Source of the DNA: an uncultured Pelagibacteraceae bacterium | GTDB taxonomy: Bacteria; Pseudomonadota; Alphaproteobacteria; Pelagibacterales; AG-422-B15 | Assembly: GCA_902622985.1 (NCBI GenBank) | Contig: CACNSH010000001.1 | Coordinates: 128,036 to 192,035, forward strand | DNA length: 64,000 nucleotides | Direction of reading: 5' to 3' | Notes under the pieces: generated by a model | Seen by the model: the letters and a program-made list of their open reading frames with translations, nothing else | What the model was told of the DNA's origin: nothing | The model's database searches: none | In this document: piece after piece, positions 1-64,000 of the stretch | How positions within the stretch are numbered: the first letter of the stretch is position 1 | Layout: every line of letters begins with the position of its first letter | Translations under genes and position numbers: made by a program

Positions 1-901
1 AGTCTTTGTGAAAAGCTGATTTAGTTGAATAACTCATATTGACACCAACTTTACCACTAAGTCTCTTTTCAATTTGATTTTTTGCTATATTAATTCCCTT
101 TATTTTTTCTTCATCAGATAAATTACGAAACATTTTTTTATAATTAATAAATCTATTGCTGTACAAAGAGAATGGTTCTGTGGCTTTCTGATAGCAATAT
201 ATACTACAAAAATATACAGGTTTTTTATATTTATAAGCTACTTTAGCAATGCTATTGTAATAGGTATAGCAATCATGAGTTAGTAATACAGAATTTACTT
301 TATTTTTATTAAAATAATCATCCCAAAATAATACGAGCTCAACAGCGTCAGATAAGATATGCCACAAATATTTATCATTCAAATCAACAGTTGGCCTTCC
401 GTATCTCAGATATGTTTCGTAAATATCAATGCCAATCCAAATATCTTTTACAGTAAAATTAAATAGATCCTCTTTAGAGATAATCGATGATTTCGCATGT
501 TTAATTAAATTTATTTTTTCGTAAGTTAACTCTTTATTATTAATTGTGGTTTGGATATGCCCAGTAAAATTTTGAGCAGATCTTATTCTATTTAAATTAG
601 TCTGTTTATTTTTAGAAAATGTAAAAATTTGTCCTTTATATTTATTAGAAAGTATTTGTAAGAAGTAGTTATTAGAAATTATAAAACCTGGACTTTCAGA
701 AATATCACACAATATAATTGGTCCATCAAATAATTCATTTCTTTTCCAATATTCAATACAATGTTTTAAATAAGGATTACTGAACGAGTTTATAACAAAA
801 TTATCTTCGACATATTTAGTAATCTTTTCAGCAACAATTTTTAGGTTGAAAAGCGGATTTTTATAAAACCTTGTAAAAATATAAATTACTCTACTTATCA
901 T
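1..901 (-). CDS. Glycan/capsule biosynthesis-like protein, partial (C-terminus off window)
   Basis: This frame is absent from the ORF track because it runs off the left edge, but it is open for 300 codons from an ATG at 899-901 (MISRVIYIFTRFYKN). The middle has an alternating hydrophobic stretch (VLLTHDCYTYYNSIAKVAYK, then KPVYF) that resembles GT-B-like surface-polysaccharide proteins, in which an acceptor-binding His/Asp precedes a 'first-comer' helix. No definite family could be named by eye. It is the last visible gene of the minus-strand glycan island and follows another glycan-transferase-like gene, so a role in assembling a surface polysaccharide is inferred from context only. Confidence 0.6.
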   Translation of the reverse strand, partial: MISRVIYIFTRFYKNPLFNLKIVAEKITKYVEDNFVINSFSNPYLKHCIEYWKRNELFDGPIILCDISESPGFIISNNYFLQILSNKYKGQIFTFSKNKQTNLNRIRSAQNFTGHIQTTINNKELTYEKINLIKHAKSSIISKEDLFNFTVKDIWIGIDIYETYLRYGRPTVDLNDKYLWHILSDAVELVLFWDDYFNKNKVNSVLLTHDCYTYYNSIAKVAYKYKKPVYFCSIYCYQKATEPFSLYSNRFINYKKMFRNLSDEEKIKGINIAKNQIEKRLSGKVGVNMSYSTKSAFHKD

Positions 902-996
902 TTACGTTTAATTTTTTGATTATTAATTAGATTATATATCTTAGTATATTTTTAATTATTTTTATTCATTTTTTTACAAATGTTGTTTCTTTAGCA

Positions 997-1912
997 TTAA
1001 ATAAGTTTAAAAATATTGTTAAGAATTGTTTTTTTACTATTACTTCTTACTAAAATGTTTTTTCTTAATTTTATGATTTTATTTTTTCCTAGTCTAAAAT
1101 TACCAAGACCATATTTTGAAAACAGCTTGTGCATGTTTTCTTTGTCTTGACTGTTTTTATAATAAAAAACATTTTTACCTATTGCTTTCATATCTAATAA
1201 TGCCATGGTAGAAATCCCAAATACATCTGAGACTTTTGGTGCAATTTTAAATAATTTATTTTGGTAAATTTTTACATTAGTTGTATTTTTTAACTTAGAT
1301 TTATATAATTTTAAATTTTCCCTAGGGTGGATACAGATATATAAAATAGACTTTTCAATCGTAGTAAAATAAATAAATTTTTTAATTATTTCTAATTCAT
1401 ACTTAAAATCTATATCACTTGTAACATAAAGAATATTTTTTTGACTGATCTTATTGGGCAATATTTTTTTTTAGATATATATGCGATATAAAACCTACAT
1501 TAATAATTCTTGAGTCTTTACTTTTAATAGGAAAAATTTTTTTTATTCTCGACTCAGTAATATCTGAGGTAATAATTATATTTTTTGGAATTTTAGTTAT
1601 TTTACTAAATCTTTTTTTGATATTTACAATCGAGTCAACAAATGCTGCATATCTAATATTATTTGTATCACAATACTTCCAGATATTTTTTTCAAATAAT
1701 GTTTCACTTGTTCCTGTAATTATAAAATCGTATTTATGTAAAAATTTGTATTTTTTATTACTTGGGCCTTTTAAAATTATTTTTTTTTGAAAATTTGGAC
1801 CCTTGTAAAAAGTTACTTTGTATCTTTTATTTATTAGAAAATTTAATGAGTCGTAAAATAATTTTATACTTGCTTTTTGAAAGCCAATAATCAATATTTT
1901 TTTTTTAATCAT
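997..1912 (-). pseudogene. Glycan transferase-like gene split by a one-base shift at an A9 tract
   Basis: Two ORFs (1451-1912, N-terminal half; 997-1461, C-terminal half) overlap by 11 bp in different frames. The first starts MIKKKILIIGF with a TSE-type loop and ends VGFISHIYLKKNIAQ. The second contains an IHPRE motif followed by a 'SDVFGISTMALLDMKAIGKNVFYY' type segment, the nucleotide-sugar-binding half of capsule/polysialyl-type GT-B proteins. The second ORF only starts at a TTG. On the coding strand the break lies on nine A residues (1464-1472). With eight A's the frames join as LKK-ILPNKISQ to give a single protein of about 300 residues. So this is one gene, either truly broken, subject to polymerase slippage, or misread. 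The family assignment is tentative. Confidence 0.6.
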
Positions 1913-2071
1913 TTAAGTTTATGATTTTTTAATTATTGTAAATTACATAGGATTTATTCACAAACACTACGTCAATTATCATGGTTGATTTATAACTTAT
2001 ATAAAAAAATATTTATATTATAGAATTAAAATTTAATGATCTAATAGTGGAGAATTGAGTATTCGTACAAT

Positions 2072-2707
2072 TTACATCTTACCTAATATTGCCCGGATCA
2101 ATACAGGATTATTGTCTCCAACTTTTGAAAAATTATTAGATTCTTCAATATAAATAATCTTAAATTTGTTTTTTATTTTCTCTTTAAATTCATTTATATC
2201 AATAAATCTTCTATAGTGATCAGTGTAAAAAGCATTTTTTTCTAATTTTTTTCCCTTACCAAATAATTCATCTTTGGTAGATCTGACTTCTATGCAAAAT
2301 AAAGAGTCTTCTCTAAAATTTAACTGGATATTCTTAAAAAGCTGTTTCTCTTTTAACTCACTTATTGCATGAATAGACCATCTTGAATAGTAAATATCGA
2401 TCTTACCATAACTTCTTAAATCGATATTACTAAAATCATTTTTTATAAGTTTACAATTAGATAATATGAGTTTCTTAATATCTTTTTTATCAGATATTTC
2501 ATTTAAACTTGGTAAGCTTTGGTCAACTGCAATAACTTTAAATTTATTTTTGAGAAAAAAAACTGTATCTCTGCAATTACCTGCGCCTAAATCAATTATA
2601 ACTTTAGCAGATGAGAAATAATTATCTAAACAATATTTAGCAAAATCACTAGGATCAGTTTTTATGACCTTCTTTTTATAAATTTCTTTCCAATAATCTT
2701 TACTCAT
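2072..2707 (-). CDS. SAM-dependent methyltransferase, class I
   Basis: A 211-residue class I methyltransferase. Motif I (IDLGAGNCRD) lies near residue 40 and is followed by an acidic strand end (VIAVDQS), the usual ribose-binding position of S-adenosylmethionine. The middle contains YYSRWSIHAI, where the motif IV region of this superfamily sits. The substrate cannot be read from the sequence. Its position downstream of the CDP-alcohol phosphotransferase in the minus-strand glycan island suggests methylation of a surface sugar or lipid-linked intermediate (inference). A gap of 159 bp separates it from the next gene, larger than elsewhere in the island. Confidence 0.75.
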   Translation of the reverse strand: MSKDYWKEIYKKKVIKTDPSDFAKYCLDNYFSSAKVIIDLGAGNCRDTVFFLKNKFKVIAVDQSLPSLNEISDKKDIKKLILSNCKLIKNDFSNIDLRSYGKIDIYYSRWSIHAISELKEKQLFKNIQLNFREDSLFCIEVRSTKDELFGKGKKLEKNAFYTDHYRRFIDINEFKEKIKNKFKIIYIEESNNFSKVGDNNPVLIRAILGKM

Positions 2708-2735
2708 ATGCTACTTAAGAATGGATTTTTACTCT

Positions 2736-3392
2736 TTAATAGCTATATCTAACTGTTTCATATAGCCTATAAATAAGGTCAACAAATACTAAAAATGATA
2801 ATAAAACAAATATTTGATCATTAAAACTAAAAATAGAGAATAAAAATAATAACCACATTTCAAATAAACCAAATGGAGCAAAACCAATTAATAATCCTCT
2901 TTGCATAAAATATTCTTTTAATGATGCTCTTTTTTTTAGTAATTTAATTCTTGGTTCTATATAAAAATCTACTGTTAAAACATAAAATAAAAGTAAAAAG
3001 GCCAAAAACCATAATTCCGGTTTATTAAGAATAATTAGTATCCACAAAGAGGGGTAGAATAACCAATCAATAATTAAGTCTAAATATTTTCCAAATTTGG
3101 ATGATTGAGAGTTAAATCTTGCAAGCGCACCATCAGAATAATCTAGAACAGTTCTAAACCAATATAGAATAAATGAAATGAGAAAGTGATCAAAATAAAA
3201 ATAATATAAACAACAGGATGATACCAGTAAGTTAATAAATGACACATTATTAGGACTAAATTTTATTAAATGGAAAAAATAGGTAAAGTAAATAGCAAAC
3301 GGATGAATTATTAGCTTAAATTCAATGTAGTAAATATCATAGTTTCTAATACATGATAAAATTTTTTGCTTTTTATCACTGAAATCACTCAT
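2736..3392 (-). CDS. CDP-alcohol phosphatidyltransferase family membrane enzyme
   Basis: A 218-residue hydrophobic protein with a perfect CDP-alcohol phosphotransferase signature, DxxDGxxAR(x8)GxxxDxxxD, seen as DYSDGALARFNSQSSKFG then KYLDLIID at residues 84-109. Several membrane helices flank it. The family moves a phospho-alcohol from a CDP donor to an alcohol acceptor at the inner membrane and uses the four aspartates for metal binding. The gene overlaps the FemAB-like gene upstream by 8 bp, so it probably belongs to the glycan operon rather than to general phospholipid synthesis. The acceptor (polyol, inositol, sugar) is unknown. Such an enzyme in a glycan cluster hints at a phosphodiester-linked substituent or lipid anchor. 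Confidence 0.85.
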   Translation of the reverse strand: MSDFSDKKQKILSCIRNYDIYYIEFKLIIHPFAIYFTYFFHLIKFSPNNVSFINLLVSSCCLYYFYFDHFLISFILYWFRTVLDYSDGALARFNSQSSKFGKYLDLIIDWLFYPSLWILIILNKPELWFLAFLLLFYVLTVDFYIEPRIKLLKKRASLKEYFMQRGLLIGFAPFGLFEMWLLFLFSIFSFNDQIFVLLSFLVFVDLIYRLYETVRYSY

Positions 3393-4356
3393 CTTTAGCT
3401 TTCTCTATAACAGGCAAAAAATAATTTATAATTGTGCCATTGAAACTTGTTTTATAATCTCCTCTATTAGGAGAATTAATTCCACAAAAATCAAGATATT
3501 TAATATGCTCACTAAAAAGTTTTTTTATTTGCTCTAAAATTATAAATGTCATTGGGCTGTTTTTTCTTTCTTTTTCCTCTGTAGCGCCAATCACGTAATA
3601 ACAACTCTTTTTGTCCTTTAAAAATAATCCACCCGCAACAGGCTCATTATCTTTATTCCTGCAAATAATTAAATCGCCTAGGTTATTGTCAATTGCCTTT
3701 CTTGCAATTTCATTACAAAGAAGCTTATCGTGGTCACTTCTTTGTATCCCTTGCCTTTTGAAAGTATTTTCATGAAGTACATTTAGCGTTTTTATGTCTT
3801 TTGATTTTTCAATTAAATAATCTAATTTAATACATCTGTTATACTCTTGTCTTCTTACTTTTCTTATATTGAATAAATAATTATCAAAATTTTTATACTT
3901 ACTTAAATTTAAAATGGATGTGGAACTTATGTTTATTGAAGTTGTTAAATTTTTTGTTTTGACGAAACTTGACCATTGAAAAGGTCTGATATCTTGAATT
4001 GAAGGATGCAAGTTTAACGCTATTAAGTCATTTTTTTTTAAAAGTTCTTCTACTAAAAACTGAATTATTTCTATATATAATCTTGTAAATTTATGGCTGG
4101 GAAGATTTTCGAGATCCTTACTAAAAAAAATTCCATGATAAATCCATGGATTGGGCATTGGTTGATTGTTTTTATTTAGTGATAAAATAAAAGACGATAT
4201 AATTTTATCATCTTTTAATATAAAGTAAAATTTGTAATCTCTTTTTCTCTCTATGAGAAACCAAGAATGAGAAAAAATATTGTTTTGGGGTGAATATTTT
4301 ACAAAATTGTCCCATTCTGAAAAATTATTACATTCTAAAAGCCTTAACGATTTCAT
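3385..4356 (-). CDS. FemAB/GNAT-fold aminoacyl- or acyltransferase
   Basis: A 323-residue protein with the layout of FemAB-like double-GNAT enzymes: an N-terminal half with WDNFV...FSHSWFLI and a C-terminal half ending in a FCGINSPNRGDYKTSFNG type segment. That closing pattern (..GDYKxxFNG) is typical of the 'lipid II:glycine glycyltransferase/GNAT' proteins found in exopolysaccharide clusters. True Fem enzymes use aminoacyl-tRNA; the glycan-cluster members may use other activated acyl donors. It overlaps the DegT aminotransferase by 4 bp upstream and the CDP-alcohol enzyme by 8 bp downstream, so it is probably translated with them. An amide attached to an amino sugar made by the neighbouring aminotransferase would fit (inference). 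Confidence 0.7.
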   Translation of the reverse strand: MKSLRLLECNNFSEWDNFVKYSPQNNIFSHSWFLIERKRDYKFYFILKDDKIISSFILSLNKNNQPMPNPWIYHGIFFSKDLENLPSHKFTRLYIEIIQFLVEELLKKNDLIALNLHPSIQDIRPFQWSSFVKTKNLTTSINISSTSILNLSKYKNFDNYLFNIRKVRRQEYNRCIKLDYLIEKSKDIKTLNVLHENTFKRQGIQRSDHDKLLCNEIARKAIDNNLGDLIICRNKDNEPVAGGLFLKDKKSCYYVIGATEEKERKNSPMTFIILEQIKKLFSEHIKYLDFCGINSPNRGDYKTSFNGTIINYFLPVIEKAKDE

Positions 4357-5633
4357 TTATTTAAGAATTCTAAATTATCCCATACTTTATGAAATGTTCT
4401 AATTAATAAATCAATATCTTCTACTGCATAATCAAATTGACAAAAATCTATCCCAATATATCTGTTATCGTTCAATTCCTCACTGACTGGGCAAATACCC
4501 TTAGAATAGTCTACATTTCTTTTACATATTTCTGAACTCCAGGGAAAACCTTTTGAACCATATGCAATTTTATTTTGAAACATTGGCAATAAATGAAGGT
4601 TCCCATAAGATTTACCAATTGATAAACCCTCCGCAGCTAACGCTGAATAAATCTTATCTCTATGAACTTGAGTTATATTTTGATCAATCTGAATTGGATA
4701 CACGTAATATACATGTGTACAGTCTTTTAGTACACGGGGGGTTAGTAATCCCGGTAAATGTTCTAATCCCTCAGATAATTGTTTTGCAAGTTTTTGTCTT
4801 TTTGTAATTATATTATTTAGTTTTTTAAGTTGTTCAATTCCGATAGCAGATTCTATTTCTCCAAGTCTAAAATTATAGCCAATCATATTTGATAAATTTA
4901 CTTCACCTTTTTGACCAACTACACCTTCTGCATGATTTCTTATTAATCTCAACTTTTCAGCAATAATATCATTATTTGTTACTATAATACCACCTTCGCC
5001 TGTATGAATATGTTTATGGTAATTTAAGCTGTACCCACCAACGTCAGCAATTGTTCCGGCCATCTTTCCCTTATATATTGCTCCAGGAGATTGAGCTGAA
5101 TCGGATATAACTTTTAAATTATGTTTTTTTGCTATCAACATTATTTCGTCCATATCGGCTGATTGGCCAAAAATATCGATTGCCATTATTGCTTTAGTTT
5201 GTTCAGTAATATTTTTCTCAATCGATTGAGGATTTAAATTATATGTATAAGGATCAATATCAGCAAATACAGGTATTGCATTCCAATGTAAGATTGCTGA
5301 TGCGCAGGCACACATTGTCCAAGGACTTAAAATTACTTCGTCACCTGGTTCAATATCAATTGCTCCAACACTGCAAATTAATCCTGAAGTCCATGAATTT
5401 ACTGAAACAGCATTTTTCACATTAAAATATTCTTCACATGCTAACTCAAATTCTCGTACTTTTGGACCGCCATAAAAATCAGGATGCCACTCTCCTAAAA
5501 ATTTTGAGAGAACTCCAGACTCTACCACTTTTTTTACGGCATTGATCTCTTCAGTTGCCATTGTATTAAATTGCTGAAAGTTTTTTGAAATCAGTTTTTC
5601 GCCACCAAAAATAGCTAATTTATTCTTAGACAT
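4353..5633 (-). CDS. DegT/DnrJ/EryC1/StrS-family sugar aminotransferase
   Basis: A 426-residue PLP-dependent aminotransferase of the DegT/StrS family. The segment NYHKHIHTGEGG carries the Schiff-base lysine, and DSAQSPGA upstream supplies the PLP-pyridine-binding aspartate. Family members transaminate nucleotide-linked keto sugars with glutamate. It overlaps the Gfo/Idh oxidoreductase by 1 bp upstream; such oxidoreductase-aminotransferase pairs commonly make amino sugars by oxidation then transamination. It is distinct from the PseC-type aminotransferase at 13,689-14,840, so the island can make at least two amino functions. His before the catalytic Lys (HKH) is seen in StrS subgroups using unusual substrates. 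The exact sugar is unknown. Confidence 0.85.
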   Translation of the reverse strand: MSKNKLAIFGGEKLISKNFQQFNTMATEEINAVKKVVESGVLSKFLGEWHPDFYGGPKVREFELACEEYFNVKNAVSVNSWTSGLICSVGAIDIEPGDEVILSPWTMCACASAILHWNAIPVFADIDPYTYNLNPQSIEKNITEQTKAIMAIDIFGQSADMDEIMLIAKKHNLKVISDSAQSPGAIYKGKMAGTIADVGGYSLNYHKHIHTGEGGIIVTNNDIIAEKLRLIRNHAEGVVGQKGEVNLSNMIGYNFRLGEIESAIGIEQLKKLNNIITKRQKLAKQLSEGLEHLPGLLTPRVLKDCTHVYYVYPIQIDQNITQVHRDKIYSALAAEGLSIGKSYGNLHLLPMFQNKIAYGSKGFPWSSEICKRNVDYSKGICPVSEELNDNRYIGIDFCQFDYAVEDIDLLIRTFHKVWDNLEFLNK

Positions 5634-6550
5634 TATTTTAACTTTCTTGTTATTTTTTCAATGTATTTTAAGGTCTCTATTGCGTCAATTGATGTGCTAT
5701 AGGGATATGCTTTATTTTTTAAAGTTTGTGCTATATTTTTTAAAACATTTTTCTGACCATTGGAATAGTTATTCTGTATTTGTTGTTTTTTTTTATTAGT
5801 TTTTAAAAAATAAATTATGTCCTTTTCTGTATAATATACAAATTTACCCAATGTCCCATAAATTTTTATAGACTCTTTCTGGTTTTTTCTACTAACAAAA
5901 TTTATATCAAAATTTTTGTTCTTTAAATGGAAATCAACTAAATAATCATCCTTTAATTGATGTTTATTATTTACTGAAATTAATTTATTTTTGTCCGAAA
6001 ATAAAAGATTCAAGTAATTAAGATAATGACTACAGGAATTGAATAGCCCTTTATGATAAATTACGTCAATGTGTTTGATATCACCAATAAAATTTTTTTT
6101 AAATTTTTCTTTTATTTTTCTCGTTGAGATATCATATCGTCTATTATAATTAACAAAGATTTTTATTTTATTTCTTTCGCAATATGTAAATATTTTTTTT
6201 GATATTGATAATTTATTAGAAACGGGTTTTTCAAATAATATTGCCTTTGGTACAATCTTTTTTTTGATTATCTCTAAGTAAATTTTTTGTGTCTGAATGG
6301 TAGGAACTGATATGATTATTAAATCATATTTATTGTCTTTGTGTGCAGATTTTATACTGTTAAAAGCTGGCTTTCTAAACTTTGTGACAAATTTTTTTCT
6401 TTTTTTAGATGATATATCAACCCCACCTAATAAGTCAAAATATGGACTATTATTTATACTTTGCGCGTGAGTATAATTACTTATTTTATTATTATAATCA
6501 TACATCATTCCAACTTTACCCAGTCCCACTATAAGAGTCTTGATTGACAT
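5633..6550 (-). CDS. Gfo/Idh/MocA-family oxidoreductase
   Basis: A 305-residue NAD(P)-dependent oxidoreductase. The N-terminal Rossmann strand reads LIVGLGKVGMMYDY, and the family's EKP motif is seen in ILFEKPVSNK. The C-terminal substrate domain is recognisable but divergent. Family members oxidise or reduce sugars and nucleotide sugars, often at C3, before transamination. The stop codon overlaps the start of the DegT aminotransferase by one base, and the cytidylyltransferase ends 5 bp upstream, so it sits in the middle of the operon. The substrate cannot be told from sequence. Confidence 0.8.
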   Translation of the reverse strand: MSIKTLIVGLGKVGMMYDYNNKISNYTHAQSINNSPYFDLLGGVDISSKKRKKFVTKFRKPAFNSIKSAHKDNKYDLIIISVPTIQTQKIYLEIIKKKIVPKAILFEKPVSNKLSISKKIFTYCERNKIKIFVNYNRRYDISTRKIKEKFKKNFIGDIKHIDVIYHKGLFNSCSHYLNYLNLLFSDKNKLISVNNKHQLKDDYLVDFHLKNKNFDINFVSRKNQKESIKIYGTLGKFVYYTEKDIIYFLKTNKKKQQIQNNYSNGQKNVLKNIAQTLKNKAYPYSTSIDAIETLKYIEKITRKLK

Positions 6551-6555
6551 TAAAC

Positions 6556-7317
6556 TTATAGTTTGACCTTTTTTCGTTTAACTTTTTTATTAATATTTCT
6601 AATACTTTTATTTGTATTAAGAAACTTAAGTATATCATCCAATGAGAATGGTGATTTATTGGAATGTAATTTTTTTACAATTTTTGAGATGAGTTTATAG
6701 TCAGATATTTCGTCTAGAGTAAGTCCTAGGTCAGGCAGGTGGTGCTCAGAAGGAGCCATAATATTGATCGTCTTATATTTTTTATAGTTTTTTTTGTAAT
6801 AAAGTGTGACATGCTCTAAATCATTTTTATTTTGAGTTAGCAAACTTACTTCTTTTAATGATTTAGTTGAAAATATTGCTATATCCATACCATCAGGATA
6901 TGTTCTTATTGTTGAGTTACTTACATAATCAGCATTATTAAAAATATAAGTATTTAATGTTTGAGACACTAGTCTTGGGTCAATCAATGGACAATCTCCC
7001 GTAATTTGAACTATATTTTTAACGTTAAATTTTATTGCAGTTTTCAATACTCTTTCAAGCACATTGTCCTCACTGCCCCTAAAATATTTTATTTTATTTT
7101 TCTTTAGATAATTCACTAAAATGTCATCATTTGTATTAGTAGTAGTAGCCACAATAATGTCCTCTACGTTTTTTACACAACTAATTCTATTTATTAAATA
7201 ATGAATTGAGGGAATATTATTTAATGGCAACATAACTTTTCCAGGCAGTCTGCTTGAACTCATTCTTGCCTCAATAATTATTGAAAAATTATTTTTATTT
7301 ACCTTTTTCTGTTTCAT
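6556..7317 (-). CDS. SpsF/PseF-type cytidylyltransferase for a nonulosonic acid
   Basis: A 253-residue nucleotidyltransferase with the SpsF/PseF signature IIEARMSSSRLPGKVM close to the N-terminus (nucleotide binding) and QITGDCPLID in the middle, where the metal-binding Asp sits. Enzymes of this family activate a nonulosonic acid as its CMP derivative. It overlaps the end of the PseI-type synthase by 23 bp, so the two consecutive steps are probably translationally coupled. The C-terminus is unusually lysine-rich (KKVKRKKVKL). It could also be the SpsF domain of a spore-coat-like pathway; either way CMP-sugar formation is the best call. Confidence 0.8.
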   Translation of the reverse strand: MKQKKVNKNNFSIIIEARMSSSRLPGKVMLPLNNIPSIHYLINRISCVKNVEDIIVATTTNTNDDILVNYLKKNKIKYFRGSEDNVLERVLKTAIKFNVKNIVQITGDCPLIDPRLVSQTLNTYIFNNADYVSNSTIRTYPDGMDIAIFSTKSLKEVSLLTQNKNDLEHVTLYYKKNYKKYKTINIMAPSEHHLPDLGLTLDEISDYKLISKIVKKLHSNKSPFSLDDILKFLNTNKSIRNINKKVKRKKVKL

Positions 7318-8374
7318 TTTTTTTTAAATAACTTAATTTAAATGGAGTATTCTGTTTTATTTTAGTATTTACTTTTTTTCCTAATAAGTAATTAAAATGC
7401 TTTGGATGTATACCATTTGAAGGCCTCACGACTTTGATATTGTTTTTGTTAATAATATCCCCCTTTACTAAATTTTTAACAACATAAATTGATCTTCTAA
7501 AATGGAGAGACTTTCTTTCTGATTGACTTGGACCAATTTTTTTCTTACCTAATGCACGCCATGCATTGGTACACTCTTCAACCATCGATTTTAGATCTTT
7601 AACTTCAAGAGAAAATTTGCTATCCACTGCACCATCATTTTTATTGAGGGTAATATGTTTCTCAATGACACTAGCACCAAGAGTAACTGCTGTAATTGGA
7701 GCTGCTATTCCCTCTGTATGATCTGACAGGCCGATTTGGCAATTAAACTTTTTTTTCATAAAAGGTATAGACAGTAAATTACTATCATCAATAGAAGCTG
7801 GGTATTCACTAGTACATTTTAAAAGAATTATTTTCTTTGCTCCCTCTGATTTTGCTGCATTAATTGCATCATTTATCTCTTTTTCTTCTGCCATGCCTGT
7901 TGAAATTATTATTGGCTTGCCAGTAGCAGCAACTTTTTTAATGAGTGGTATATGATTGATTTCAAAAGATGCTATTTTATAAGCAGGGACTTTTAAATTT
8001 TCAAGAAAGTCGACAGCTGTTTCGTCAAATGGTGAACTAAAACAAATTAAATTATTTTCCTTGGCACGCTCAAATATTTCTGCATGCCATTTCCATGGTG
8101 TGTGTGCTTCATTATATAGATCATATAAATTGCGTTTGTACCAGATACTATTTTTGTCTTGAATAATAAACTCTTTATTTTTCGAATTTACCGTTATTGT
8201 GTCAGCGGTATAAGTTTGTAATTTAATCGCATTTGCACCTGATTTTGCTACCTCATCAACTATTTTTAGGGCCCTTTTAAGTGAACCTCGATGATTGCCA
8301 GACATTTCGGCTATAATAAAAGGTGGATAGCCATTGCCGACAAAATCATTTCCAATTTTAAATATTTTTTCCAT
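7295..8374 (-). CDS. pseI: Pseudaminic acid synthase-type nonulosonate synthase
   Basis: A 359-residue NeuB-family enzyme that condenses phosphoenolpyruvate with a six-carbon amino sugar to make a nine-carbon nonulosonic acid. The N-terminal TIM barrel contains FIIAEMSGNHRGSL, AIKLQTYTADT and SDHTEGIAAP; the C-terminal antifreeze-like SAF domain (about residues 295-350) contains VRPSNGIHPKH. The opening and the 'LWxKRxLYxLYxxAxTPWxWH' type region match PseI (pseudaminic) better than NeuB or LegI. It overlaps the HAD gene upstream by 17 bp and the cytidylyltransferase downstream by 23 bp. Substrate stereochemistry is inferred from family resemblance and from PseB/PseC in the same operon. Confidence 0.88.
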   Translation of the reverse strand: MEKIFKIGNDFVGNGYPPFIIAEMSGNHRGSLKRALKIVDEVAKSGANAIKLQTYTADTITVNSKNKEFIIQDKNSIWYKRNLYDLYNEAHTPWKWHAEIFERAKENNLICFSSPFDETAVDFLENLKVPAYKIASFEINHIPLIKKVAATGKPIIISTGMAEEKEINDAINAAKSEGAKKIILLKCTSEYPASIDDSNLLSIPFMKKKFNCQIGLSDHTEGIAAPITAVTLGASVIEKHITLNKNDGAVDSKFSLEVKDLKSMVEECTNAWRALGKKKIGPSQSERKSLHFRRSIYVVKNLVKGDIINKNNIKVVRPSNGIHPKHFNYLLGKKVNTKIKQNTPFKLSYLKKNETEKGK

Positions 8375-9035
8375 AATGATTTTTATTTATTATATTTATA
8401 ATTTCTGACAAGTTATTGATTTTAAATCTTGCATCAAACTTGCTTTCAGCTTTTTCAAATTTATATGGTCCTCTCATTATCCTTACTGTTTGAACGCCTT
8501 TTTTATTTAAATTAACAAAATCTTTTTTTGGGTTATCACCGATATACATCATTTCATTCCAAGCTACACCTTCAGCTTCTTTAATTTTTTTAAAACAATA
8601 AACTGACGGTTTAGCATATTTACAACCATAGTTGTGAGTGATAAAAGATTTCTTAATTTTGTTGTTTAATCTAAGTGCAAGTAGCTTTCTTTTCTGAACA
8701 ATTTTGTTTCCATCCGTTAAAATATATATATTTTTTTTTAATTTAAATATTATTTTTTTTGCATCTCCATATAATTTAATATTGGGTTTGTGTAACCTGT
8801 AAATCAAAATAGTTTTTTTAATGAGGGATTTACTGTAGAATTTATTTTCCGTTAAAAACTTATCAAATACTAATCCTCTTCCATCTTTCTTCACTATTTC
8901 GTTAAGTCTTTTTTCAATTTTTCTCGCATTAAGATTTAGTAGAGAAGATAAATATTTTGATACAGCTTTAAAACCACCTATTTGAAAATCTTCTTCTCTA
9001 TAAAGAGTGTCATCTAAATCAAAGATTATTATCAT
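8358..9035 (-). CDS. HAD-superfamily hydrolase
   Basis: A 225-residue haloacid-dehalogenase-type phosphatase. Motif I is IIFDLDDTLYRE at the N-terminus (nucleophile Asp plus the general acid two residues on), and motif IV is YIGDNPKKDF. It starts directly next to the epimerase-ATP-grasp gene (no gap) and overlaps pseI. The standard pseudaminic route has no dedicated phosphatase, so it may remove a phosphate from a side-chain or variant intermediate, or serve an unrelated step. The substrate is unknown. Confidence 0.8.
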   Translation of the reverse strand: MIIIFDLDDTLYREEDFQIGGFKAVSKYLSSLLNLNARKIEKRLNEIVKKDGRGLVFDKFLTENKFYSKSLIKKTILIYRLHKPNIKLYGDAKKIIFKLKKNIYILTDGNKIVQKRKLLALRLNNKIKKSFITHNYGCKYAKPSVYCFKKIKEAEGVAWNEMMYIGDNPKKDFVNLNKKGVQTVRIMRGPYKFEKAESKFDARFKINNLSEIINIINKNHYGKNI

Positions 9036-10928
9036 CTAAATTAAAATATCTTTTTGAATACGAACTTGTTTCATTTTATTTTTTATAGGATTAAACTTTA
9101 TAAGATTATTATTAGGAAATAAAAACTCTGAAATAATCCAATAAAATACATCAAGACCTGCAGGTATAGATGCTGTTGAAGCTCCACCAAATCTTGCATT
9201 ACACTCTATAATAGATACTTTATTTTTAGAAACTATTGCTTGAACCACTATCGGTCCTCTAAACTGCAATTTACTGAGAAACTTCTTTATTTTCTTATCA
9301 ACCAAGTCATTATTATAACTAGATGTAACCTTGGACTCACCATGCTCAATGATTTCTCTCTTTCGCGAGTGAAATCCAATAAGTTTATATTTATTGTTAT
9401 ACCAAGCATCTATGCTAATTTCTTGACCCTTTATATATGGCTGAAATATCGGGCACTTTAAGTTTTGGCTGTGACTAATTACATCTTTTTTCTCAAGATT
9501 TATTCCAAGATTATTGGAGGATGAGCCGTACCTTTCTTTAACAACATAATTAATCTTTTCATTCAATTTCTCAACTTCTGTGAATGTTTTAATCACAGAT
9601 ATATTCATACCATGAAAAAATTTATAAAAATTTAATTTATCATTGCATACTTCAATTGTTTTTAGTGGCGAAACTATTACCTTAATATTATTTTGATCAA
9701 ATATTTTTATATTCTTTGACCAAAAATATAATTCTTCATCTCTTGTAGGAATTATTATTTTAATTTTTCTTTTTTTACATCCATTTAAAATTTTTTCTAA
9801 ATTCTTTTGATTTGTTGGAGGCATTTTCCAAAAATAATTACTAACATATTTTGAAATTGAATTGATATTACTATCGCCTGGCATAATATTAATCTTATTT
9901 TCAAATCTACTTGCAGCTCTCTGACAAGCATCGATTAATGGAATTTTTTTTGATGCACTCGTGATTAGAATATTGAATGATAACAATTTATCTTTATATT
10001 TTGTCTTTCGTTTTTCATATTCTATAATTTCTGGTATTGCATCTTCTAGTTTATACTTAGGTTTCCAGTTTAATTTATTATTAAATAATTCCATATTTGC
10101 TGTTGAAGACTCGTAAAATATGTTTGATTTAACTTCTTTAATTCTTAACTTAGTAAAATGAGTTTTCAAAATTTTTATAACGTCTGATATAGGTCGAGAA
10201 ATACCTGTACCTAAATTTACTGGACCAATAATATTATTATCAATTAGTTTTGAAATACCGTGCGCAGTGTCCTTTGAATAAATGAAATCAAATCTACCAT
10301 TTTTACCGTATAATTTAATCTCTTGATTATTAATCAGTGATCTTATCCAACGAGATATTATGTCTCTAGAATTTTTTCCATAACCTCTAAATATTCTTGC
10401 ATAAACAGAAGTGAAATCTGAATTTTTAAAATTATTTAAAAAATTCAGTTCATTTTCGTGAGACAGTTTTGCCATGCCAGTAAGGTTACGAGGTTTCAAG
10501 CTATCTGTTTCTTTAAGGCTATAATTTCTGTTAATAAATTCCTTTGATAAATATAAATCTGGATCATAGACGAGATAGCTTGAAGCAAATATTACTCTTT
10601 TAAGTGATTTAATATCTTTCATAGTAGACATTAATCTGTGACTCAATTGAATATTGTGTTGAAAGTTTTCATCCCAAAAGGTGTAATTCTCATCAGATCT
10701 CTCAAAAGTTGCAGCTAAGTGGATAAATACATCAGGTTTAAAGTTTTTTAGAATCTTGCTATCAATTCCATTTAAATCACCATGGTAATATTCAATTTTA
10801 TTTAAAAAATTATCTGGGATTGGTTTTAAATCACCAACAAAAATCTGATATTTTTTTTTCAAAAGAATTTTTACAAGTTCTTGCCCAATTACCCCAGATC
10901 CACCACTAATAAAAACTTTTTTAGTCAT
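9036..10928 (-). CDS. Fusion: NAD-dependent sugar epimerase/dehydratase + ATP-grasp ligase
   Basis: A 630-residue two-domain protein. Residues about 1-305 are an extended SDR: FISGGSGVIGQE binds NAD, and a DFIYSKD segment is typical of sugar epimerases. Residues about 315-630 form an ATP-grasp ligase of the carbamoyl-phosphate-synthase/PylC type, opening with LITSASKKIPLIDAC. Visible ATP-grasp elements are VVKERYGSSSNN (ATP lysine and glycine loop), PYIKGQEISIDAW and the metal-binding IIECNARFGG. ATP-grasp enzymes join a carboxylate to an amine through an acyl-phosphate. A single protein that remodels a sugar and forms an amide fits an N-acylated amino sugar. It overlaps the GNAT gene by 4 bp. 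Confidence 0.85.
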   Translation of the reverse strand: MTKKVFISGGSGVIGQELVKILLKKKYQIFVGDLKPIPDNFLNKIEYYHGDLNGIDSKILKNFKPDVFIHLAATFERSDENYTFWDENFQHNIQLSHRLMSTMKDIKSLKRVIFASSYLVYDPDLYLSKEFINRNYSLKETDSLKPRNLTGMAKLSHENELNFLNNFKNSDFTSVYARIFRGYGKNSRDIISRWIRSLINNQEIKLYGKNGRFDFIYSKDTAHGISKLIDNNIIGPVNLGTGISRPISDVIKILKTHFTKLRIKEVKSNIFYESSTANMELFNNKLNWKPKYKLEDAIPEIIEYEKRKTKYKDKLLSFNILITSASKKIPLIDACQRAASRFENKINIMPGDSNINSISKYVSNYFWKMPPTNQKNLEKILNGCKKRKIKIIIPTRDEELYFWSKNIKIFDQNNIKVIVSPLKTIEVCNDKLNFYKFFHGMNISVIKTFTEVEKLNEKINYVVKERYGSSSNNLGINLEKKDVISHSQNLKCPIFQPYIKGQEISIDAWYNNKYKLIGFHSRKREIIEHGESKVTSSYNNDLVDKKIKKFLSKLQFRGPIVVQAIVSKNKVSIIECNARFGGASTASIPAGLDVFYWIISEFLFPNNNLIKFNPIKNKMKQVRIQKDILI

Positions 10929-11485
10929 TGCTTTAGTAAACCATGCATATAAGAGTCAGAGAATCTATTATTTTGTAGTACATGTTTTTTTAAAACCCCT
11001 TCTAGTTTGAATCCATTTTCTTCTAATATTCCGATATGATAATCACGGTTTACATAGGTCTCAGTAAATATTTTCATGAATTTAAGTTCTTTAAATACTA
11101 TAATTTTTATTAAATTTAAAAACTCAGTAAAATAAACTTTATATAATTTCTTCTTTTGTAAGATTTTATTATCTAGTAAAAAAGATAATTCAACTCTTTT
11201 GTTTTGCCATGAAATATTTGTCAGTCCTCCATATCCTACTATTTGGCTCTTATTTTTTATACTGAACAGTATTTGAATTGGGGATTTTTTTGATAACTGA
11301 GGCCATACTTGTTTCAAATAATATTCCCTTTGTTGTTTACTTGAGATATTTTTTGTTTGTCTGAGAAAGTTTTTTTGTGAGTTTCTCCAAACTCTAATTT
11401 TTTCTATGTCATCTTGACTTACAGGTTGAATACAAATATTTTTTTCTTTATATTTTATTTTATTTAAACATTTATATTTTAACAT
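10925..11485 (-). CDS. GNAT acetyltransferase, PseH-like
   Basis: A 186-residue GNAT protein. The N-terminal segment ICIQPVSQDDIEKIRVWRNS is the PseH/RimJ-like opening, QIVGYGGLTNI corresponds to strand 4, and the end (EENGFKLEGVLKKHVL) is the usual C-terminal pattern. In the pseudaminic pathway PseH acetylates the C4 amine made by PseC from acetyl-CoA. Its place two genes after an aminotransferase and next to the epimerase-ATP-grasp gene (4 bp overlap) supports acylation of an amino sugar. Assignment to PseH itself, rather than another sugar N-acetyltransferase, is probable, not certain. Confidence 0.7.
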   Translation of the reverse strand: MLKYKCLNKIKYKEKNICIQPVSQDDIEKIRVWRNSQKNFLRQTKNISSKQQREYYLKQVWPQLSKKSPIQILFSIKNKSQIVGYGGLTNISWQNKRVELSFLLDNKILQKKKLYKVYFTEFLNLIKIIVFKELKFMKIFTETYVNRDYHIGILEENGFKLEGVLKKHVLQNNRFSDSYMHGLLKQ

Positions 11486-11497
11486 TATTAAAACAAT

Positions 11498-12808
11498 TTA
11501 ATTAATACGTTTAAACCCAACTTGGCAAACAGGGCCTTCTAGAAGATCATTAATATCTTTTCCATTTTCACAGTCTCTAATTTTAGTAAAGACTCCACTT
11601 AGTTCTTCAAGATAAAAATCAATTAGATTATCATCGTGCGCGATTGACAAATAAACACTATTTGAAGCAAGAATATTTTTTTTTAGTAATTCTTGAGTAA
11701 TAAATGTTTTATATTGAAATTTTGATTCACTTCTAATATTAAACATTGGCAATGCATCTATTCCACTTATCTCAATATTTAATGAGAAATTATTCGCAAG
11801 TTCTTGCCAGCATTTTTTAATATATTTTCCCTTATTTGTAATGATTTTCCATGACTCTGTTTTCTCCATTATTTCTAAAGTCTTTAAAGCAGCTGTTGAG
11901 CCCGCTCTCTCTGACCAAAAAGTACTACTAATAAAACTTGATTGCGCATTCTGCATTATTTCTTCCTTACCAACTACCGCTGTAACTGCGTAACCATTTC
12001 CTAATGCTTTGCCAAACATGCTCATGTCTGGATTAATATTATATTTTTTAGATATTCCTCCAAATGTCTCTCTAAAGCCACTAGTACATTCGTCAAAAAT
12101 TAGCACAATATTTTTCTTCTTGGTTATCTCTCTTACTTTATCTAAGAAACCCTCTTCGGGCTGAATATTTCTTACAACCTCCATTTTTACAGTACCAATA
12201 TCCTTACTATTAATAATTTCTTCAAGTTGATTGAAATTGTTGTATTCAAAAGGAAATACAGTGTTTGTTAAGTTTTTAGGAACACCATTAATATCTAGTC
12301 CATCAAGTAAGTGATTGTTTAGTTCATCTTTACTTTGAAGGTTCGCAGATAAGTACCAATCATGCCAACCATGATATCCACAAATTGCAACATTATCTTT
12401 TCCAGAAGCTGCTCTAGCTATCCTTACAGCAATTGCATTAGCTTCACCTCCAGACCTTGCAAATCTAACCATTTCACCCCAAGGACTGCAAATTTCAATT
12501 AATTTCTCTGCTAGCTCAACTTCTTCACTGCAATTGAGAGTGGACATGTTTCCCTTTGATATATTTTCAATCACAGATTTGTCGACCTCATCATTGCTAT
12601 AACCTAATATGTTCGTACCAACACCCATTAAAGACATATCTATGAATTTTTCATTGTCTAAACTCCATATGTAACACCCTTTGGCTTTGCTATAGTAAGC
12701 GGGCCATTTATCTGGCAAGAACATTTCGGGTCTTTTCGATAAAATCATATTTCCTCCAGGTATAACACCCTTTGCTCTTTTCCATACCTTTTGCCCTTTA
12801 TTGCTCAT
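11498..12808 (-). CDS. Class III aminotransferase, glutamate-1-semialdehyde aminomutase-like
   Basis: A 436-residue fold type I PLP enzyme resembling glutamate-1-semialdehyde 2,1-aminomutase (GGNMILSKRPEMFLPDKWP, then YIWSLDNEKFIDMS). FDECTSGFR carries the PLP-binding Asp and MFGKALGNGYAV the Schiff-base lysine. A housekeeping HemL role is unlikely because it lies inside the nonulosonate operon, 4 bp from the aldo/keto reductase. GSA-like aminotransferases recur in sugar clusters next to aldo/keto reductases and PseI-type synthases, where their exact reaction is not settled to my knowledge. It may provide an amino group on the sugar or the amine/acid joined by the ATP-grasp protein. Confidence 0.8.
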   Translation of the reverse strand: MSNKGQKVWKRAKGVIPGGNMILSKRPEMFLPDKWPAYYSKAKGCYIWSLDNEKFIDMSLMGVGTNILGYSNDEVDKSVIENISKGNMSTLNCSEEVELAEKLIEICSPWGEMVRFARSGGEANAIAVRIARAASGKDNVAICGYHGWHDWYLSANLQSKDELNNHLLDGLDINGVPKNLTNTVFPFEYNNFNQLEEIINSKDIGTVKMEVVRNIQPEEGFLDKVREITKKKNIVLIFDECTSGFRETFGGISKKYNINPDMSMFGKALGNGYAVTAVVGKEEIMQNAQSSFISSTFWSERAGSTAALKTLEIMEKTESWKIITNKGKYIKKCWQELANNFSLNIEISGIDALPMFNIRSESKFQYKTFITQELLKKNILASNSVYLSIAHDDNLIDFYLEELSGVFTKIRDCENGKDINDLLEGPVCQVGFKRIN

Positions 12809-12812
12809 AAAT

Positions 12813-13685
12813 TTATAATCTATCCCATTTACTTGGATTTAGAAGAAGTTCATCATTTGTTTTAAGATCACCCGGTAGTTCATTTTCATCTTTACTTATC
12901 AAGCCCAACACCTGCTCAAGTTCTTTATCACTTTGAAAACCAATTATAACCTTATCAATATTTTTTTGGGAAAAAACATGATTTATTGCATTTTTTATCA
13001 TTTTTGATTGATTAAAATTATTATATTTATTCCACTTATTAATTAAATTGATCCATTTATTAAATTTAACTGGCACGGACTCAGATTTCATTAATAATAG
13101 GCCTTGTAAGAAAATTGATCTTGCATGAATTTCTTTTCCTTTAGATTTCAATTCTTCAAGTTTCCCAGTCTCGTGCATTCTTCGATCAAACACATTTATC
13201 GGACATTGTATAACTTCGAAATCATATATATTTTTTAAGGTATCTATTTGTTTTGGATTATAAATAGAAATACCTATTTTTTTAAAAATACCATTGTTTT
13301 TTAAATAATCTAATTTTTTAATTATTTCTTCACCTATTTTATTTTTTAATTGATCAGGGTTATGTATTAAAACTGTATTTATATTATTAACTTTCAAATC
13401 AATTTTTGACTTATTAATTAACTTTTCAATTGTACTTGAAATATCTTCAATTTTGTTTTGTAATTCAGGTATCTTAGTTATAATCTCAAAATTCTTAACG
13501 CCAATTTTACCAAGAATCTGGTGACAATTTTTATATCCAATAGCTGTATCTATAAAATTAATATCTAGTTTGTTTGCTAATCTAATAATTTTTGATGCCA
13601 TACTAGATTTAACTTTACCAGATGTATTAGAAATACCGTAATTAGATGAGAATTGCGCAGTTCCAATTACAAGTTTGCTAATCAT
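12813..13685 (-). CDS. Aldo/keto reductase
   Basis: A 290-residue aldo/keto reductase. The TIM-barrel opening LVIGTAQFSSNYGI and the FIDTAIGYKN segment (catalytic Asp and Tyr) are clear, followed by VLIHNPDQL and IQCPINVFDRR. The family reduces carbonyls with NADPH. It sits 3-4 bp from both neighbours, PseC and the class III aminotransferase, so it is very likely part of the same multi-enzyme pathway. A keto-sugar or aldehyde intermediate made by the neighbours is the natural substrate (inference). Confidence 0.85.
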   Translation of the reverse strand: MISKLVIGTAQFSSNYGISNTSGKVKSSMASKIIRLANKLDINFIDTAIGYKNCHQILGKIGVKNFEIITKIPELQNKIEDISSTIEKLINKSKIDLKVNNINTVLIHNPDQLKNKIGEEIIKKLDYLKNNGIFKKIGISIYNPKQIDTLKNIYDFEVIQCPINVFDRRMHETGKLEELKSKGKEIHARSIFLQGLLLMKSESVPVKFNKWINLINKWNKYNNFNQSKMIKNAINHVFSQKNIDKVIIGFQSDKELEQVLGLISKDENELPGDLKTNDELLLNPSKWDRL

Positions 13686-13688
13686 TAA

Positions 13689-14840
13689 TTATAATATAGC
13701 TAAGATTTTACTAACAATTTTTTCTTGCTCATTGTCAGAGAGTTCATAGTGAATTGGTATACTTAAGGCTTCTGAGCTATACTTTTCTGCATTAGGGAAA
13801 TCTCCTTCTTTAAATCCTAAAGATCTATAGTAAGGATGCAGATGAACAGGCAAATAGTGCAAGTTAACTCCGACTCCATTTTTTCTTAAATAATTAAATA
13901 TTTTTTTATAAGATTTTGGTGAATAGTCAGCCAGTCTTACTACGTATAGATGAAATGAACTTTTTGCTTTCTTTTCCACCTCAGGAATTCTTATCGGTAG
14001 AGAACTTAACAAGTTATTATATTTTTTAGCTATTTTCTTTCTTTTACTCAAAAATTTATTCAGTTTATTCATTTGTGACAAACCTAAAGCTGCCTGTATG
14101 TCTGTCATTCTGTAATTAAACCCTAAAAGTTGTTGTTCGTAATACCATGCCTCACGGTTTTTAACTTTAAACAGCTTATTATTTCGCGTAATTCCGCTAT
14201 TCCTTAACATTTCAACTTTTGAAGCAACTCTCTTATCGTTTGTCAAAAGCATACCACCTTCTCCAGTAGTAATCATTTTTACTGGATGAAAACTAAATAT
14301 TGTAATGTCAGACCATTTACAACTTCCAACTTTTTCGTTTTTATATTTTGCTCCTAAACTATGGGATGCATCCTCAATAATTTTAAATTTATATTTTTTT
14401 GACAATTTCCAAATCTCATCTTGTTTAGTTGGCTGACCAGCAAAATGGACAGGAATCAAAATTTTAGGAAGTTTATTTTTTTTTTCTGCGTATTCTAATT
14501 TCCGAGAGAGGCTCTCTATACAGATATTATATGTTTTGATATTTATATCTACAAAATCAACTTTAGCTCCACAATATAGACCACAATTAGCTGATGCTAC
14601 GAATGTATTAGGTACTGTCCAAATAATATCTCCCTTTTTTAAGTCCAGTGCCAGACATGCTAAATGAAGTGCGCTTGTAGCACTATTTACAGCAAAAGAA
14701 TACTTTGAGCCACATCGTCTAGCGACTTTATTTTCAAATTTTGGGACATATGATCCTTGTGTTATTAATGGAGATTTAAGAACTTTTACAACGCTATCTA
14801 TATCCTTATCATCAATAAATTGCTTACTGTAAGGTATCAT
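13689..14840 (-). CDS. pseC: PseC: UDP-4-keto-6-deoxy-altrosamine aminotransferase
   Basis: A 383-residue DegT-family PLP aminotransferase. The N-terminus MIPYSKQFIDDKDIDSV and SPLITQG match PseC; the catalytic lysine lies in SFHPVKMITTGEGG, and EDASHSLGA binds the cofactor. PseC converts the 4-keto product of PseB to the 4-amino sugar using glutamate. It follows pseB by 11 bp and precedes the aldo/keto reductase by 3 bp. Order and sequence both support the second step of pseudaminic-type synthesis. Confidence 0.88.
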   Translation of the reverse strand: MIPYSKQFIDDKDIDSVVKVLKSPLITQGSYVPKFENKVARRCGSKYSFAVNSATSALHLACLALDLKKGDIIWTVPNTFVASANCGLYCGAKVDFVDINIKTYNICIESLSRKLEYAEKKNKLPKILIPVHFAGQPTKQDEIWKLSKKYKFKIIEDASHSLGAKYKNEKVGSCKWSDITIFSFHPVKMITTGEGGMLLTNDKRVASKVEMLRNSGITRNNKLFKVKNREAWYYEQQLLGFNYRMTDIQAALGLSQMNKLNKFLSKRKKIAKKYNNLLSSLPIRIPEVEKKAKSSFHLYVVRLADYSPKSYKKIFNYLRKNGVGVNLHYLPVHLHPYYRSLGFKEGDFPNAEKYSSEALSIPIHYELSDNEQEKIVSKILAIL

Positions 14841-14851
14841 TTTTATCTAGT

Positions 14852-15856
14852 CTATACTTCTTCTTCTAAGTTTATCTTTTTGATTTCATCGATACTTAAG
14901 AAATATTTGTTATCTCGAGAATTATAAGAAAATCCCTGGGACATCAGTTTTCCTTCAGAATTATCTTTTATATTCGTAAGATAATCGATGTCACTATCGG
15001 TAAATTTTATTGCAGGCTTAATTAAAAAATAATTTTCAAACTCTATCGTAAGATGTGAGTCATCTTCAGGGCACATAACCTCGTGGATTTTTTCACCAGG
15101 CCTTATACCAATAACTTCAAAGTTAGCATCAGGGTTAATTGCTTTTGCAATATCTGAAATTAGTACAGAAGGCAATTTGGGAACAAATATTTCTCCACCT
15201 TGCATGTAGCTCAGACAACTGATAACAAAATCTACGCCCTGTTGTAAGGTAATTAAAAATCTTGTCATATTAGGATCAGTTATTGGAAAGGTTTTAGTAT
15301 TATTAAGATGAAGCTTTTTAAATAGAGGTATCACAGAACCACGAGATCCAACCACATTTCCATATCTAACAACGGAAAATCTGGTGTGACTATCTCCAAC
15401 TATGTTATTCGCAGCTACAAATAACTTATCGGAAGCCAACTTGGTTGCGCCATATAAATTAATAGGGTTTGCGGCCTTATCTGTCGATAATGCAATTACT
15501 TTTTCTACATTGTTTTTTATAGCAGCATGAATTACATTTTCAGCACCATGAATATTTGTTTTAATACACTCCATCGGATTATATTCTGACGCAGGCACTT
15601 GTTTTAAAGCTGCACAGTGAACAACAATATCTATTCCTCGCATTGCCATCGCAAGTCTCTCTTTGTCTCGGACATCCCCTATAAAAAATCTTATTGCTTC
15701 ACTATTAATTTCACTAGACATTTCATATTGTTTGTACTCATCTCGAGAGTAAATAACTAACTTATTAGGTTTATGAGATTGTAAAATAGTACTAACAAAT
15801 CTTCTACCGAAAGATCCCGTTCCACCTGTAACTAAAATATTTTTATTCTTAAACAT
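14852..15856 (-). CDS. pseB: PseB: UDP-N-acetylglucosamine 4,6-dehydratase (inverting)
   Basis: A 334-residue extended SDR of the FlaA1/PseB type. The NADP loop is LVTGGTGSFGRRF. The ALSTDKAANPINLYGATK stretch carries the catalytic Asp-Lys pair and the YxxxK motif of the inverting dehydratases. It removes water from UDP-GlcNAc with C5 inversion, the committed step to pseudaminic-type nonulosonic acids. It is the first biosynthetic gene after the ABC exporter on the minus strand (35 bp gap). Usual length for PseB is about 330-345 residues. Confidence 0.9.
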   Translation of the reverse strand: MFKNKNILVTGGTGSFGRRFVSTILQSHKPNKLVIYSRDEYKQYEMSSEINSEAIRFFIGDVRDKERLAMAMRGIDIVVHCAALKQVPASEYNPMECIKTNIHGAENVIHAAIKNNVEKVIALSTDKAANPINLYGATKLASDKLFVAANNIVGDSHTRFSVVRYGNVVGSRGSVIPLFKKLHLNNTKTFPITDPNMTRFLITLQQGVDFVISCLSYMQGGEIFVPKLPSVLISDIAKAINPDANFEVIGIRPGEKIHEVMCPEDDSHLTIEFENYFLIKPAIKFTDSDIDYLTNIKDNSEGKLMSQGFSYNSRDNKYFLSIDEIKKINLEEEV

Positions 15857-15891
15857 GTTAAATTAAACAATAATATAATACTTAAAATGTA

Positions 15892-17610
15892 TTATACTTT
15901 TTGCAGTTTTCCTTCCACTAATTTCAACACAATATCACAATTTTCTATTGTTGAAATGCGATGAGACACTATTAAACTTGTTTTTTTGCCTCTCAATTTA
16001 TAAATTACATCCATAATTTGACTTTCAGTTTCCAGGTCTAAGGCATTTGTTGATTCATCAAAAATAAGAAATGATGGATTTGAATATAAAGCTCTAGCAA
16101 TTGCAATTCTTTGCCTTTGGCCCCCTGAAATTTTAGCCCCTCTCTCACCAACATTTGTTTCGATTCCATCTGCTAACGAACTTACAAAGTCAGAAAGTTG
16201 AGATTGAGTTATAGCCTTTTCTAGCAATTCAAAATTGATTTCATCATCATTCTTTCCAAAAACTATATTATTTTTTAGAGTATCATCTAAAATAAAAACA
16301 TTTTGTGAAACGTAACCTATTTTATTCTGCCACTCTCTTAAATTAGAGTGAATATTAATGTTATCGATCATTATCTCACCCTCGGAAGGTCTAATAAACC
16401 CTACAATTAAATCTATTAAAGTACTTTTACCTGATCCAGAGTCACCGATTAAACCTATAATATCACCCTGATTTATCTCTAAATTAATTTTTTCTAAAAT
16501 GTGTCTTGAAGAGTCGTAGCCAAAGGTGAGATTTTTTAATTTTAAAGAAGTGTTGAAAGAAATATCTTTATTTCCGTTCATTTGCTTTTCAGTTTTTGCT
16601 TCATATCTAAGTTCATCATTTAAGGTATTAACTGTAGCATTGTTATATTTAATTGCCTGAAAAGCTGATATTATGCGATTTGTTGAGGGCATTAATTTTA
16701 TTGCTGCCGCAGCGAATAAACCTAAGACCGGCAATAAGTTACTTGATAAAACAGTATAATTTAAACTAACATATATAATTACCGCAAATATCAAAATCGC
16801 AATAACTTCAATGAAAAGTTTTGGTAAAGATTTAACAAATTCATAATTTCTTTCATTAATGGCTGTTTTTTGATTATGAAAGTCAAATTCATTTAAAAAA
16901 ATTTGTTCTTTGCCAGTAATAACGACATCCCGTATAGCCCCTATAGTCTCTTGAACAGCATATATTCTTCTTCCTTCATGATAGAGTCTATCTTTACCAA
17001 ATTGTACTGTTCTATTTTTCGTAAAATAAAAGAGTAAATATGCCGTTGTTAGAATTGATAATATTGCGAACAAAAAAATTATTGGCTCCACAATAAATAA
17101 TAAAAGAGATATGAATATCAGCATTAGTACTTCTATTACTAGGGTTAATGATGAATAAAGAAGCGAATTAAAATGACCAACTTCTCGTGTCGTATTTCTT
17201 ATATAAATTGAGGAGTTCTTCTTTGTATGTTCCGAGTATGGGAGTGATAGGTATTTTGATAATAACTTTTTACCTAAATTTACAGTAACATCTGCTATAA
17301 AACTAAATTGCTTCCAATAAAAAAAACCTAAAAAGAGGTTTTTAACTAAGAAAATTATGATCATCAAAATAACAAAAAGACTAATAAAATTTCCTTTTGA
17401 AGGACTTTCAAAATATATGTAAATATTGGCAATTATAGGATGTATTTGTGTTATGTCCTCCTCAATCATAATGCTTGCTATAGGTAGAATTAGGCTTATG
17501 CCCAAAGTCTCTAATAATACAGCCATAAGCATAATAAATAATAGCCTTAATGCTCTGAACCTGTCAGATGGATTAAGTATAAACATTAACTTTCTAAATG
17601 TGCTGAGCAT
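15892..17610 (-). CDS. ABC exporter, fused membrane and ATPase domains (MsbA/PglK-like)
   Basis: A 572-residue half-transporter that probably works as a homodimer in the inner membrane. Residues 1-320 contain about six membrane segments. The nucleotide-binding domain has Walker A GDSGSGKST, the signature SGGQRQRIAIARAL, Walker B FLIFDEST and the switch His in IVSHR. PglK/MsbA-type exporters flip lipid-linked glycans. As the first gene of the minus-strand island, immediately upstream of pseB, it is a good candidate for moving the finished glycan or glycolipid out (inference). Its start faces a 186-bp divergent spacer shared with the asparagine-synthetase-like gene, the likely promoter region for both. 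Confidence 0.85.
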   Translation of the reverse strand: MLSTFRKLMFILNPSDRFRALRLLFIMLMAVLLETLGISLILPIASIMIEEDITQIHPIIANIYIYFESPSKGNFISLFVILMIIIFLVKNLFLGFFYWKQFSFIADVTVNLGKKLLSKYLSLPYSEHTKKNSSIYIRNTTREVGHFNSLLYSSLTLVIEVLMLIFISLLLFIVEPIIFLFAILSILTTAYLLFYFTKNRTVQFGKDRLYHEGRRIYAVQETIGAIRDVVITGKEQIFLNEFDFHNQKTAINERNYEFVKSLPKLFIEVIAILIFAVIIYVSLNYTVLSSNLLPVLGLFAAAAIKLMPSTNRIISAFQAIKYNNATVNTLNDELRYEAKTEKQMNGNKDISFNTSLKLKNLTFGYDSSRHILEKINLEINQGDIIGLIGDSGSGKSTLIDLIVGFIRPSEGEIMIDNINIHSNLREWQNKIGYVSQNVFILDDTLKNNIVFGKNDDEINFELLEKAITQSQLSDFVSSLADGIETNVGERGAKISGGQRQRIAIARALYSNPSFLIFDESTNALDLETESQIMDVIYKLRGKKTSLIVSHRISTIENCDIVLKLVEGKLQKV

Positions 17611-17796
17611 GAGATAATTCTTTTAAAAATAATCTTAATTATTAAACTTATTTAATATACATCGACTTAACATAATATTTGTTTTGAAAAATTTTAATCA
17701 AATTCTGGACGACATCGAAATTAAATCTTATTCTATATGATCAATTTATTTGTTTAATAAAATAAATATTTATATAGACAAATCGTACCTAATAAT

Positions 17797-19695
17797 ATGT
17801 TTCATTTAGAATTAAATCAAAACTATTTAAATTTAAATTTAGACAGCAATTTTGACAATAGTGCTAGAAAAAAAATATCTACAATCATTAATAGTCAAGA
17901 AATCCACTTAATTGGCAATATTTTTGAGAAAGATATTGAATCAAAACTCAGACGGATCTTCATACATAAAGAAGATATCGTAGAGGTTTTGCATGAAGTA
18001 TTTACTACAATCTATGGAAGGTACACATTAGTGGTAAGGAATAATACAAAAACACTTATTGCCTCAAGTTACGATATGCCCACACTTTATGTTTATGACT
18101 CTAATTCAAGTTCGGAATTAGTTATTTCAGACATTCACCCAAAATTTTCAAATAAAAACATAGATTGTGATATGTTATATGGAAGGTTACATAATGGCTC
18201 AAATTCTATTTGCCCCATAAGTCTTGATGTAATTTCCACTATTATACCAGGTATGTGGATGGAAATAGATAACAATATTAAATCAGGTTTAAAAATTAAT
18301 GAAGGATGGTCTTTACCAATAAAACATTTATCTAGCCGCTCTGACCACGAGGACATTGCAAATGAATTAGCTGTCGAAATGGGGAACGTATTAAAAAAAT
18401 TTTCTTCTAATACTGATTATGAAGCTCATGTAAAAATTTCAGGAGGGATAGACTCAGCGCTAATAGCTGCGGCTGCAAAATCTAATAATATAGATGTAAA
18501 ATATACAAATCATTTTCATCATTACTTAAATAATGACAGTTATCATGCATATGACATATCTAGAAAACTTGGAATTAAAGTCAATATACTGCCTTACCAA
18601 ATAACTCATCATTCCTCCGTATATTACGATAATTCAGATTGGGAAGAATACATTAAGGAAATAGTTATTCCATTAGCAAAAAAAAATATATTTACATCTC
18701 CTAGTCCTGGTGGCATGAGTCTCACTTTGCCATTTATCAGACAAAACGTATTTGCTTTTGAAGGCAATACATATCCAGTCAATCTTTGTGTGCAACATTG
18801 CAATGTATACCCTCAATTAAACCTTATTAAAGAATTTTATTTAAAAATTAAACAGAGGAAAAGAAGAAATCAATATTCTCACAATAAATCCTCGCAATTA
18901 TTGCGCTACAAAACTAAATCGATAGCATGGTTAAACGATAAAATACATCCTTATTATAACTATGCTTTTTCAATGATTTTTGATAAGAAAAATCTCTCTA
19001 CTGATCTAGAAAAATGTTTTGAAAAAAAAAATAAGCTTTTACATCCATACTATAAAAAATATTTAATAATTATCTCAAATAAAATTAGAAAGGATAAAAC
19101 CTTTGCACGTAAACTACTTGAGCCAGATGCAAATACGATGCTCAAATTAATCAAGTTGATAGCTTTTATAGACGGACCAGCAAAGGGATCGGGAGCGGTT
19201 ATTAAGAATTGCAATGGTTTTGAGACTTTCAATATTGGATTAGCAAGCCAGATTACATTTTTATTGCTGTCAGTTAAATTTGATGAACTTTTAATCCACA
19301 ATTCTAAATGGCATATCTTTAGAGCTTTTCAAATATTAACAAATTTATCATTTAAAAAAATTTACAGAAAATGTCTTTGGACGCATTTAGCTGATCATTT
19401 ATTAGCCAATATAAAGGAGACGCTCTCAAAATTTCACATAATAAGAGAGAGATATGAGAAAAACCTCTCGCATCATAATGAATTATTAAAAAACGAGACA
19501 AACTTAGAATTTTATTTCAAATATCTTAATATAAGAAATTCAAAATTACTTAAAATCTTTGAAGGAACAAAATATTATAAAAATATAAGAGCTATTTATG
19601 AAGGTTTTGATAAAGATAAATTGTTTTTATACAGGAATATTGATTATGGTATTGCTTGTAGTTTAGTAGATGCAGAAATTTTTTTGGAGAACTAA
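17797..19695 (+). CDS. Asparagine-synthetase-like amidotransferase lacking the glutaminase Cys
   Basis: A 632-residue protein with the PP-loop ATP pyrophosphatase motif SGGIDS at residues 215-220 and an N-terminal domain that looks like a decayed Ntn glutaminase fold (RYTLVVRNN.. then IASSYD). Real asparagine synthetase needs Cys at position 2; here the sequence opens MFHLELN, so glutamine hydrolysis is unlikely. Such enzymes (like beta-lactam synthetase and lasso-peptide cyclases) adenylate a carboxylate and couple it to another amine. It is convergent with the PLP enzyme at 19,692-21,092 (4 bp overlap) and divergent from the ABC exporter. The substrate is unknown; the family call rests mainly on the PP-loop. 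Confidence 0.7.
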   Translation: MFHLELNQNYLNLNLDSNFDNSARKKISTIINSQEIHLIGNIFEKDIESKLRRIFIHKEDIVEVLHEVFTTIYGRYTLVVRNNTKTLIASSYDMPTLYVYDSNSSSELVISDIHPKFSNKNIDCDMLYGRLHNGSNSICPISLDVISTIIPGMWMEIDNNIKSGLKINEGWSLPIKHLSSRSDHEDIANELAVEMGNVLKKFSSNTDYEAHVKISGGIDSALIAAAAKSNNIDVKYTNHFHHYLNNDSYHAYDISRKLGIKVNILPYQITHHSSVYYDNSDWEEYIKEIVIPLAKKNIFTSPSPGGMSLTLPFIRQNVFAFEGNTYPVNLCVQHCNVYPQLNLIKEFYLKIKQRKRRNQYSHNKSSQLLRYKTKSIAWLNDKIHPYYNYAFSMIFDKKNLSTDLEKCFEKKNKLLHPYYKKYLIIISNKIRKDKTFARKLLEPDANTMLKLIKLIAFIDGPAKGSGAVIKNCNGFETFNIGLASQITFLLLSVKFDELLIHNSKWHIFRAFQILTNLSFKKIYRKCLWTHLADHLLANIKETLSKFHIIRERYEKNLSHHNELLKNETNLEFYFKYLNIRNSKLLKIFEGTKYYKNIRAIYEGFDKDKLFLYRNIDYGIACSLVDAEIFLEN

Positions 19696-21092
19696 CTCAT
19701 AATTTTATTTTCAACAAAATCGAGCAATTTTGATAGCTCAATTTGAAAGTATTCATAATCATATTTATTTTTGAATATTGAAATTATATGTGATGATGAA
19801 ATTGATATCCTTAAATTACCTACATTTTTATCATTTATTTTTACTTTCATTGGCTGAGATAATAATTGCACTTTATTGTTGTAATTTTTTATACAATTAT
19901 AAATCTTTCTTGACTCTAAAAGTGACAAATAATTATTATTTTTTTTTAAATAAAACAAAAAAATCGTTAAATTGTCCTCTATACGTTCTCCTCTAAAATT
20001 TTTAAGTTTTTGATTTTTACATAATTCTAGAGTTTTATGGCTTTTAATTGATTTTTTTATAATATTTTGCAAATTATTTATTATTAGAATCTTATTTTTC
20101 TTTGGGATATTACTAAAATGCTTCATTTCATTAATTGCAAATTTCCATCTAAATAATAATCCATATGACATTTTTGGTGATTTAATTAGTTCTACATCGT
20201 TAAATATTTTTTTTAAATCTGAATTTTTTTGAAGAGCACCTAAACGGTTATTTGTTAAATACGCTGAGCAAAATGGTGGGGCAGAAAAAAACTTTGATCC
20301 AGTCACTATAACGTCATAATTATTTTCTATAAAAGAAGTTAAAGTTTTAAAATCACATCGCATTTGACAAGCATCAACAACAATTTTGAGGCCTTTAAAC
20401 TCTTTTTTCATTTGATTAATCGTCTCTATTGAAGGAAATATTTTGTGTGATTTAGATACATAAACCAGATGTAAAATTGACTTATCATATTTTGTAAAAT
20501 TTTTATTCAAGAGAAATTTAATTTTACTAGATAATATTTTATGATTATCTTTATCCTTATTGTTAGAGTTTATTGGTAAAAACTCAGTTTTAATATTTTT
20601 TGACTTAAATTCATTTATATAATCATTCTTAGATTGGAATTTTCCATAGGGTGCCTCATATGAGAATATTTTTCCACGAGAGGTATGCCTGATGGATGTT
20701 CCAATTTCATTTATTCCTATAATTATATTATAAATATTTTTCTCATTACCCAATAAAGGAAGGTACTCTGAGTCAGTTCCAGAGGGGGATAGATAAATAT
20801 ATTTGACTTTATTAGAAAATATTTCTTTTAATTCTTTTTTTATTTTTAATTGCAATGAATAAAAAAATGAATGCTTATATAATTCTTTTTTAATTTTTTT
20901 ATAATAATTATAAATATTGCTATAGGAATAAAGAGATGAATGATTAGCTGTAGCACTTGAAAACTCAATTAACTTTGCAATGCTATGTTTAACTCCATAT
21001 ATGTTTATGTCCTTCTCAATTGAATTTCGGAAATCATTATCTAAGCCAATTATTTCATTAAAAGTTTTTTTGCTTTTGATTTCTTTCTTCAT
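19692..21092 (-). CDS. Fold type I PLP-dependent enzyme, unknown function
   Basis: A 466-residue protein with the class V/fold type I logic: SPSGTDSEYL (about 102-111, phosphate-binding loop), IVVDACQMR (Asp240, PLP pyridine nitrogen) and VIVTGSKFFSAPPF (Lys267, Schiff base). I do not recognise a named family. The aspartate and lysine spacing supports an aminotransferase, lyase or desulfurase-like chemistry. It ends convergently on the asparagine-synthetase-like gene with a 4 bp overlap. It starts 66 bp from tRNA-fMet and transcribes in the same direction as the rRNA operon, so it might be reached by read-through. Confidence 0.65.
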   Translation of the reverse strand: MKKEIKSKKTFNEIIGLDNDFRNSIEKDINIYGVKHSIAKLIEFSSATANHSSLYSYSNIYNYYKKIKKELYKHSFFYSLQLKIKKELKEIFSNKVKYIYLSPSGTDSEYLPLLGNEKNIYNIIIGINEIGTSIRHTSRGKIFSYEAPYGKFQSKNDYINEFKSKNIKTEFLPINSNNKDKDNHKILSSKIKFLLNKNFTKYDKSILHLVYVSKSHKIFPSIETINQMKKEFKGLKIVVDACQMRCDFKTLTSFIENNYDVIVTGSKFFSAPPFCSAYLTNNRLGALQKNSDLKKIFNDVELIKSPKMSYGLLFRWKFAINEMKHFSNIPKKNKILIINNLQNIIKKSIKSHKTLELCKNQKLKNFRGERIEDNLTIFLFYLKKNNNYLSLLESRKIYNCIKNYNNKVQLLSQPMKVKINDKNVGNLRISISSSHIISIFKNKYDYEYFQIELSKLLDFVENKIMS

Positions 21093-21158
21093 TTAACTAT
21101 ATTTTTTATAAATATTATTTTGCGGAGATTGCTGATTTTATCGAAATTTTATATTTAA

Positions 21159-21235
<77 letters not shown>

Positions 21236-21316
21236 CCAAAAAGATAACTATTTTGTACATAATTTCTTAAATCACCCAGTTCTATAAATCAAGTAAGAAA
21301 TATTTAATCTAAAACT

Positions 21317-22339
21317 CTATTTTTTATATAGCTGAATTTCATCTTCACACATTAACTTAATTAATTGAATGAAAGAAGTCTTTGGTTTCCAATTTAGAAT
21401 TCTTCTAGCCTTGGTATTATCACCTCTTAAAAAATCTACCTCAGCAGGTCTAAAGTATTTTTTATTTATTTTTACAATTACCCTACTACTTTTTAGATCA
21501 TAGCATTTTTCATTTAAACCCTTGCCTTTCCATTTTGGTTTGAAACCAATTATTTTACATGCAATATTAATGAATTCTTTAATAGTATGAGTTTCACCTG
21601 TGGAAATTACGTAATCATCAGGTTTTTTTTGCTGAAGCATTTTCCACATAATTTCTACATAGTCTTTTGCAAAACCCCAATCTCGCTTTGAATAAATATT
21701 TCCAACTTCAAGGGGTTGGCCTTTAGCATATTTAATTTTACAAAGTCCTTTTACTATTTTTTTTGTTACAAACTCATCACCTCTTAGTGGAGACTCATGG
21801 TTGAATAAAATTCCTGAGCAACAAAATAAATTATAACCTTCACGGTAAATATTTGAAATCCAGTGAGCATAAAGTTTTGAGACTGCATATGGACTTTTTG
21901 GACGAAATCTAGAAATTTCATTTTGGAACTTTTCATCCTTTAATCCTCCAAACATTTCTGATGTTGATGCTTGATAGAATTTGGTATTTTTACTGTAATA
22001 TCTTATTGCCTCAAGGATGCGAAGTGTACCAAATGCATTAATATTTGAAGTCATTAAAGGTGTGTCGAATGACGAGCCGACAAATGATTGTGCTGCTAGA
22101 TTATATACTTCATTGAATTGGCCCTCTTTTATAATTTTATGAATATTTGTGTCTTCTGCTAATTCAAAATCTAAAATTTTAACTTTGTCCTCTATACCTA
22201 GTTTTTTGAGCCTCCAGAGACTTCCACTAGCAGTTCTTCTGTCTCCACCGTAAACTTTATAATTTTTCGAAAGTAAGAATTGGGCTAGATAAGCACCATC
22301 TTGACCTGAAATACCTGTGATAAGGGCTTTTTTTTTCAT
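21317..22339 (-). CDS. gmd: GDP-mannose 4,6-dehydratase
   Basis: A 340-residue extended SDR. The N-terminus ITGISGQDGAYLAQ is diagnostic of Gmd; STSEMFG supplies the catalytic Ser/Thr-Glu and YAVSKLYAHW the YxxxK pair. It converts GDP-mannose to GDP-4-keto-6-deoxymannose, the precursor of fucose, rhamnose and perosamine-type sugars. It lies 81 bp upstream of tRNA-fMet on the same strand and follows the GDP-mannose epimerase-like gene by 29 bp. No fucose synthase (Fcl) is visible in the window, so the next step must be elsewhere or done by a neighbouring enzyme. Confidence 0.92.
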   Translation of the reverse strand: MKKKALITGISGQDGAYLAQFLLSKNYKVYGGDRRTASGSLWRLKKLGIEDKVKILDFELAEDTNIHKIIKEGQFNEVYNLAAQSFVGSSFDTPLMTSNINAFGTLRILEAIRYYSKNTKFYQASTSEMFGGLKDEKFQNEISRFRPKSPYAVSKLYAHWISNIYREGYNLFCCSGILFNHESPLRGDEFVTKKIVKGLCKIKYAKGQPLEVGNIYSKRDWGFAKDYVEIMWKMLQQKKPDDYVISTGETHTIKEFINIACKIIGFKPKWKGKGLNEKCYDLKSSRVIVKINKKYFRPAEVDFLRGDNTKARRILNWKPKTSFIQLIKLMCEDEIQLYKK

Positions 22340-22368
22340 AAATTATTGTTTAAGCAACGTAGCTTTTC

Positions 22369-23388
22369 TTACAAAGTATTGTGTTTTTTCATTAATTCAC
22401 TATTGATCCACTTATAGGTTTCTCCAATACCTCTTTCCAAAGAAATTTCAAAATCCCATTTTAATTTTTCCCTGATCAAGTCGTTATTTGAATTTCGTCC
22501 CCTTACACCTAATGGTGCATCCAATTTGTGATTCCTTGTAACTTTTTTGTTTGCTACTTTAGCTGCTGTATCCACAAGTTCATTGATTGTGACCATTTCT
22601 TCTGAACCTATATTGATTGGACCAATGAAATCACTATCCATTAACCTTCTTGTAGCTTCAATGCAATCATCAATGAACAAAAATGACCTTGTTTGTTTAC
22701 CATCACCCCAGACCTCAATTACAGTTTCGTTGTCTTTTAGTTGAGCTACCTTTCTACATATTGCTGCAGGAGCTTTCTCTCTACCTCCATCCCAGGTACC
22801 TTCAGGACCATATATATTATGGTATCTTGCGACCCTAACTGGAATATTGAAATTTCTATGATACGTAAAGTACAAATGCTCACTAAATAATTTTTCCCAC
22901 CCATATTCTGAGTCAGGTGCGGCAGGATATGCGGACTCCTCTCTACAATCTGGATTATCAGGATCCAACTGATTATACTCTGGATATATACAAGCTGATG
23001 ATGAATAAAAAATTTTTGTCTTATTAATATTATTTTTTTGATTGATGTTATTTAATTGCTTTAGGATGTTAAGGTTTATCATGCATGAGTTATGCATAAT
23101 ATTTGCATCATTATCACCAGTAAAAATAAAACCTGCACCACCCATATCAGCTGCAAATTGATAAATTTCATCAAAAAAATAATTTTCATTTGTAAGTGAA
23201 GATATTACAACGTCTACCTCATTTAAATCACCTTTAATAAAATCATCTGCTTCAGTTTCACTGAATTCAGGGTATTTCAAATCTACGCCTCTAACCCAGT
23301 AGCCTTCTTTCTTTAGTCTTTTGACCATATGACTGCCAATAAACCCTCCGGCGCCTAAAACTAAAGCTTTTTTATTATTATTAAGCAT
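22369..23388 (-). CDS. GDP-mannose 3,5-epimerase-like NAD-dependent epimerase
   Basis: A 339-residue extended SDR with NAD loop VLGAGGFIGSHM, FAADMGGAGFI, SSACIYPEYNQ and the YGWEKLFSEHLY catalytic motif. The AADMGG and SSACIYP motifs are those of plant-type GDP-mannose 3,5-epimerase, which makes GDP-L-galactose and GDP-L-gulose; bacterial relatives exist in polysaccharide clusters. It ends 29 bp before gmd and starts 11 bp after ugd, so the three genes probably share a transcript. With gmd it suggests GDP-mannose-derived surface sugars. Confidence 0.82.
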   Translation of the reverse strand: MLNNNKKALVLGAGGFIGSHMVKRLKKEGYWVRGVDLKYPEFSETEADDFIKGDLNEVDVVISSLTNENYFFDEIYQFAADMGGAGFIFTGDNDANIMHNSCMINLNILKQLNNINQKNNINKTKIFYSSSACIYPEYNQLDPDNPDCREESAYPAAPDSEYGWEKLFSEHLYFTYHRNFNIPVRVARYHNIYGPEGTWDGGREKAPAAICRKVAQLKDNETVIEVWGDGKQTRSFLFIDDCIEATRRLMDSDFIGPINIGSEEMVTINELVDTAAKVANKKVTRNHKLDAPLGVRGRNSNNDLIREKLKWDFEISLERGIGETYKWINSELMKKHNTL

Positions 23389-23399
23389 TTTATTTATAT

Positions 23400-24572
23400 T
23401 TAATTTTCGTTGAAAACGTCTCTTGTATATACTTTGTTTTTTACTTGGTCTAGCTCTTTTGAGTATCTATTAGCAATTACTAGATCAGACCTGGAAACAA
23501 AATCTTCAAAATTGTTAACAACCTCTATATTGTTAATTGGATATTCTTCCATTAAAGGTTCATAAAGAATGATATGTTTATTATTGTTAATTAATTCATT
23601 TACAATATCAAGTACTGCACTCTCTCTAAAATTGTTAGAGCCTTCTTTCATAGTCAAGCGATAGATTCCAACTGTATTTGGTTTTTTATTGAGAATTGAT
23701 CTTACTATGAAATCTTTTCTGGTTTTATTGGCCTCGACTACTGCTTTAACAATTTTATTAGGAATATTGTCGAAATTTTTTAGTAATTGCTTCGTATCTT
23801 TTGGCAGACAATACCCTCCATATCCAAATGAAGGATTATTATAGTGATTTCCAATTCTTGGATCAGAGCTTATTGCCTTTATTATTTTTTCGATATTTAG
23901 ATCTTGGCTTTCAGCATAACTATCCATTTCATTAAAAAATGAAATTCTCATTGCTAAATATGTATTTGCAAATAATTTAACTGCTTCTGCTTCTTTTGAT
24001 TTCATTTTAAAGATTGAGATCTCACCGTCATTTTTTCTTGAACAATCGATTAAAATTTTGCCGAAAGTATCTGCTTTATCTGAAGTATCACCTACAACTA
24101 TACGAGATGGATAAAGATTATCATATAAAGATTTAGTCTCTCTTAGAAATTCTGGGGAGAAAAAGATATTTTTGGATTTAAACTTTGTCTGCATTGTGTC
24201 AGTAAAACCAATCGGAACAGTTGATTTGATAACAATGGTAGTATCAGGATTGATTTCTAAACAATCTGAGATCACATTTTCTACTGAAGAAGTGTCAAAA
24301 GAGCCTGTAGCAGAATCATAGTTTGTTGGTGTTGCTATGATTACATAATCAGCTCCCAAATATGCCTCTCTAACGTCAGTAGTTGCAGTCAGATCTAAAT
24401 TTGATTTATGAAGAAAAGATTCAATCTCCTCATCTTTTATTGGAGATCTCTTATCATTAATTAAATCTACTTTTACCTTGGAAATATCTAATGCAACTAC
24501 ATTATATTTTTGTGAAATTAGTAATGCAAGACTTAGCCCCACATAGCCAGTACCTACCACACAAATTTTCAT
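23400..24572 (-). CDS. ugd: UDP-glucose 6-dehydrogenase
   Basis: A 390-residue enzyme from the ATG at 24,570-24,572 (MKICVVGTGYVGLSLALL); the 455-residue ORF in the track adds 65 spurious residues read through the 5S gene. VIIATPTNYD and SPEFLRETKSLYDN match short-type Ugd (E. coli-like length), and YGGYCLPKDTKQ carries the catalytic Cys. It oxidises UDP-glucose to UDP-glucuronate using NAD. It starts about 58 bp after the 5S 3' end on the same strand. I see no strong terminator or Shine-Dalgarno sequence in that gap, so read-through from the rRNA operon is possible. Confidence 0.93.
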   Translation of the reverse strand: MKICVVGTGYVGLSLALLISQKYNVVALDISKVKVDLINDKRSPIKDEEIESFLHKSNLDLTATTDVREAYLGADYVIIATPTNYDSATGSFDTSSVENVISDCLEINPDTTIVIKSTVPIGFTDTMQTKFKSKNIFFSPEFLRETKSLYDNLYPSRIVVGDTSDKADTFGKILIDCSRKNDGEISIFKMKSKEAEAVKLFANTYLAMRISFFNEMDSYAESQDLNIEKIIKAISSDPRIGNHYNNPSFGYGGYCLPKDTKQLLKNFDNIPNKIVKAVVEANKTRKDFIVRSILNKKPNTVGIYRLTMKEGSNNFRESAVLDIVNELINNNKHIILYEPLMEEYPINNIEVVNNFEDFVSRSDLVIANRYSKELDQVKNKVYTRDVFNEN

Positions 24573-24631
24573 AATATTAGAGAATAGATTGTGATAAATA
24601 ATTGTAAAGTGACAATAATTCACGTTTAGTA

Positions 24632-24750
24632 GACCTGGCAATGTCCTACTCTCCCATGCCTTAAGACAAAGTACCATCGGCGCTGGAGCCCTTAACGTTC
24701 GAGTTCGAAATGGGATCGAGTGTAACCTCTCCGCTAAAACCACCAGGTCA
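24632..24750 (-). rRNA. rrf: 5S ribosomal RNA
   Basis: About 118-120 nt on the minus strand. The ends GACCTGG and CCAGGTC pair as helix I, and the conserved loop sequences (CGATCCCATTTCGAACTCG, GAGAGTAGGACATTGCCAGG) are plain. It follows 23S after an 80-nt spacer. Ends may shift by a few bases. Confidence 0.93.
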
Positions 24751-24829
24751 ACAAAACGTGAAATCAATACTAATTAAATTTCTTATTATTCTATCTAGTT
24801 GTCGCTTGTTTAATACTAGTTTGTTCCTA

Positions 24830-24839
24830 GTACATAGAA

Positions 24840-24846
<7 letters not shown>
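24830..24846 (-). other. 3' half of 23S processing stem
   Basis: This stretch (plus-strand GTACATAGAAAATCAAG) is complementary to CTTGATTATTCTATGTAC at 27,567-27,584 with one bulge, forming the helix that brings 23S ends together for RNase III-type processing. A further match (TCAATACTAATTAAA near 24,765 against TTTAATTTAGTATTGA near 27,637) extends the stem. Confidence 0.7.
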
Positions 24847-27566
<2,720 letters not shown>

Positions 27567-27573
<7 letters not shown>

Positions 27574-27584
27574 ATTCTATGTAC
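27567..27584 (-). other. 5' half of 23S processing stem
   Basis: This stretch pairs with 24,830-24,846 (see that entry); together they form a helix of about 17 pairs closing the 23S precursor. Mature 23S ends should lie within or next to this helix. Confidence 0.7.
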
Positions 27585-27691
27585 AAAAAACAAACTTATA
27601 GTTTTTTGTGACACTTAGATTTGAATTCTCAATAAAATTTTTAATTTAGTATTGATGTCACTTCACGATGTAAATGGAAAAGCTTAAAACT

Positions 27692-27767
27692 TGGTGGAGC
27701 TGACCGGGATCGAACCGGTGACCCCCTGCTTGCAAAGCAGGTGCTCTCCCAGCTGAGCTACAGCCCC
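27692..27767 (-). tRNA. tRNA-Ala (TGC)
   Basis: A 76-nt cloverleaf in the 16S-23S spacer, minus strand, anticodon TGC, with encoded CCA. The acceptor stem GGGGCTG pairs with CAGCTCC allowing a G-U, and the T-loop reads GGTTCGATCC. This is the standard spacer tRNA nearest 23S. Confidence 0.95.
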
Positions 27768-27783
27768 AAGAGATACCACGTCA

Positions 27784-27861
<78 letters not shown>

Positions 27862-27890
27862 AAACGTAAGGCTTTATAGTTTTAAACAAT

Positions 27891-27912
27891 GAAAGAGAAG
27901 CGAGGACGGTAA
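27891..27912 (-). other. 3' half of 16S processing stem
   Basis: The plus-strand sequence GAAAGAGAAGCGAGGACGGTAA is nearly the reverse complement of TTACCGCCCACGTTTCTCTTTC at 29,555-29,576. The two would form a 22-pair helix around the 16S precursor, the normal RNase III processing stem. Confidence 0.7.
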
Positions 27913-27976
27913 GCCGCATATAATTACTAAGTTAAATATTTTTTAAATTCAAATGAACTCAAAAAATTACTCTTAG

Positions 27977-29462
<1,486 letters not shown>

Positions 29463-29496
29463 TTTAAAAATGACGCACACAAACTTATTGGCGGAG

Positions 29497-29518
29497 TTGC
29501 ATAATATAAATTATGCAA
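29497..29518. repeat. Perfect inverted repeat in rRNA leader
   Basis: TTGCATAAT, four bases, then ATTATGCAA: a 9-bp perfect stem. It is flanked by TTATTGG (29,486) and CCAATAA (29,520), which extend the hairpin after an internal loop. It lies just upstream of 16S and is probably a structural element of the precursor leader. Confidence 0.7.
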
Positions 29519-29554
29519 TCCAATAAACGTGTACGGTTATTCTGTACTGCGGAA

Positions 29555-29576
29555 TTACCGCCCACGTTTCTCTTTC
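29555..29576 (-). other. 5' half of 16S processing stem
   Basis: Pairs with 27,891-27,912 over 22 positions with few mismatches (some G-U in RNA). This places the RNase III-type cut site for the 16S precursor. Confidence 0.7.
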
Positions 29577-29688
29577 AATTTACTTTTCCAATAGCATAAT
29601 CGTGCAAGCAAAAAAACCTTACCCCTAAAGATAAGGAATTAAATGCCAGTTAGATTATATTAAGACTATAAATAGTCATATGCCGCAA

Positions 29689-29698
29689 GTTCAGAGCA
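29689..29698 (-). promoter_or_regulatory. boxA-like antitermination site
   Basis: On the minus strand TGCTCTGAAC, close to the boxA core TGCTCTTTAA used by NusB/NusE antitermination complexes in rRNA leaders. It is positioned correctly, between promoter and processing stem. Motif-only evidence. Confidence 0.5.
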
Positions 29699-29727
29699 TC
29701 ACCGAACAAGGGTGAGCGTTTTTTTAC

Positions 29728-29756
29728 TGTATAGAGCCAAAAAGTCAAGCAGCAAA
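29728..29756 (-). promoter_or_regulatory. Probable rRNA operon promoter
   Basis: On the minus strand TTTGCT, 17 bases, TATACA, so a good -10 with acceptable -35 spacing. The spacer itself contains TTGACT, which could instead be the real -35 of an overlapping promoter. Located about 270 bp upstream of 16S. Assigned by eye only. Confidence 0.4.
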
Positions 29757-29903
29757 GGATATAAAAGGCAGAAAACTAGTATTTTTATAGAATTATAATT
29801 ATGTAATAAATTCAATTATTTATTTGATTAATTAGGAGTTTCGCATCAATCAAAAATAATATTTATGAAAAATCTCTAAAAATGTTTATACCAATATCCC
29901 AAA

Positions 29904-31181
29904 ATGACCTTCTTCAATAGAAATCAGATTATTCTGTCACTGAGCTTTATCTTCCTAATAGGTATTTCATATTTTTTGTCTATTTCGTTTGGAGAAAACT
30001 TAGCTCGAGAAAAAAAAATTTCTAAGAAAATTATAGCGGATGAAGACCCAATCCATATTAAGGAAAAATTAGAAATTGATTTTACGCACGTCCAAAGATA
30101 CTACCTGCAAGAAGGAGAGACTTTTACTGGAGCCTTGAAACAAGCAGATCTTGAGGATGAAGAAATTAATGATGTTATCAATATTATATCTGAAAAAATA
30201 GATTTAAGAAAATTAAAAGTAGGAACACTTATTGAAACTTACACGAAGTCCATTAATGATAAAAAGACAATTAATGAAATAATTATATATCCTGATATTG
30301 AAAAAAAAATCTATGTTCAAAAAGTTAATAATGAGTTTGTTGTAGGTGAAGACAAAAAAAAACTATTTAGCAAGTTAAAATTTTACGAAGTTGAAATCCA
30401 TAATAGTATTTATGAGTCTCTTAAAAAAGTAGATACGCCAGATGAAGTTATAATGGAGTTTGTACAGTTGTATAGTTTTGACATCGATTTTCAAAGAGAC
30501 ATTAGAAACGGAAATAAGATCAAAATATTTTTTGATATTTATACAGACTTGCAAAACAATTATATTAAATCTGGAAAGATCTATTTTTCAGAAATTATTC
30601 TTAATGATGAAATCTATGAGCTTTATAGATTCCAATCAGGGGGAGATGAATTTGTTGAATATTTTAGTCGTGAGGGTAAATGTGCAACTAAAGCACTTAT
30701 GAAAACACCAATTAATGGAGCGAGGTTATCCTCTGGTTTTGGAATGAGAAAACATCCAATTTTGGGTTATAATAAAAAACATCAAGGAGTTGATTTTGCA
30801 GCACCTACTGGAACACCTATAATGGCTGCGGGCACAGGCCACGTAGAATTTGTTGGCAATAATGGGGGTGCAGGTAAATATATTCGGATCAAGCATCTCA
30901 ATGGATATAAAACTAGTTATTCTCACCTAAGCGAATATGCTTCAGGTATTAAAAAAAATGTAAAAGTCCGACAAGGACAAGTGATAGGTTTTGTTGGAAA
31001 CACCGGTCTCTCCACCGGTCCTCACCTACACTATGAAGTAATCTTTAACGGAAAAAGAATTAATCCAATGAAAATGAAATTACCCTCTGGCAAACAACTC
31101 AAAGGCAAAAACTTAGAAATTTTTCTAGCTGAGAAAGACCGAATTAATTCTGAATTATCTATCTTAAGTTCTATGAATTAG
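29904..31181 (+). CDS. M23-family peptidoglycan metallopeptidase
   Basis: A 425-residue envelope protein. Residues about 8-30 form a signal-anchor helix (IILSLSFIFLIGISYFLS). The middle (about 60-270) is an OapA/LysM-like region opening with YYLQEGETFTGAL. The C-terminal LytM domain has HQGVDFAAPTGTP and GPHLHYEV, giving the zinc ligands (HxxxD and HxH). It is expected to cut or bind cross-linked peptides of the cell wall in the periplasm, possibly with cell-division or septum functions. It is divergent from the rRNA operon, and its 3' end overlaps the DUF4167 gene by 11 bp (convergent). Confidence 0.88.
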   Translation: MTFFNRNQIILSLSFIFLIGISYFLSISFGENLAREKKISKKIIADEDPIHIKEKLEIDFTHVQRYYLQEGETFTGALKQADLEDEEINDVINIISEKIDLRKLKVGTLIETYTKSINDKKTINEIIIYPDIEKKIYVQKVNNEFVVGEDKKKLFSKLKFYEVEIHNSIYESLKKVDTPDEVIMEFVQLYSFDIDFQRDIRNGNKIKIFFDIYTDLQNNYIKSGKIYFSEIILNDEIYELYRFQSGGDEFVEYFSREGKCATKALMKTPINGARLSSGFGMRKHPILGYNKKHQGVDFAAPTGTPIMAAGTGHVEFVGNNGGAGKYIRIKHLNGYKTSYSHLSEYASGIKKNVKVRQGQVIGFVGNTGLSTGPHLHYEVIFNGKRINPMKMKLPSGKQLKGKNLEIFLAEKDRINSELSILSSMN

Positions 31182-31509
31182 CTTCTTCAATAGCTTTTGC
31201 AGGATCTAGTGTTTCAACAGACTCTTCGACACTAGTAACTTCATTTCCATTAGTTTTTAATGAGCCATTTTTCTCATTAAGACGACCTTGGCGCTCATTT
31301 AGCATTCTGCTATAATGTTCAGCGTGCTGCATATAGTTTTCTGCACCTACATAATCGCCTGATGCTGCTGCATCTTTTGCTAAGACCTTGTACTTTTCAA
31401 GAACTGTCGTTAAATTGCCTCTGACTCTGGTATTATTACTACCATTACTAAAGTTTTCATTGTTTCTGTTATTTGACCTTTTGAAGGGTCGGCTTCTTCT
31501 ATTTTTCAC
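31171..31509 (-). CDS. DUF4167-domain protein
   Basis: A 112-residue basic protein with the DUF4167 core VRGNLTTVLEKYKVLAKDAAASGDYVGAENYMQHAEHYSRML. This domain is typical of alphaproteobacteria; its function is not established, though RNA-binding-like basic N-termini (NRRSRPFKRSNNRN) are common. Family members are usually longer, so this is a compact version with only a short acidic tail. It is convergent with the M23 peptidase gene. Confidence 0.8.
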   Translation of the reverse strand: MKNRRSRPFKRSNNRNNENFSNGSNNTRVRGNLTTVLEKYKVLAKDAAASGDYVGAENYMQHAEHYSRMLNERQGRLNEKNGSLKTNGNEVTSVEESVETLDPAKAIEEANS

Positions 31510-31596
31510 TTTGAAAGTTTTAACCTAATACATAGGTATTCTATTAATCGAGATTTCGTAAATTAGTGTTAAGTTCATAATTAATCAAGTTTTTAT

Positions 31597-32424
31597 TTAT
31601 ATTCTTTTTGCAACTATACACCTTGGCAGATTAGCTATGTCTTTTTCAACTGAAATAAGCTGAAAACCAGTATTTTTTAGCAATTTATCCATGGGTTTTA
31701 ATTGGTTTTGACCAATCTCAAAAATGATCAATTGTTTTTTGTTTTCATATTTAATTAAATTATTTAAAATCATTTTAAAACAACTTAACCCATCTTCTTT
31801 TGCAAAAAGGGCGATTTTAGGCTCAAATTCTCTAACATCCTTGAGCAGCTTATCTTTTAATAAAGCAGAAACATAAGGTGGATTACAAACTATAAGATCA
31901 TAATTTTTTGTATTAAATTGAGAAAAATCTGCATTGTATAATTTCAATCTATTATCATTTATTAAATTATTTTTATTCTGCTTTGCTACTTGCAAAGCAT
32001 TTTTATCTAGATCAATACCAACACCCTTAGCTTTTTTAAATTCTCTTAAAAGTGAAATTATCAAACAACCAGATCCTGTACCAAGATCTAATATTTTCAG
32101 ATTTTGATTTTTATCAGGAAAGCATTTTATAGCAGTTTCGATGATAGTTTCACTGTCAGGTCTTGGAATTAAAACTGAATTATCTACAAAGAATAAATCT
32201 TTCCAAAATTCCTTTTTATTAATTATGTATGCAATTGGTTCACTTTTTTTTCTTCTTTGAATTAGTTCTTTGTATTGATCCAGTTTGATATTATCTAGTG
32301 GCTTATTGTGACTTATATTAATTTCTTCATTAGAAATATTTAGAACATACTTCAGAAGTATTTTTTTTTCTAAAATAGGAACAGAAACATCTTCAGAGTA
32401 TAAAAGTACGTTTAGTGAAGACAT
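31597..32424 (-). CDS. prmC: PrmC: release factor glutamine methyltransferase
   Basis: A 275-residue enzyme from the ATG at 32,422-32,424 (MSSLNVLLYSED); the track's TTG start adds 7 residues and overlaps prfA, whereas the ATG leaves a 1-bp gap. LDLGTGSGCLIIS binds SAM, and CNPPYVSA is the NPPY motif of glutamine methyltransferases. It methylates the GGQ glutamine of release factors. The upstream prfA encodes its substrate, the common prfA-prmC pairing. Confidence 0.92.
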   Translation of the reverse strand: MSSLNVLLYSEDVSVPILEKKILLKYVLNISNEEINISHNKPLDNIKLDQYKELIQRRKKSEPIAYIINKKEFWKDLFFVDNSVLIPRPDSETIIETAIKCFPDKNQNLKILDLGTGSGCLIISLLREFKKAKGVGIDLDKNALQVAKQNKNNLINDNRLKLYNADFSQFNTKNYDLIVCNPPYVSALLKDKLLKDVREFEPKIALFAKEDGLSCFKMILNNLIKYENKKQLIIFEIGQNQLKPMDKLLKNTGFQLISVEKDIANLPRCIVAKRI

Positions 32425-32425
32425 A

Positions 32426-33475
32426 TTAATTGCCTTGTTCTGCAATTATTAGATTTGAAATAACTTCCTCTAAACCTGTAGAGTTTAATATTTGCTCTAG
32501 CTTGTAGAGAGTTAAATTTATACGATGGTCAGTTACTCTTCCTTGAGGAAAATTATAGGTCCTGATCCGTTCTGATCTATCGCCTGAACCAATCTGCGAT
32601 TTTCTTTTGTCCGCTATATCATCTTCCTGTTTTTTGCGCTCAAAATCATATAATCTCGTTTTCAAAACAAGCATTGCCTTTGCTTTATTCTTATGCTGAG
32701 ATTTTTCATCCTGCTGTTGCACTACAATTCCAGATGGAAGATGAGTTATTCTGACGGCACTATCAGTGGTATTAACATGTTGTCCTCCGGCACCACTTGA
32801 TCTGAATACATCTATTCTAATATCTTTATCATCAATTTTAATATCAAGGTCCTCTGCTTCAGGTAATACAACAACGCTTGCCGCAGACGTATGAACTCGT
32901 CCTTGAGACTCAGTTTCTGGAACTCTTTGAACTCGATGAACACCAGATTCAAATTTTAATTTTGAATAAACACTACTTCCTGAAATTTTTGCAACCGCTT
33001 CTTTGATGCCTCCTTTTTCAGAGTCTGAAATGGAAATATACTCAATTTTCCAGCCCTGATTTTCAGCATAACGCTGATACATGCGCAAAAGATCATTTGC
33101 AAATAGAGCAGCCTCATCTCCACCTGTTCCAGCTCTAACTTCTAAAATTACGTTTTTTTGATCCAATGGATCTTTTGGAATCATTAGTTCTTTCAAGGCA
33201 TTTTCAGCCACTACAAGCTTATCTTTCACATTATTAATCTCTGATTTAGCTATTTCAATTAAATCATCGTCATTGCCATTAATGACACTGTTTAATTCCT
33301 CTAATTCTGACTGTTGAGCTAAATATAAATTAATTTGATCATATAAAGGTTTTAACTCAGCATATTCTTTTGAAAGAGATACATATTTATCTGTATCATT
33401 CACTGATTTATTTAATTCATTTTCAAGATTTTCATATTTTTCTTGAATTTTTTCTAATTCATCTAGCTTAATCAT
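32426..33475 (-). CDS. prfA: Peptide chain release factor 1
   Basis: A 349-residue class I release factor. The catalytic loop is [15 protein letters not shown], modified by PrmC. The segment [17 protein letters not shown] is the RF1 version (RF2 differs here), so it reads UAA and UAG. It overlaps the end of ispG by 8 bp and is followed by prmC after 1 bp. Confidence 0.94.
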
Positions 33476-34559
33476 GAAGAGATTGAATTTTTTTCTCTAC
33501 AAGATTAACAACATGATCAACTATTTCAGGATTTTTTATTTTATGGTCAGCTACGCCTGACAAATAAATCATATTATTCCCTTTTCCACCGCCGGTTACC
33601 CCAATATCACTATTTAATGCTTCTCCCGGACCGTTTACAACACAGCCAATAATTGAGAGAGTTATGGGATCTTTAATGTGTGACAGTCTTCTTTCAAGCT
33701 CACGAACTGTATCAATTACTGGAAAAGCCTGTCTAGCACAAGAAGGGCAGGAAATAATTTTAATACCCCTAGAAGCTAAATTTAAACTCTTCAATATCTC
33801 GTGACCTACTTTAATTTCCTCTACTGGATCTGCTGTTAATGAAACTCTAATTGTATCTCCGATCCCTTGTGAGAGAAGATTACCAATACTTATGGATGAC
33901 TTAATTGAGCCCGATAAATAAGTTCCTGCTTCTGTTAATCCAACATGAAATGGATAATCACAAAGTTTTGCTAATTTTTCATAAGCTTCAATTGTAGTAA
34001 ATACATCTGATGCTTTTACACTTATTTTGAAATTATCAAAATTATTATCTTCAAGCAGGCGAATATTTGCTATTGCGCTATCGACTAAGGCATTAGCACA
34101 GGGTTCACTGTATTTTTTTAGAATTTTTTCATCAATGGAGCCTGCATTTACTCCTATGCGCATACAAATGTTATTTTGTTTAGCTGCATTAATAACCTCA
34201 ATAATTTTATCTGCTCCAATATTGCCAGGATTTATTCTTAAGCAAGCAGCGCCTGCATCTGCAGCTTCGATCGCACGCTTGTAGTGAAAGTGAATATCTG
34301 CAACGATTGGTACATCCACGTAATTAATGATCTCTCTTAGAGATTCTGTAGATTCTTGATCGGGACAAGATACCCTAACAATATCTGCACCTTCAGATAC
34401 TAAATCATTGATTTGTTCTAAGGTTGCATTAACATCTGATGTGAGCGTATTTGTCATTGATTGCACAGAAATTTTTGCATCACCGCCAACTTCTACACTT
34501 CCAACCTTAATCTTCTTTGAACGCCTGCGTATTATTTTGTTTAGAGAGTACTGACTCAT
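33468..34559 (-). CDS. ispG: IspG: 4-hydroxy-3-methylbut-2-enyl diphosphate synthase
   Basis: A 363-residue iron-sulfur enzyme of the MEP isoprenoid pathway. [13 protein letters not shown] opens the TIM barrel. The C-terminal [4Fe-4S] site is formed by CPSCARQAF and GCVVNGPGE. It converts the cyclic MEcPP to HMBPP in the cytoplasm. It is the middle gene of a minus-strand run rodZ-like-ispG-prfA-prmC; a RodZ-like gene next to ispG is seen in many proteobacteria. Confidence 0.94.
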
Positions 34560-34614
34560 AATTATTTATAAATTAGGTAGGTATTAAATATAATGAAAGA
34601 ATTGATTTGAAAAC

Positions 34615-35406
34615 TTAAAAAATCTGTTTTCTACCTATCTCGCCTATAGAGCCAAGAAATTTTATTTGGCCGTTGTTCACTTTTATTGAAATGAGGCCCA
34701 TATTCCCCGAGGTTACAAATATTTCGTCATTTTTTGATACCTCAAGATTAAGCTCTTCACCCTCTTTGAAAACCTGACTAACTAATATTTCCTTTGAGTT
34801 ATCAACTTCTATCCAAACTTCATTGTCAAATAATATTGATAAACTGACAGTTTCCAAAAAATTTTGCTTATTGTCGGATAAGCTAGTAGATCGTTTTGAA
34901 TTACTTAAAGACGGATTTAACTTTTCTGTATTTAATTGATTAAAATTCAAGAATTTATTTTCAGCTGAATTATTTTCTAGATTATTTTGAGTTACTATTT
35001 CAGTATTATCTGATTTCAATTCAACAGATAAATTGTTATTTTTTAGGGAATAATTAAAGCTTAAAATTATAACAACTAAAAATAATGGTAATAGAATTTG
35101 GAATTTAAGATTATTTATCAGCGATAAAGTAGAATTAGCCACTGATAGATTGTTCGATAACTTAGTAGAATTTTCTATTGAGGAATTAGTAAAAGTAACT
35201 TTTTTTTTAGGAACCTCTACACCTAGGTGTTTTGCGTATAAAAAAAGTAGGTGTCTTTGTGGAAATGAGTCCACTTCACTTTCACTAAGATTTTCAATTT
35301 TGAATATTACTTTTTTTGAAATATTTGTCTCTTTACTTAAATCATCTACTGAAAAGCCCCTTGCCTCTCTCTGGTTCTTTAGTTCTAATAGAAAATTTTG
35401 ATACAT
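34615..35406 (-). CDS. RodZ-like HTH membrane protein
   Basis: A 263-residue protein with a RodZ-type arrangement. Residues about 8-70 form a Cro/CI-like helix-turn-helix (SVDDLSKETNISKKVIFKIE). A single membrane helix (LLPLFLVVIILSFNYSL) lies at about 110-127. A low-complexity linker rich in N and S leads to a C-terminal DUF4115-like beta domain. In other bacteria RodZ links MreB to the wall-elongation machinery. The HTH may bind MreB rather than DNA. Upstream of ispG, as in many proteobacteria. Confidence 0.78.
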   Translation of the reverse strand: MYQNFLLELKNQREARGFSVDDLSKETNISKKVIFKIENLSESEVDSFPQRHLLFLYAKHLGVEVPKKKVTFTNSSIENSTKLSNNLSVANSTLSLINNLKFQILLPLFLVVIILSFNYSLKNNNLSVELKSDNTEIVTQNNLENNSAENKFLNFNQLNTEKLNPSLSNSKRSTSLSDNKQNFLETVSLSILFDNEVWIEVDNSKEILVSQVFKEGEELNLEVSKNDEIFVTSGNMGLISIKVNNGQIKFLGSIGEIGRKQIF

Positions 35407-35506
35407 ATGATCTAAATTAATTAAACCTTAATCTAAAAAAAATAAACCCATCAATTACCCAAAATGATTATTTCTTAAAGAATAGTAGTTTAGATCAAGC
35501 ATGGCA

Positions 35507-36727
35507 CTATATCTGGTCGAGCTGAAATACAGTATGTAGTGCATTTACAGCCTTTTCAGTTTTATCTTTATCTATCAAGACGCTTATCTTTATTTCTGAT
35601 GTTGAGATTACTTCAATATTGATTTTATTTTTGGATAAACATTCAAACATTTTTGCAGCTATACCTGGTTGATTTCTCATTCCTGATCCAATGATGGAAA
35701 CTTTTGAGAGGTTTTTTTCGTTTAAAACTTTTGAAATCTTAAGTTTTTTTTGTAAATTTTCTAAAATTTTTAATGCTTTATCAAGATCTATCATCGGGAT
35801 TGTAAAAGTAAGATTTGTCATTTTTCTCTCAATAAAATTGTTCTGAACAATCATATCAACATTAACTGAATTCTCTGCAAGCTTATTAAAAATCTCTGCA
35901 GCAACTCCCGGTTTATCTTCCACATCAATGAGAGTTATTTTTGCCTCATCTTTAGAATAAGCAACTCCTGTCACTGCCCTATCATTTTCATTATTTACAT
36001 CATTTGAAATTAAAGTTCCCTTATCAGACGGACTGAATGTTGATCGAACATATACGTCTACATCATTACTCATTGCAGATTCAACTGAGGCTGTTTGCAA
36101 AACTTTAGCCCCTTGTGAAGCCATTTCGATCATCTCTTCATAAGAAATTTTGTCTAGTCTTCTTACATTTTCTGTCATTCTGGGATCGGAGGTGTAAACT
36201 CCATCAACATCAGTATAAATATCGCACCTTTCAGCTTTTATTGCTGAAGCAATGAATACTGCAGTGTTATCTGAACCTCCACGACCAATAGTCGTAATTC
36301 TGCCCTCAGTTGAAATACCTTGAAAACCAGCTACGACAGCAATCTTCTTGTTTTCAAAATCGTTAATGATTTTATCCGGAATCACTTTATCAATAAATGA
36401 GTTTCTGTGCGAGCCTCTGGTAATTATTGGGACTTGCCAACCAAGCCAAGATCGAGATGGTAGACCTATTTTTTTTAGAGCCAGTGACATTAATCCTGCA
36501 GTTACTTGCTCTCCTGATGAAACAACAACATCGTATTCACTATCATCATTATAATTTATCTTATCAACATGCTTTATTAGCTGATTAGTGGCTCCAGACA
36601 TAGCGGAAACAACTACAACTATATTGTTGCCTTTATCATATTCTGATTTGACAATATTTGCTGCGGATTCAATTAATTCAGTTGTAGCTACTGATGTTCC
36701 GCCAAATTTTAAAACTATAGTGGACAT
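35507..36727 (-). CDS. lysC: Aspartate kinase
   Basis: A 406-residue aspartokinase. VLKFGGTSVA at the N-terminus binds ATP; GRGGSDNTAVF lies in the active site. Two ACT domains occupy the last 150 residues (VEDKPGVAAEIFN and GSGMRNQPGIAAKMF), the usual site of feedback control by lysine/threonine. It phosphorylates aspartate as the first step toward lysine, threonine and methionine. Monocistronic, divergent from ubiG. Confidence 0.94.
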   Translation of the reverse strand: MSTIVLKFGGTSVATTELIESAANIVKSEYDKGNNIVVVVSAMSGATNQLIKHVDKINYNDDSEYDVVVSSGEQVTAGLMSLALKKIGLPSRSWLGWQVPIITRGSHRNSFIDKVIPDKIINDFENKKIAVVAGFQGISTEGRITTIGRGGSDNTAVFIASAIKAERCDIYTDVDGVYTSDPRMTENVRRLDKISYEEMIEMASQGAKVLQTASVESAMSNDVDVYVRSTFSPSDKGTLISNDVNNENDRAVTGVAYSKDEAKITLIDVEDKPGVAAEIFNKLAENSVNVDMIVQNNFIERKMTNLTFTIPMIDLDKALKILENLQKKLKISKVLNEKNLSKVSIIGSGMRNQPGIAAKMFECLSKNKINIEVISTSEIKISVLIDKDKTEKAVNALHTVFQLDQI

Positions 36728-36828
36728 TTGACTTTTCGTTATTAAATTCTGTTACGTAATATTCTAAATGAAAACAAGGATTACTTGAATACTATACTTT
36801 AATCAAGTATTAGTTAAATGATTGATTT

Positions 36829-37560
36829 ATGGACATTTCTTCGATTGATAAAACTGAAATTGATAAGTTTAAAAACCTTGCCAAGGAATGGTGGAAGCAT
36901 GATGGCAAGTTTAAAACACTGCATAAATTTAACCCCATAAGACTGGAATATATAATCAATACAATTAAAGATCATTATGCAATAGACCGAAAAAATGAAT
37001 TACCTTTAAAGGGATTATCAGTTTTGGATATTGGATGTGGTGGAGGACTAATGAGTGAACCTTTAGCAAGATTAGGTGCAGAGGTAACTGGCATTGATGC
37101 TTTAGAGAAAAATTGCATCACTGCAAAAATTCATGCTGAGGAAAATAATTTAGATATTAATTATCTTAATACAACTGCTGAGAATCTTAACAAAAATAAA
37201 AAGTATGACATCATTTTAAATTTGGAAGTAATAGAACATGTAAATAATCCAAAAAATTTTATTAAAGAATGTAGTGGCCTGGTATCTAATAATGGCATTA
37301 TGTTTATAGCAACTATTAATAAATCTATCTTTTCGCTTATTTTTGCAAAATTTATGGCTGAATATGTATTAGGATTTCTTCCAAAAGGCACACATGATTG
37401 GAATAAATTTTTAACTCCTGAGGACATTTACTCTTTTTTTATTCAAAACAACTTTGAAGTGATTAGTAATACAGGTGTAAATTATAATCCATTAAGGGAC
37501 GAATGGTTTATGTCTAAAAGAATGGATGCAAATTTTATTATTTCTGGAAAAAAAAATTAA
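36829..37560 (+). CDS. ubiG: UbiG: ubiquinone O-methyltransferase
   Basis: A 243-residue SAM methyltransferase. DIGCGGGLMSEPLARLGAEVTGID is the UbiG motif I block, and NLEVIEHVNNP follows. The N-terminal EWWKHDGKFKTLHKFNPIRLEYI is the UbiG hallmark. It methylates hydroxyls of the quinone ring during ubiquinone synthesis, implying aerobic respiration. Ends convergently on the DUF1178 gene with a 4 bp overlap. Confidence 0.93.
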   Translation: MDISSIDKTEIDKFKNLAKEWWKHDGKFKTLHKFNPIRLEYIINTIKDHYAIDRKNELPLKGLSVLDIGCGGGLMSEPLARLGAEVTGIDALEKNCITAKIHAEENNLDINYLNTTAENLNKNKKYDIILNLEVIEHVNNPKNFIKECSGLVSNNGIMFIATINKSIFSLIFAKFMAEYVLGFLPKGTHDWNKFLTPEDIYSFFIQNNFEVISNTGVNYNPLRDEWFMSKRMDANFIISGKKN

Positions 37561-37973
37561 TTATCTTCTTTTATCCATGGAATAGAAGTTACCTCAATAC
37601 CCTCATCATTTAAATCAGTAACTTCTTCTTTAGTTGCGTTACCGTATACTGGCTTTTTATTAGACTTACTGTAGTGAATTTTTCTTGCTTCGTATGCAAA
37701 CTGGTCTCCGACAAACTCAAAATTTTGTTTAACAAATTTATTTACTTCTTTTACTTTATTTCGAAAGTCTCTGAGTGCATTTTCGTTTGAAGTAACGTTA
37801 GTTTTTTTTATGGATACATTTGGCCTTGAAAGTTCTTTAGTAATATTTGAAGACCCGCACGAAACACATTGAACTAACTTTTTTTTGATTTGTGTTTCAC
37901 ATGACTTAGATGAGCCAAACCAACCTTCAAATGAATGAGAACAGTCACTGCATTGTAAATTAAAAACGATCAT
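37557..37973 (-). CDS. DUF1178 zinc-ribbon-like protein
   Basis: A 138-residue protein of the alphaproteobacterial DUF1178 family. The N-terminus has CSDCSHSFEGWFGSS and CVSCGSSNITKELSRP, giving four cysteines in a zinc-ribbon arrangement. The function is unknown. The neighbourhood grxC-nit-DUF1178 next to ubiG is widely conserved in alphaproteobacteria. It starts 27 bp after the nitrilase-family gene. Confidence 0.85.
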   Translation of the reverse strand: MIVFNLQCSDCSHSFEGWFGSSKSCETQIKKKLVQCVSCGSSNITKELSRPNVSIKKTNVTSNENALRDFRNKVKEVNKFVKQNFEFVGDQFAYEARKIHYSKSNKKPVYGNATKEEVTDLNDEGIEVTSIPWIKEDN

Positions 37974-38000
37974 TATAAATCTATATTGTAATTATATTGT

Positions 38001-38816
38001 TTATTTCAATATTTGTGTCCTGAAACTTGGTATATTAGCTCTAATTTTAGCAAGCTTTTTAAAGTCCAAACTAGCCATTATAATGCCTTTTCCTGCCTTT
38101 TTTTCAGCCAAAATCTCACCCCATGGAGATACAATTAGACTGTGTCCATAGGTACGGCGTTTTAATGAATTTTTTCCATACTGCGCAGGAGCTAAAACAT
38201 AAGAACCATTTTCAATAGCTCGTGTTTTTACAAGATTGTGCCAGTGAGCTTTACCTGTAGTGGTTGTGAATGCTGAAGGAATAGTAATTAACTTTGCCCC
38301 CATCATCACTTGTTTTCTATAAAGTTCTGGGAATCTTAAATCATAACAAATTGATAAACCAATTTTTCCCCAAGGAGTATTAGTAATCACAACTTTTTTA
38401 CCTGGTTTAAAGATTTTGGATTCTTTATAGTTTTCTTTTTTGGATATTTTCACATCAAACATATGAATTTTATCGTACTTGCATTGAATATTACCTTTGC
38501 TATTTATCAAATAGGAGCGATTATATAATTTGTTCTTATTGTCTTTGATAACAATAGAGCCAAGCAAGATCCATACTGATTTTTTCTTTGCAATTCTTGT
38601 AAATTCAATGAGAAATGGATCGTCCTTCTCCAGAAATACTGACCTTTTTAATTTTTGTCGATCTAATGAAATAATATTTGTAACTTCTGGAGTTGTAATA
38701 AAAGTGGCACCTTTATCAATAGCTTTATTTGAAAGGTCTTTTGTTTCTTTTAAATTTTTATAAATATCTGAACACGATGTAAGCTGAAGACAGGCGGCTC
38801 TTAAATTATTTTTCAT
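38001..38816 (-). CDS. Carbon-nitrogen hydrolase (Nit family amidase)
   Basis: A 271-residue amidase of the nitrilase superfamily. The Glu-Lys-Cys triad is seen as TTPEVTN, KIHMFDV and SICYDLRFPELY. These soluble enzymes often hydrolyse deaminated glutathione or other omega-amides. It follows the glutaredoxin gene (11 bp overlap on the minus strand), a frequent partner; glutathione-related repair fits, but the substrate is not proven. Confidence 0.87.
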   Translation of the reverse strand: MKNNLRAACLQLTSCSDIYKNLKETKDLSNKAIDKGATFITTPEVTNIISLDRQKLKRSVFLEKDDPFLIEFTRIAKKKSVWILLGSIVIKDNKNKLYNRSYLINSKGNIQCKYDKIHMFDVKISKKENYKESKIFKPGKKVVITNTPWGKIGLSICYDLRFPELYRKQVMMGAKLITIPSAFTTTTGKAHWHNLVKTRAIENGSYVLAPAQYGKNSLKRRTYGHSLIVSPWGEILAEKKAGKGIIMASLDFKKLAKIRANIPSFRTQILK

Positions 38817-39069
38817 TTAAAATTTTATCAAGCGTGCCAGACATCTCAAGCTTATTTAATTCTTCAAATCCGCCAATATGCAGCTCTTTAAAAAAAATTT
38901 GTGGAACAGTTCTTTTTCCATTAGCTTTCTCTAACATAATATCTCTTTGGGAGGGATCGTCTTGAATATTAATTTCTTGATATTTAATTTGTTTTTTATT
39001 AAGGAGTTTTTTTGCTAAGTCGCAATATCCACAATTATAGGACGAATAAATAATTATTTGGTCGCTCAT
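38806..39069 (-). CDS. grxC: Glutaredoxin 3
   Basis: An 87-residue glutaredoxin starting at the ATG at 39,067-39,069 (MSDQIIIYSSYNCGYC); the track start is a TTG 7 codons earlier. The redox motif is CGYC near residue 13, followed by KRTVPQIFF (cis-Pro) and IGGFEEL, the glutathione-binding segment. It reduces disulfides with glutathione. Precedes the Nit gene and follows the serine hydrolase. Confidence 0.92.
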   Translation of the reverse strand: MSDQIIIYSSYNCGYCDLAKKLLNKKQIKYQEINIQDDPSQRDIMLEKANGKRTVPQIFFKELHIGGFEELNKLEMSGTLDKILNEK

Positions 39070-39073
39070 TAAT

Positions 39074-40177
39074 TTAGATCCTATTATCAAAGTAATTTAT
39101 GATTTCAGAAATATTTTCAATAACTTTATCATCTTCCATATAAGTTTCACCTAATCGAACAACGATCATATCCTTAGACGGAATAATTAATATATATTGC
39201 CCACCAAAACCTGCCGCATAGTAAGCATCCTTTGGAAGTCCTCGTGTAAATGCTGGATGAGGCATCCAAAACTGGTTGCTATACATTTGGTAAGTATTTT
39301 TAGCTGGAGTTCTTGTATCATCAATCCATTCTTTTGATACAATTCTCTCCCCATCCCATAATCCGTCTCTTAAATATAAATATCCAAATCTTGCATAATC
39401 CCTTGCGTTTGCAAAAATTGAGCTGCCACCAATGAAAGTTCCAGAATTATCAAATTCGAAGATCGAATTTTTTATGCCTATTTTATCAATAAGGTTGCTT
39501 TTTATGAAATCTAAATATTCAATTCCTTGAGCTTCAAGCTTTGTTCTTATTATTTGACTTATAATATTAGTTTCTCCAGTCGAGTAGTTGTATTTCATGC
39601 CTGGTAGAGGAGTTTTTAGTTTCATGGATGACGCAAACTCAGCTTGATCAAATCTTCCCTGCCCAAATAACATATCCAATGTATCTGACCTTCCACTCAA
39701 TTCATATTCCTCAACATAATCCAGCCCTGACTGCATATTAAGCATATGTCCTATGGAAATATTTTTTCTATTGTCATCCCAGCTTGGTAAGAGATTTGTT
39801 TCATCTTTTGATAGTATGAAACCCCTATCAATCATCATTCCAGTCAATAGACCAATATAGCTTTTTGCCATTGAATAGGAGACAAGTTTAGTATCTTGTG
39901 TAATAGGAGAATTATACTTTTCAAAGACAATACTTCCATCTTGAATAATTAAAAGTGCATTCGTACGTCCCAATTCATCGTAAGAATCATCAGAAAAAGT
40001 ATAATTAATAATTGTACTAAACTCTTCGTCATCAATTTTTATTAAATTTTCCGGCCATGTATTTGTTGGCCATTCGACTGTTTCATTATGTGGTAATTGA
40101 TTAACTATAGCTAATGATGGATTGACCCAAATTAAAATAAAGGATAAACACGTTATAAATTTTATAATTTTATGCAT
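39074..40177 (-). CDS. Beta-lactamase-family serine hydrolase (class C-like)
   Basis: A 367-residue exported protein. Signal peptide: about residues 1-23 (IIKFITCLSFILIWVNPSLA). The catalytic SxxK is SMAK, and YNYSTGETN corresponds to the YxN region. Such proteins range from beta-lactamases to esterases and peptide hydrolases; resistance is not implied. It starts within a 6-bp ATGCAT shared with the divergent gene at 40,172. Confidence 0.82.
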   Translation of the reverse strand: MHKIIKFITCLSFILIWVNPSLAIVNQLPHNETVEWPTNTWPENLIKIDDEEFSTIINYTFSDDSYDELGRTNALLIIQDGSIVFEKYNSPITQDTKLVSYSMAKSYIGLLTGMMIDRGFILSKDETNLLPSWDDNRKNISIGHMLNMQSGLDYVEEYELSGRSDTLDMLFGQGRFDQAEFASSMKLKTPLPGMKYNYSTGETNIISQIIRTKLEAQGIEYLDFIKSNLIDKIGIKNSIFEFDNSGTFIGGSSIFANARDYARFGYLYLRDGLWDGERIVSKEWIDDTRTPAKNTYQMYSNQFWMPHPAFTRGLPKDAYYAAGFGGQYILIIPSKDMIVVRLGETYMEDDKVIENISEIINYFDNRI

Positions 40178-40516
40178 AAAGTATCTCGATTTATTTATAA
40201 CATATTAGTAATATTTACATCATTTTTTTTTATAAATACTAGTATTGCAAAGTCTGATGAAACTCTCATTGGATTGAATGCTTCAGCAAAGCACTATTGT
40301 GTTTGTTTCTTTATTTCAGAGATGAAAAGTGATTATTGTGACGAAGCATATGATCGTGTTATTACTGCTTCAGTTTCAGACGATGAATTATTCAGTCAAA
40401 TTAAATTATTAGGTTACAATAAAGATGAGGGGAAAAAAGAAATTTCAATTGAATATGGAGAATATAAAATAGTCTCTGTTTTCACTGAGGAAACAGGTTG
40501 TTATTTCAAAAAATAA
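40172..40516 (+). CDS. Small exported cysteine-containing protein of unknown function
   Basis: A 114-residue protein with a signal peptide (residues about 1-26, ILVIFTSFFFINTSIAKS) and a mature part with four Cys residues (CVC, one at SDYC, one near the end), suggesting disulfides in the periplasm. I do not recognise a family. Its ATG lies inside ATGCAT together with the start of the divergent hydrolase, and no clear ribosome-binding site fits, so the true start could be later. It is convergent with mutT (16 bp overlap). Confidence 0.65.
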   Translation: MHKVSRFIYNILVIFTSFFFINTSIAKSDETLIGLNASAKHYCVCFFISEMKSDYCDEAYDRVITASVSDDELFSQIKLLGYNKDEGKKEISIEYGEYKIVSVFTEETGCYFKK

Positions 40517-40893
40517 TTAACAACTTTAGTATTTGCAGGCAATAATTTTACTTTCTTCAAATCCTTTGCGGACACCCATCGTAAAAGTTCCCCTTCTCTA
40601 CTTATAATTTTTCCTGTCCATTCTGTTACCTCGAATACATACATCATTAATAAAAATGAACGATACTGGTGCTTAAAAAATTCATAGTTTGATAATTTGC
40701 TTATATCTATTTTAATATTTAATTCTTCCTTTAGCTCCCTAAATAATGCAACTGCAAAATTTTCGTAATTTTTCAATTTTCCACCTGGAAACTCCCAAGA
40801 ATTGATAAAAGAATCCTTATGTTTTCTGCTCATTAAGAGAATTTCGCCATTTTTATTTTTTATAATTGCGGAAGAGCAAAATACTACCTTCAT
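40501..40893 (-). CDS. mutT: MutT-like NUDIX hydrolase
   Basis: A 130-residue NUDIX protein. The box reads GGKLKNYENFAVALFRELKEEL, matching GX5EX7REUXEEXGU. MutT cleans oxidised nucleotides such as 8-oxo-dGTP. Its ATG overlaps the TGA of argJ (ACATGA), so the pair is translationally coupled, as in several alphaproteobacteria. It could also act on other nucleoside diphosphates. Confidence 0.85.
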   Translation of the reverse strand: MKVVFCSSAIIKNKNGEILLMSRKHKDSFINSWEFPGGKLKNYENFAVALFRELKEELNIKIDISKLSNYEFFKHQYRSFLLMMYVFEVTEWTGKIISREGELLRWVSAKDLKKVKLLPANTKVVNYFLK

Positions 40894-42117
40894 GTCCTGT
40901 ATGCTGCATTGATATCAACATATTTGTGAGAAAAATCACATGTTTGTGTTTCGTAAGAATAATTACCTTGTCCAAGATAAAGTTTTAGATCAATTTCTTT
41001 GCTTGCCATATATTTTTTTAATTTTTGTAAATTTAATTTTTTATACTCTGCTCCGTTAGCAACAACTATTTGTTTACCTATATAAATCTTAAGTTTTTTT
41101 TGGGTCTACTTTTTCATATGTTTTACCAATCGCCATTACAATTCTCCCCCAATTTGGATCATTTCCGTAAAAAGCTGTTTTTACAAGTGGGGAATTTGCG
41201 ACTGCCTTGGCAATTCTTTTTGCCTGCGGTGAATTTTTAGCACTTTCAACTTTTATATTTATTAATTTTGTTGCACCTTCTCCATCTCTTACAATTTGTT
41301 CCGCTAAATATTTAACAACAGGAAGTAAAGAGTTTTTTATTTTTAATATTCTCTTATCTTTTATTGATGAAATCTTATTTTTTAATGAAACACTATTAGT
41401 GCTAGTCATAATTACAGTATCATTTGTAGATTCATCTCCATCAACAGTTATTTGATTGAATGACTTATCTACAAGATCTTTTAATAATTTCTGTAAAATA
41501 TTTTGAGGTATTAAACAATCTATAAAAATAAATCCCAACATTGTTGCCATGTTTGGCTCTATCATTCCAGACCCTTTCGCAATCCCTGTGATTGTGATTG
41601 TTTTGTTTTCGATCATTGTTTTTACAGAAATTGCTTTTGGAAAAGTATCGGTTGTCATAATTGATTGAGCTGCTTGTAACCAATTATTAGTTTTTGATTT
41701 ATCTTTTTTTAATGTATTTACTATTTTATTTTCAGGAAATTTTTCCCCAATAACACCTGTAGATGCGAAAAATATCTTCTTAACTGAGACTTTGAATTTA
41801 TTAGAAACAAAGTTACTTATTTTCGTTAACGCATTAATACCTGCCTGGCCTGTAAAAGTGTTTGCATTTCCTGAATTAACAATCAATGCTTCTATTTCTT
41901 TATTTTTTAAATTTTTTTTGTTCCAGTCCAGTGTGCATGATCTTAATGATGACTTTGTAAAAACTTCAGCAACCGAGGTTTTATTCTTGAAAAGAAATAA
42001 AGCTAAATCCAGTCGTTTCTTGTTATACAAGCCTGCAGAATATACATACAATTCAATGCCTTTAATCTGATTAATCTTTCCAATACTTTTTGGCGCTAAA
42101 GGTGATTTTTTTAACAT
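40890..42117 (-). CDS. argJ: ArgJ: glutamate N-acetyltransferase, frame interrupted at an A8 tract
   Basis: The bifunctional ornithine/glutamate N-acetyltransferase of arginine synthesis. From the ATG at 42,115-42,117 (MLKKSPLAPKS) the main frame shows the self-cleavage site GSGMIEPNMATMLGF and NDPNWGRIVMAIGK, then stops at 41,089 after VDPKKT. A second frame from about 41,101 to 40,890 reads KLKIYIGKQIVVANG and ends HKYVDINAAYRT, the normal ArgJ C-terminus. The join lies on eight A's (coding strand, 41,094-41,101); seven would restore one 410-residue protein. The ArgJ stop then overlaps the mutT start. Either a sequence error, a slippage site or a real mutation. Confidence 0.85.
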
Positions 42118-42225
42118 TTTCAGAACAATCAAATATGAGTGATTTAAGTAATTTTATCTTAATTGGTGTTAGTATTTAATGTATAAATGCTTGCAATTAA
42201 ATAGAAAATACAAATATCTACTCAA

Positions 42226-44829
42226 ATGTTAAAAGTTAACTCATTTTTCAGCACAATTTTTAGCCGAAGCGAAAAGAAGAAATTAGCGGAATTTCAACGT
42301 ACTGTACAATTAATTAATGATTTGGAGCCTGAAATTGAAAAGCTATCTCAAGATACACTTCTTAAAAGAATTTCAGAGATTAAATCTGAAATATCAAATG
42401 GGGAGAAAATTGATGACTATTTAGTAGAGTCTTTTGCAATGGTGCGTGAGGCTTCCAAAAGAACGCTTGGTCAAAGGCATTTTGATGTTCAATTAATTGG
42501 AGGAATGGTTTTGCACAATGGTGGAATTGCAGAGATGAAGACTGGCGAGGGAAAAACACTTGTTTCTACTTTGGCAGCTTTTCTGAATTCATTATCTAAT
42601 AATGGTGTGCATATAGTGACTGTAAATGATTATCTTGCAAAACGTGATGCTGAATGGATGGGTTCTATATTCAATTATTTGGGCCTGTCTGTAGGATGTT
42701 TAACGAATGATGTCGAAGGAGCTGATGACAGAAAGAAGCAATATGATTGCGATATTACATACGGTACAAATAATGAATTTGGTTTTGATTATTTAAGAGA
42801 CAACCTTAGATTGATGAAAAAAAATATGGTTCAAAGAACGCATAATTTTTGCATTGTTGATGAAGTTGATAGCATATTAATTGATGAGTCGAGAACACCT
42901 CTAGTTATTTCTGGAGCTATAGAGGATAAAACAACGCTTTACAATTCAATAAATAAAATTATTCCTTTTATTGATGAGAATGATTTTGAAATTGATGAAA
43001 AATCAAAAACTGCAAATTTAACCGATGCTGGAATTGACAAGGCAGAGATCATACTCAAAGAAAGAAAAATAATCAATGAAGGCACTTTATATGATATTTC
43101 AAATGTAGCAGTGGTTCACCATATTAACCAAGCATTGAGAGCAAATAAACTGTTTGAAAAAGATAGAGATTATATCGTTAAATCTGGAAGTGTAATTATT
43201 GTTGATGAATTTACTGGAAGAACAATGGAGGGCAGAAGATATGGGGATGGGCTTCATCAAGCGATTGAAGCGAAAGAAAATGTTAAAGTTCAGAACGAGA
43301 GTCAAACTTTAGCATCCATCACATATCAAAATTATTTTAGATTATATAATAAAATTTCTGGCATGACTGGAACTGCACTTACAGAAGCAGAAGAATTTGC
43401 TGATATTTATAACTTATCAGTTATTGAGATACCAACAAATGTAGCAATTTCTAGAATCGATAATCAGGATGAGATTTACAGAACAAAGGATGAAAAATAC
43501 AATGCAATCGTAGAACAAGTTAAAAAATGTAATAAAAAAAATCAGCCTGTTTTAGTTGGAACTACAAGTATTGAAAAGTCGGAAGAAATATCAAAAAAAC
43601 TACGAAATAACAAAATTAGGCATGAAGTTCTAAATGCAAAGCATCATGAACAAGAAGCAAAAATTATTGCAAATGCTGGAGAGCCTGGAGCTGTTACAAT
43701 AGCAACAAATATGGCAGGAAGAGGTACAGATATACAACTTGGTGGCAATTATGAATTTAGTTCTAATCAAACAAATGGGGAAGAGGAAGCTAAGAAACTT
43801 CTTGCAAAGATTTTAATAAATAAAAATGAGGTATTGGAAGCTGGGGGTCTTTATGTTATTGGCAGTGAGAGACACGAAAGCAGAAGAATAGATAATCAGC
43901 TAAGAGGAAGATCTGGTAGGCAAGGAGACCCCGGTGAAACAAAATTCTTCATTAGTTTAGAAGACGACCTAATGCGAATCTTTGGATCAGAAAAAATAGA
44001 TAATGTATTAAAAAGCCTGGGATTAAAAGAAGGAGAGTCGATAAAACATGCTTGGATCTCAAAAGCACTTGAAAGAGCTCAAAAAAAAGTAGAAGGAAGA
44101 AATTTTGATATACGAAAAACACTGCTTAAATTTGATGATGTACTAAACGATCAGAGAAAAACAATATTTGATCAAAGACTAGAACTAATGAATGCAGAGA
44201 ATATTGCTGAGATTGCAAATGACATGCAGTACGATGTTGCTGATGCGATTATTGATCGCCATTGTCCAGAGAAATCATACGCAGATCAATGGAACATAAA
44301 TGATCTACAAGCTGAAATAAATCAAAATTTTGCCTCAGAAATTAAGCTTGATATTAAAAATACAGATATCGAAATAGATCAAAAATATTTGAGAGAAAAA
44401 GTGTATGAGCTCATTAATAAAAATACAATTAGTAGAAAAGGAAATCATTCAACAGAGGCTATCAATTCTGCAGAACGTATGGTCTTACTAAAAATCTTAG
44501 ATGATAAGTGGAAGGATCATATAAATAATTTAGAACAACTTAGATCAACTATAGGTTTAAGAGGGTATGGTCAAAGAGATCCTCTAAATGAGTATAAAAA
44601 TGAAGCCTTTAGTTTATTTGAAAATCTACTTGATAGTTTAAAAGTTGATGTATCTAAAATATTTTCAAGAATGAAATTAAGAGAAAATACAAGCCAAAAT
44701 TTTGACGAGAGTAAGGGAACCCAGCGTTTAAATCAGAACGTGTCAAAAGAAAAAAAAATATCAAGAAATTCACCTTGTCCCTGTGGATCAGGAAAAAAGT
44801 ATAAACACTGTCACGGAAATATTAATTAG
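42226..44829 (+). CDS. secA: SecA preprotein translocase ATPase
   Basis: An 867-residue SecA. MKTGEGKTLVSTLA is Walker A, VDEVDSILIDE the Walker B/DEAD-like box, and DNQLRGRSGRQGDPG the second helicase motif. The C-terminus NSPCPCGSGKKYKHCHG is the zinc-binding SecB/lipid contact tail. It drives export of proteins through SecYEG. Length is typical (850-910). It is divergent from argJ and overlaps the accA 3' end by 4 bp (convergent). Confidence 0.96.
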   Translation: MLKVNSFFSTIFSRSEKKKLAEFQRTVQLINDLEPEIEKLSQDTLLKRISEIKSEISNGEKIDDYLVESFAMVREASKRTLGQRHFDVQLIGGMVLHNGGIAEMKTGEGKTLVSTLAAFLNSLSNNGVHIVTVNDYLAKRDAEWMGSIFNYLGLSVGCLTNDVEGADDRKKQYDCDITYGTNNEFGFDYLRDNLRLMKKNMVQRTHNFCIVDEVDSILIDESRTPLVISGAIEDKTTLYNSINKIIPFIDENDFEIDEKSKTANLTDAGIDKAEIILKERKIINEGTLYDISNVAVVHHINQALRANKLFEKDRDYIVKSGSVIIVDEFTGRTMEGRRYGDGLHQAIEAKENVKVQNESQTLASITYQNYFRLYNKISGMTGTALTEAEEFADIYNLSVIEIPTNVAISRIDNQDEIYRTKDEKYNAIVEQVKKCNKKNQPVLVGTTSIEKSEEISKKLRNNKIRHEVLNAKHHEQEAKIIANAGEPGAVTIATNMAGRGTDIQLGGNYEFSSNQTNGEEEAKKLLAKILINKNEVLEAGGLYVIGSERHESRRIDNQLRGRSGRQGDPGETKFFISLEDDLMRIFGSEKIDNVLKSLGLKEGESIKHAWISKALERAQKKVEGRNFDIRKTLLKFDDVLNDQRKTIFDQRLELMNAENIAEIANDMQYDVADAIIDRHCPEKSYADQWNINDLQAEINQNFASEIKLDIKNTDIEIDQKYLREKVYELINKNTISRKGNHSTEAINSAERMVLLKILDDKWKDHINNLEQLRSTIGLRGYGQRDPLNEYKNEAFSLFENLLDSLKVDVSKIFSRMKLRENTSQNFDESKGTQRLNQNVSKEKKISRNSPCPCGSGKKYKHCHGNIN

Positions 44830-45932
44830 ATTAAATAGTATATAAGAGCGATACAGAATAATACTATTAAAACAATTGAAAAGGTCTTTAGAAAAAGGCT
44901 TGAGAACTTATTTATATTTTTAGTTTTTCCATACTTAGCATTTAGCACTGAATTTGCTGGGGTGATCTTATCACTAAATAAACCAGATCTTCCAATTTGA
45001 AGATATCTCTCTTGCCTTGCGTGTTTTAAATCATTACCATGCTGATTTGAGAGCAAATTTAAATATTTTTCAATTTCGTCACCAACAGTTTCAATTGCCC
45101 GATGAGGATTTCTATGTGCGCCGCCTGTAGGCTCTTTAACAATTTCGTCAATTACATCAATTTTTAGCATATCTTCTGCTGTTAGTTTAAGGGCTGATGC
45201 CGCTTCAACAGTTTTTGCATTATCTTTCCATAAAATTGAAGAGCAACCCTCTGGAGAAATTACTGAATAAATAGAGTTTTCCAACATGAGGACAGTATTT
45301 CCTGTACCAATAGCAACTGCACCGCCTGATCCTCCTTCACCAATTATTATTGCTATAATAGGAACACCTAATGACAAACAACACTCAGTTGTTTTTGCTA
45401 TTGCTTCAGACTGCCCCCGCTGTTCAGCTCCTACTCCAGGGTAAGCACCAGGAGTGTCTACGAAGGAAATTACTGGAATGTCAAAATCCTCTGCGAGTTT
45501 CATTAATCTTTGAGCTTTCCTGTATCCCTCAGGCCTAGGCATTCCAAAATTATGTTCAATTCTTGATGTAGTATCGTGTCCCTTTTCATGACCAATAACC
45601 AATACTGTTTTACCTCTAAATTTTCCAAACCCCCCAAGAATGGCTTTATCTTCTGAAAAAAAACGATCACCTGATAATGGAAAAAAATCCTCAATTAGAT
45701 TTTGAATATATTCTCTAGTTTTTGGTCGTTGAGGATGTCTTGCAACAAGTGTCCTTTGCCAAGGTGATATTGAAGAATATATCTTTTTATAAGTTTCATT
45801 TATTTTTTCTTCAACTTGCGTAATTTCTTCAAGAAGATTATCTGATGGAGCATTATCATTTAAGCTTTTGAGCTCATGAACCTTATTGTCAAGTTGTTCG
45901 ATGGGCTTTTCAAACTCAAGATAGGTGTTCAT
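44826..45932 (-). CDS. accA: AccA: acetyl-CoA carboxylase carboxyltransferase alpha, with C-terminal membrane segment
   Basis: A 368-residue carboxyltransferase alpha subunit. PGAYPGVGAEQRGQSEAIA and IGEGGSGGAVAIGTGN are the family motifs that bind carboxybiotin/acetyl-CoA with AccD to make malonyl-CoA. The family normally ends near residue 316-320 (here YLQIGRSG). This one continues about 52 residues and finishes with a strongly hydrophobic helix (about 346-368, TFSIVLIVLFCIALIYYLI). I know of no standard AccA with such a tail. It could anchor the enzyme at the inner membrane. The start MNTYLEFEKPIEQLDNKV is conventional. Confidence 0.9.
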   Translation of the reverse strand: MNTYLEFEKPIEQLDNKVHELKSLNDNAPSDNLLEEITQVEEKINETYKKIYSSISPWQRTLVARHPQRPKTREYIQNLIEDFFPLSGDRFFSEDKAILGGFGKFRGKTVLVIGHEKGHDTTSRIEHNFGMPRPEGYRKAQRLMKLAEDFDIPVISFVDTPGAYPGVGAEQRGQSEAIAKTTECCLSLGVPIIAIIIGEGGSGGAVAIGTGNTVLMLENSIYSVISPEGCSSILWKDNAKTVEAASALKLTAEDMLKIDVIDEIVKEPTGGAHRNPHRAIETVGDEIEKYLNLLSNQHGNDLKHARQERYLQIGRSGLFSDKITPANSVLNAKYGKTKNINKFSSLFLKTFSIVLIVLFCIALIYYLI

Positions 45933-45943
45933 TTAATAATAAA

Positions 45944-46924
45944 TTATTTACTTAGAGTTTCTATTAATTTTGTTTGTTCGATAATTTGCTCAGCTTGCCT
46001 TATTGAAGCGGCGTCTATTAATTTTCCATTTAGTGTAGCAGCGCCTGCGCCTGACTCCTGTGCTTTTTTCATCGCTTCAAGAATATCTCTGGCTTTTTGT
46101 ACTTCTTTTTCCGGTAGTGTGAATACCTCATTTGCAAGATCTACCTGACTAGGATGAATTGCCCATTTTCCCTCGCATCCAAGAATTGCTGTTCTTCTTG
46201 CGTGAGACTTAAAACCTTCTGGATCTGAAAAATCGCCAAAAGGACCGTCAATAATCCTTACGCCATGAGCCCTTCCAATAGTTGTCATTTTTGATATTGG
46301 ATAGTGCCACATATCATTCCAGTGAGTTTTTCTCTCTCCATCAATTTCATCAGTTAATATTGAATAGTCTTGATTAGATCCGCCGATATTTGTTGTTCGC
46401 ATTCTAACTGATGCTGCATAATCAGCGTAACCAAAATGGAGAGATTCAATTCTTTTACTTCCAGTTAAGATCTTATCCAGGTTTGTTATTCCCATTGATG
46501 TTTCAACTATAAGTTCAAAGCCTATTTTCTTTTGTCTTTGAGTTTTATCTTCTATTTGCGTCACTAACATATCAATCGCATAAACATCCTCTGGAACACC
46601 AACTTTTGGTATCATGATTAAATCTAATCGCTCACCACCATTTTCCATTAAGTCAACAACATCTCTGTAACAATAATGAGTATCCAATCCATTAATTCTT
46701 ACTGAAATAGTTTTTTTCCCAAAATCATGATTGTTTAGTGCTTTGATTACATTTTCTTTTGCTTGTTCCTTATCTTGCGGTGCCACAGCATCCTCAAGAT
46801 CTAAACAGATTATATCTGCATTACTTGCTGAAGCTTTCTCAAACAAATCTGGCTTTGACCCTGGAACAAATAACTGAGATCTATTTATTCTTATAGTGTT
46901 AGAGGGTACGGGCGTGAAACTCAT
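45944..46924 (-). CDS. mcl1: L-malyl-CoA/beta-methylmalyl-CoA lyase
   Basis: A 326-residue HpcH/HpaI aldolase-type enzyme. RSQLFVPGSKPDLFEKA, DLEDAVAPQDK, IPKVGVPEDVYAIDML and GKWAIHPSQVDLANEVFT match Mcl1 closely. It cleaves malyl-CoA to glyoxylate and acetyl-CoA, or methylmalyl-CoA to glyoxylate and propionyl-CoA, or runs in the reverse direction. With mutB/meaB 10 kb away it fits glyoxylate and propionate carbon flow. Citrate-lyase beta is a relative, but the length and motifs favour the malyl-CoA lyase. Confidence 0.85.
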   Translation of the reverse strand: MSFTPVPSNTIRINRSQLFVPGSKPDLFEKASASNADIICLDLEDAVAPQDKEQAKENVIKALNNHDFGKKTISVRINGLDTHYCYRDVVDLMENGGERLDLIMIPKVGVPEDVYAIDMLVTQIEDKTQRQKKIGFELIVETSMGITNLDKILTGSKRIESLHFGYADYAASVRMRTTNIGGSNQDYSILTDEIDGERKTHWNDMWHYPISKMTTIGRAHGVRIIDGPFGDFSDPEGFKSHARRTAILGCEGKWAIHPSQVDLANEVFTLPEKEVQKARDILEAMKKAQESGAGAATLNGKLIDAASIRQAEQIIEQTKLIETLSK

Positions 46925-46977
46925 TTTGTTGGTTTATCATCATAAAATCTTCTTTTCAAGGACAACTTGAATTACAA

Positions 46978-47904
46978 TTATTCTTTGAATACCTTAGATA
47001 ATGGGTGATTATCTTCCACCGTACTTTTTAATCTATCGCTAAGAACATGAGTATAAATTTGTGTTGTAGATATATCTGAATGCCCAAGTAGCATTTGTAG
47101 TGATCTCAAATCCATTCCATTAGCAAGTAGATGTGATGCAAAGGCATGTCTTAGCTTGTGGGGGCTAACGTATTTTGCATCGATATTCGCTTCTTTGCAT
47201 AATACTTTTAAGAGTTGATGAAATCTTTGCCTTGAAATATGACCAAGCTTTGAATTTCTTGAAGGAAAAAGCCATTTGTCTTCATTTTTATCTGCATTTA
47301 AAAATTCTACTCTTACTTTTAGATACTTTTCTATTGTAGATAAAGTGTTTTGATCAACGGGCACAAGTCTTTCTTTATTTCCTTTACCTGTAACAAAAAT
47401 AAAATTTTCTTTTTCATGTAAAGATGACAATTTTAATTCAACTAGTTCAGAAACTCTTATTCCTGTTGCATATAATATTTCTATCATAGTGAATAGTCTC
47501 AATCCTTTAATAGAGTCATCATTTTTAGCTGTCTCTAATAGCCTATCTACCTGATCGTTTGTTAAAAAAATTGGTAGCTTAGAGTTTTTTTTGGGAATTG
47601 ATATTTGCGAGAATGGATTATCTTTCAGTATATTTTCAGTAACTAAAAAATCAAAAAAATGTCCTAACGAAGATAATTTCCTTAGGATTGTTGACCTCTC
47701 AAATCCTAAATCGTTCATCACTGAAATGTATTTTTCAATCGATTTTCTTGAAAATATTTGTACAGATGACTTGCTTGTTGTTTGTCTTTCTAAAAACTGA
47801 TTTATATCGCTTTTATAAGACTTAATCGTATTATTACTTAAACCTTTCTCAGATATCAGCGATTCTAAGAAATTCTCAATTATAGATTTTTCTATTTTTG
47901 GCAC
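46978..47904 (-). CDS. xerD: XerD-like tyrosine recombinase
   Basis: A 308-residue recombinase. N-terminal SAM-like DNA-binding part (LISEKGLSNNTIKSYKSDI). Catalytic residues: YATGIRVSELVE (Arg), HKLRHAFASHLL (His, Arg), LLGHSDISTTQIYTH (His, Tyr). XerD with XerC resolves chromosome dimers at dif near FtsK. The next gene upstream on the minus strand ends right next to it. A housekeeping role is likely; no integrase-type island borders are visible. Confidence 0.88.
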   Translation of the reverse strand: MPKIEKSIIENFLESLISEKGLSNNTIKSYKSDINQFLERQTTSKSSVQIFSRKSIEKYISVMNDLGFERSTILRKLSSLGHFFDFLVTENILKDNPFSQISIPKKNSKLPIFLTNDQVDRLLETAKNDDSIKGLRLFTMIEILYATGIRVSELVELKLSSLHEKENFIFVTGKGNKERLVPVDQNTLSTIEKYLKVRVEFLNADKNEDKWLFPSRNSKLGHISRQRFHQLLKVLCKEANIDAKYVSPHKLRHAFASHLLANGMDLRSLQMLLGHSDISTTQIYTHVLSDRLKSTVEDNHPLSKVFKE

Positions 47905-49634
47905 TATAAATTGTACTTTGAAAAATACTCTAATATATAATCTTGTGCGTAAGATTCATTAATCTCAAACAATCCATCTATTATAAGAAAAATAGAAAAC
48001 TCATCATTTTCATTAAAATTATCATCTCCATGCAATATGTTTAGCAAAATTATTTTCTCACCTATTTGGTTTTCAAGGGATTCAAAATAATTATGAAGCT
48101 TTATATTTGCAGTTATTGAGGAGACTTTATTTAATTCATTTGGAGTTTTCCAATAACTAATTTTTTTTGAATTTGTAATAAGTTCGTAATACTTAACAAT
48201 AATATTCTTCTGCCTATCAGAAAAACCTTTATGATCAATTAATTGATTTAAGTTAGTCTCTTTTATTGCTTTACCATTCGTCAATGAAAGATAAAACTTA
48301 GCTTTAGAAAGCTCTAATGCGTTTGAATTGAGATTCAATTGATTCACCCACTCATTGCACTTTTCTGGGTCATCATTTAGTATAAAGACTAGGCAAATGC
48401 TCGATGCATTATCGATATAATCTGATTTTGGTTGAACTATTTTTATTTTATCATAAATCATTAAAGACGCAGTTTCCAACATCCCATGAGCACTGAATAA
48501 ACTAACATATTTAGTTATATTATTTACTAAATCAGCCTGAGATGACGTTTTTCTCATATCCTTGAAGATTTTAATTCGCTCTAATAAGGCTGAATTATCC
48601 TCACCAGAGTTCTTAGAATTACTTAAATCAAAGGACTGGTAAATCTCCGCAAGGTATTTGTGCTCAATCAAACCTTTTTTGACAAGTTCTTCAGCAATTG
48701 AAATTTTTTTAAGGTTATTTTTCTTATAATTTAAAAAGTAAAATAATTTAAATTTTATTGGTGAATTTATGGTAATATATTTATCAATATCGACATTGTA
48801 TTTTTGTAATAAATTTAAATTAATTAGATTGATTTCCTTAATATTTTCAGCTTTAATTTCATCACTATAAATAATTTCAGATAATAAAGATAAATACTCT
48901 TCATCATAATTCTCATCATCTCTCATTAAAGAAATATTTAGATCAAGAGTTAATTTATTAGCTGACATTGCATTGCAAAATGATGCAAAATATAAATCGT
49001 TTAATCTTTCTGTAATTAAATAAGAGCTGCTATTACAAATTCTTTTGTATTGATTATAGATAAGTAAGTTATCTATCATTCCATCACTTAAAATATTGTT
49101 TATTTCATCACTATTTAGTAAGCTAAATAATTGAGATATATTTTCATAATAACCTCTTGAGATTAAAAAATTTGATTTAATATTTAAAAAAGATAATGAG
49201 TTATTATTTGATTTATCGGGCGGAGCTGCTGTAGTTAAGATTACATTTTTAACTAGGTTCGTAAGAGTTGAACTTGTACTTTCTACAGGAGCTATATTAA
49301 TTAAATATTCTATATCCTCTATATTAGACCCATCCCATAAATTAGCTTCAAATCCGCCATTAGTAGGATCATACAAACCTATAGCATCGGCTTTAGTGAA
49401 TAGAAAATTTTCCTGTTTTACGGTTTGATTAGTAAAGTTTACTGCTTCCTGCGTATTTGATTTTTTAACAGAGCTTTCAATTTCGCTTATAACACTGTTC
49501 TCTTGCCAAATTTCATATGGCTCTTGACCCAAATTACCTTCCGCCAAAACATCAATATTAATGAAAAATGAGCTTATAAGAGATAAACTAATGATATATA
49601 ATGTCACTTTATTACGAATGCTTTTATCAAACAT
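47904..49634 (-). CDS. Exported protein of unknown function, xerD-linked
   Basis: A 576-residue protein with an N-terminal signal (about 1-32, VTLYIISLSLISSFFINIDVLA), then a largely helical, Asn/Ser/Lys-rich body without repeats or catalytic motifs I can name. The position between xerD and divergent aroK is held by an uncharacterised large protein in many alphaproteobacteria, so it is probably a genuine periplasmic or envelope component. It starts 55 bp from aroK on the opposite strand and shares a base with the end of the next gene. Confidence 0.7.
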   Translation of the reverse strand: MFDKSIRNKVTLYIISLSLISSFFINIDVLAEGNLGQEPYEIWQENSVISEIESSVKKSNTQEAVNFTNQTVKQENFLFTKADAIGLYDPTNGGFEANLWDGSNIEDIEYLINIAPVESTSSTLTNLVKNVILTTAAPPDKSNNNSLSFLNIKSNFLISRGYYENISQLFSLLNSDEINNILSDGMIDNLLIYNQYKRICNSSSYLITERLNDLYFASFCNAMSANKLTLDLNISLMRDDENYDEEYLSLLSEIIYSDEIKAENIKEINLINLNLLQKYNVDIDKYITINSPIKFKLFYFLNYKKNNLKKISIAEELVKKGLIEHKYLAEIYQSFDLSNSKNSGEDNSALLERIKIFKDMRKTSSQADLVNNITKYVSLFSAHGMLETASLMIYDKIKIVQPKSDYIDNASSICLVFILNDDPEKCNEWVNQLNLNSNALELSKAKFYLSLTNGKAIKETNLNQLIDHKGFSDRQKNIIVKYYELITNSKKISYWKTPNELNKVSSITANIKLHNYFESLENQIGEKIILLNILHGDDNFNENDEFSIFLIIDGLFEINESYAQDYILEYFSKYNL

Positions 49635-49689
49635 ATTAATTTCTTTTAACAGAATATTTTAAAACTGTGAAATTTATTCACATTTAATA

Positions 49690-50220
49690 ATGTCAAAAAA
49701 AAGACTCTCTCAAACAAAAAAAAATATAGTTTTTCTAGGCCATATGGGCTCTGGTAAATCAACTATTGGTAGAGGTTTATCAAAAAAACTAGGCTTAGAT
49801 TTTTATGATACGGATAAAGAAATTGAAAAAGAAATGGGTCAAAAAATTGCAAAAATTTTTGATGAAAGTGGTGAAAGTATCTTCAGAAATATTGAGAAAA
49901 AAATTACTTTAAAATTACTAGATAAAAAAAACTCTATTATTGCACTAGGCGGAGGTGGTTTTGAAGATTTAAAAATAAGAAAGTTAATATTGAATAAATG
50001 TAATTCAATATGGCTAAAATGTGATTTGAATATTTTAGAAAAAAGATGTAAAGTATCAAAAAAGAGGCCCCTTTTATCTAATAAAAATATAAAAGCAGAA
50101 TTTGAAAGATTAAATAAAATTAGGCAGAAAAATTACTCAAAAGCTAAATTCACAATCGATGTGAGCAAAAAAAATAAATATCAAATAATTAAAGAAATTA
50201 CCGAAGCTTTAAAAATCTAA
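49690..50220 (+). CDS. aroK: Shikimate kinase
   Basis: A 176-residue P-loop kinase. LGHMGSGKSTIGRGLS is Walker A, FYDTDKEIE the shikimate-binding Asp region, and ALGGGGFED the Gly-rich loop. It phosphorylates shikimate at O3. The start is the ATG at 49,690; the N-terminus is lysine-rich. It is followed after 2 bp by aroB, the common aroKB operon. Confidence 0.92.
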   Translation: MSKKRLSQTKKNIVFLGHMGSGKSTIGRGLSKKLGLDFYDTDKEIEKEMGQKIAKIFDESGESIFRNIEKKITLKLLDKKNSIIALGGGGFEDLKIRKLILNKCNSIWLKCDLNILEKRCKVSKKRPLLSNKNIKAEFERLNKIRQKNYSKAKFTIDVSKKNKYQIIKEITEALKI

Positions 50221-50222
50221 TA

Positions 50223-51329
50223 ATGAAAAAAACTTTAGAGGTAAAGACCGGAACAGATGAATATAAAATATTAATTGGTGATAATATTTTATTGAGTGTA
50301 GGTTCATTAATAAAAAAGAAATTAATAAACCCACGAGTTTTCATAATTACTAATAAATTTATTCATAAGCTTTACGGAAAAAAATTAGAGAACTCACTAA
50401 AAAAAAATAAAATAAGTTTTAATAAGATAATAATTAATGATGGTGAGAAATACAAAAATATTAAAACTATTAATTTAATTACATCTAAACTTCTCAAATA
50501 TAAGGTTGATAGGAACGATACTTTAATTGCTTTTGGTGGAGGTGTTATTGGCGATATTGTAGGTTTTTCAGCAAGTATCACATTAAGAGGTATTAATTTT
50601 ATTCAGATACCTACAACATTATTATCGCAAGTCGATTCTGCAGTAGGAGGCAAAACAGGAGTCAATACTAAAGAAGGCAAAAATCTGATAGGTACTTTTT
50701 ACCAACCTAAATTAGTGATTTCGGATGTTTCACTATTAAAATCTCTTCCAAAAAGGGAGATTTTATCTGGCTATGCTGAAATAATTAAGTATGGACTTAT
50801 TATGGATAAAAGATTCCTTAATTGGCTTTTAGATAATGAATCGAAGCTTATGACATTTAACAAAAAATATTTAATTGAGGCTGTTTTCCACTCTTGCAAA
50901 AATAAAGCAATAATTGTAAGAAAAGATGAAAAAGAAAAAAATATAAGAGCAATACTTAATTTAGGCCATACTTTCGGACATGCTATTGAAGCAATAAATA
51001 ATTACCAGAAATCATTAACACATGGAGAAGCTGTATCTATTGGCATCATGATGGCTCTAGATATGTCTTCACTTCAAGGAAATAGTTTAAATAAAAATAT
51101 TAATAAAATAAAAAATCATTTTCAAAAATTAAAAATGAAAACCAAAATACCTAACAATATTAAAAGAAAGATATCACTTAAAAAATTTAAAGAGACAATG
51201 AATTCTGATAAAAAAGTAAAAAATAATCACATTAATCTGATTCTTTTAAGGAATTTAGGTAAAGCTTATTTAACCAATCGATATTCAACTAGAAAATTAG
51301 ACAGCGTGATAAGTAATTATATAAATTAG
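50223..51329 (+). CDS. aroB: 3-dehydroquinate synthase
   Basis: A 368-residue NAD- and metal-dependent enzyme. FGGGVIGDIVGFSAS and IPTTLLSQVDSAVGGKTGVN are diagnostic; NLGHTFGHAIE supplies metal-binding His. It makes 3-dehydroquinate from DAHP, the second step of aromatic amino acid synthesis. The stop codon is directly followed by the start of the next gene, so aroK-aroB-corC are probably one operon. Confidence 0.94.
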   Translation: MKKTLEVKTGTDEYKILIGDNILLSVGSLIKKKLINPRVFIITNKFIHKLYGKKLENSLKKNKISFNKIIINDGEKYKNIKTINLITSKLLKYKVDRNDTLIAFGGGVIGDIVGFSASITLRGINFIQIPTTLLSQVDSAVGGKTGVNTKEGKNLIGTFYQPKLVISDVSLLKSLPKREILSGYAEIIKYGLIMDKRFLNWLLDNESKLMTFNKKYLIEAVFHSCKNKAIIVRKDEKEKNIRAILNLGHTFGHAIEAINNYQKSLTHGEAVSIGIMMALDMSSLQGNSLNKNINKIKNHFQKLKMKTKIPNNIKRKISLKKFKETMNSDKKVKNNHINLILLRNLGKAYLTNRYSTRKLDSVISNYIN

Positions 51330-52598
51330 ATGATATTTGAAATTATCGTATTATTTTTAGCCATAATAGTTCTTTTAGCATTTTCTGCATTTTTCTCGGG
51401 ATCAGAAACAGCATTAACTGCAAGTACGCGAAGTAGGTTAACCGGACTTGGCATGAAGGGTAAAAAGAATTCTAATGTCGCAATAGATTTATTGAATAAG
51501 AAAGAAGCCTTAATTGGAGCGATTTTACTCGGTAATAATTTAGTTAATATTCTTGCTTCAGCTTTAGCTACGAGTTTATTAATCAAAATATTTGGAAATA
51601 CAGGTGTTGCTTATGCTGTAATCATAATGACAGCATTAATTGTGATTTTTGCAGAAATTCTTCCTAAAAGTTATGCTATTGCAAATGCAGAGAAAATGGC
51701 ACTACTAGTAAGTCCATTGTTAAAACCATTTGTAACCATCTTAGCGCCCGTAACTTGGCTGATGGAAAAAATCGTTTTTACTATTTTAAATATAATTGGA
51801 ATTAAACATGATCAGAATGCAAGAAGTTTATCTGTAGCTGATGAAATTAGGGGAACTGTAGATCTCCATCATAAAGAAGGAAGGTTATTTAAAATGGATA
51901 AAGATATGGTGACTGGAATATTGGATTTATCAGAAACAACTGTTGAGGATATTATGGTTCACAGAAGCAACATCTTTATGGTTAATATTGATGAAGATCC
52001 TGAAAAAATAATTAGCCAAGTTGTTGAAAGTCCTTATACAAGAATACCAGTATGGAAAGACAATAATGAAAATATTATTGGCCTAGTGCACGCAAAAAAT
52101 CTGTTAAGAAAGCTAAATGAACTTAAATCTGTAAAAATTTCAAGAGAGAATATAAAGCAATCATTAATTAAAACTTGGTTTGTGCCAGAAACTACACCTT
52201 TAAAAAATCAATTACAAATGCACCTAAACAGAAAAATTAAATTAGCTATGGTGGTTGATGAATATGGTGTATTGAATGGAATGATAAGTCTTGAGGATAT
52301 TATTGAAGAGATTGTAGGAGAAATCAGCGATGAACATGATATCGATTTAGCTGATATTGTAAGAAATAAAGATGGCTCAATTAAAGTTCAAGGATCTACA
52401 GAAATAAGAAACATTAATAGAAGTTTTGGTTGGGACCTGCCTGATGAAGATGCAAATACTATTTCTGGCTTAATAATAAATGAGTCAAGGACCTTTCCTA
52501 AAGCTGGACAAGTTTTTCAATTTTATGGATTTAAATTCGAAATAATTGAAACTAAAAGAAATTTGATTTCACAAGTCAAAATTGCATCACTTAATTAA
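51330..52598 (+). CDS. CNNM/CorC-HlyC family transporter-like protein
   Basis: A 422-residue membrane protein. The first ~130 residues hold four hydrophobic segments of the DUF21/CNNM domain (SAFFSGSETALTASTRSR). A CBS pair follows (about 200-330, VEDIMVHRSN...MVVDEYGVLNGMISLEDII), then the C-terminal CorC/HlyC domain. Members are implicated in Mg2+/Co2+ efflux and resistance; 'hemolysin' is an old, mistaken label. Its neighbour aroKB is a common alphaproteobacterial linkage. Overlaps bolA by 12 bp convergently. Confidence 0.88.
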   Translation: MIFEIIVLFLAIIVLLAFSAFFSGSETALTASTRSRLTGLGMKGKKNSNVAIDLLNKKEALIGAILLGNNLVNILASALATSLLIKIFGNTGVAYAVIIMTALIVIFAEILPKSYAIANAEKMALLVSPLLKPFVTILAPVTWLMEKIVFTILNIIGIKHDQNARSLSVADEIRGTVDLHHKEGRLFKMDKDMVTGILDLSETTVEDIMVHRSNIFMVNIDEDPEKIISQVVESPYTRIPVWKDNNENIIGLVHAKNLLRKLNELKSVKISRENIKQSLIKTWFVPETTPLKNQLQMHLNRKIKLAMVVDEYGVLNGMISLEDIIEEIVGEISDEHDIDLADIVRNKDGSIKVQGSTEIRNINRSFGWDLPDEDANTISGLIINESRTFPKAGQVFQFYGFKFEIIETKRNLISQVKIASLN

Positions 52599-52868
52599 AT
52601 CATATTCTGACTTTATATAGAGTTTTAATCTTATTGAGTGTATCTCTGTCGATATTTCTTCTTTAAGTATGTTATGAACAATCCTCTCTCTTTCAATTCT
52701 TGAATGTCCATTAAAAGACTCTGAAACAATAATGATTTTAATATGTGAAGTATCTTTGTTATCACCTTCATAATGATTTTTATGTTGATCAGAAAAGTTT
52801 ATAATTTTAAAAAAAGACGGTTTTAGATTGTCATTAATTTTCTTATCTATAGATTCTTCTAGGGTCAT
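52587..52868 (-). CDS. BolA-family protein
   Basis: A 93-residue BolA-like protein. The NHYEGDNKDTSHIKIIIVSESFNGHSRIERERIV pattern is the BolA fold with the conserved His-rich loop. BolA proteins work with monothiol glutaredoxins in iron-sulfur handling or as regulators. Divergent from the dnaJ-cobS-cobT operon, as is usual in alphaproteobacteria. Confidence 0.88.
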   Translation of the reverse strand: MTLEESIDKKINDNLKPSFFKIINFSDQHKNHYEGDNKDTSHIKIIIVSESFNGHSRIERERIVHNILKEEISTEIHSIRLKLYIKSEYDLIK

Positions 52869-52903
52869 GTATATTAATCTAATCTAACATATGAAAAGAC
52901 AAT

Positions 52904-53443
52904 ATGAACAAAAGAAAATGTCATTTTAAGGGGTGCGAAGAAACAGGAGAATATCGCGCTCCTTCTTCCCCAAAAGATCTAGGGAAATACATTTGGTTCT
53001 GTCTAAAACACATAAAAGAATATAATAAAAAATGGAATTATTTTTCAGATATGACAGCCGATGAAATTGAGGCATTTATCGAAAATGACATAATTGGCCA
53101 TAGAAAAACTAAGCAAATAGGATCAAATGATACGAGTTATTTTGAAAAAATATCTAAAATTTCAGAGAGAATGTTTCAGGGGATGAATAATCTTGAAAAT
53201 ACGCTCGTACATCCTAGTTATTATAGTTCTAAGTATTTAAATGCTCTTGCAACTTTAGGGATTGATAATAAGAAAAGTTCACTCAATGAAATCAAGTCCA
53301 AATTCAAAAAGATTGTAAAAGAATTACACCCTGATACAGTTGGTAACAATGAAAAAAATAAAGAAAAATTAACTAGGGTTTTAGAAGCCTATAAAATAAT
53401 AAAGGAACAATATGACAACAACAGAAAATCTCATGCAAAGTAA
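52904..53443 (+). CDS. DnaJ-domain protein linked to cobS
   Basis: A 179-residue protein with a Cys-containing N-terminus (CHFKGCEETGEYRAP and FCLKHI, probably a zinc site) and a C-terminal J domain containing the HPD motif (VKELHPDTVG). It is the alphaproteobacterial J-protein that precedes cobS; the HPD lets it stimulate an Hsp70. Its last codons overlap the start of cobS by 32 bp. The partner and client are unknown. Confidence 0.82.
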   Translation: MNKRKCHFKGCEETGEYRAPSSPKDLGKYIWFCLKHIKEYNKKWNYFSDMTADEIEAFIENDIIGHRKTKQIGSNDTSYFEKISKISERMFQGMNNLENTLVHPSYYSSKYLNALATLGIDNKKSSLNEIKSKFKKIVKELHPDTVGNNEKNKEKLTRVLEAYKIIKEQYDNNRKSHAK

Positions 53444-54401
53444 ACCGGATATATCTATATCTGTGAATCAAGCTTTTGGATTTGATACAGATCTTCATGT
53501 TGAGGGTTTTTCAAAGAAATCAGAGTATGTTCCTGAAATCGACTCTAACTATTGCTTTGATAAGTCAACTACCATGGCAATACTGTCTGGGTTTAAATAT
53601 AACAGAAGAGTTATGGTCCAAGGATTACATGGGACTGGAAAATCAACACATATTGAACAGATTGCTGCTCGGCTTAATTGGCCTTGCGTAAGAGTCAATC
53701 TTGACAGCCACATTAGTCGGATTGATTTGATTGGTAAAGATGCAATCGTATTAAATGATGGAAAGCAAGTTACGGAATTTCAAGACGGAATCTTGCCTTG
53801 GTCATTGCAAACACCTACAGCTTTGGTATTTGATGAATATGATGCTGGAAGACCAGATGTTATGTTTGTCATTCAAAGAGTATTAGAGTCGGAAGGTAAA
53901 TTTACATTATTAGATAAGAACAGAGTTTTAACGCCAAATCCATATTTTAGATTATTTGCAACTACAAACACCGTTGGGTTAGGAGATACAACTGGACTTT
54001 ATCATGGTACACAGCAAATAAATCAAGGGCAGATGGATAGGTGGAGCATAGTTACTACTCTTAACTATTTAGATCTTGAACAAGAAAAAAAGATAATGCT
54101 CTCGAAAGTTCCTTCATTTAATAACCCTGAAAAGGAAGAGATCATTGAATTGATGATAAAGGTTGCTGATTTATCCAGAAAAGGTCTTGCAAATGGAGAT
54201 ATATCAACGGTTATGAGTCCCAGGACAGTTCTAACTTGGGCCCAAAATTCTGAAATTTTTGATCACAATTATTCCGCAGCATTTAAACTTACTTTCTTAA
54301 ATAAGTGTGATGAAAGTGAAAGACAAATTATAGCCGAGTACTATCAACGCTGTTTTGGAGAAGAGGTCACAACTGAAGCAAGCAAATTTGATTTAGTTTA
54401 G
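53412..54401 (+). CDS. cobS: CobS-type AAA+ ATPase
   Basis: A 329-residue AAA+ ATPase. [20 protein letters not shown] is the Walker [16 protein letters not shown] the Walker B, and [18 protein letters not shown] the sensor region. CobS and CobT form the ATPase-chaperone part of aerobic cobaltochelatase with CobN. The ATG at 53,412 lies inside the dnaJ-like gene. No cobN is in the window, so the role may be cobalt insertion or some other metal-insertase/AAA-VWA activity. Confidence 0.9.
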
Positions 54402-56236
54402 TGAAAGAAGATTTTTTAGAGGATATCAAAAAAGCTATATCTTCCACTACACGAGCAATAGCTGAAGATAAAGAAATTGATGTTGTATTCGAGGATAATC
54501 TATCATCAACTGATAATAAAATTGTTCTACCTAAAATTGACAATAATGAGGACTTAAAAAATTTAAATCAATTACGCGGGCATGCTGATAATGAGGCTCT
54601 TAGGTACAAATATCATAACAAAGAAACCTACATACAATTCGAACCCTCTGGTGAAAAAAATAGGAAAATTTACGAAGTTCTAGAAAATACTCGAATCCAA
54701 CTTATAGGCAGTAAGTTAATGCGAGGGGTTAAATCTAATTTAAAGACACTCTATGAACAAAAATTTAGAGAGAAGAACTTAGACACTGTTTCAAAGCAAT
54801 CAGATTTGAATATTGAAGACGCAATAGACTTGTATTTAAGAAATAAAATCAATCCTGATTATCTACCATCTAACTCAAATAATGCCCTTAATCTATGGAA
54901 GAAATGGTTGAATAATAAAATTAGTGACTCATCTGATCAACTTTTAAAAAATATACATAATCAAAAACTTTTTGCTGAAAATGTGAACGAACTAATTAGA
55001 GAGCTAGATTATTATGATAATGAAAATAGTGATGATAAAGACAACAAAGAGGAGGAAAATCAAAATATTGATCAACTAGAAAACAATGAGGTCAATGAAA
55101 TGGAAAACCAGTCTTCCTTTAGTGATGAAGAATCTACTCAGTCTGAGGAAGAGGTAGGTTATGATGAAACTGAGATGAATATTGACCAACAAGAAGATGA
55201 TGAACTAAGTGAATTAGATGAAGGTAATACTGAAAACGCAACTCCCCAATACAAAGCAGAAAATTCAGTAGAAAAAATACTCAACGAATACGAAATTTAT
55301 ACTGAGGAATTTGATGAGGTTATTACTGCAAAAAATATCTGTGAAGATGAAGAACTAAATAGATTAAGGGCTTATCTAGATCAGCAATTAAAAGCTTATC
55401 AAATGATAATTTCAAGATTAGCCAACAGACTGCAAAGAAAGCTATTGGCTAAGCAAAATCGAAGTTGGGATTTTGATCTTGAGGAAGGACTGCTCGATAC
55501 CTCAAGACTTACGAGAATAATTATGGATCCATACCATTCACTGTCATTTAAAAAAGAAAAAGACACAGATTTTAAAGATACTGTGGTTTCATTACTTATA
55601 GATAACTCAGGTTCAATGAGAGGTCGCCCTATAACAGTTGCAGCAATGAGTGCAGATATTCTTGCGAGGACACTTGAAAGGTGCGGCGTTAAAGTTGAGA
55701 TACTTGGCTTTACCACTAAAGCTTGGAAAGGTGGAAAGAGCAGAGAGCATTGGATGCAAAATAAAAAAATTCCATCTCCTGGAAGATTAAATGATTTAAG
55801 GCATATAATTTATAAAGCGGCTGATGAACCGTGGAGAAGGTCAAAGAAAAATCTTGGATTAATGATGCGTGAGGGACTTTTAAAAGAGAATATAGATGGT
55901 GAAGCATTGTTATGGGCACACAAAAGGCTTCAGGCAAGATATGAAGCAAGAAAAATATTAATGGTTATCTCAGATGGTGCGCCTGTCGATGATAGTACAC
56001 TTTCAGTAAATACAGGTAATTATTTAGAAAAACATCTTCGAGGTGTTATAAATTGGATAGAGTCTAAATCTTCAATTCAGTTGCTTGCTGTTGGAATTGG
56101 CCACGATGTAACAAGATACTACAAAAGAGCTGTAACAATAGTTGATGCAGAACAATTAGCTGACGTAATGACTGAGCAGTTGGTAGATCTTTTTGAAGAA
56201 AACGAAAATAATTTAAACCGTCAGACTATTAACTAG
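54401..56236 (+). CDS. cobT: CobT-type VWA protein
   Basis: A 611-residue partner of CobS, starting with a GTG that overlaps the cobS TAG by one base. Residues about 215-285 are highly acidic ([21 protein letters not shown]), as in other CobT proteins. The C-terminal VWA domain has the MIDAS motif LLIDNSGSM. CobT bridges the ATPase ring to the chelatase. The N-terminus contains [13 protein letters not shown] typical of CobT. Confidence 0.9.
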
Positions 56237-56519
56237 CTTTTTTTTGTGCATTATTCATAGCACGTTGTACTCTCTTTGCTTTTTGAGACAATTTCTTACT
56301 TTTTGTTTGTGTTAAGAATTCATCAATACCGCCAAATTTGGAAACTGTTCTGATTGATGAAGTAGCTACAGAGAACCTTATATTCTTATTTAATATATCA
56401 CTTTTAAAAGTTACAGACTGAAGATTAACATTAAATTTTCTTCTTGTCTTATTATTGGCTTTGCTCACATTATTACCAAATTGTACTTTTTTTCCTGATA
56501 GATCACATGCTTTTGTCAT
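56229..56519 (-). CDS. rpmB: Large ribosomal protein L28
   Basis: A 96-residue L28. [29 protein letters not shown] is the family opening, and [19 protein letters not shown] follows. A basic structural protein of the 50S subunit. Its end overlaps the 3' end of cobT by 8 bp (convergent). Confidence 0.94.
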
Positions 56520-56561
56520 AGTAAGTTTAAGTAAAGTTTTTGGTAATTATTGTCAATATGA

Positions 56562-57524
56562 TTATTGCTTGAGGGTATCTTTTGTAATTGTTTCAACTGC
56601 TTCGTACATAGAAATTTCATTTTTCATTACTTTTTCAGAGTATTTTGGAATATTTCCCTTACTTGTCAGTCGTTTTGTTATGTCTGATGCAATTATATTT
56701 TTTACTTCTTCTTGGATCCAGTATTCAAGCTGATCAGCGCGTCTTTCATCAAATATCCCTTTTAACTTATTTTGATCAATTATCTGATTAATTGTTTTAA
56801 TAACATCCACCATTCCAGTTTGCTCAATCGCCGATACTAATAAAACTTGCTTTTCAAGCTCATCTAATTTCTTATAGTAACTCAGGGCTGATTTATAGTC
56901 AGCGGCAGTTTTTGAGGCTTCCATTTTCAACTCACCGTCATTTTTATTGACTATAAATATATCTGCATATTCTGTAATACCTTTTTTTATTCCTTGCAGC
57001 TCATCACCAGAACCAGGACCAACAATAAGAGTAAATATATCAACTAAATTGCTTGCAACAATTTCTGATTGTCCCACGCCAACTGTTTCAATAAATATAA
57101 AGTCATAGCCTGCAGCATCTAATATGATGGATGCTTCGCGAGTTCCCATTGAGATACCTCCTAAAGTACCCCTTGAGGGTGTAGATCTTATAAAAGTATT
57201 TGGATTTTTAGATATCTCTACCATTCGAGTTTTATCTCCTAATATTGACCCACCAGTAATTTGCGAGGATGGATCAATAGCTAAAATACCTAACTTATAA
57301 TTTTGACTGACCAAATAACTTCCAAAGGACTCAATGAATGTTGACTTCCCAACTCCAGGCGGGCCAGAGAAACCTACTCTTATTGATTTACCAGGCTTCT
57401 TAATTAACTCTGATATTAGCTGCCTACTAATTTGTTGATCAGTGTCTTTTGAGGACTCAACTAATGTAATAGCTTTAGCAATGGCAGCTCTTTCACCCTT
57501 AATAATCTTATCTACTAATTCCAT
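56562..57524 (-). CDS. meaB: MeaB: G3E-family GTPase, methylmalonyl-CoA mutase chaperone
   Basis: A 320-residue GTPase. VGFSGPPGVGKSTFIESFG is Walker A, FIETVGVGQSE the switch II, and IVNKNDGE the guanine-specificity motif. MeaB/ArgK loads and guards adenosylcobalamin in methylmalonyl-CoA mutase. It follows mutB by 3 bp, so they are one operon. Usual length. Confidence 0.92.
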   Translation of the reverse strand: MELVDKIIKGERAAIAKAITLVESSKDTDQQISRQLISELIKKPGKSIRVGFSGPPGVGKSTFIESFGSYLVSQNYKLGILAIDPSSQITGGSILGDKTRMVEISKNPNTFIRSTPSRGTLGGISMGTREASIILDAAGYDFIFIETVGVGQSEIVASNLVDIFTLIVGPGSGDELQGIKKGITEYADIFIVNKNDGELKMEASKTAADYKSALSYYKKLDELEKQVLLVSAIEQTGMVDVIKTINQIIDQNKLKGIFDERRADQLEYWIQEEVKNIIASDITKRLTSKGNIPKYSEKVMKNEISMYEAVETITKDTLKQ

Positions 57525-57527
57525 TAA

Positions 57528-59681
57528 CTATTCTTTACTTAAGTTATCTGAAATCAAATCGATAACTTTTTCGGCAGACTCTATGATGTTGGAACCTGGA
57601 CCAAAAATGGCCGATACATTATTTTCATACAGAAATTCGTAATCTTGTTCTGGAATTATGCCTCCCACAAAAACAATTATCTTTGACTTAGGATCAATCT
57701 CTTTTAGGCCTTTCATTAATTCAGGTACAAGTGTTTTATGTCCTGCCGCTAAAGTTGAAACTCCAATTGCATGAACATCATTTTCAATGGCATCTTTTGC
57801 AACATCTTTAGGCGATTGAAATAGTGGGCCCATATCAACATCAAAACCCATGTCAGCAAATGAGGTTGCAACAATCTTTGCTCCCCTATCGTGGCCATCC
57901 TGACCCATTTTAACTACTAGAACTCGTGGTCTTCTACCATTTACATTTTCAAATTCCTTAATTTTACTTTCAACCTTCATAAATTCTTTATCACCTTCAA
58001 AATGTTTACCATATACTCCTGATACACTTAAGCTTTTTGCAAAATGTCTACCATATACTTGCTCTAATGCTTTTGAAACTTCTCCAACCGTTGCTCTTAA
58101 TTTAATAGCTTCTATACAAGGAATAAGAAGATTTGTTTCATCTTTAGCAGCATTAGTTAAATTAGTAAGTGCTTTTTCAACAGCTTTTGTGTTACGTGAC
58201 TCTTTTATTGCATGTATTTTCTTTATTTGATCATCTCGAACGCGATTATTATCAATTACTCTCACATCAACTGAAGGTTCTTTTGGGTTTTTATATTTAT
58301 TTACACCAACAACAACCCTTGATCCACTATCGACTTTAGCTTGCTTCTTAGTTGCAGACTCTTCAATTTTTAGTTTAGGAATCCCTGCCTTAACAGCTTT
58401 GGTCATTCCACCTAATTCCTCAATTTCTGTAATAATATCCCAAGTTTTTTTTGATAATTCTTCAGTTAAGTTTTCAACAAAATATGACCCTGCAAGAGGG
58501 TCAACCGTTTTTGTAACACCAGTTTCATTTTGAAGAATCAATTGAGTATTTCTAGCAATTCTTGCAGACTCGTCTGTTGGTAAAGCAATTGCTTCATCGA
58601 AGGAATTTGTGTGCAAACTTTGTGTTCCTCCAAGGATAGCAGATAAGGCCTCATAAGATGTTCTTATAATGTTATTATAAGGATCTTTCTCAGTTAAAGA
58701 TACGCCAGATGTTTGACAGTGTGTTCTTAAAATAAGAGATCTTTCATTTTTAGCTCCAAAATCTTTCATGATCTTAGCCCACAGAGTTCTTGCTGCTCTT
58801 AATTTAGCAATCTCCATAAAAAAGTCCGTTCCGATTGCAAAAAAGAAGGAGAGCCTCGGTGCAAAATCATCAACATCAAGACCTTTTGACATTGCTGCTC
58901 TTACATATTCCATTCCGTCAGCTAAAGTGTAAGCTAATTCAAGAACATTATCAGCGCCGGCTTCTTGCATATGATAACCTGAAATCGAAATAGAATTAAA
59001 CTTAGGCATTTCTTTTGAAGTAAATTCAATAATATCGGCAACAATTTTCATCGATGGCTCAGGAGGATATATATAAGTATTTCTTACCATGAACTCTTTT
59101 AAGATATCATTCTGAATTGTTCCTGATAGCAAACTTCTATCAACACCCTGTTCTTCTCCTGCAACAATAAATGATGCGAGTACTGGCAACACTGCGCCGT
59201 TCATAGTCATTGATACTGACATTTGATCTAGAGGAATATTATTAAAAAGTATTTTCATATCCTCAACAGTATCTATAGCTACACCAGCTTTACCTACATC
59301 ACCCATTACCAAATCGTCATCTGAGTCATACCCCCTGTGTGTTGGCAAATCAAAAGCAACTGAAAGACCTTTTTGACCAGATTCTAAATTCTTTTTATAA
59401 AATTCATTGGACTCCTCAGCAGTTGAAAATCCAGCATACTGCCTTATCGTCCAAGGTCTATTTGTGTACATTGATGCCTTTGGACCTCTTGTATATGGCC
59501 ATTGTCCAGGAAGAGAATTCTTTTCTACAAATGAAAAGTTCTCCATGTCCTCTTTAGTATATACTGGCTTAATATTTATTCCTTCATCAGTCTCTGATAT
59601 TGCATCACTAAAATTTTTCTTAGTTTCTTTTTCGAAACTTTTTTGCCATGTATTAAAGCCATTATTTGATTTTTTCGTCAT
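57528..59681 (-). CDS. mutB: Methylmalonyl-CoA mutase
   Basis: A 717-residue single-chain mutase. The N-terminal barrel has [15 protein letters not shown] and [14 protein letters not shown]; the C-terminal B12 domain carries [20 protein letters not shown] (DxHxxG, base-off cobalamin binding). It interconverts methylmalonyl-CoA and succinyl-CoA, the end of propionate catabolism. It needs adenosylcobalamin, and no synthesis genes are visible nearby. Operon with meaB. Confidence 0.95.
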
Positions 59682-59752
59682 TTTTATTGAAACTTTTAAA
59701 TTTTGATTAAGTGATATATATAGTTAATTAGAAATAAAAAAAATTAGAATAT

Positions 59753-59842
59753 TTAAAGAACATTCCAAGTTGGTGATTCGGACATATAATCTACACCTTT
59801 TGTTCTACAATGGTCACCACATATAGTACTCTTTAAATTCTA
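59753..59842 (-). other. Short open frame with CGDHCRTKG, no normal start codon
   Basis: In the gap between mutB and the TerB-like gene, the minus strand has a 29-codon window opened by a TAG. The readable part is ICGDHCRTKGVDYMSESPTW ending NVL. A CxxxC/H pattern and ordered composition look protein-like for so AT-rich a gap, but there is no ATG, GTG or TTG before residue 20. It may be a gene remnant, a peptide with a rare start, or chance. Confidence 0.3.
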
Positions 59843-59860
59843 ATATACAAATATGTTATT

Positions 59861-60298
59861 ATGTTAGATAAATTCAAAACGCTATTATCAGATAATAAAG
59901 ATGTCAAAGAAGAAGAGTTTGAGGCATCACAATTAGCAGTTGCGTCTTTAATGGTTACGACTGCTCTGCACGATGGTGAATTTGATGAGATTGAAAAAGA
60001 TGAGATATTAAAATTGCTTGGTAATTTTTATAAATTAGATAACGATAAATTAAATAAACTTTTTGAGGCTTCTTTTGAACTTGTTGATAACGCGAATGAT
60101 ATTCACCAATTCACGTCAAAAATTAATAGCTTACTTACTGATGATGAAAAAATAATGATAATTGAAATGATATGGAAAATTGTAATTGCAGATGGCAGAA
60201 TTGATGATTATGAAAATGCTTTAGTACGTAAAATATCTGGTCTTCTATATATCGATGACTTTAAAGTTGGTGAAATAAAGAAAAAACTCTCACAATAG
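59861..60298 (+). CDS. TerB-family protein
   Basis: A 145-residue helical protein with the TerB/DjlA-N fold: VASLMVTTALHDGEFDEIEKDEI and WKIVIADGRIDDYENALVRKIS, two acidic helix pairs. TerB-like proteins bind metal ions and often work at membranes; this is a short cytoplasmic form. It is in line with fdxA (7-bp gap) and carD. Confidence 0.85.
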   Translation: MLDKFKTLLSDNKDVKEEEFEASQLAVASLMVTTALHDGEFDEIEKDEILKLLGNFYKLDNDKLNKLFEASFELVDNANDIHQFTSKINSLLTDDEKIMIIEMIWKIVIADGRIDDYENALVRKISGLLYIDDFKVGEIKKKLSQ

Positions 60299-60304
60299 TT
60301 TAAA

Positions 60305-60562
60305 ATGACATACCTAGTTAATGAAAAATGCATAAAATGCAAATATACTGATTGCGTGGAGGTATGTCCGGTTGATTGTTTCTACGAAGGTGAAAATATG
60401 TTAGTAATTAATCCTGATGAATGCATAGATTGCGGTGTGTGTGAACCAGAGTGTCCCGTAGATGCAATCATCTCTGATACAGATGATAAAGATAAAAAAT
60501 GTATGAGAGTGAAGAAAATAAATATGATAAATATTTTTCCGAAAAATCTGGAGGTTAGGTAA
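60305..60562 (+). CDS. fdxA: FdxA-type ferredoxin, C-terminus altered by an indel
   Basis: The 7Fe/8Fe ferredoxin [17 protein letters not shown]...[30 protein letters not shown] is intact, so both clusters can form. After DDKDKK (60,499) the annotated frame continues with an unfamiliar basic tail. The next frame instead reads [18 protein letters not shown] and stops at 60,558, which matches the usual FdxA ending. The family normally has 20-30 more residues between these points, so a deletion with a frameshift, or a one-base loss, is suspected. fdxA-carD is a conserved pair. Confidence 0.85.
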
Positions 60563-60566
60563 TCTT

Positions 60567-61379
60567 ATGAAAAAAAAGAAAAAAGTTAGTAAAGTCGACA
60601 AAAAGAAAATTCTAAAAAAGAAAACTGTTAAGAAAAAAACTAAAGTTGTAAAAAAGAAAACTTCAGTAAAGAAAACTCCAAAAAAGAAACAAGTAAAAAA
60701 AATTGTTAAAAAAACAGTAGAAGCAAAGAAATTTGTAGAGCCTAAACTTCCTCCACAATCTAACAAAAAAGTTAATAATCGAATTATTAATCCTGCTCAT
60801 TATCAAGCGAAAAAAGTTAAAAAGTTTTTAGAAATAAAGACCATTAAAGAAAAAAAAGTTAAAAAAATATTTAATACAAAGGATCATGTTGTTTATCCAA
60901 CACACGGCGTAGGCCAAGTTATAGATATTGAAAAAAGAGAGGTCGTTGGACAAAAACTAGAAATGTATGTGATTGAGTTTGTACGAGATAAATTAATTTT
61001 GCGAGTTCCAGTTGAAAAGGCTAAGTCTCTTAATTTAAGAAAAGTATCAAAACCATCTAAAATTCAAACTGTGTTAAAAATCCTATCCCAAAAACCAAAA
61101 ATAAAGAGAACAATGTGGAGCAGAAGGGCTCAGGAATATGACCTTAAAATTAACTCAGGTGACATTGAACAGATTGCTGAAGTTGTTAGAGATCTTAACA
61201 GAGCAAATAATCAAATAGAGCAATCTTATAGTGAGCGCCAACTTTTTGAATTATCTTATGATCGATTTTTGAGAGAAGTGATTGCTGGACTTAAAATTAC
61301 CGAGGAAAACGCAATAAAAAAAGTCGATAAGATTCTTGGTAGAGATAAATTAAAAAACGCCCCTAGTTTGTTGAACTAA
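60567..61379 (+). CDS. carD: CarD-family transcription regulator with lysine-rich N-terminal extension
   Basis: A 270-residue protein. Residues about 104-270 are the CarD RNA-polymerase-binding and DNA-binding module (FNTKDHVVYPTHGVGQVID...EYDLKINSGDIEQIAEVVRDL). Residues 1-60 contain 31 lysines, like eukaryotic histone H1 tails or the Myxococcus CarD type, whereas most alphaproteobacterial CarD proteins are about 165-175 residues. There is no Met until well inside the CarD domain, so the tail is probably real. It could increase DNA affinity or compaction. It follows fdxA after 5-8 bp, and the GGAGGTTAGG before it is a good ribosome site. Confidence 0.9.
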   Translation: MKKKKKVSKVDKKKILKKKTVKKKTKVVKKKTSVKKTPKKKQVKKIVKKTVEAKKFVEPKLPPQSNKKVNNRIINPAHYQAKKVKKFLEIKTIKEKKVKKIFNTKDHVVYPTHGVGQVIDIEKREVVGQKLEMYVIEFVRDKLILRVPVEKAKSLNLRKVSKPSKIQTVLKILSQKPKIKRTMWSRRAQEYDLKINSGDIEQIAEVVRDLNRANNQIEQSYSERQLFELSYDRFLREVIAGLKITEENAIKKVDKILGRDKLKNAPSLLN

Positions 61380-61384
61380 GGGCG

Positions 61385-61413
61385 CAAAAAAAAAGCATTG
61401 ATTAATCAATGCT
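61385..61413 (-). terminator. Rho-independent terminator of the H1-like gene
   Basis: The 20-bp perfect palindrome AGCATTGATTAATCAATGCT (61,394-61,413) lies 2 bp beyond the H1-like stop codon and is followed on the minus strand by a run of T's, then a second GC-rich hairpin (GCCCTTAGTTC...ACTAGGGGC). It probably stops transcription from both sides. Confidence 0.7.
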
Positions 61414-61415
61414 AA

Positions 61416-61673
61416 TTATCTTCTTTTTTTTCTTCTAGCAGCTTTCTTTTTCTTTTTAGGAGCGGCTTTTTTCTTAGCGGCTTTCCTTTTTTTCTTTTTA
61501 GGAGCAGCTTTTTTCTTAGCTGGCTTCCTTTTAGCTGCTTTACGCTTTTTCTTTTTAGGAGCTGCTTTTTTCTTAGCTGGCTTCCTTTTAGCAGCTTTAC
61601 GTTTTTTCTTAGGTGCTGCTTTTTTCTTAGCTTTTTTCCTTGCTTTCGCAAAGATCACTTTTAGTTCCTCCAT
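61416..61673 (-). CDS. Histone H1-like lysine/alanine-rich DNA-binding protein
   Basis: An 85-residue, extremely basic protein: MEELKVIFAKARKKAKKKAAP then repeats of about 18-19 residues of the form KKKAAPKKKKRKAAKRKPA. Composition is mainly K, A, P and R, as in bacterial H1/Hc1-like proteins. It probably coats DNA or RNA. GGGGGGAG at 61,680-61,687 is a very strong ribosome site, so translation should be high. The 79-residue ORF at 61,412 is the shadow frame. It faces carD, which has a similar tail. Confidence 0.85.
   Translation of the reverse strand: MEELKVIFAKARKKAKKKAAPKKKRKAAKRKPAKKKAAPKKKKRKAAKRKPAKKKAAPKKKKRKAAKKKAAPKKKKKAARRKKRR
61430..61628. repeat. Tandem repeats encoding the H1-like motif
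   Basis: The DNA repeats a unit of about 54-57 bp containing GCTGCTTTTTTCTTAGCTGG and TTTCTTTTTAGGAGC on the plus strand, in three fairly complete copies and a partial one. Such arrays often change length by slippage. Confidence 0.75.
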
Positions 61674-61959
61674 AATTATCTCCCCCCGTTTGGGTTTAGT
61701 TAGAGGTTAGTAGATGAATCAAAATTGATTCGTTCTAATACAATGATTAAACTTTTATGAAAAACTGTCAATTTTTCGCTGTTTTTTCAAATTTTTGAAT
61801 TTTAAATTTTTTTTTCAATGTATTTTAAATTGTTAGTAAATGTATTTAAATACTTATAGTTATTAGATTTTTTTATAGTAACAAAAATTTATTTTTTTTT
61901 ATTTATTTTAATTAAAATAAAATAAAAATTATTTTTTTTTTGAAAAAATCTTTAATTAT

Positions 61960-62036
61960 GCGCTCGTAGCTCAGCAGGATAGAGCACAGGATTCCTAATC
62001 CTGGGGTCGGATGTTCGAATCATCTCGAGCGCGCCA
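61960..62036 (+). tRNA. tRNA-Arg (CCT)
   Basis: A 77-nt plus-strand cloverleaf with anticodon CCT, reading AGG. The acceptor stem GCGCTCG/CGAGCGC is perfect, the anticodon stem is CAGGA/TCCTG and the CCA end is encoded. The 286 bp upstream, back to the H1-like gene, are AT-rich, hold the promoters of both and show no other gene. Confidence 0.93.
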
Positions 62037-62043
62037 ATATAAT

Positions 62044-62382
62044 TCAGCAAACATTAGATCCATTATCTACTTTTTGTTGTGGATGAAGCAAGATCACCTC
62101 ATTATTTTCATTTATTGCCCCAAGGATTAAGACCTCTGACTCAATGCCTGCGATATTTTTTTTCTCAAAATTACATACTGCAATAATTTGTTTTTGAAGA
62201 AGCTCTTCAATTGAATAGTTTGTTATTTGAGCTGAACTTTGTTTAATACCAACTTTTTCACCAAAATCTATTTTCAGCACATAAGCTGGTTTTCTCGCCT
62301 TTTCGTTTATTTTTACTTCTAAAATAGTACCTACTAAGATCTCAATTTTTTCAAAATCTTCATATTTTACAATGTCTTTCAT
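62044..62382 (-). CDS. csaA: CsaA-like tRNA-binding domain protein
   Basis: A 112-residue OB-fold protein of the CsaA/EMAP-II type: FEKIEILVGTILEVKINEKARKPAYVLKIDFG and KQSSAQITNYS, then LLHPQQKVDNGSNV. It is similar to the tRNA-binding domains of synthetases and acts as a secretion-related chaperone in Bacillus. The start at MKDIVKYEDFEKIE is standard. Its gene lies 7 bp after tRNA-Arg on the opposite strand. Confidence 0.88.
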   Translation of the reverse strand: MKDIVKYEDFEKIEILVGTILEVKINEKARKPAYVLKIDFGEKVGIKQSSAQITNYSIEELLQKQIIAVCNFEKKNIAGIESEVLILGAINENNEVILLHPQQKVDNGSNVC

Positions 62383-62469
62383 ATTTAATTAAGCCACATT
62401 GGCAGTTTTTATCCCCTCAAAATTGAAGATTCAAATTGTCTTTTTACATTGAATTTGTATTTTGCATTC

Positions 62470-63333
62470 ATGTCAAGTTTTGATGATACAAATGAAATGA
62501 AGTCTTTTGTTAAAAAAGCTATGTCTATTCCTTTACTTGAAGAGGATCACGAAAAGGTTTTAGCAAAAAAATGGATCAAAAATAAAGATGAAAAGGCATT
62601 GCACGAACTAACTCAATCTCACATAAGGTTGGTTATAGCTTTTGCTGTTAAGTATAAGAACTACGGTCTTAATTTAAGTGACCTTATTCAAGAAGGAAAT
62701 ATAGGTCTTATGAAAGCTGCAGAAAGATTTGAATTGGACAAAGAAGTTAGATTCTCAACTTATGCTGGATGGTGGATCAGGGCATCAATTCAAGACTTCG
62801 TTCTAAAAAATTGGTCATTAGTAAGGATCGCGACTACCTCTAAACAAAAAAGTCTATTTTTTAGTCTCAGAAAATTAAAACAGAAAATTCATCAAACGGA
62901 ACATGGATCAATCGATTTTAGGACTGCACAAGGCATTGCTAATGATTTAAATATTTCAACTTCTGATGTTATAAAAATGGACAGCAGAATTAGTCAAAAC
63001 GATAGTTCTCTCAATCACAAAATTAATGACGAAAGTGAAAGTGAGTTTATGGAACTTATTGAAGACGAAGAAGCAAGACCTGATGATAAGGTATTTGAAA
63101 AAGATCAAGTAAATTTTAAAAAAGACTTAATAAAACAAACTTTAGAGATACTTGATGAAAGAGAAGTAAAAATAATTAAGGATAGACATCTTTCAGAGGA
63201 AGTTAAAACACTTGATATACTCGGCAAGGAGTTAAAAATTTCCAAAGAGCGTGTAAGACAGATTGAAAAAGGTGCGATGATGAAGATGAAATCGTATATA
63301 TCAAATTCACAAAAGAAAGAGTTCCTTTTTTAA
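62470..63333 (+). CDS. rpoH: RpoH: heat-shock sigma factor 32
   Basis: A 287-residue sigma factor from the ATG at 62,470-62,472 (MSSFDDTNEMKSFV); the track's TTG start is 7 codons earlier and less likely. Region 2 has LSDLIQEGNIGLMKAAERF and STYAGWWIRASIQDFVLKNWSLVRIATT; the RpoH box (KSLFFSLRKLKQ) follows; region 4 has SKERVRQIEKGAMMKMK. It directs RNA polymerase to heat-shock promoters. Its 3' end overlaps the oxidoreductase gene by 4 bp. Confidence 0.93.
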   Translation: MSSFDDTNEMKSFVKKAMSIPLLEEDHEKVLAKKWIKNKDEKALHELTQSHIRLVIAFAVKYKNYGLNLSDLIQEGNIGLMKAAERFELDKEVRFSTYAGWWIRASIQDFVLKNWSLVRIATTSKQKSLFFSLRKLKQKIHQTEHGSIDFRTAQGIANDLNISTSDVIKMDSRISQNDSSLNHKINDESESEFMELIEDEEARPDDKVFEKDQVNFKKDLIKQTLEILDEREVKIIKDRHLSEEVKTLDILGKELKISKERVRQIEKGAMMKMKSYISNSQKKEFLF

Positions 63334-64000
63334 TTTATCATATCGGAAACGTATTCTCCAATAACAAGTGAAGAGGTCAACCCAGGTGACTCCATTCCAA
63401 ATAAGTTAACAAGATTCTTAATACCATGTGTCTCTTCTCCTTGAATTGAAAAGTCACTTTTACCCTCACCTTTATTCTTAAGTTTTGGTCTTACGCCAGA
63501 ATATCCAGCTTTAAGATCTTCAATTTTAATTGAGGGAATATATTTTATGACATCATTATGAAACAAAACCTGTCTATCTTTTTTTACTTCATAATCAATT
63601 TCATCGACCCATTCAACATCAGGTCCAAATCTAACTTGCATTCCTAAATCTAATCCCAAATGCAAACCAAGACTTGCATCATTTGGTATCGGGTAAATTA
63701 GATGACGAATCTTTAGGTCTTTACCTGTTTCGAAATAATTACCTTTGGCGAAATATGTTTTGGGAATATACTTTTTATCTAAGGGTAGAATATTATTTGC
63801 AATATTTTCAGCGTTTAGACCAGCAGCATTTATTATAACTGACGACTCTATAATTATTTCTTCTCCATCACTAAGAACAGTAGAACAATATTTCTCACCA
63901 TGAATTTCAGTACGTAAGAATTGTGAATTAAATACAATATTGCCAGAGCTTTCCTCCAATTCACCAAGATAAGACCTCATGAGAGAGTTTTGATCAACAA
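63330..64000 (-). CDS. FAD-dependent oxidoreductase, LhgO/L-2-hydroxyglutarate dehydrogenase-like (partial)
   Basis: The gene runs off the right edge; the M in the ORF track is internal, because the frame continues upstream as VDQNSLMRSY. SVIINAAGLNAENIAN is an FAD-binding glycine motif, HLIYPIPNDASLGLHLGLDLGMQVRFGPD and GYSGVRPKLK match the DAO/LhgO family, and GIKNLVNLFGMESPGLTSSLVIGEYV is the usual C-terminus. Family members oxidise 2-hydroxy acids such as L-2-hydroxyglutarate or amino acids. The N-terminal nucleotide fold lies outside the window. Confidence 0.82.
   Translation of the reverse strand, partial: VDQNSLMRSYLGELEESSGNIVFNSQFLRTEIHGEKYCSTVLSDGEEIIIESSVIINAAGLNAENIANNILPLDKKYIPKTYFAKGNYFETGKDLKIRHLIYPIPNDASLGLHLGLDLGMQVRFGPDVEWVDEIDYEVKKDRQVLFHNDVIKYIPSIKIEDLKAGYSGVRPKLKNKGEGKSDFSIQGEETHGIKNLVNLFGMESPGLTSSLVIGEYVSDMIN

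Follow-up and report, generated by a model that had tools for sequence, protein, structure and literature searches.

The DNA analysed here, a stretch of 64,000 nucleotides (hereafter the window), encodes a 630-residue protein that fuses an extended SDR without the usual catalytic tyrosine to a PylC/CarB-like ATP-grasp domain (9036-10928, minus strand). Based on its residues, on its homologues and on the genes that travel with it, there is an even chance that the protein is a bifunctional enzyme whose role is to decorate a pseudaminic-acid-type sugar, or a precursor of one, by a ligase step and an NAD-dependent SDR step.

The fusion gene and its homologues

The listing of open reading frames gives the fusion as 630 codons on the minus strand, with an ATG start and zero internal stops; the plus-strand translation of the same interval contains many stops. 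The gene overlaps the upstream GNAT gene by 4 bases and is abutted by the downstream HAD gene, spaced as in an operon. Three Pfam domains pass their gathering scores (Epimerase, residues 5-231, 7e-23; PylC-like_N, 320-418; ATP-grasp_3, 428-582), and an AlphaFold model (mean pLDDT 88.9, pTM 0.58; input alignment of 19 rows, with two plasmid rows left out) has two confident domains, with confidence below 50 only at residues 312-314 and at the C-terminus. The extended-SDR domain comprises residues 1-311 (9996-10928, minus strand; Pfam Epimerase, AlphaFold model and Foldseek matches to SDRs) and keeps the NAD motif SGGSGVIG and D33, the interdomain linker comprises residues 312-316 (9981-9995, minus strand; pLDDT <50 at 312-314), and the ATP-grasp domain comprises residues 317-625 (9054-9980, minus strand; Pfam, NCBIfam PRK12767, and 2pn1 by sequence and by fold). 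Foldseek matched the SDR half of the model to 2pk3, TunA, MoeE5 and UDP-sugar epimerases and the ATP-grasp half to 2pn1, and none of the best 50 matches was long enough to span both domains. The initial annotation had read a single intact frame joining an SDR to an ATP-grasp domain, and the domain search and structure prediction that it proposed agree with this reading, as do the uninterrupted frame and the full-length homologues (L026, L028 and L029).

These homologues were recovered by whole-genome search from two alphaproteobacteria other than the window's genome (G728, 44% identity over residues 3-630 with no stop; G454, 40% identity) and by contig scan from a member of another phylum, Chitinophaga sp. 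Ak27 (43% identity). The fusion is rare among the genomes sampled. At thresholds of 1e-15 to 1e-20, three of the 385 from the class carry it, including the window's own, and no further fusions were found in 397 sampled from the order and 399 from the phylum, a count that is a lower bound as the contig scan used one sequence and not a profile. A sequencing artefact at the join, which had been named as a way in which the reading could fail, is ruled out by the three independent full-length homologues, none of which has a stop or shift at the junction. Pairwise identity among the four fusions is 46-55% in the SDR and 34-43% in the ATP-grasp half, with 101 and 72 invariant alignment columns, respectively, and because it is the better-conserved half, the SDR is under selection. 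A viral origin was considered and set aside, with no relatives in two scans of viral contigs and a single weak match, to the SDR, in phage records. The plasmid search returned half-length matches only.

Catalytic residues of the two halves

Both sets of catalytic motifs had been described as intact at the outset, which holds for the ATP-grasp half; the YxxxK motif of the SDR reads T150-G-M-A-K154, with the catalytic Tyr replaced. When aligned to the profile of E. coli GalE, T150 falls on Y149, K154 on K153 and S117 on S124, placing the Thr150 codon (10479-10481, minus strand) where the catalytic Tyr would be encoded. Across the four fusions this position is Thr in three, including the window's, and Cys in one homologue, and the NAD motif SGGxGxIG, D33, S117 and K154 are invariant. 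Amongst 32 distinct SDRs from the fetched loci, a set gathered by similarity and not a random sample, 27 have Tyr at this position, the exceptions being the four fusions and one other protein. An unfused extended SDR without the catalytic Tyr was also observed at L018:1459-2466, with FPGWAK replacing YxxxK.

The fusions share an additional invariant residue, Tyr118, adjoining the catalytic Ser117. In NDP-sugar 4,6-dehydratases (LegB, RmlB, PseB) the catalytic Ser/Thr is followed by Asp-Glu or Asp-Lys, and at this site the fusion SDR has Tyr-Leu (S117-Y118-L119). The SDR scores 53.1 bits against the GalE model TIGR01179 (cutoff 262.3) and 37.8 bits against the LegB model (cutoff 475). Judged by sequence, a GalE-type epimerase is unlikely because the YxxxK Tyr is replaced by Thr or Cys, and the fusion SDR is probably not an ordinary sugar epimerase, the function that it had initially been assigned and with which the absent Tyr, the low GalE score and the Tyr-Leu at the dehydratase motif disagree.

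Loss of the Tyr alone does not imply loss of activity, because WbpM and PglF (PMC8987622) and CapE (PMC3699295) are active with Met at the same position. It is conceivable, if doubtful, that the SDR half is non-enzymatic and binds NAD and sugar nucleotides so as to hold or sense the substrate of the ATP-grasp ligase; the catalytic Tyr is absent from all four fusions and sister loci (see below) work without an SDR, but neither Ser117, Lys154 nor the NAD motif varies, conservation is higher in this half than in its partner and SDRs with Met for Tyr retain activity.

The ATP-grasp half looks active. Aligned to the profile of E. coli CarB, Q563, E575 and N577 fall on Q829, E841 and N843, which are metal ligands in that enzyme; this stretch (Q563...E575-C-N577; 9198-9242, minus strand) is invariant in the fusions, as are K464, E503 and R579. 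A lack of catalytic residues in this half on alignment, also named as a way in which the reading could fail, was not observed. Two Pfam models clear their gathering scores in this half (PylC-like_N, 39.5 bits, cutoff 27; ATP-grasp, 42.9 bits, cutoff 23.2), the best score to the NCBIfam PRK12767 equivalog is 160 bits against a cutoff of 390, and the protein has no Pfam match to PF13535 (ATP-grasp_4).

A conserved module beside pseudaminic acid genes

The fusion lies within a run of minus-strand genes that includes three enzymes of the pseudaminic acid (Pse) pathway identified above model cutoffs: PseI pseudaminic acid synthase (7295-8374; TIGR03586, 496 bits, cutoff 340), PseC aminotransferase (13689-14840; TIGR03588, 518 bits, cutoff 423.5) and PseB 4,6-dehydratase (14852-15856; TIGR03589, 512 bits, cutoff 407.75). 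Between PseI and the fusion, directly after the ATP-grasp half, is a HAD-family phosphatase (8358-9035; Pfam, catalytic motifs and synteny), and in 11 such HAD proteins the DxDxT, TDG, Lys and second Asp motifs are invariant. The remaining members are a cytidylyltransferase (CTP_transf_3 by Pfam, PseF model not matched; 6556-7317) that is a candidate CMP-sugar synthetase, a GNAT acyltransferase that is weakly PseH-like (10925-11485; Pfam and synteny; PseH 32 bits, cutoff 93.1), a class III, GSA-aminomutase-like aminotransferase (11498-12808; profile matches, with a Chitinophaga counterpart at 26% identity) and an aldo/keto reductase (12813-13685; Pfam, with counterparts in L026 and L029). The neighbours named in the initial annotation, PseC, the class III aminotransferase and the GNAT acyltransferase, are thus all present. 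PseH was not found above cutoff in ten genomes, including the window's (87% complete), nor PseG in the window's genome or the other alphaproteobacteria, and because of these absences the middle of the Pse pathway is not the textbook version. PseG is present in both gammaproteobacteria. The HAD protein was not adopted as a stand-in for PseG, as two genomes carry both.

Six more genomes (G530, G630, G1114, G1151, G1157 and G1210) possess a close homologue of the ATP-grasp half, 37-39% identical to the window's, without the SDR. Together with the four fusions, these give ten loci spanning the alpha- and gammaproteobacteria and the Bacteroidota, in all of which a HAD gene directly follows the ATP-grasp, and in eight of which a GNAT gene precedes the ATP-grasp or fusion gene; the order GNAT, fusion, HAD is kept in all four fusions. 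PseI occurs inside the sampled stretch of nine loci (it is absent from that of G454), and PseB and PseC are present in the sampled stretches of six. Several of the loci contain methyltransferases. In the gammaproteobacterial loci (G1114 and G1210) a LicD-type gene takes the place of the GNAT; both carry PseF, PseG and PseI with the ATP-grasp-HAD pair (L032:9294-10897 and L049:9927-11554), contain no GNAT or SDR, and lie near flagellin-like genes. A more distant ATP-grasp-HAD pair is found on a Priestia plasmid beside PseB/PseC-like genes, with no PseI within the stretch read.

In a tree of the ATP-grasp sequences the fused and SDR-less forms are interleaved, with G728 placed within an SDR-less clade (support 96/95), and the fusions are not supported as one clade. 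No related SDR was detected elsewhere in the SDR-less genomes (E 1e-8). Of the fusion and the split pair that were suggested for a search next to pseI in other genomes, the fusion was recovered, along with an SDR-less version, and a split pair is ruled out in the SDR-less genomes. Given the interleaved tree and the genomes without a related SDR, the SDR is thus detachable and has been lost or gained repeatedly. Three consecutive genes in a genome of the same order (L033:9667-12632) encode a LegB-like SDR with an intact Tyr, an ATP-grasp and a NeuB-family synthase; at 25-27% identity this unfused trio is a distant analogue and was rejected as a counterpart.

That the module acts on some other sugar or cofactor produced by this region, its adjacency to PseI being mere co-location, is improbable: PylC/CarB-like ATP-grasps have diverse substrates, the stretch read around the distant Priestia pair lacks PseI and the window holds a second aminotransferase-Gfo/Idh set, but PseI recurs in nine of ten loci across alpha- and gammaproteobacteria and Bacteroidota, and even the Priestia pair adjoins PseB/PseC-like genes.

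The surface-sugar cluster is close to a complete rRNA operon (16S-23S-5S, including two tRNA genes; window 24633-29465) in a 1.3-Mb genome. In SAR11 a cell-surface hypervariable region lies between the 23S and 5S genes (PMC2217521), a setting that is similar but not identical, as the window's cluster is near the operon and not in the 23S-5S interior. Several other genes in the window were noted. A CDP-alcohol phosphatidyltransferase family protein within the cluster (2736-3392, minus strand) could attach a phospho-alcohol group. Two minus-strand ORFs without a Pfam match (997-1461 and 1451-1912) overlap by 11 bases and look like halves of one glycosyltransferase-like gene, possibly a frameshift or a coupled pair. 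Two further proteins also lack a Pfam match, one of 632 residues (17797-19695, plus strand) with ISGGIDSAL, which resembles an asparagine-synthase PP-loop, and one of 466 residues (19692-21092, minus strand) that looks PLP-enzyme-like.

Proposed function and comparison with known systems

In the proposed decoration of a pseudaminic-acid-type sugar, the ATP-grasp half would convert a small carboxylic acid (amino or hydroxy acid, perhaps carrying a phosphate) to its acyl phosphate and then link it to a sugar amino group, an amide being the likeliest linkage, with the adjacent HAD removing phosphate from the donor or the product. The N-acylation step may be left free for the ATP-grasp because the ten genomes lack a canonical PseH and the gammaproteobacterial loci lack a GNAT. 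Glycerate or phosphoglycerate as donor is a guess held with low confidence, prompted by the di-O-methylglyceroyl group on C. jejuni Pse and by the methyltransferases in several module loci. The fused SDR would act on the same substrate in a redox or redox-assisted reaction that depends on NAD and dispenses with the usual Tyr; Tyr118, beside Ser117, is a candidate acid/base. Fusion would let the product of the SDR be channelled to the ligase. Because sister loci have no SDR, its step would be an optional addition to the ligase module, one that may differ between carriers in view of the interleaved phylogeny. Two points stand against the decoration reading: in the known active SDRs without the Tyr, which are from another branch of the family, the residue is Met instead of Thr or Cys, and the GNAT, where present, could be the N-acylation enzyme itself.

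A more far-reaching version, which we hold to be rather unlikely, is a new branch of nonulosonic acid synthesis in which the Tyr-less SDR-ATP-grasp, the HAD and the unusual GNAT substitute for the PseH/PseG steps and install a non-acetyl acyl group, with Tyr118 replacing the YxxxK Tyr. It is quite improbable that the SDR works as a standard NDP-sugar epimerase and supplies the ligase with an amino sugar that it has epimerised; its fold and best sequence relatives are those of UDP-sugar epimerases, reductases and dehydratases, and the pathway uses UDP-amino sugars, but the change of Tyr to Thr or Cys and a GalE score of 53 bits against 262 argue against it.

Several pseudaminic and legionaminic acid decorations have genes that are unassigned or only partly assigned, and the portable GNAT-[SDR]-ATP-grasp-HAD module, present near PseI in distant bacteria, offers a defined set of enzymes. 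The SDR half, Tyr-less yet better conserved, also lends itself to a direct test of SDR action without the catalytic Tyr.

ATP-grasp genes have been linked to flagellar sugar decoration in two systems: deletion of sfmE in Shewanella shifts the flagellin mass (PMC3765264), and CDR20291_0245 of C. difficile is needed for a terminal peptidylamido sugar (PMC5207246). Like the enzyme of the module described here, both are ATP-grasp ligases, and each has been implicated genetically in the decoration of a flagellar sugar; both are unfused and differ in family (CDR20291_0245 is assigned to PF13535 and SfmE to an ATP-grasp_4 domain), and the window protein matches neither. Decorated nonulosonic acids, including C. 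jejuni Pse with di-O-methylglyceroyl or N-acetylglutamine and Leg5GluNMe7Ac in C. botulinum (PMC3068675, PMC5207245), are the kind of product that the module could make. In the open-licence literature, the Shewanella paper was the only one found to join an ATP-grasp to nonulosonic or pseudaminic acid, and no description of a fused SDR-ATP-grasp was found.

The PRK12767/PylC-like "carbamoyl phosphate synthase-like" ATP-grasps, with 2pn1 as a relative of solved structure, share with the window protein the order PylC-like_N then ATP-grasp_3 and the Q-E-N ligands, and are common in surface-sugar loci, as here, but the window protein is below every PRK12767 equivalog cutoff and is fused to an SDR. 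Likewise, MoeE5, the TM0509 UDP-glucose 4-epimerase, TunA and GalE share the fold, the NAD motif and the catalytic Ser and Lys with the fusion SDR, which differs in lacking the catalytic Tyr, in the invariant Tyr beside the Ser and in its attached ATP-grasp. WbpM, PglF, CapE and SpsM similarly have the YxxxK Tyr replaced and the Lys kept (PMC8987622, PMC3699295, PMC7439481), with Met and the dehydratase Asp-Lys pair where the fusion SDR has Thr or Cys and Tyr-Leu. The putative sugar-decorating ATP-grasp ligase is of a known kind, in this case fused to an SDR without the catalytic Tyr.
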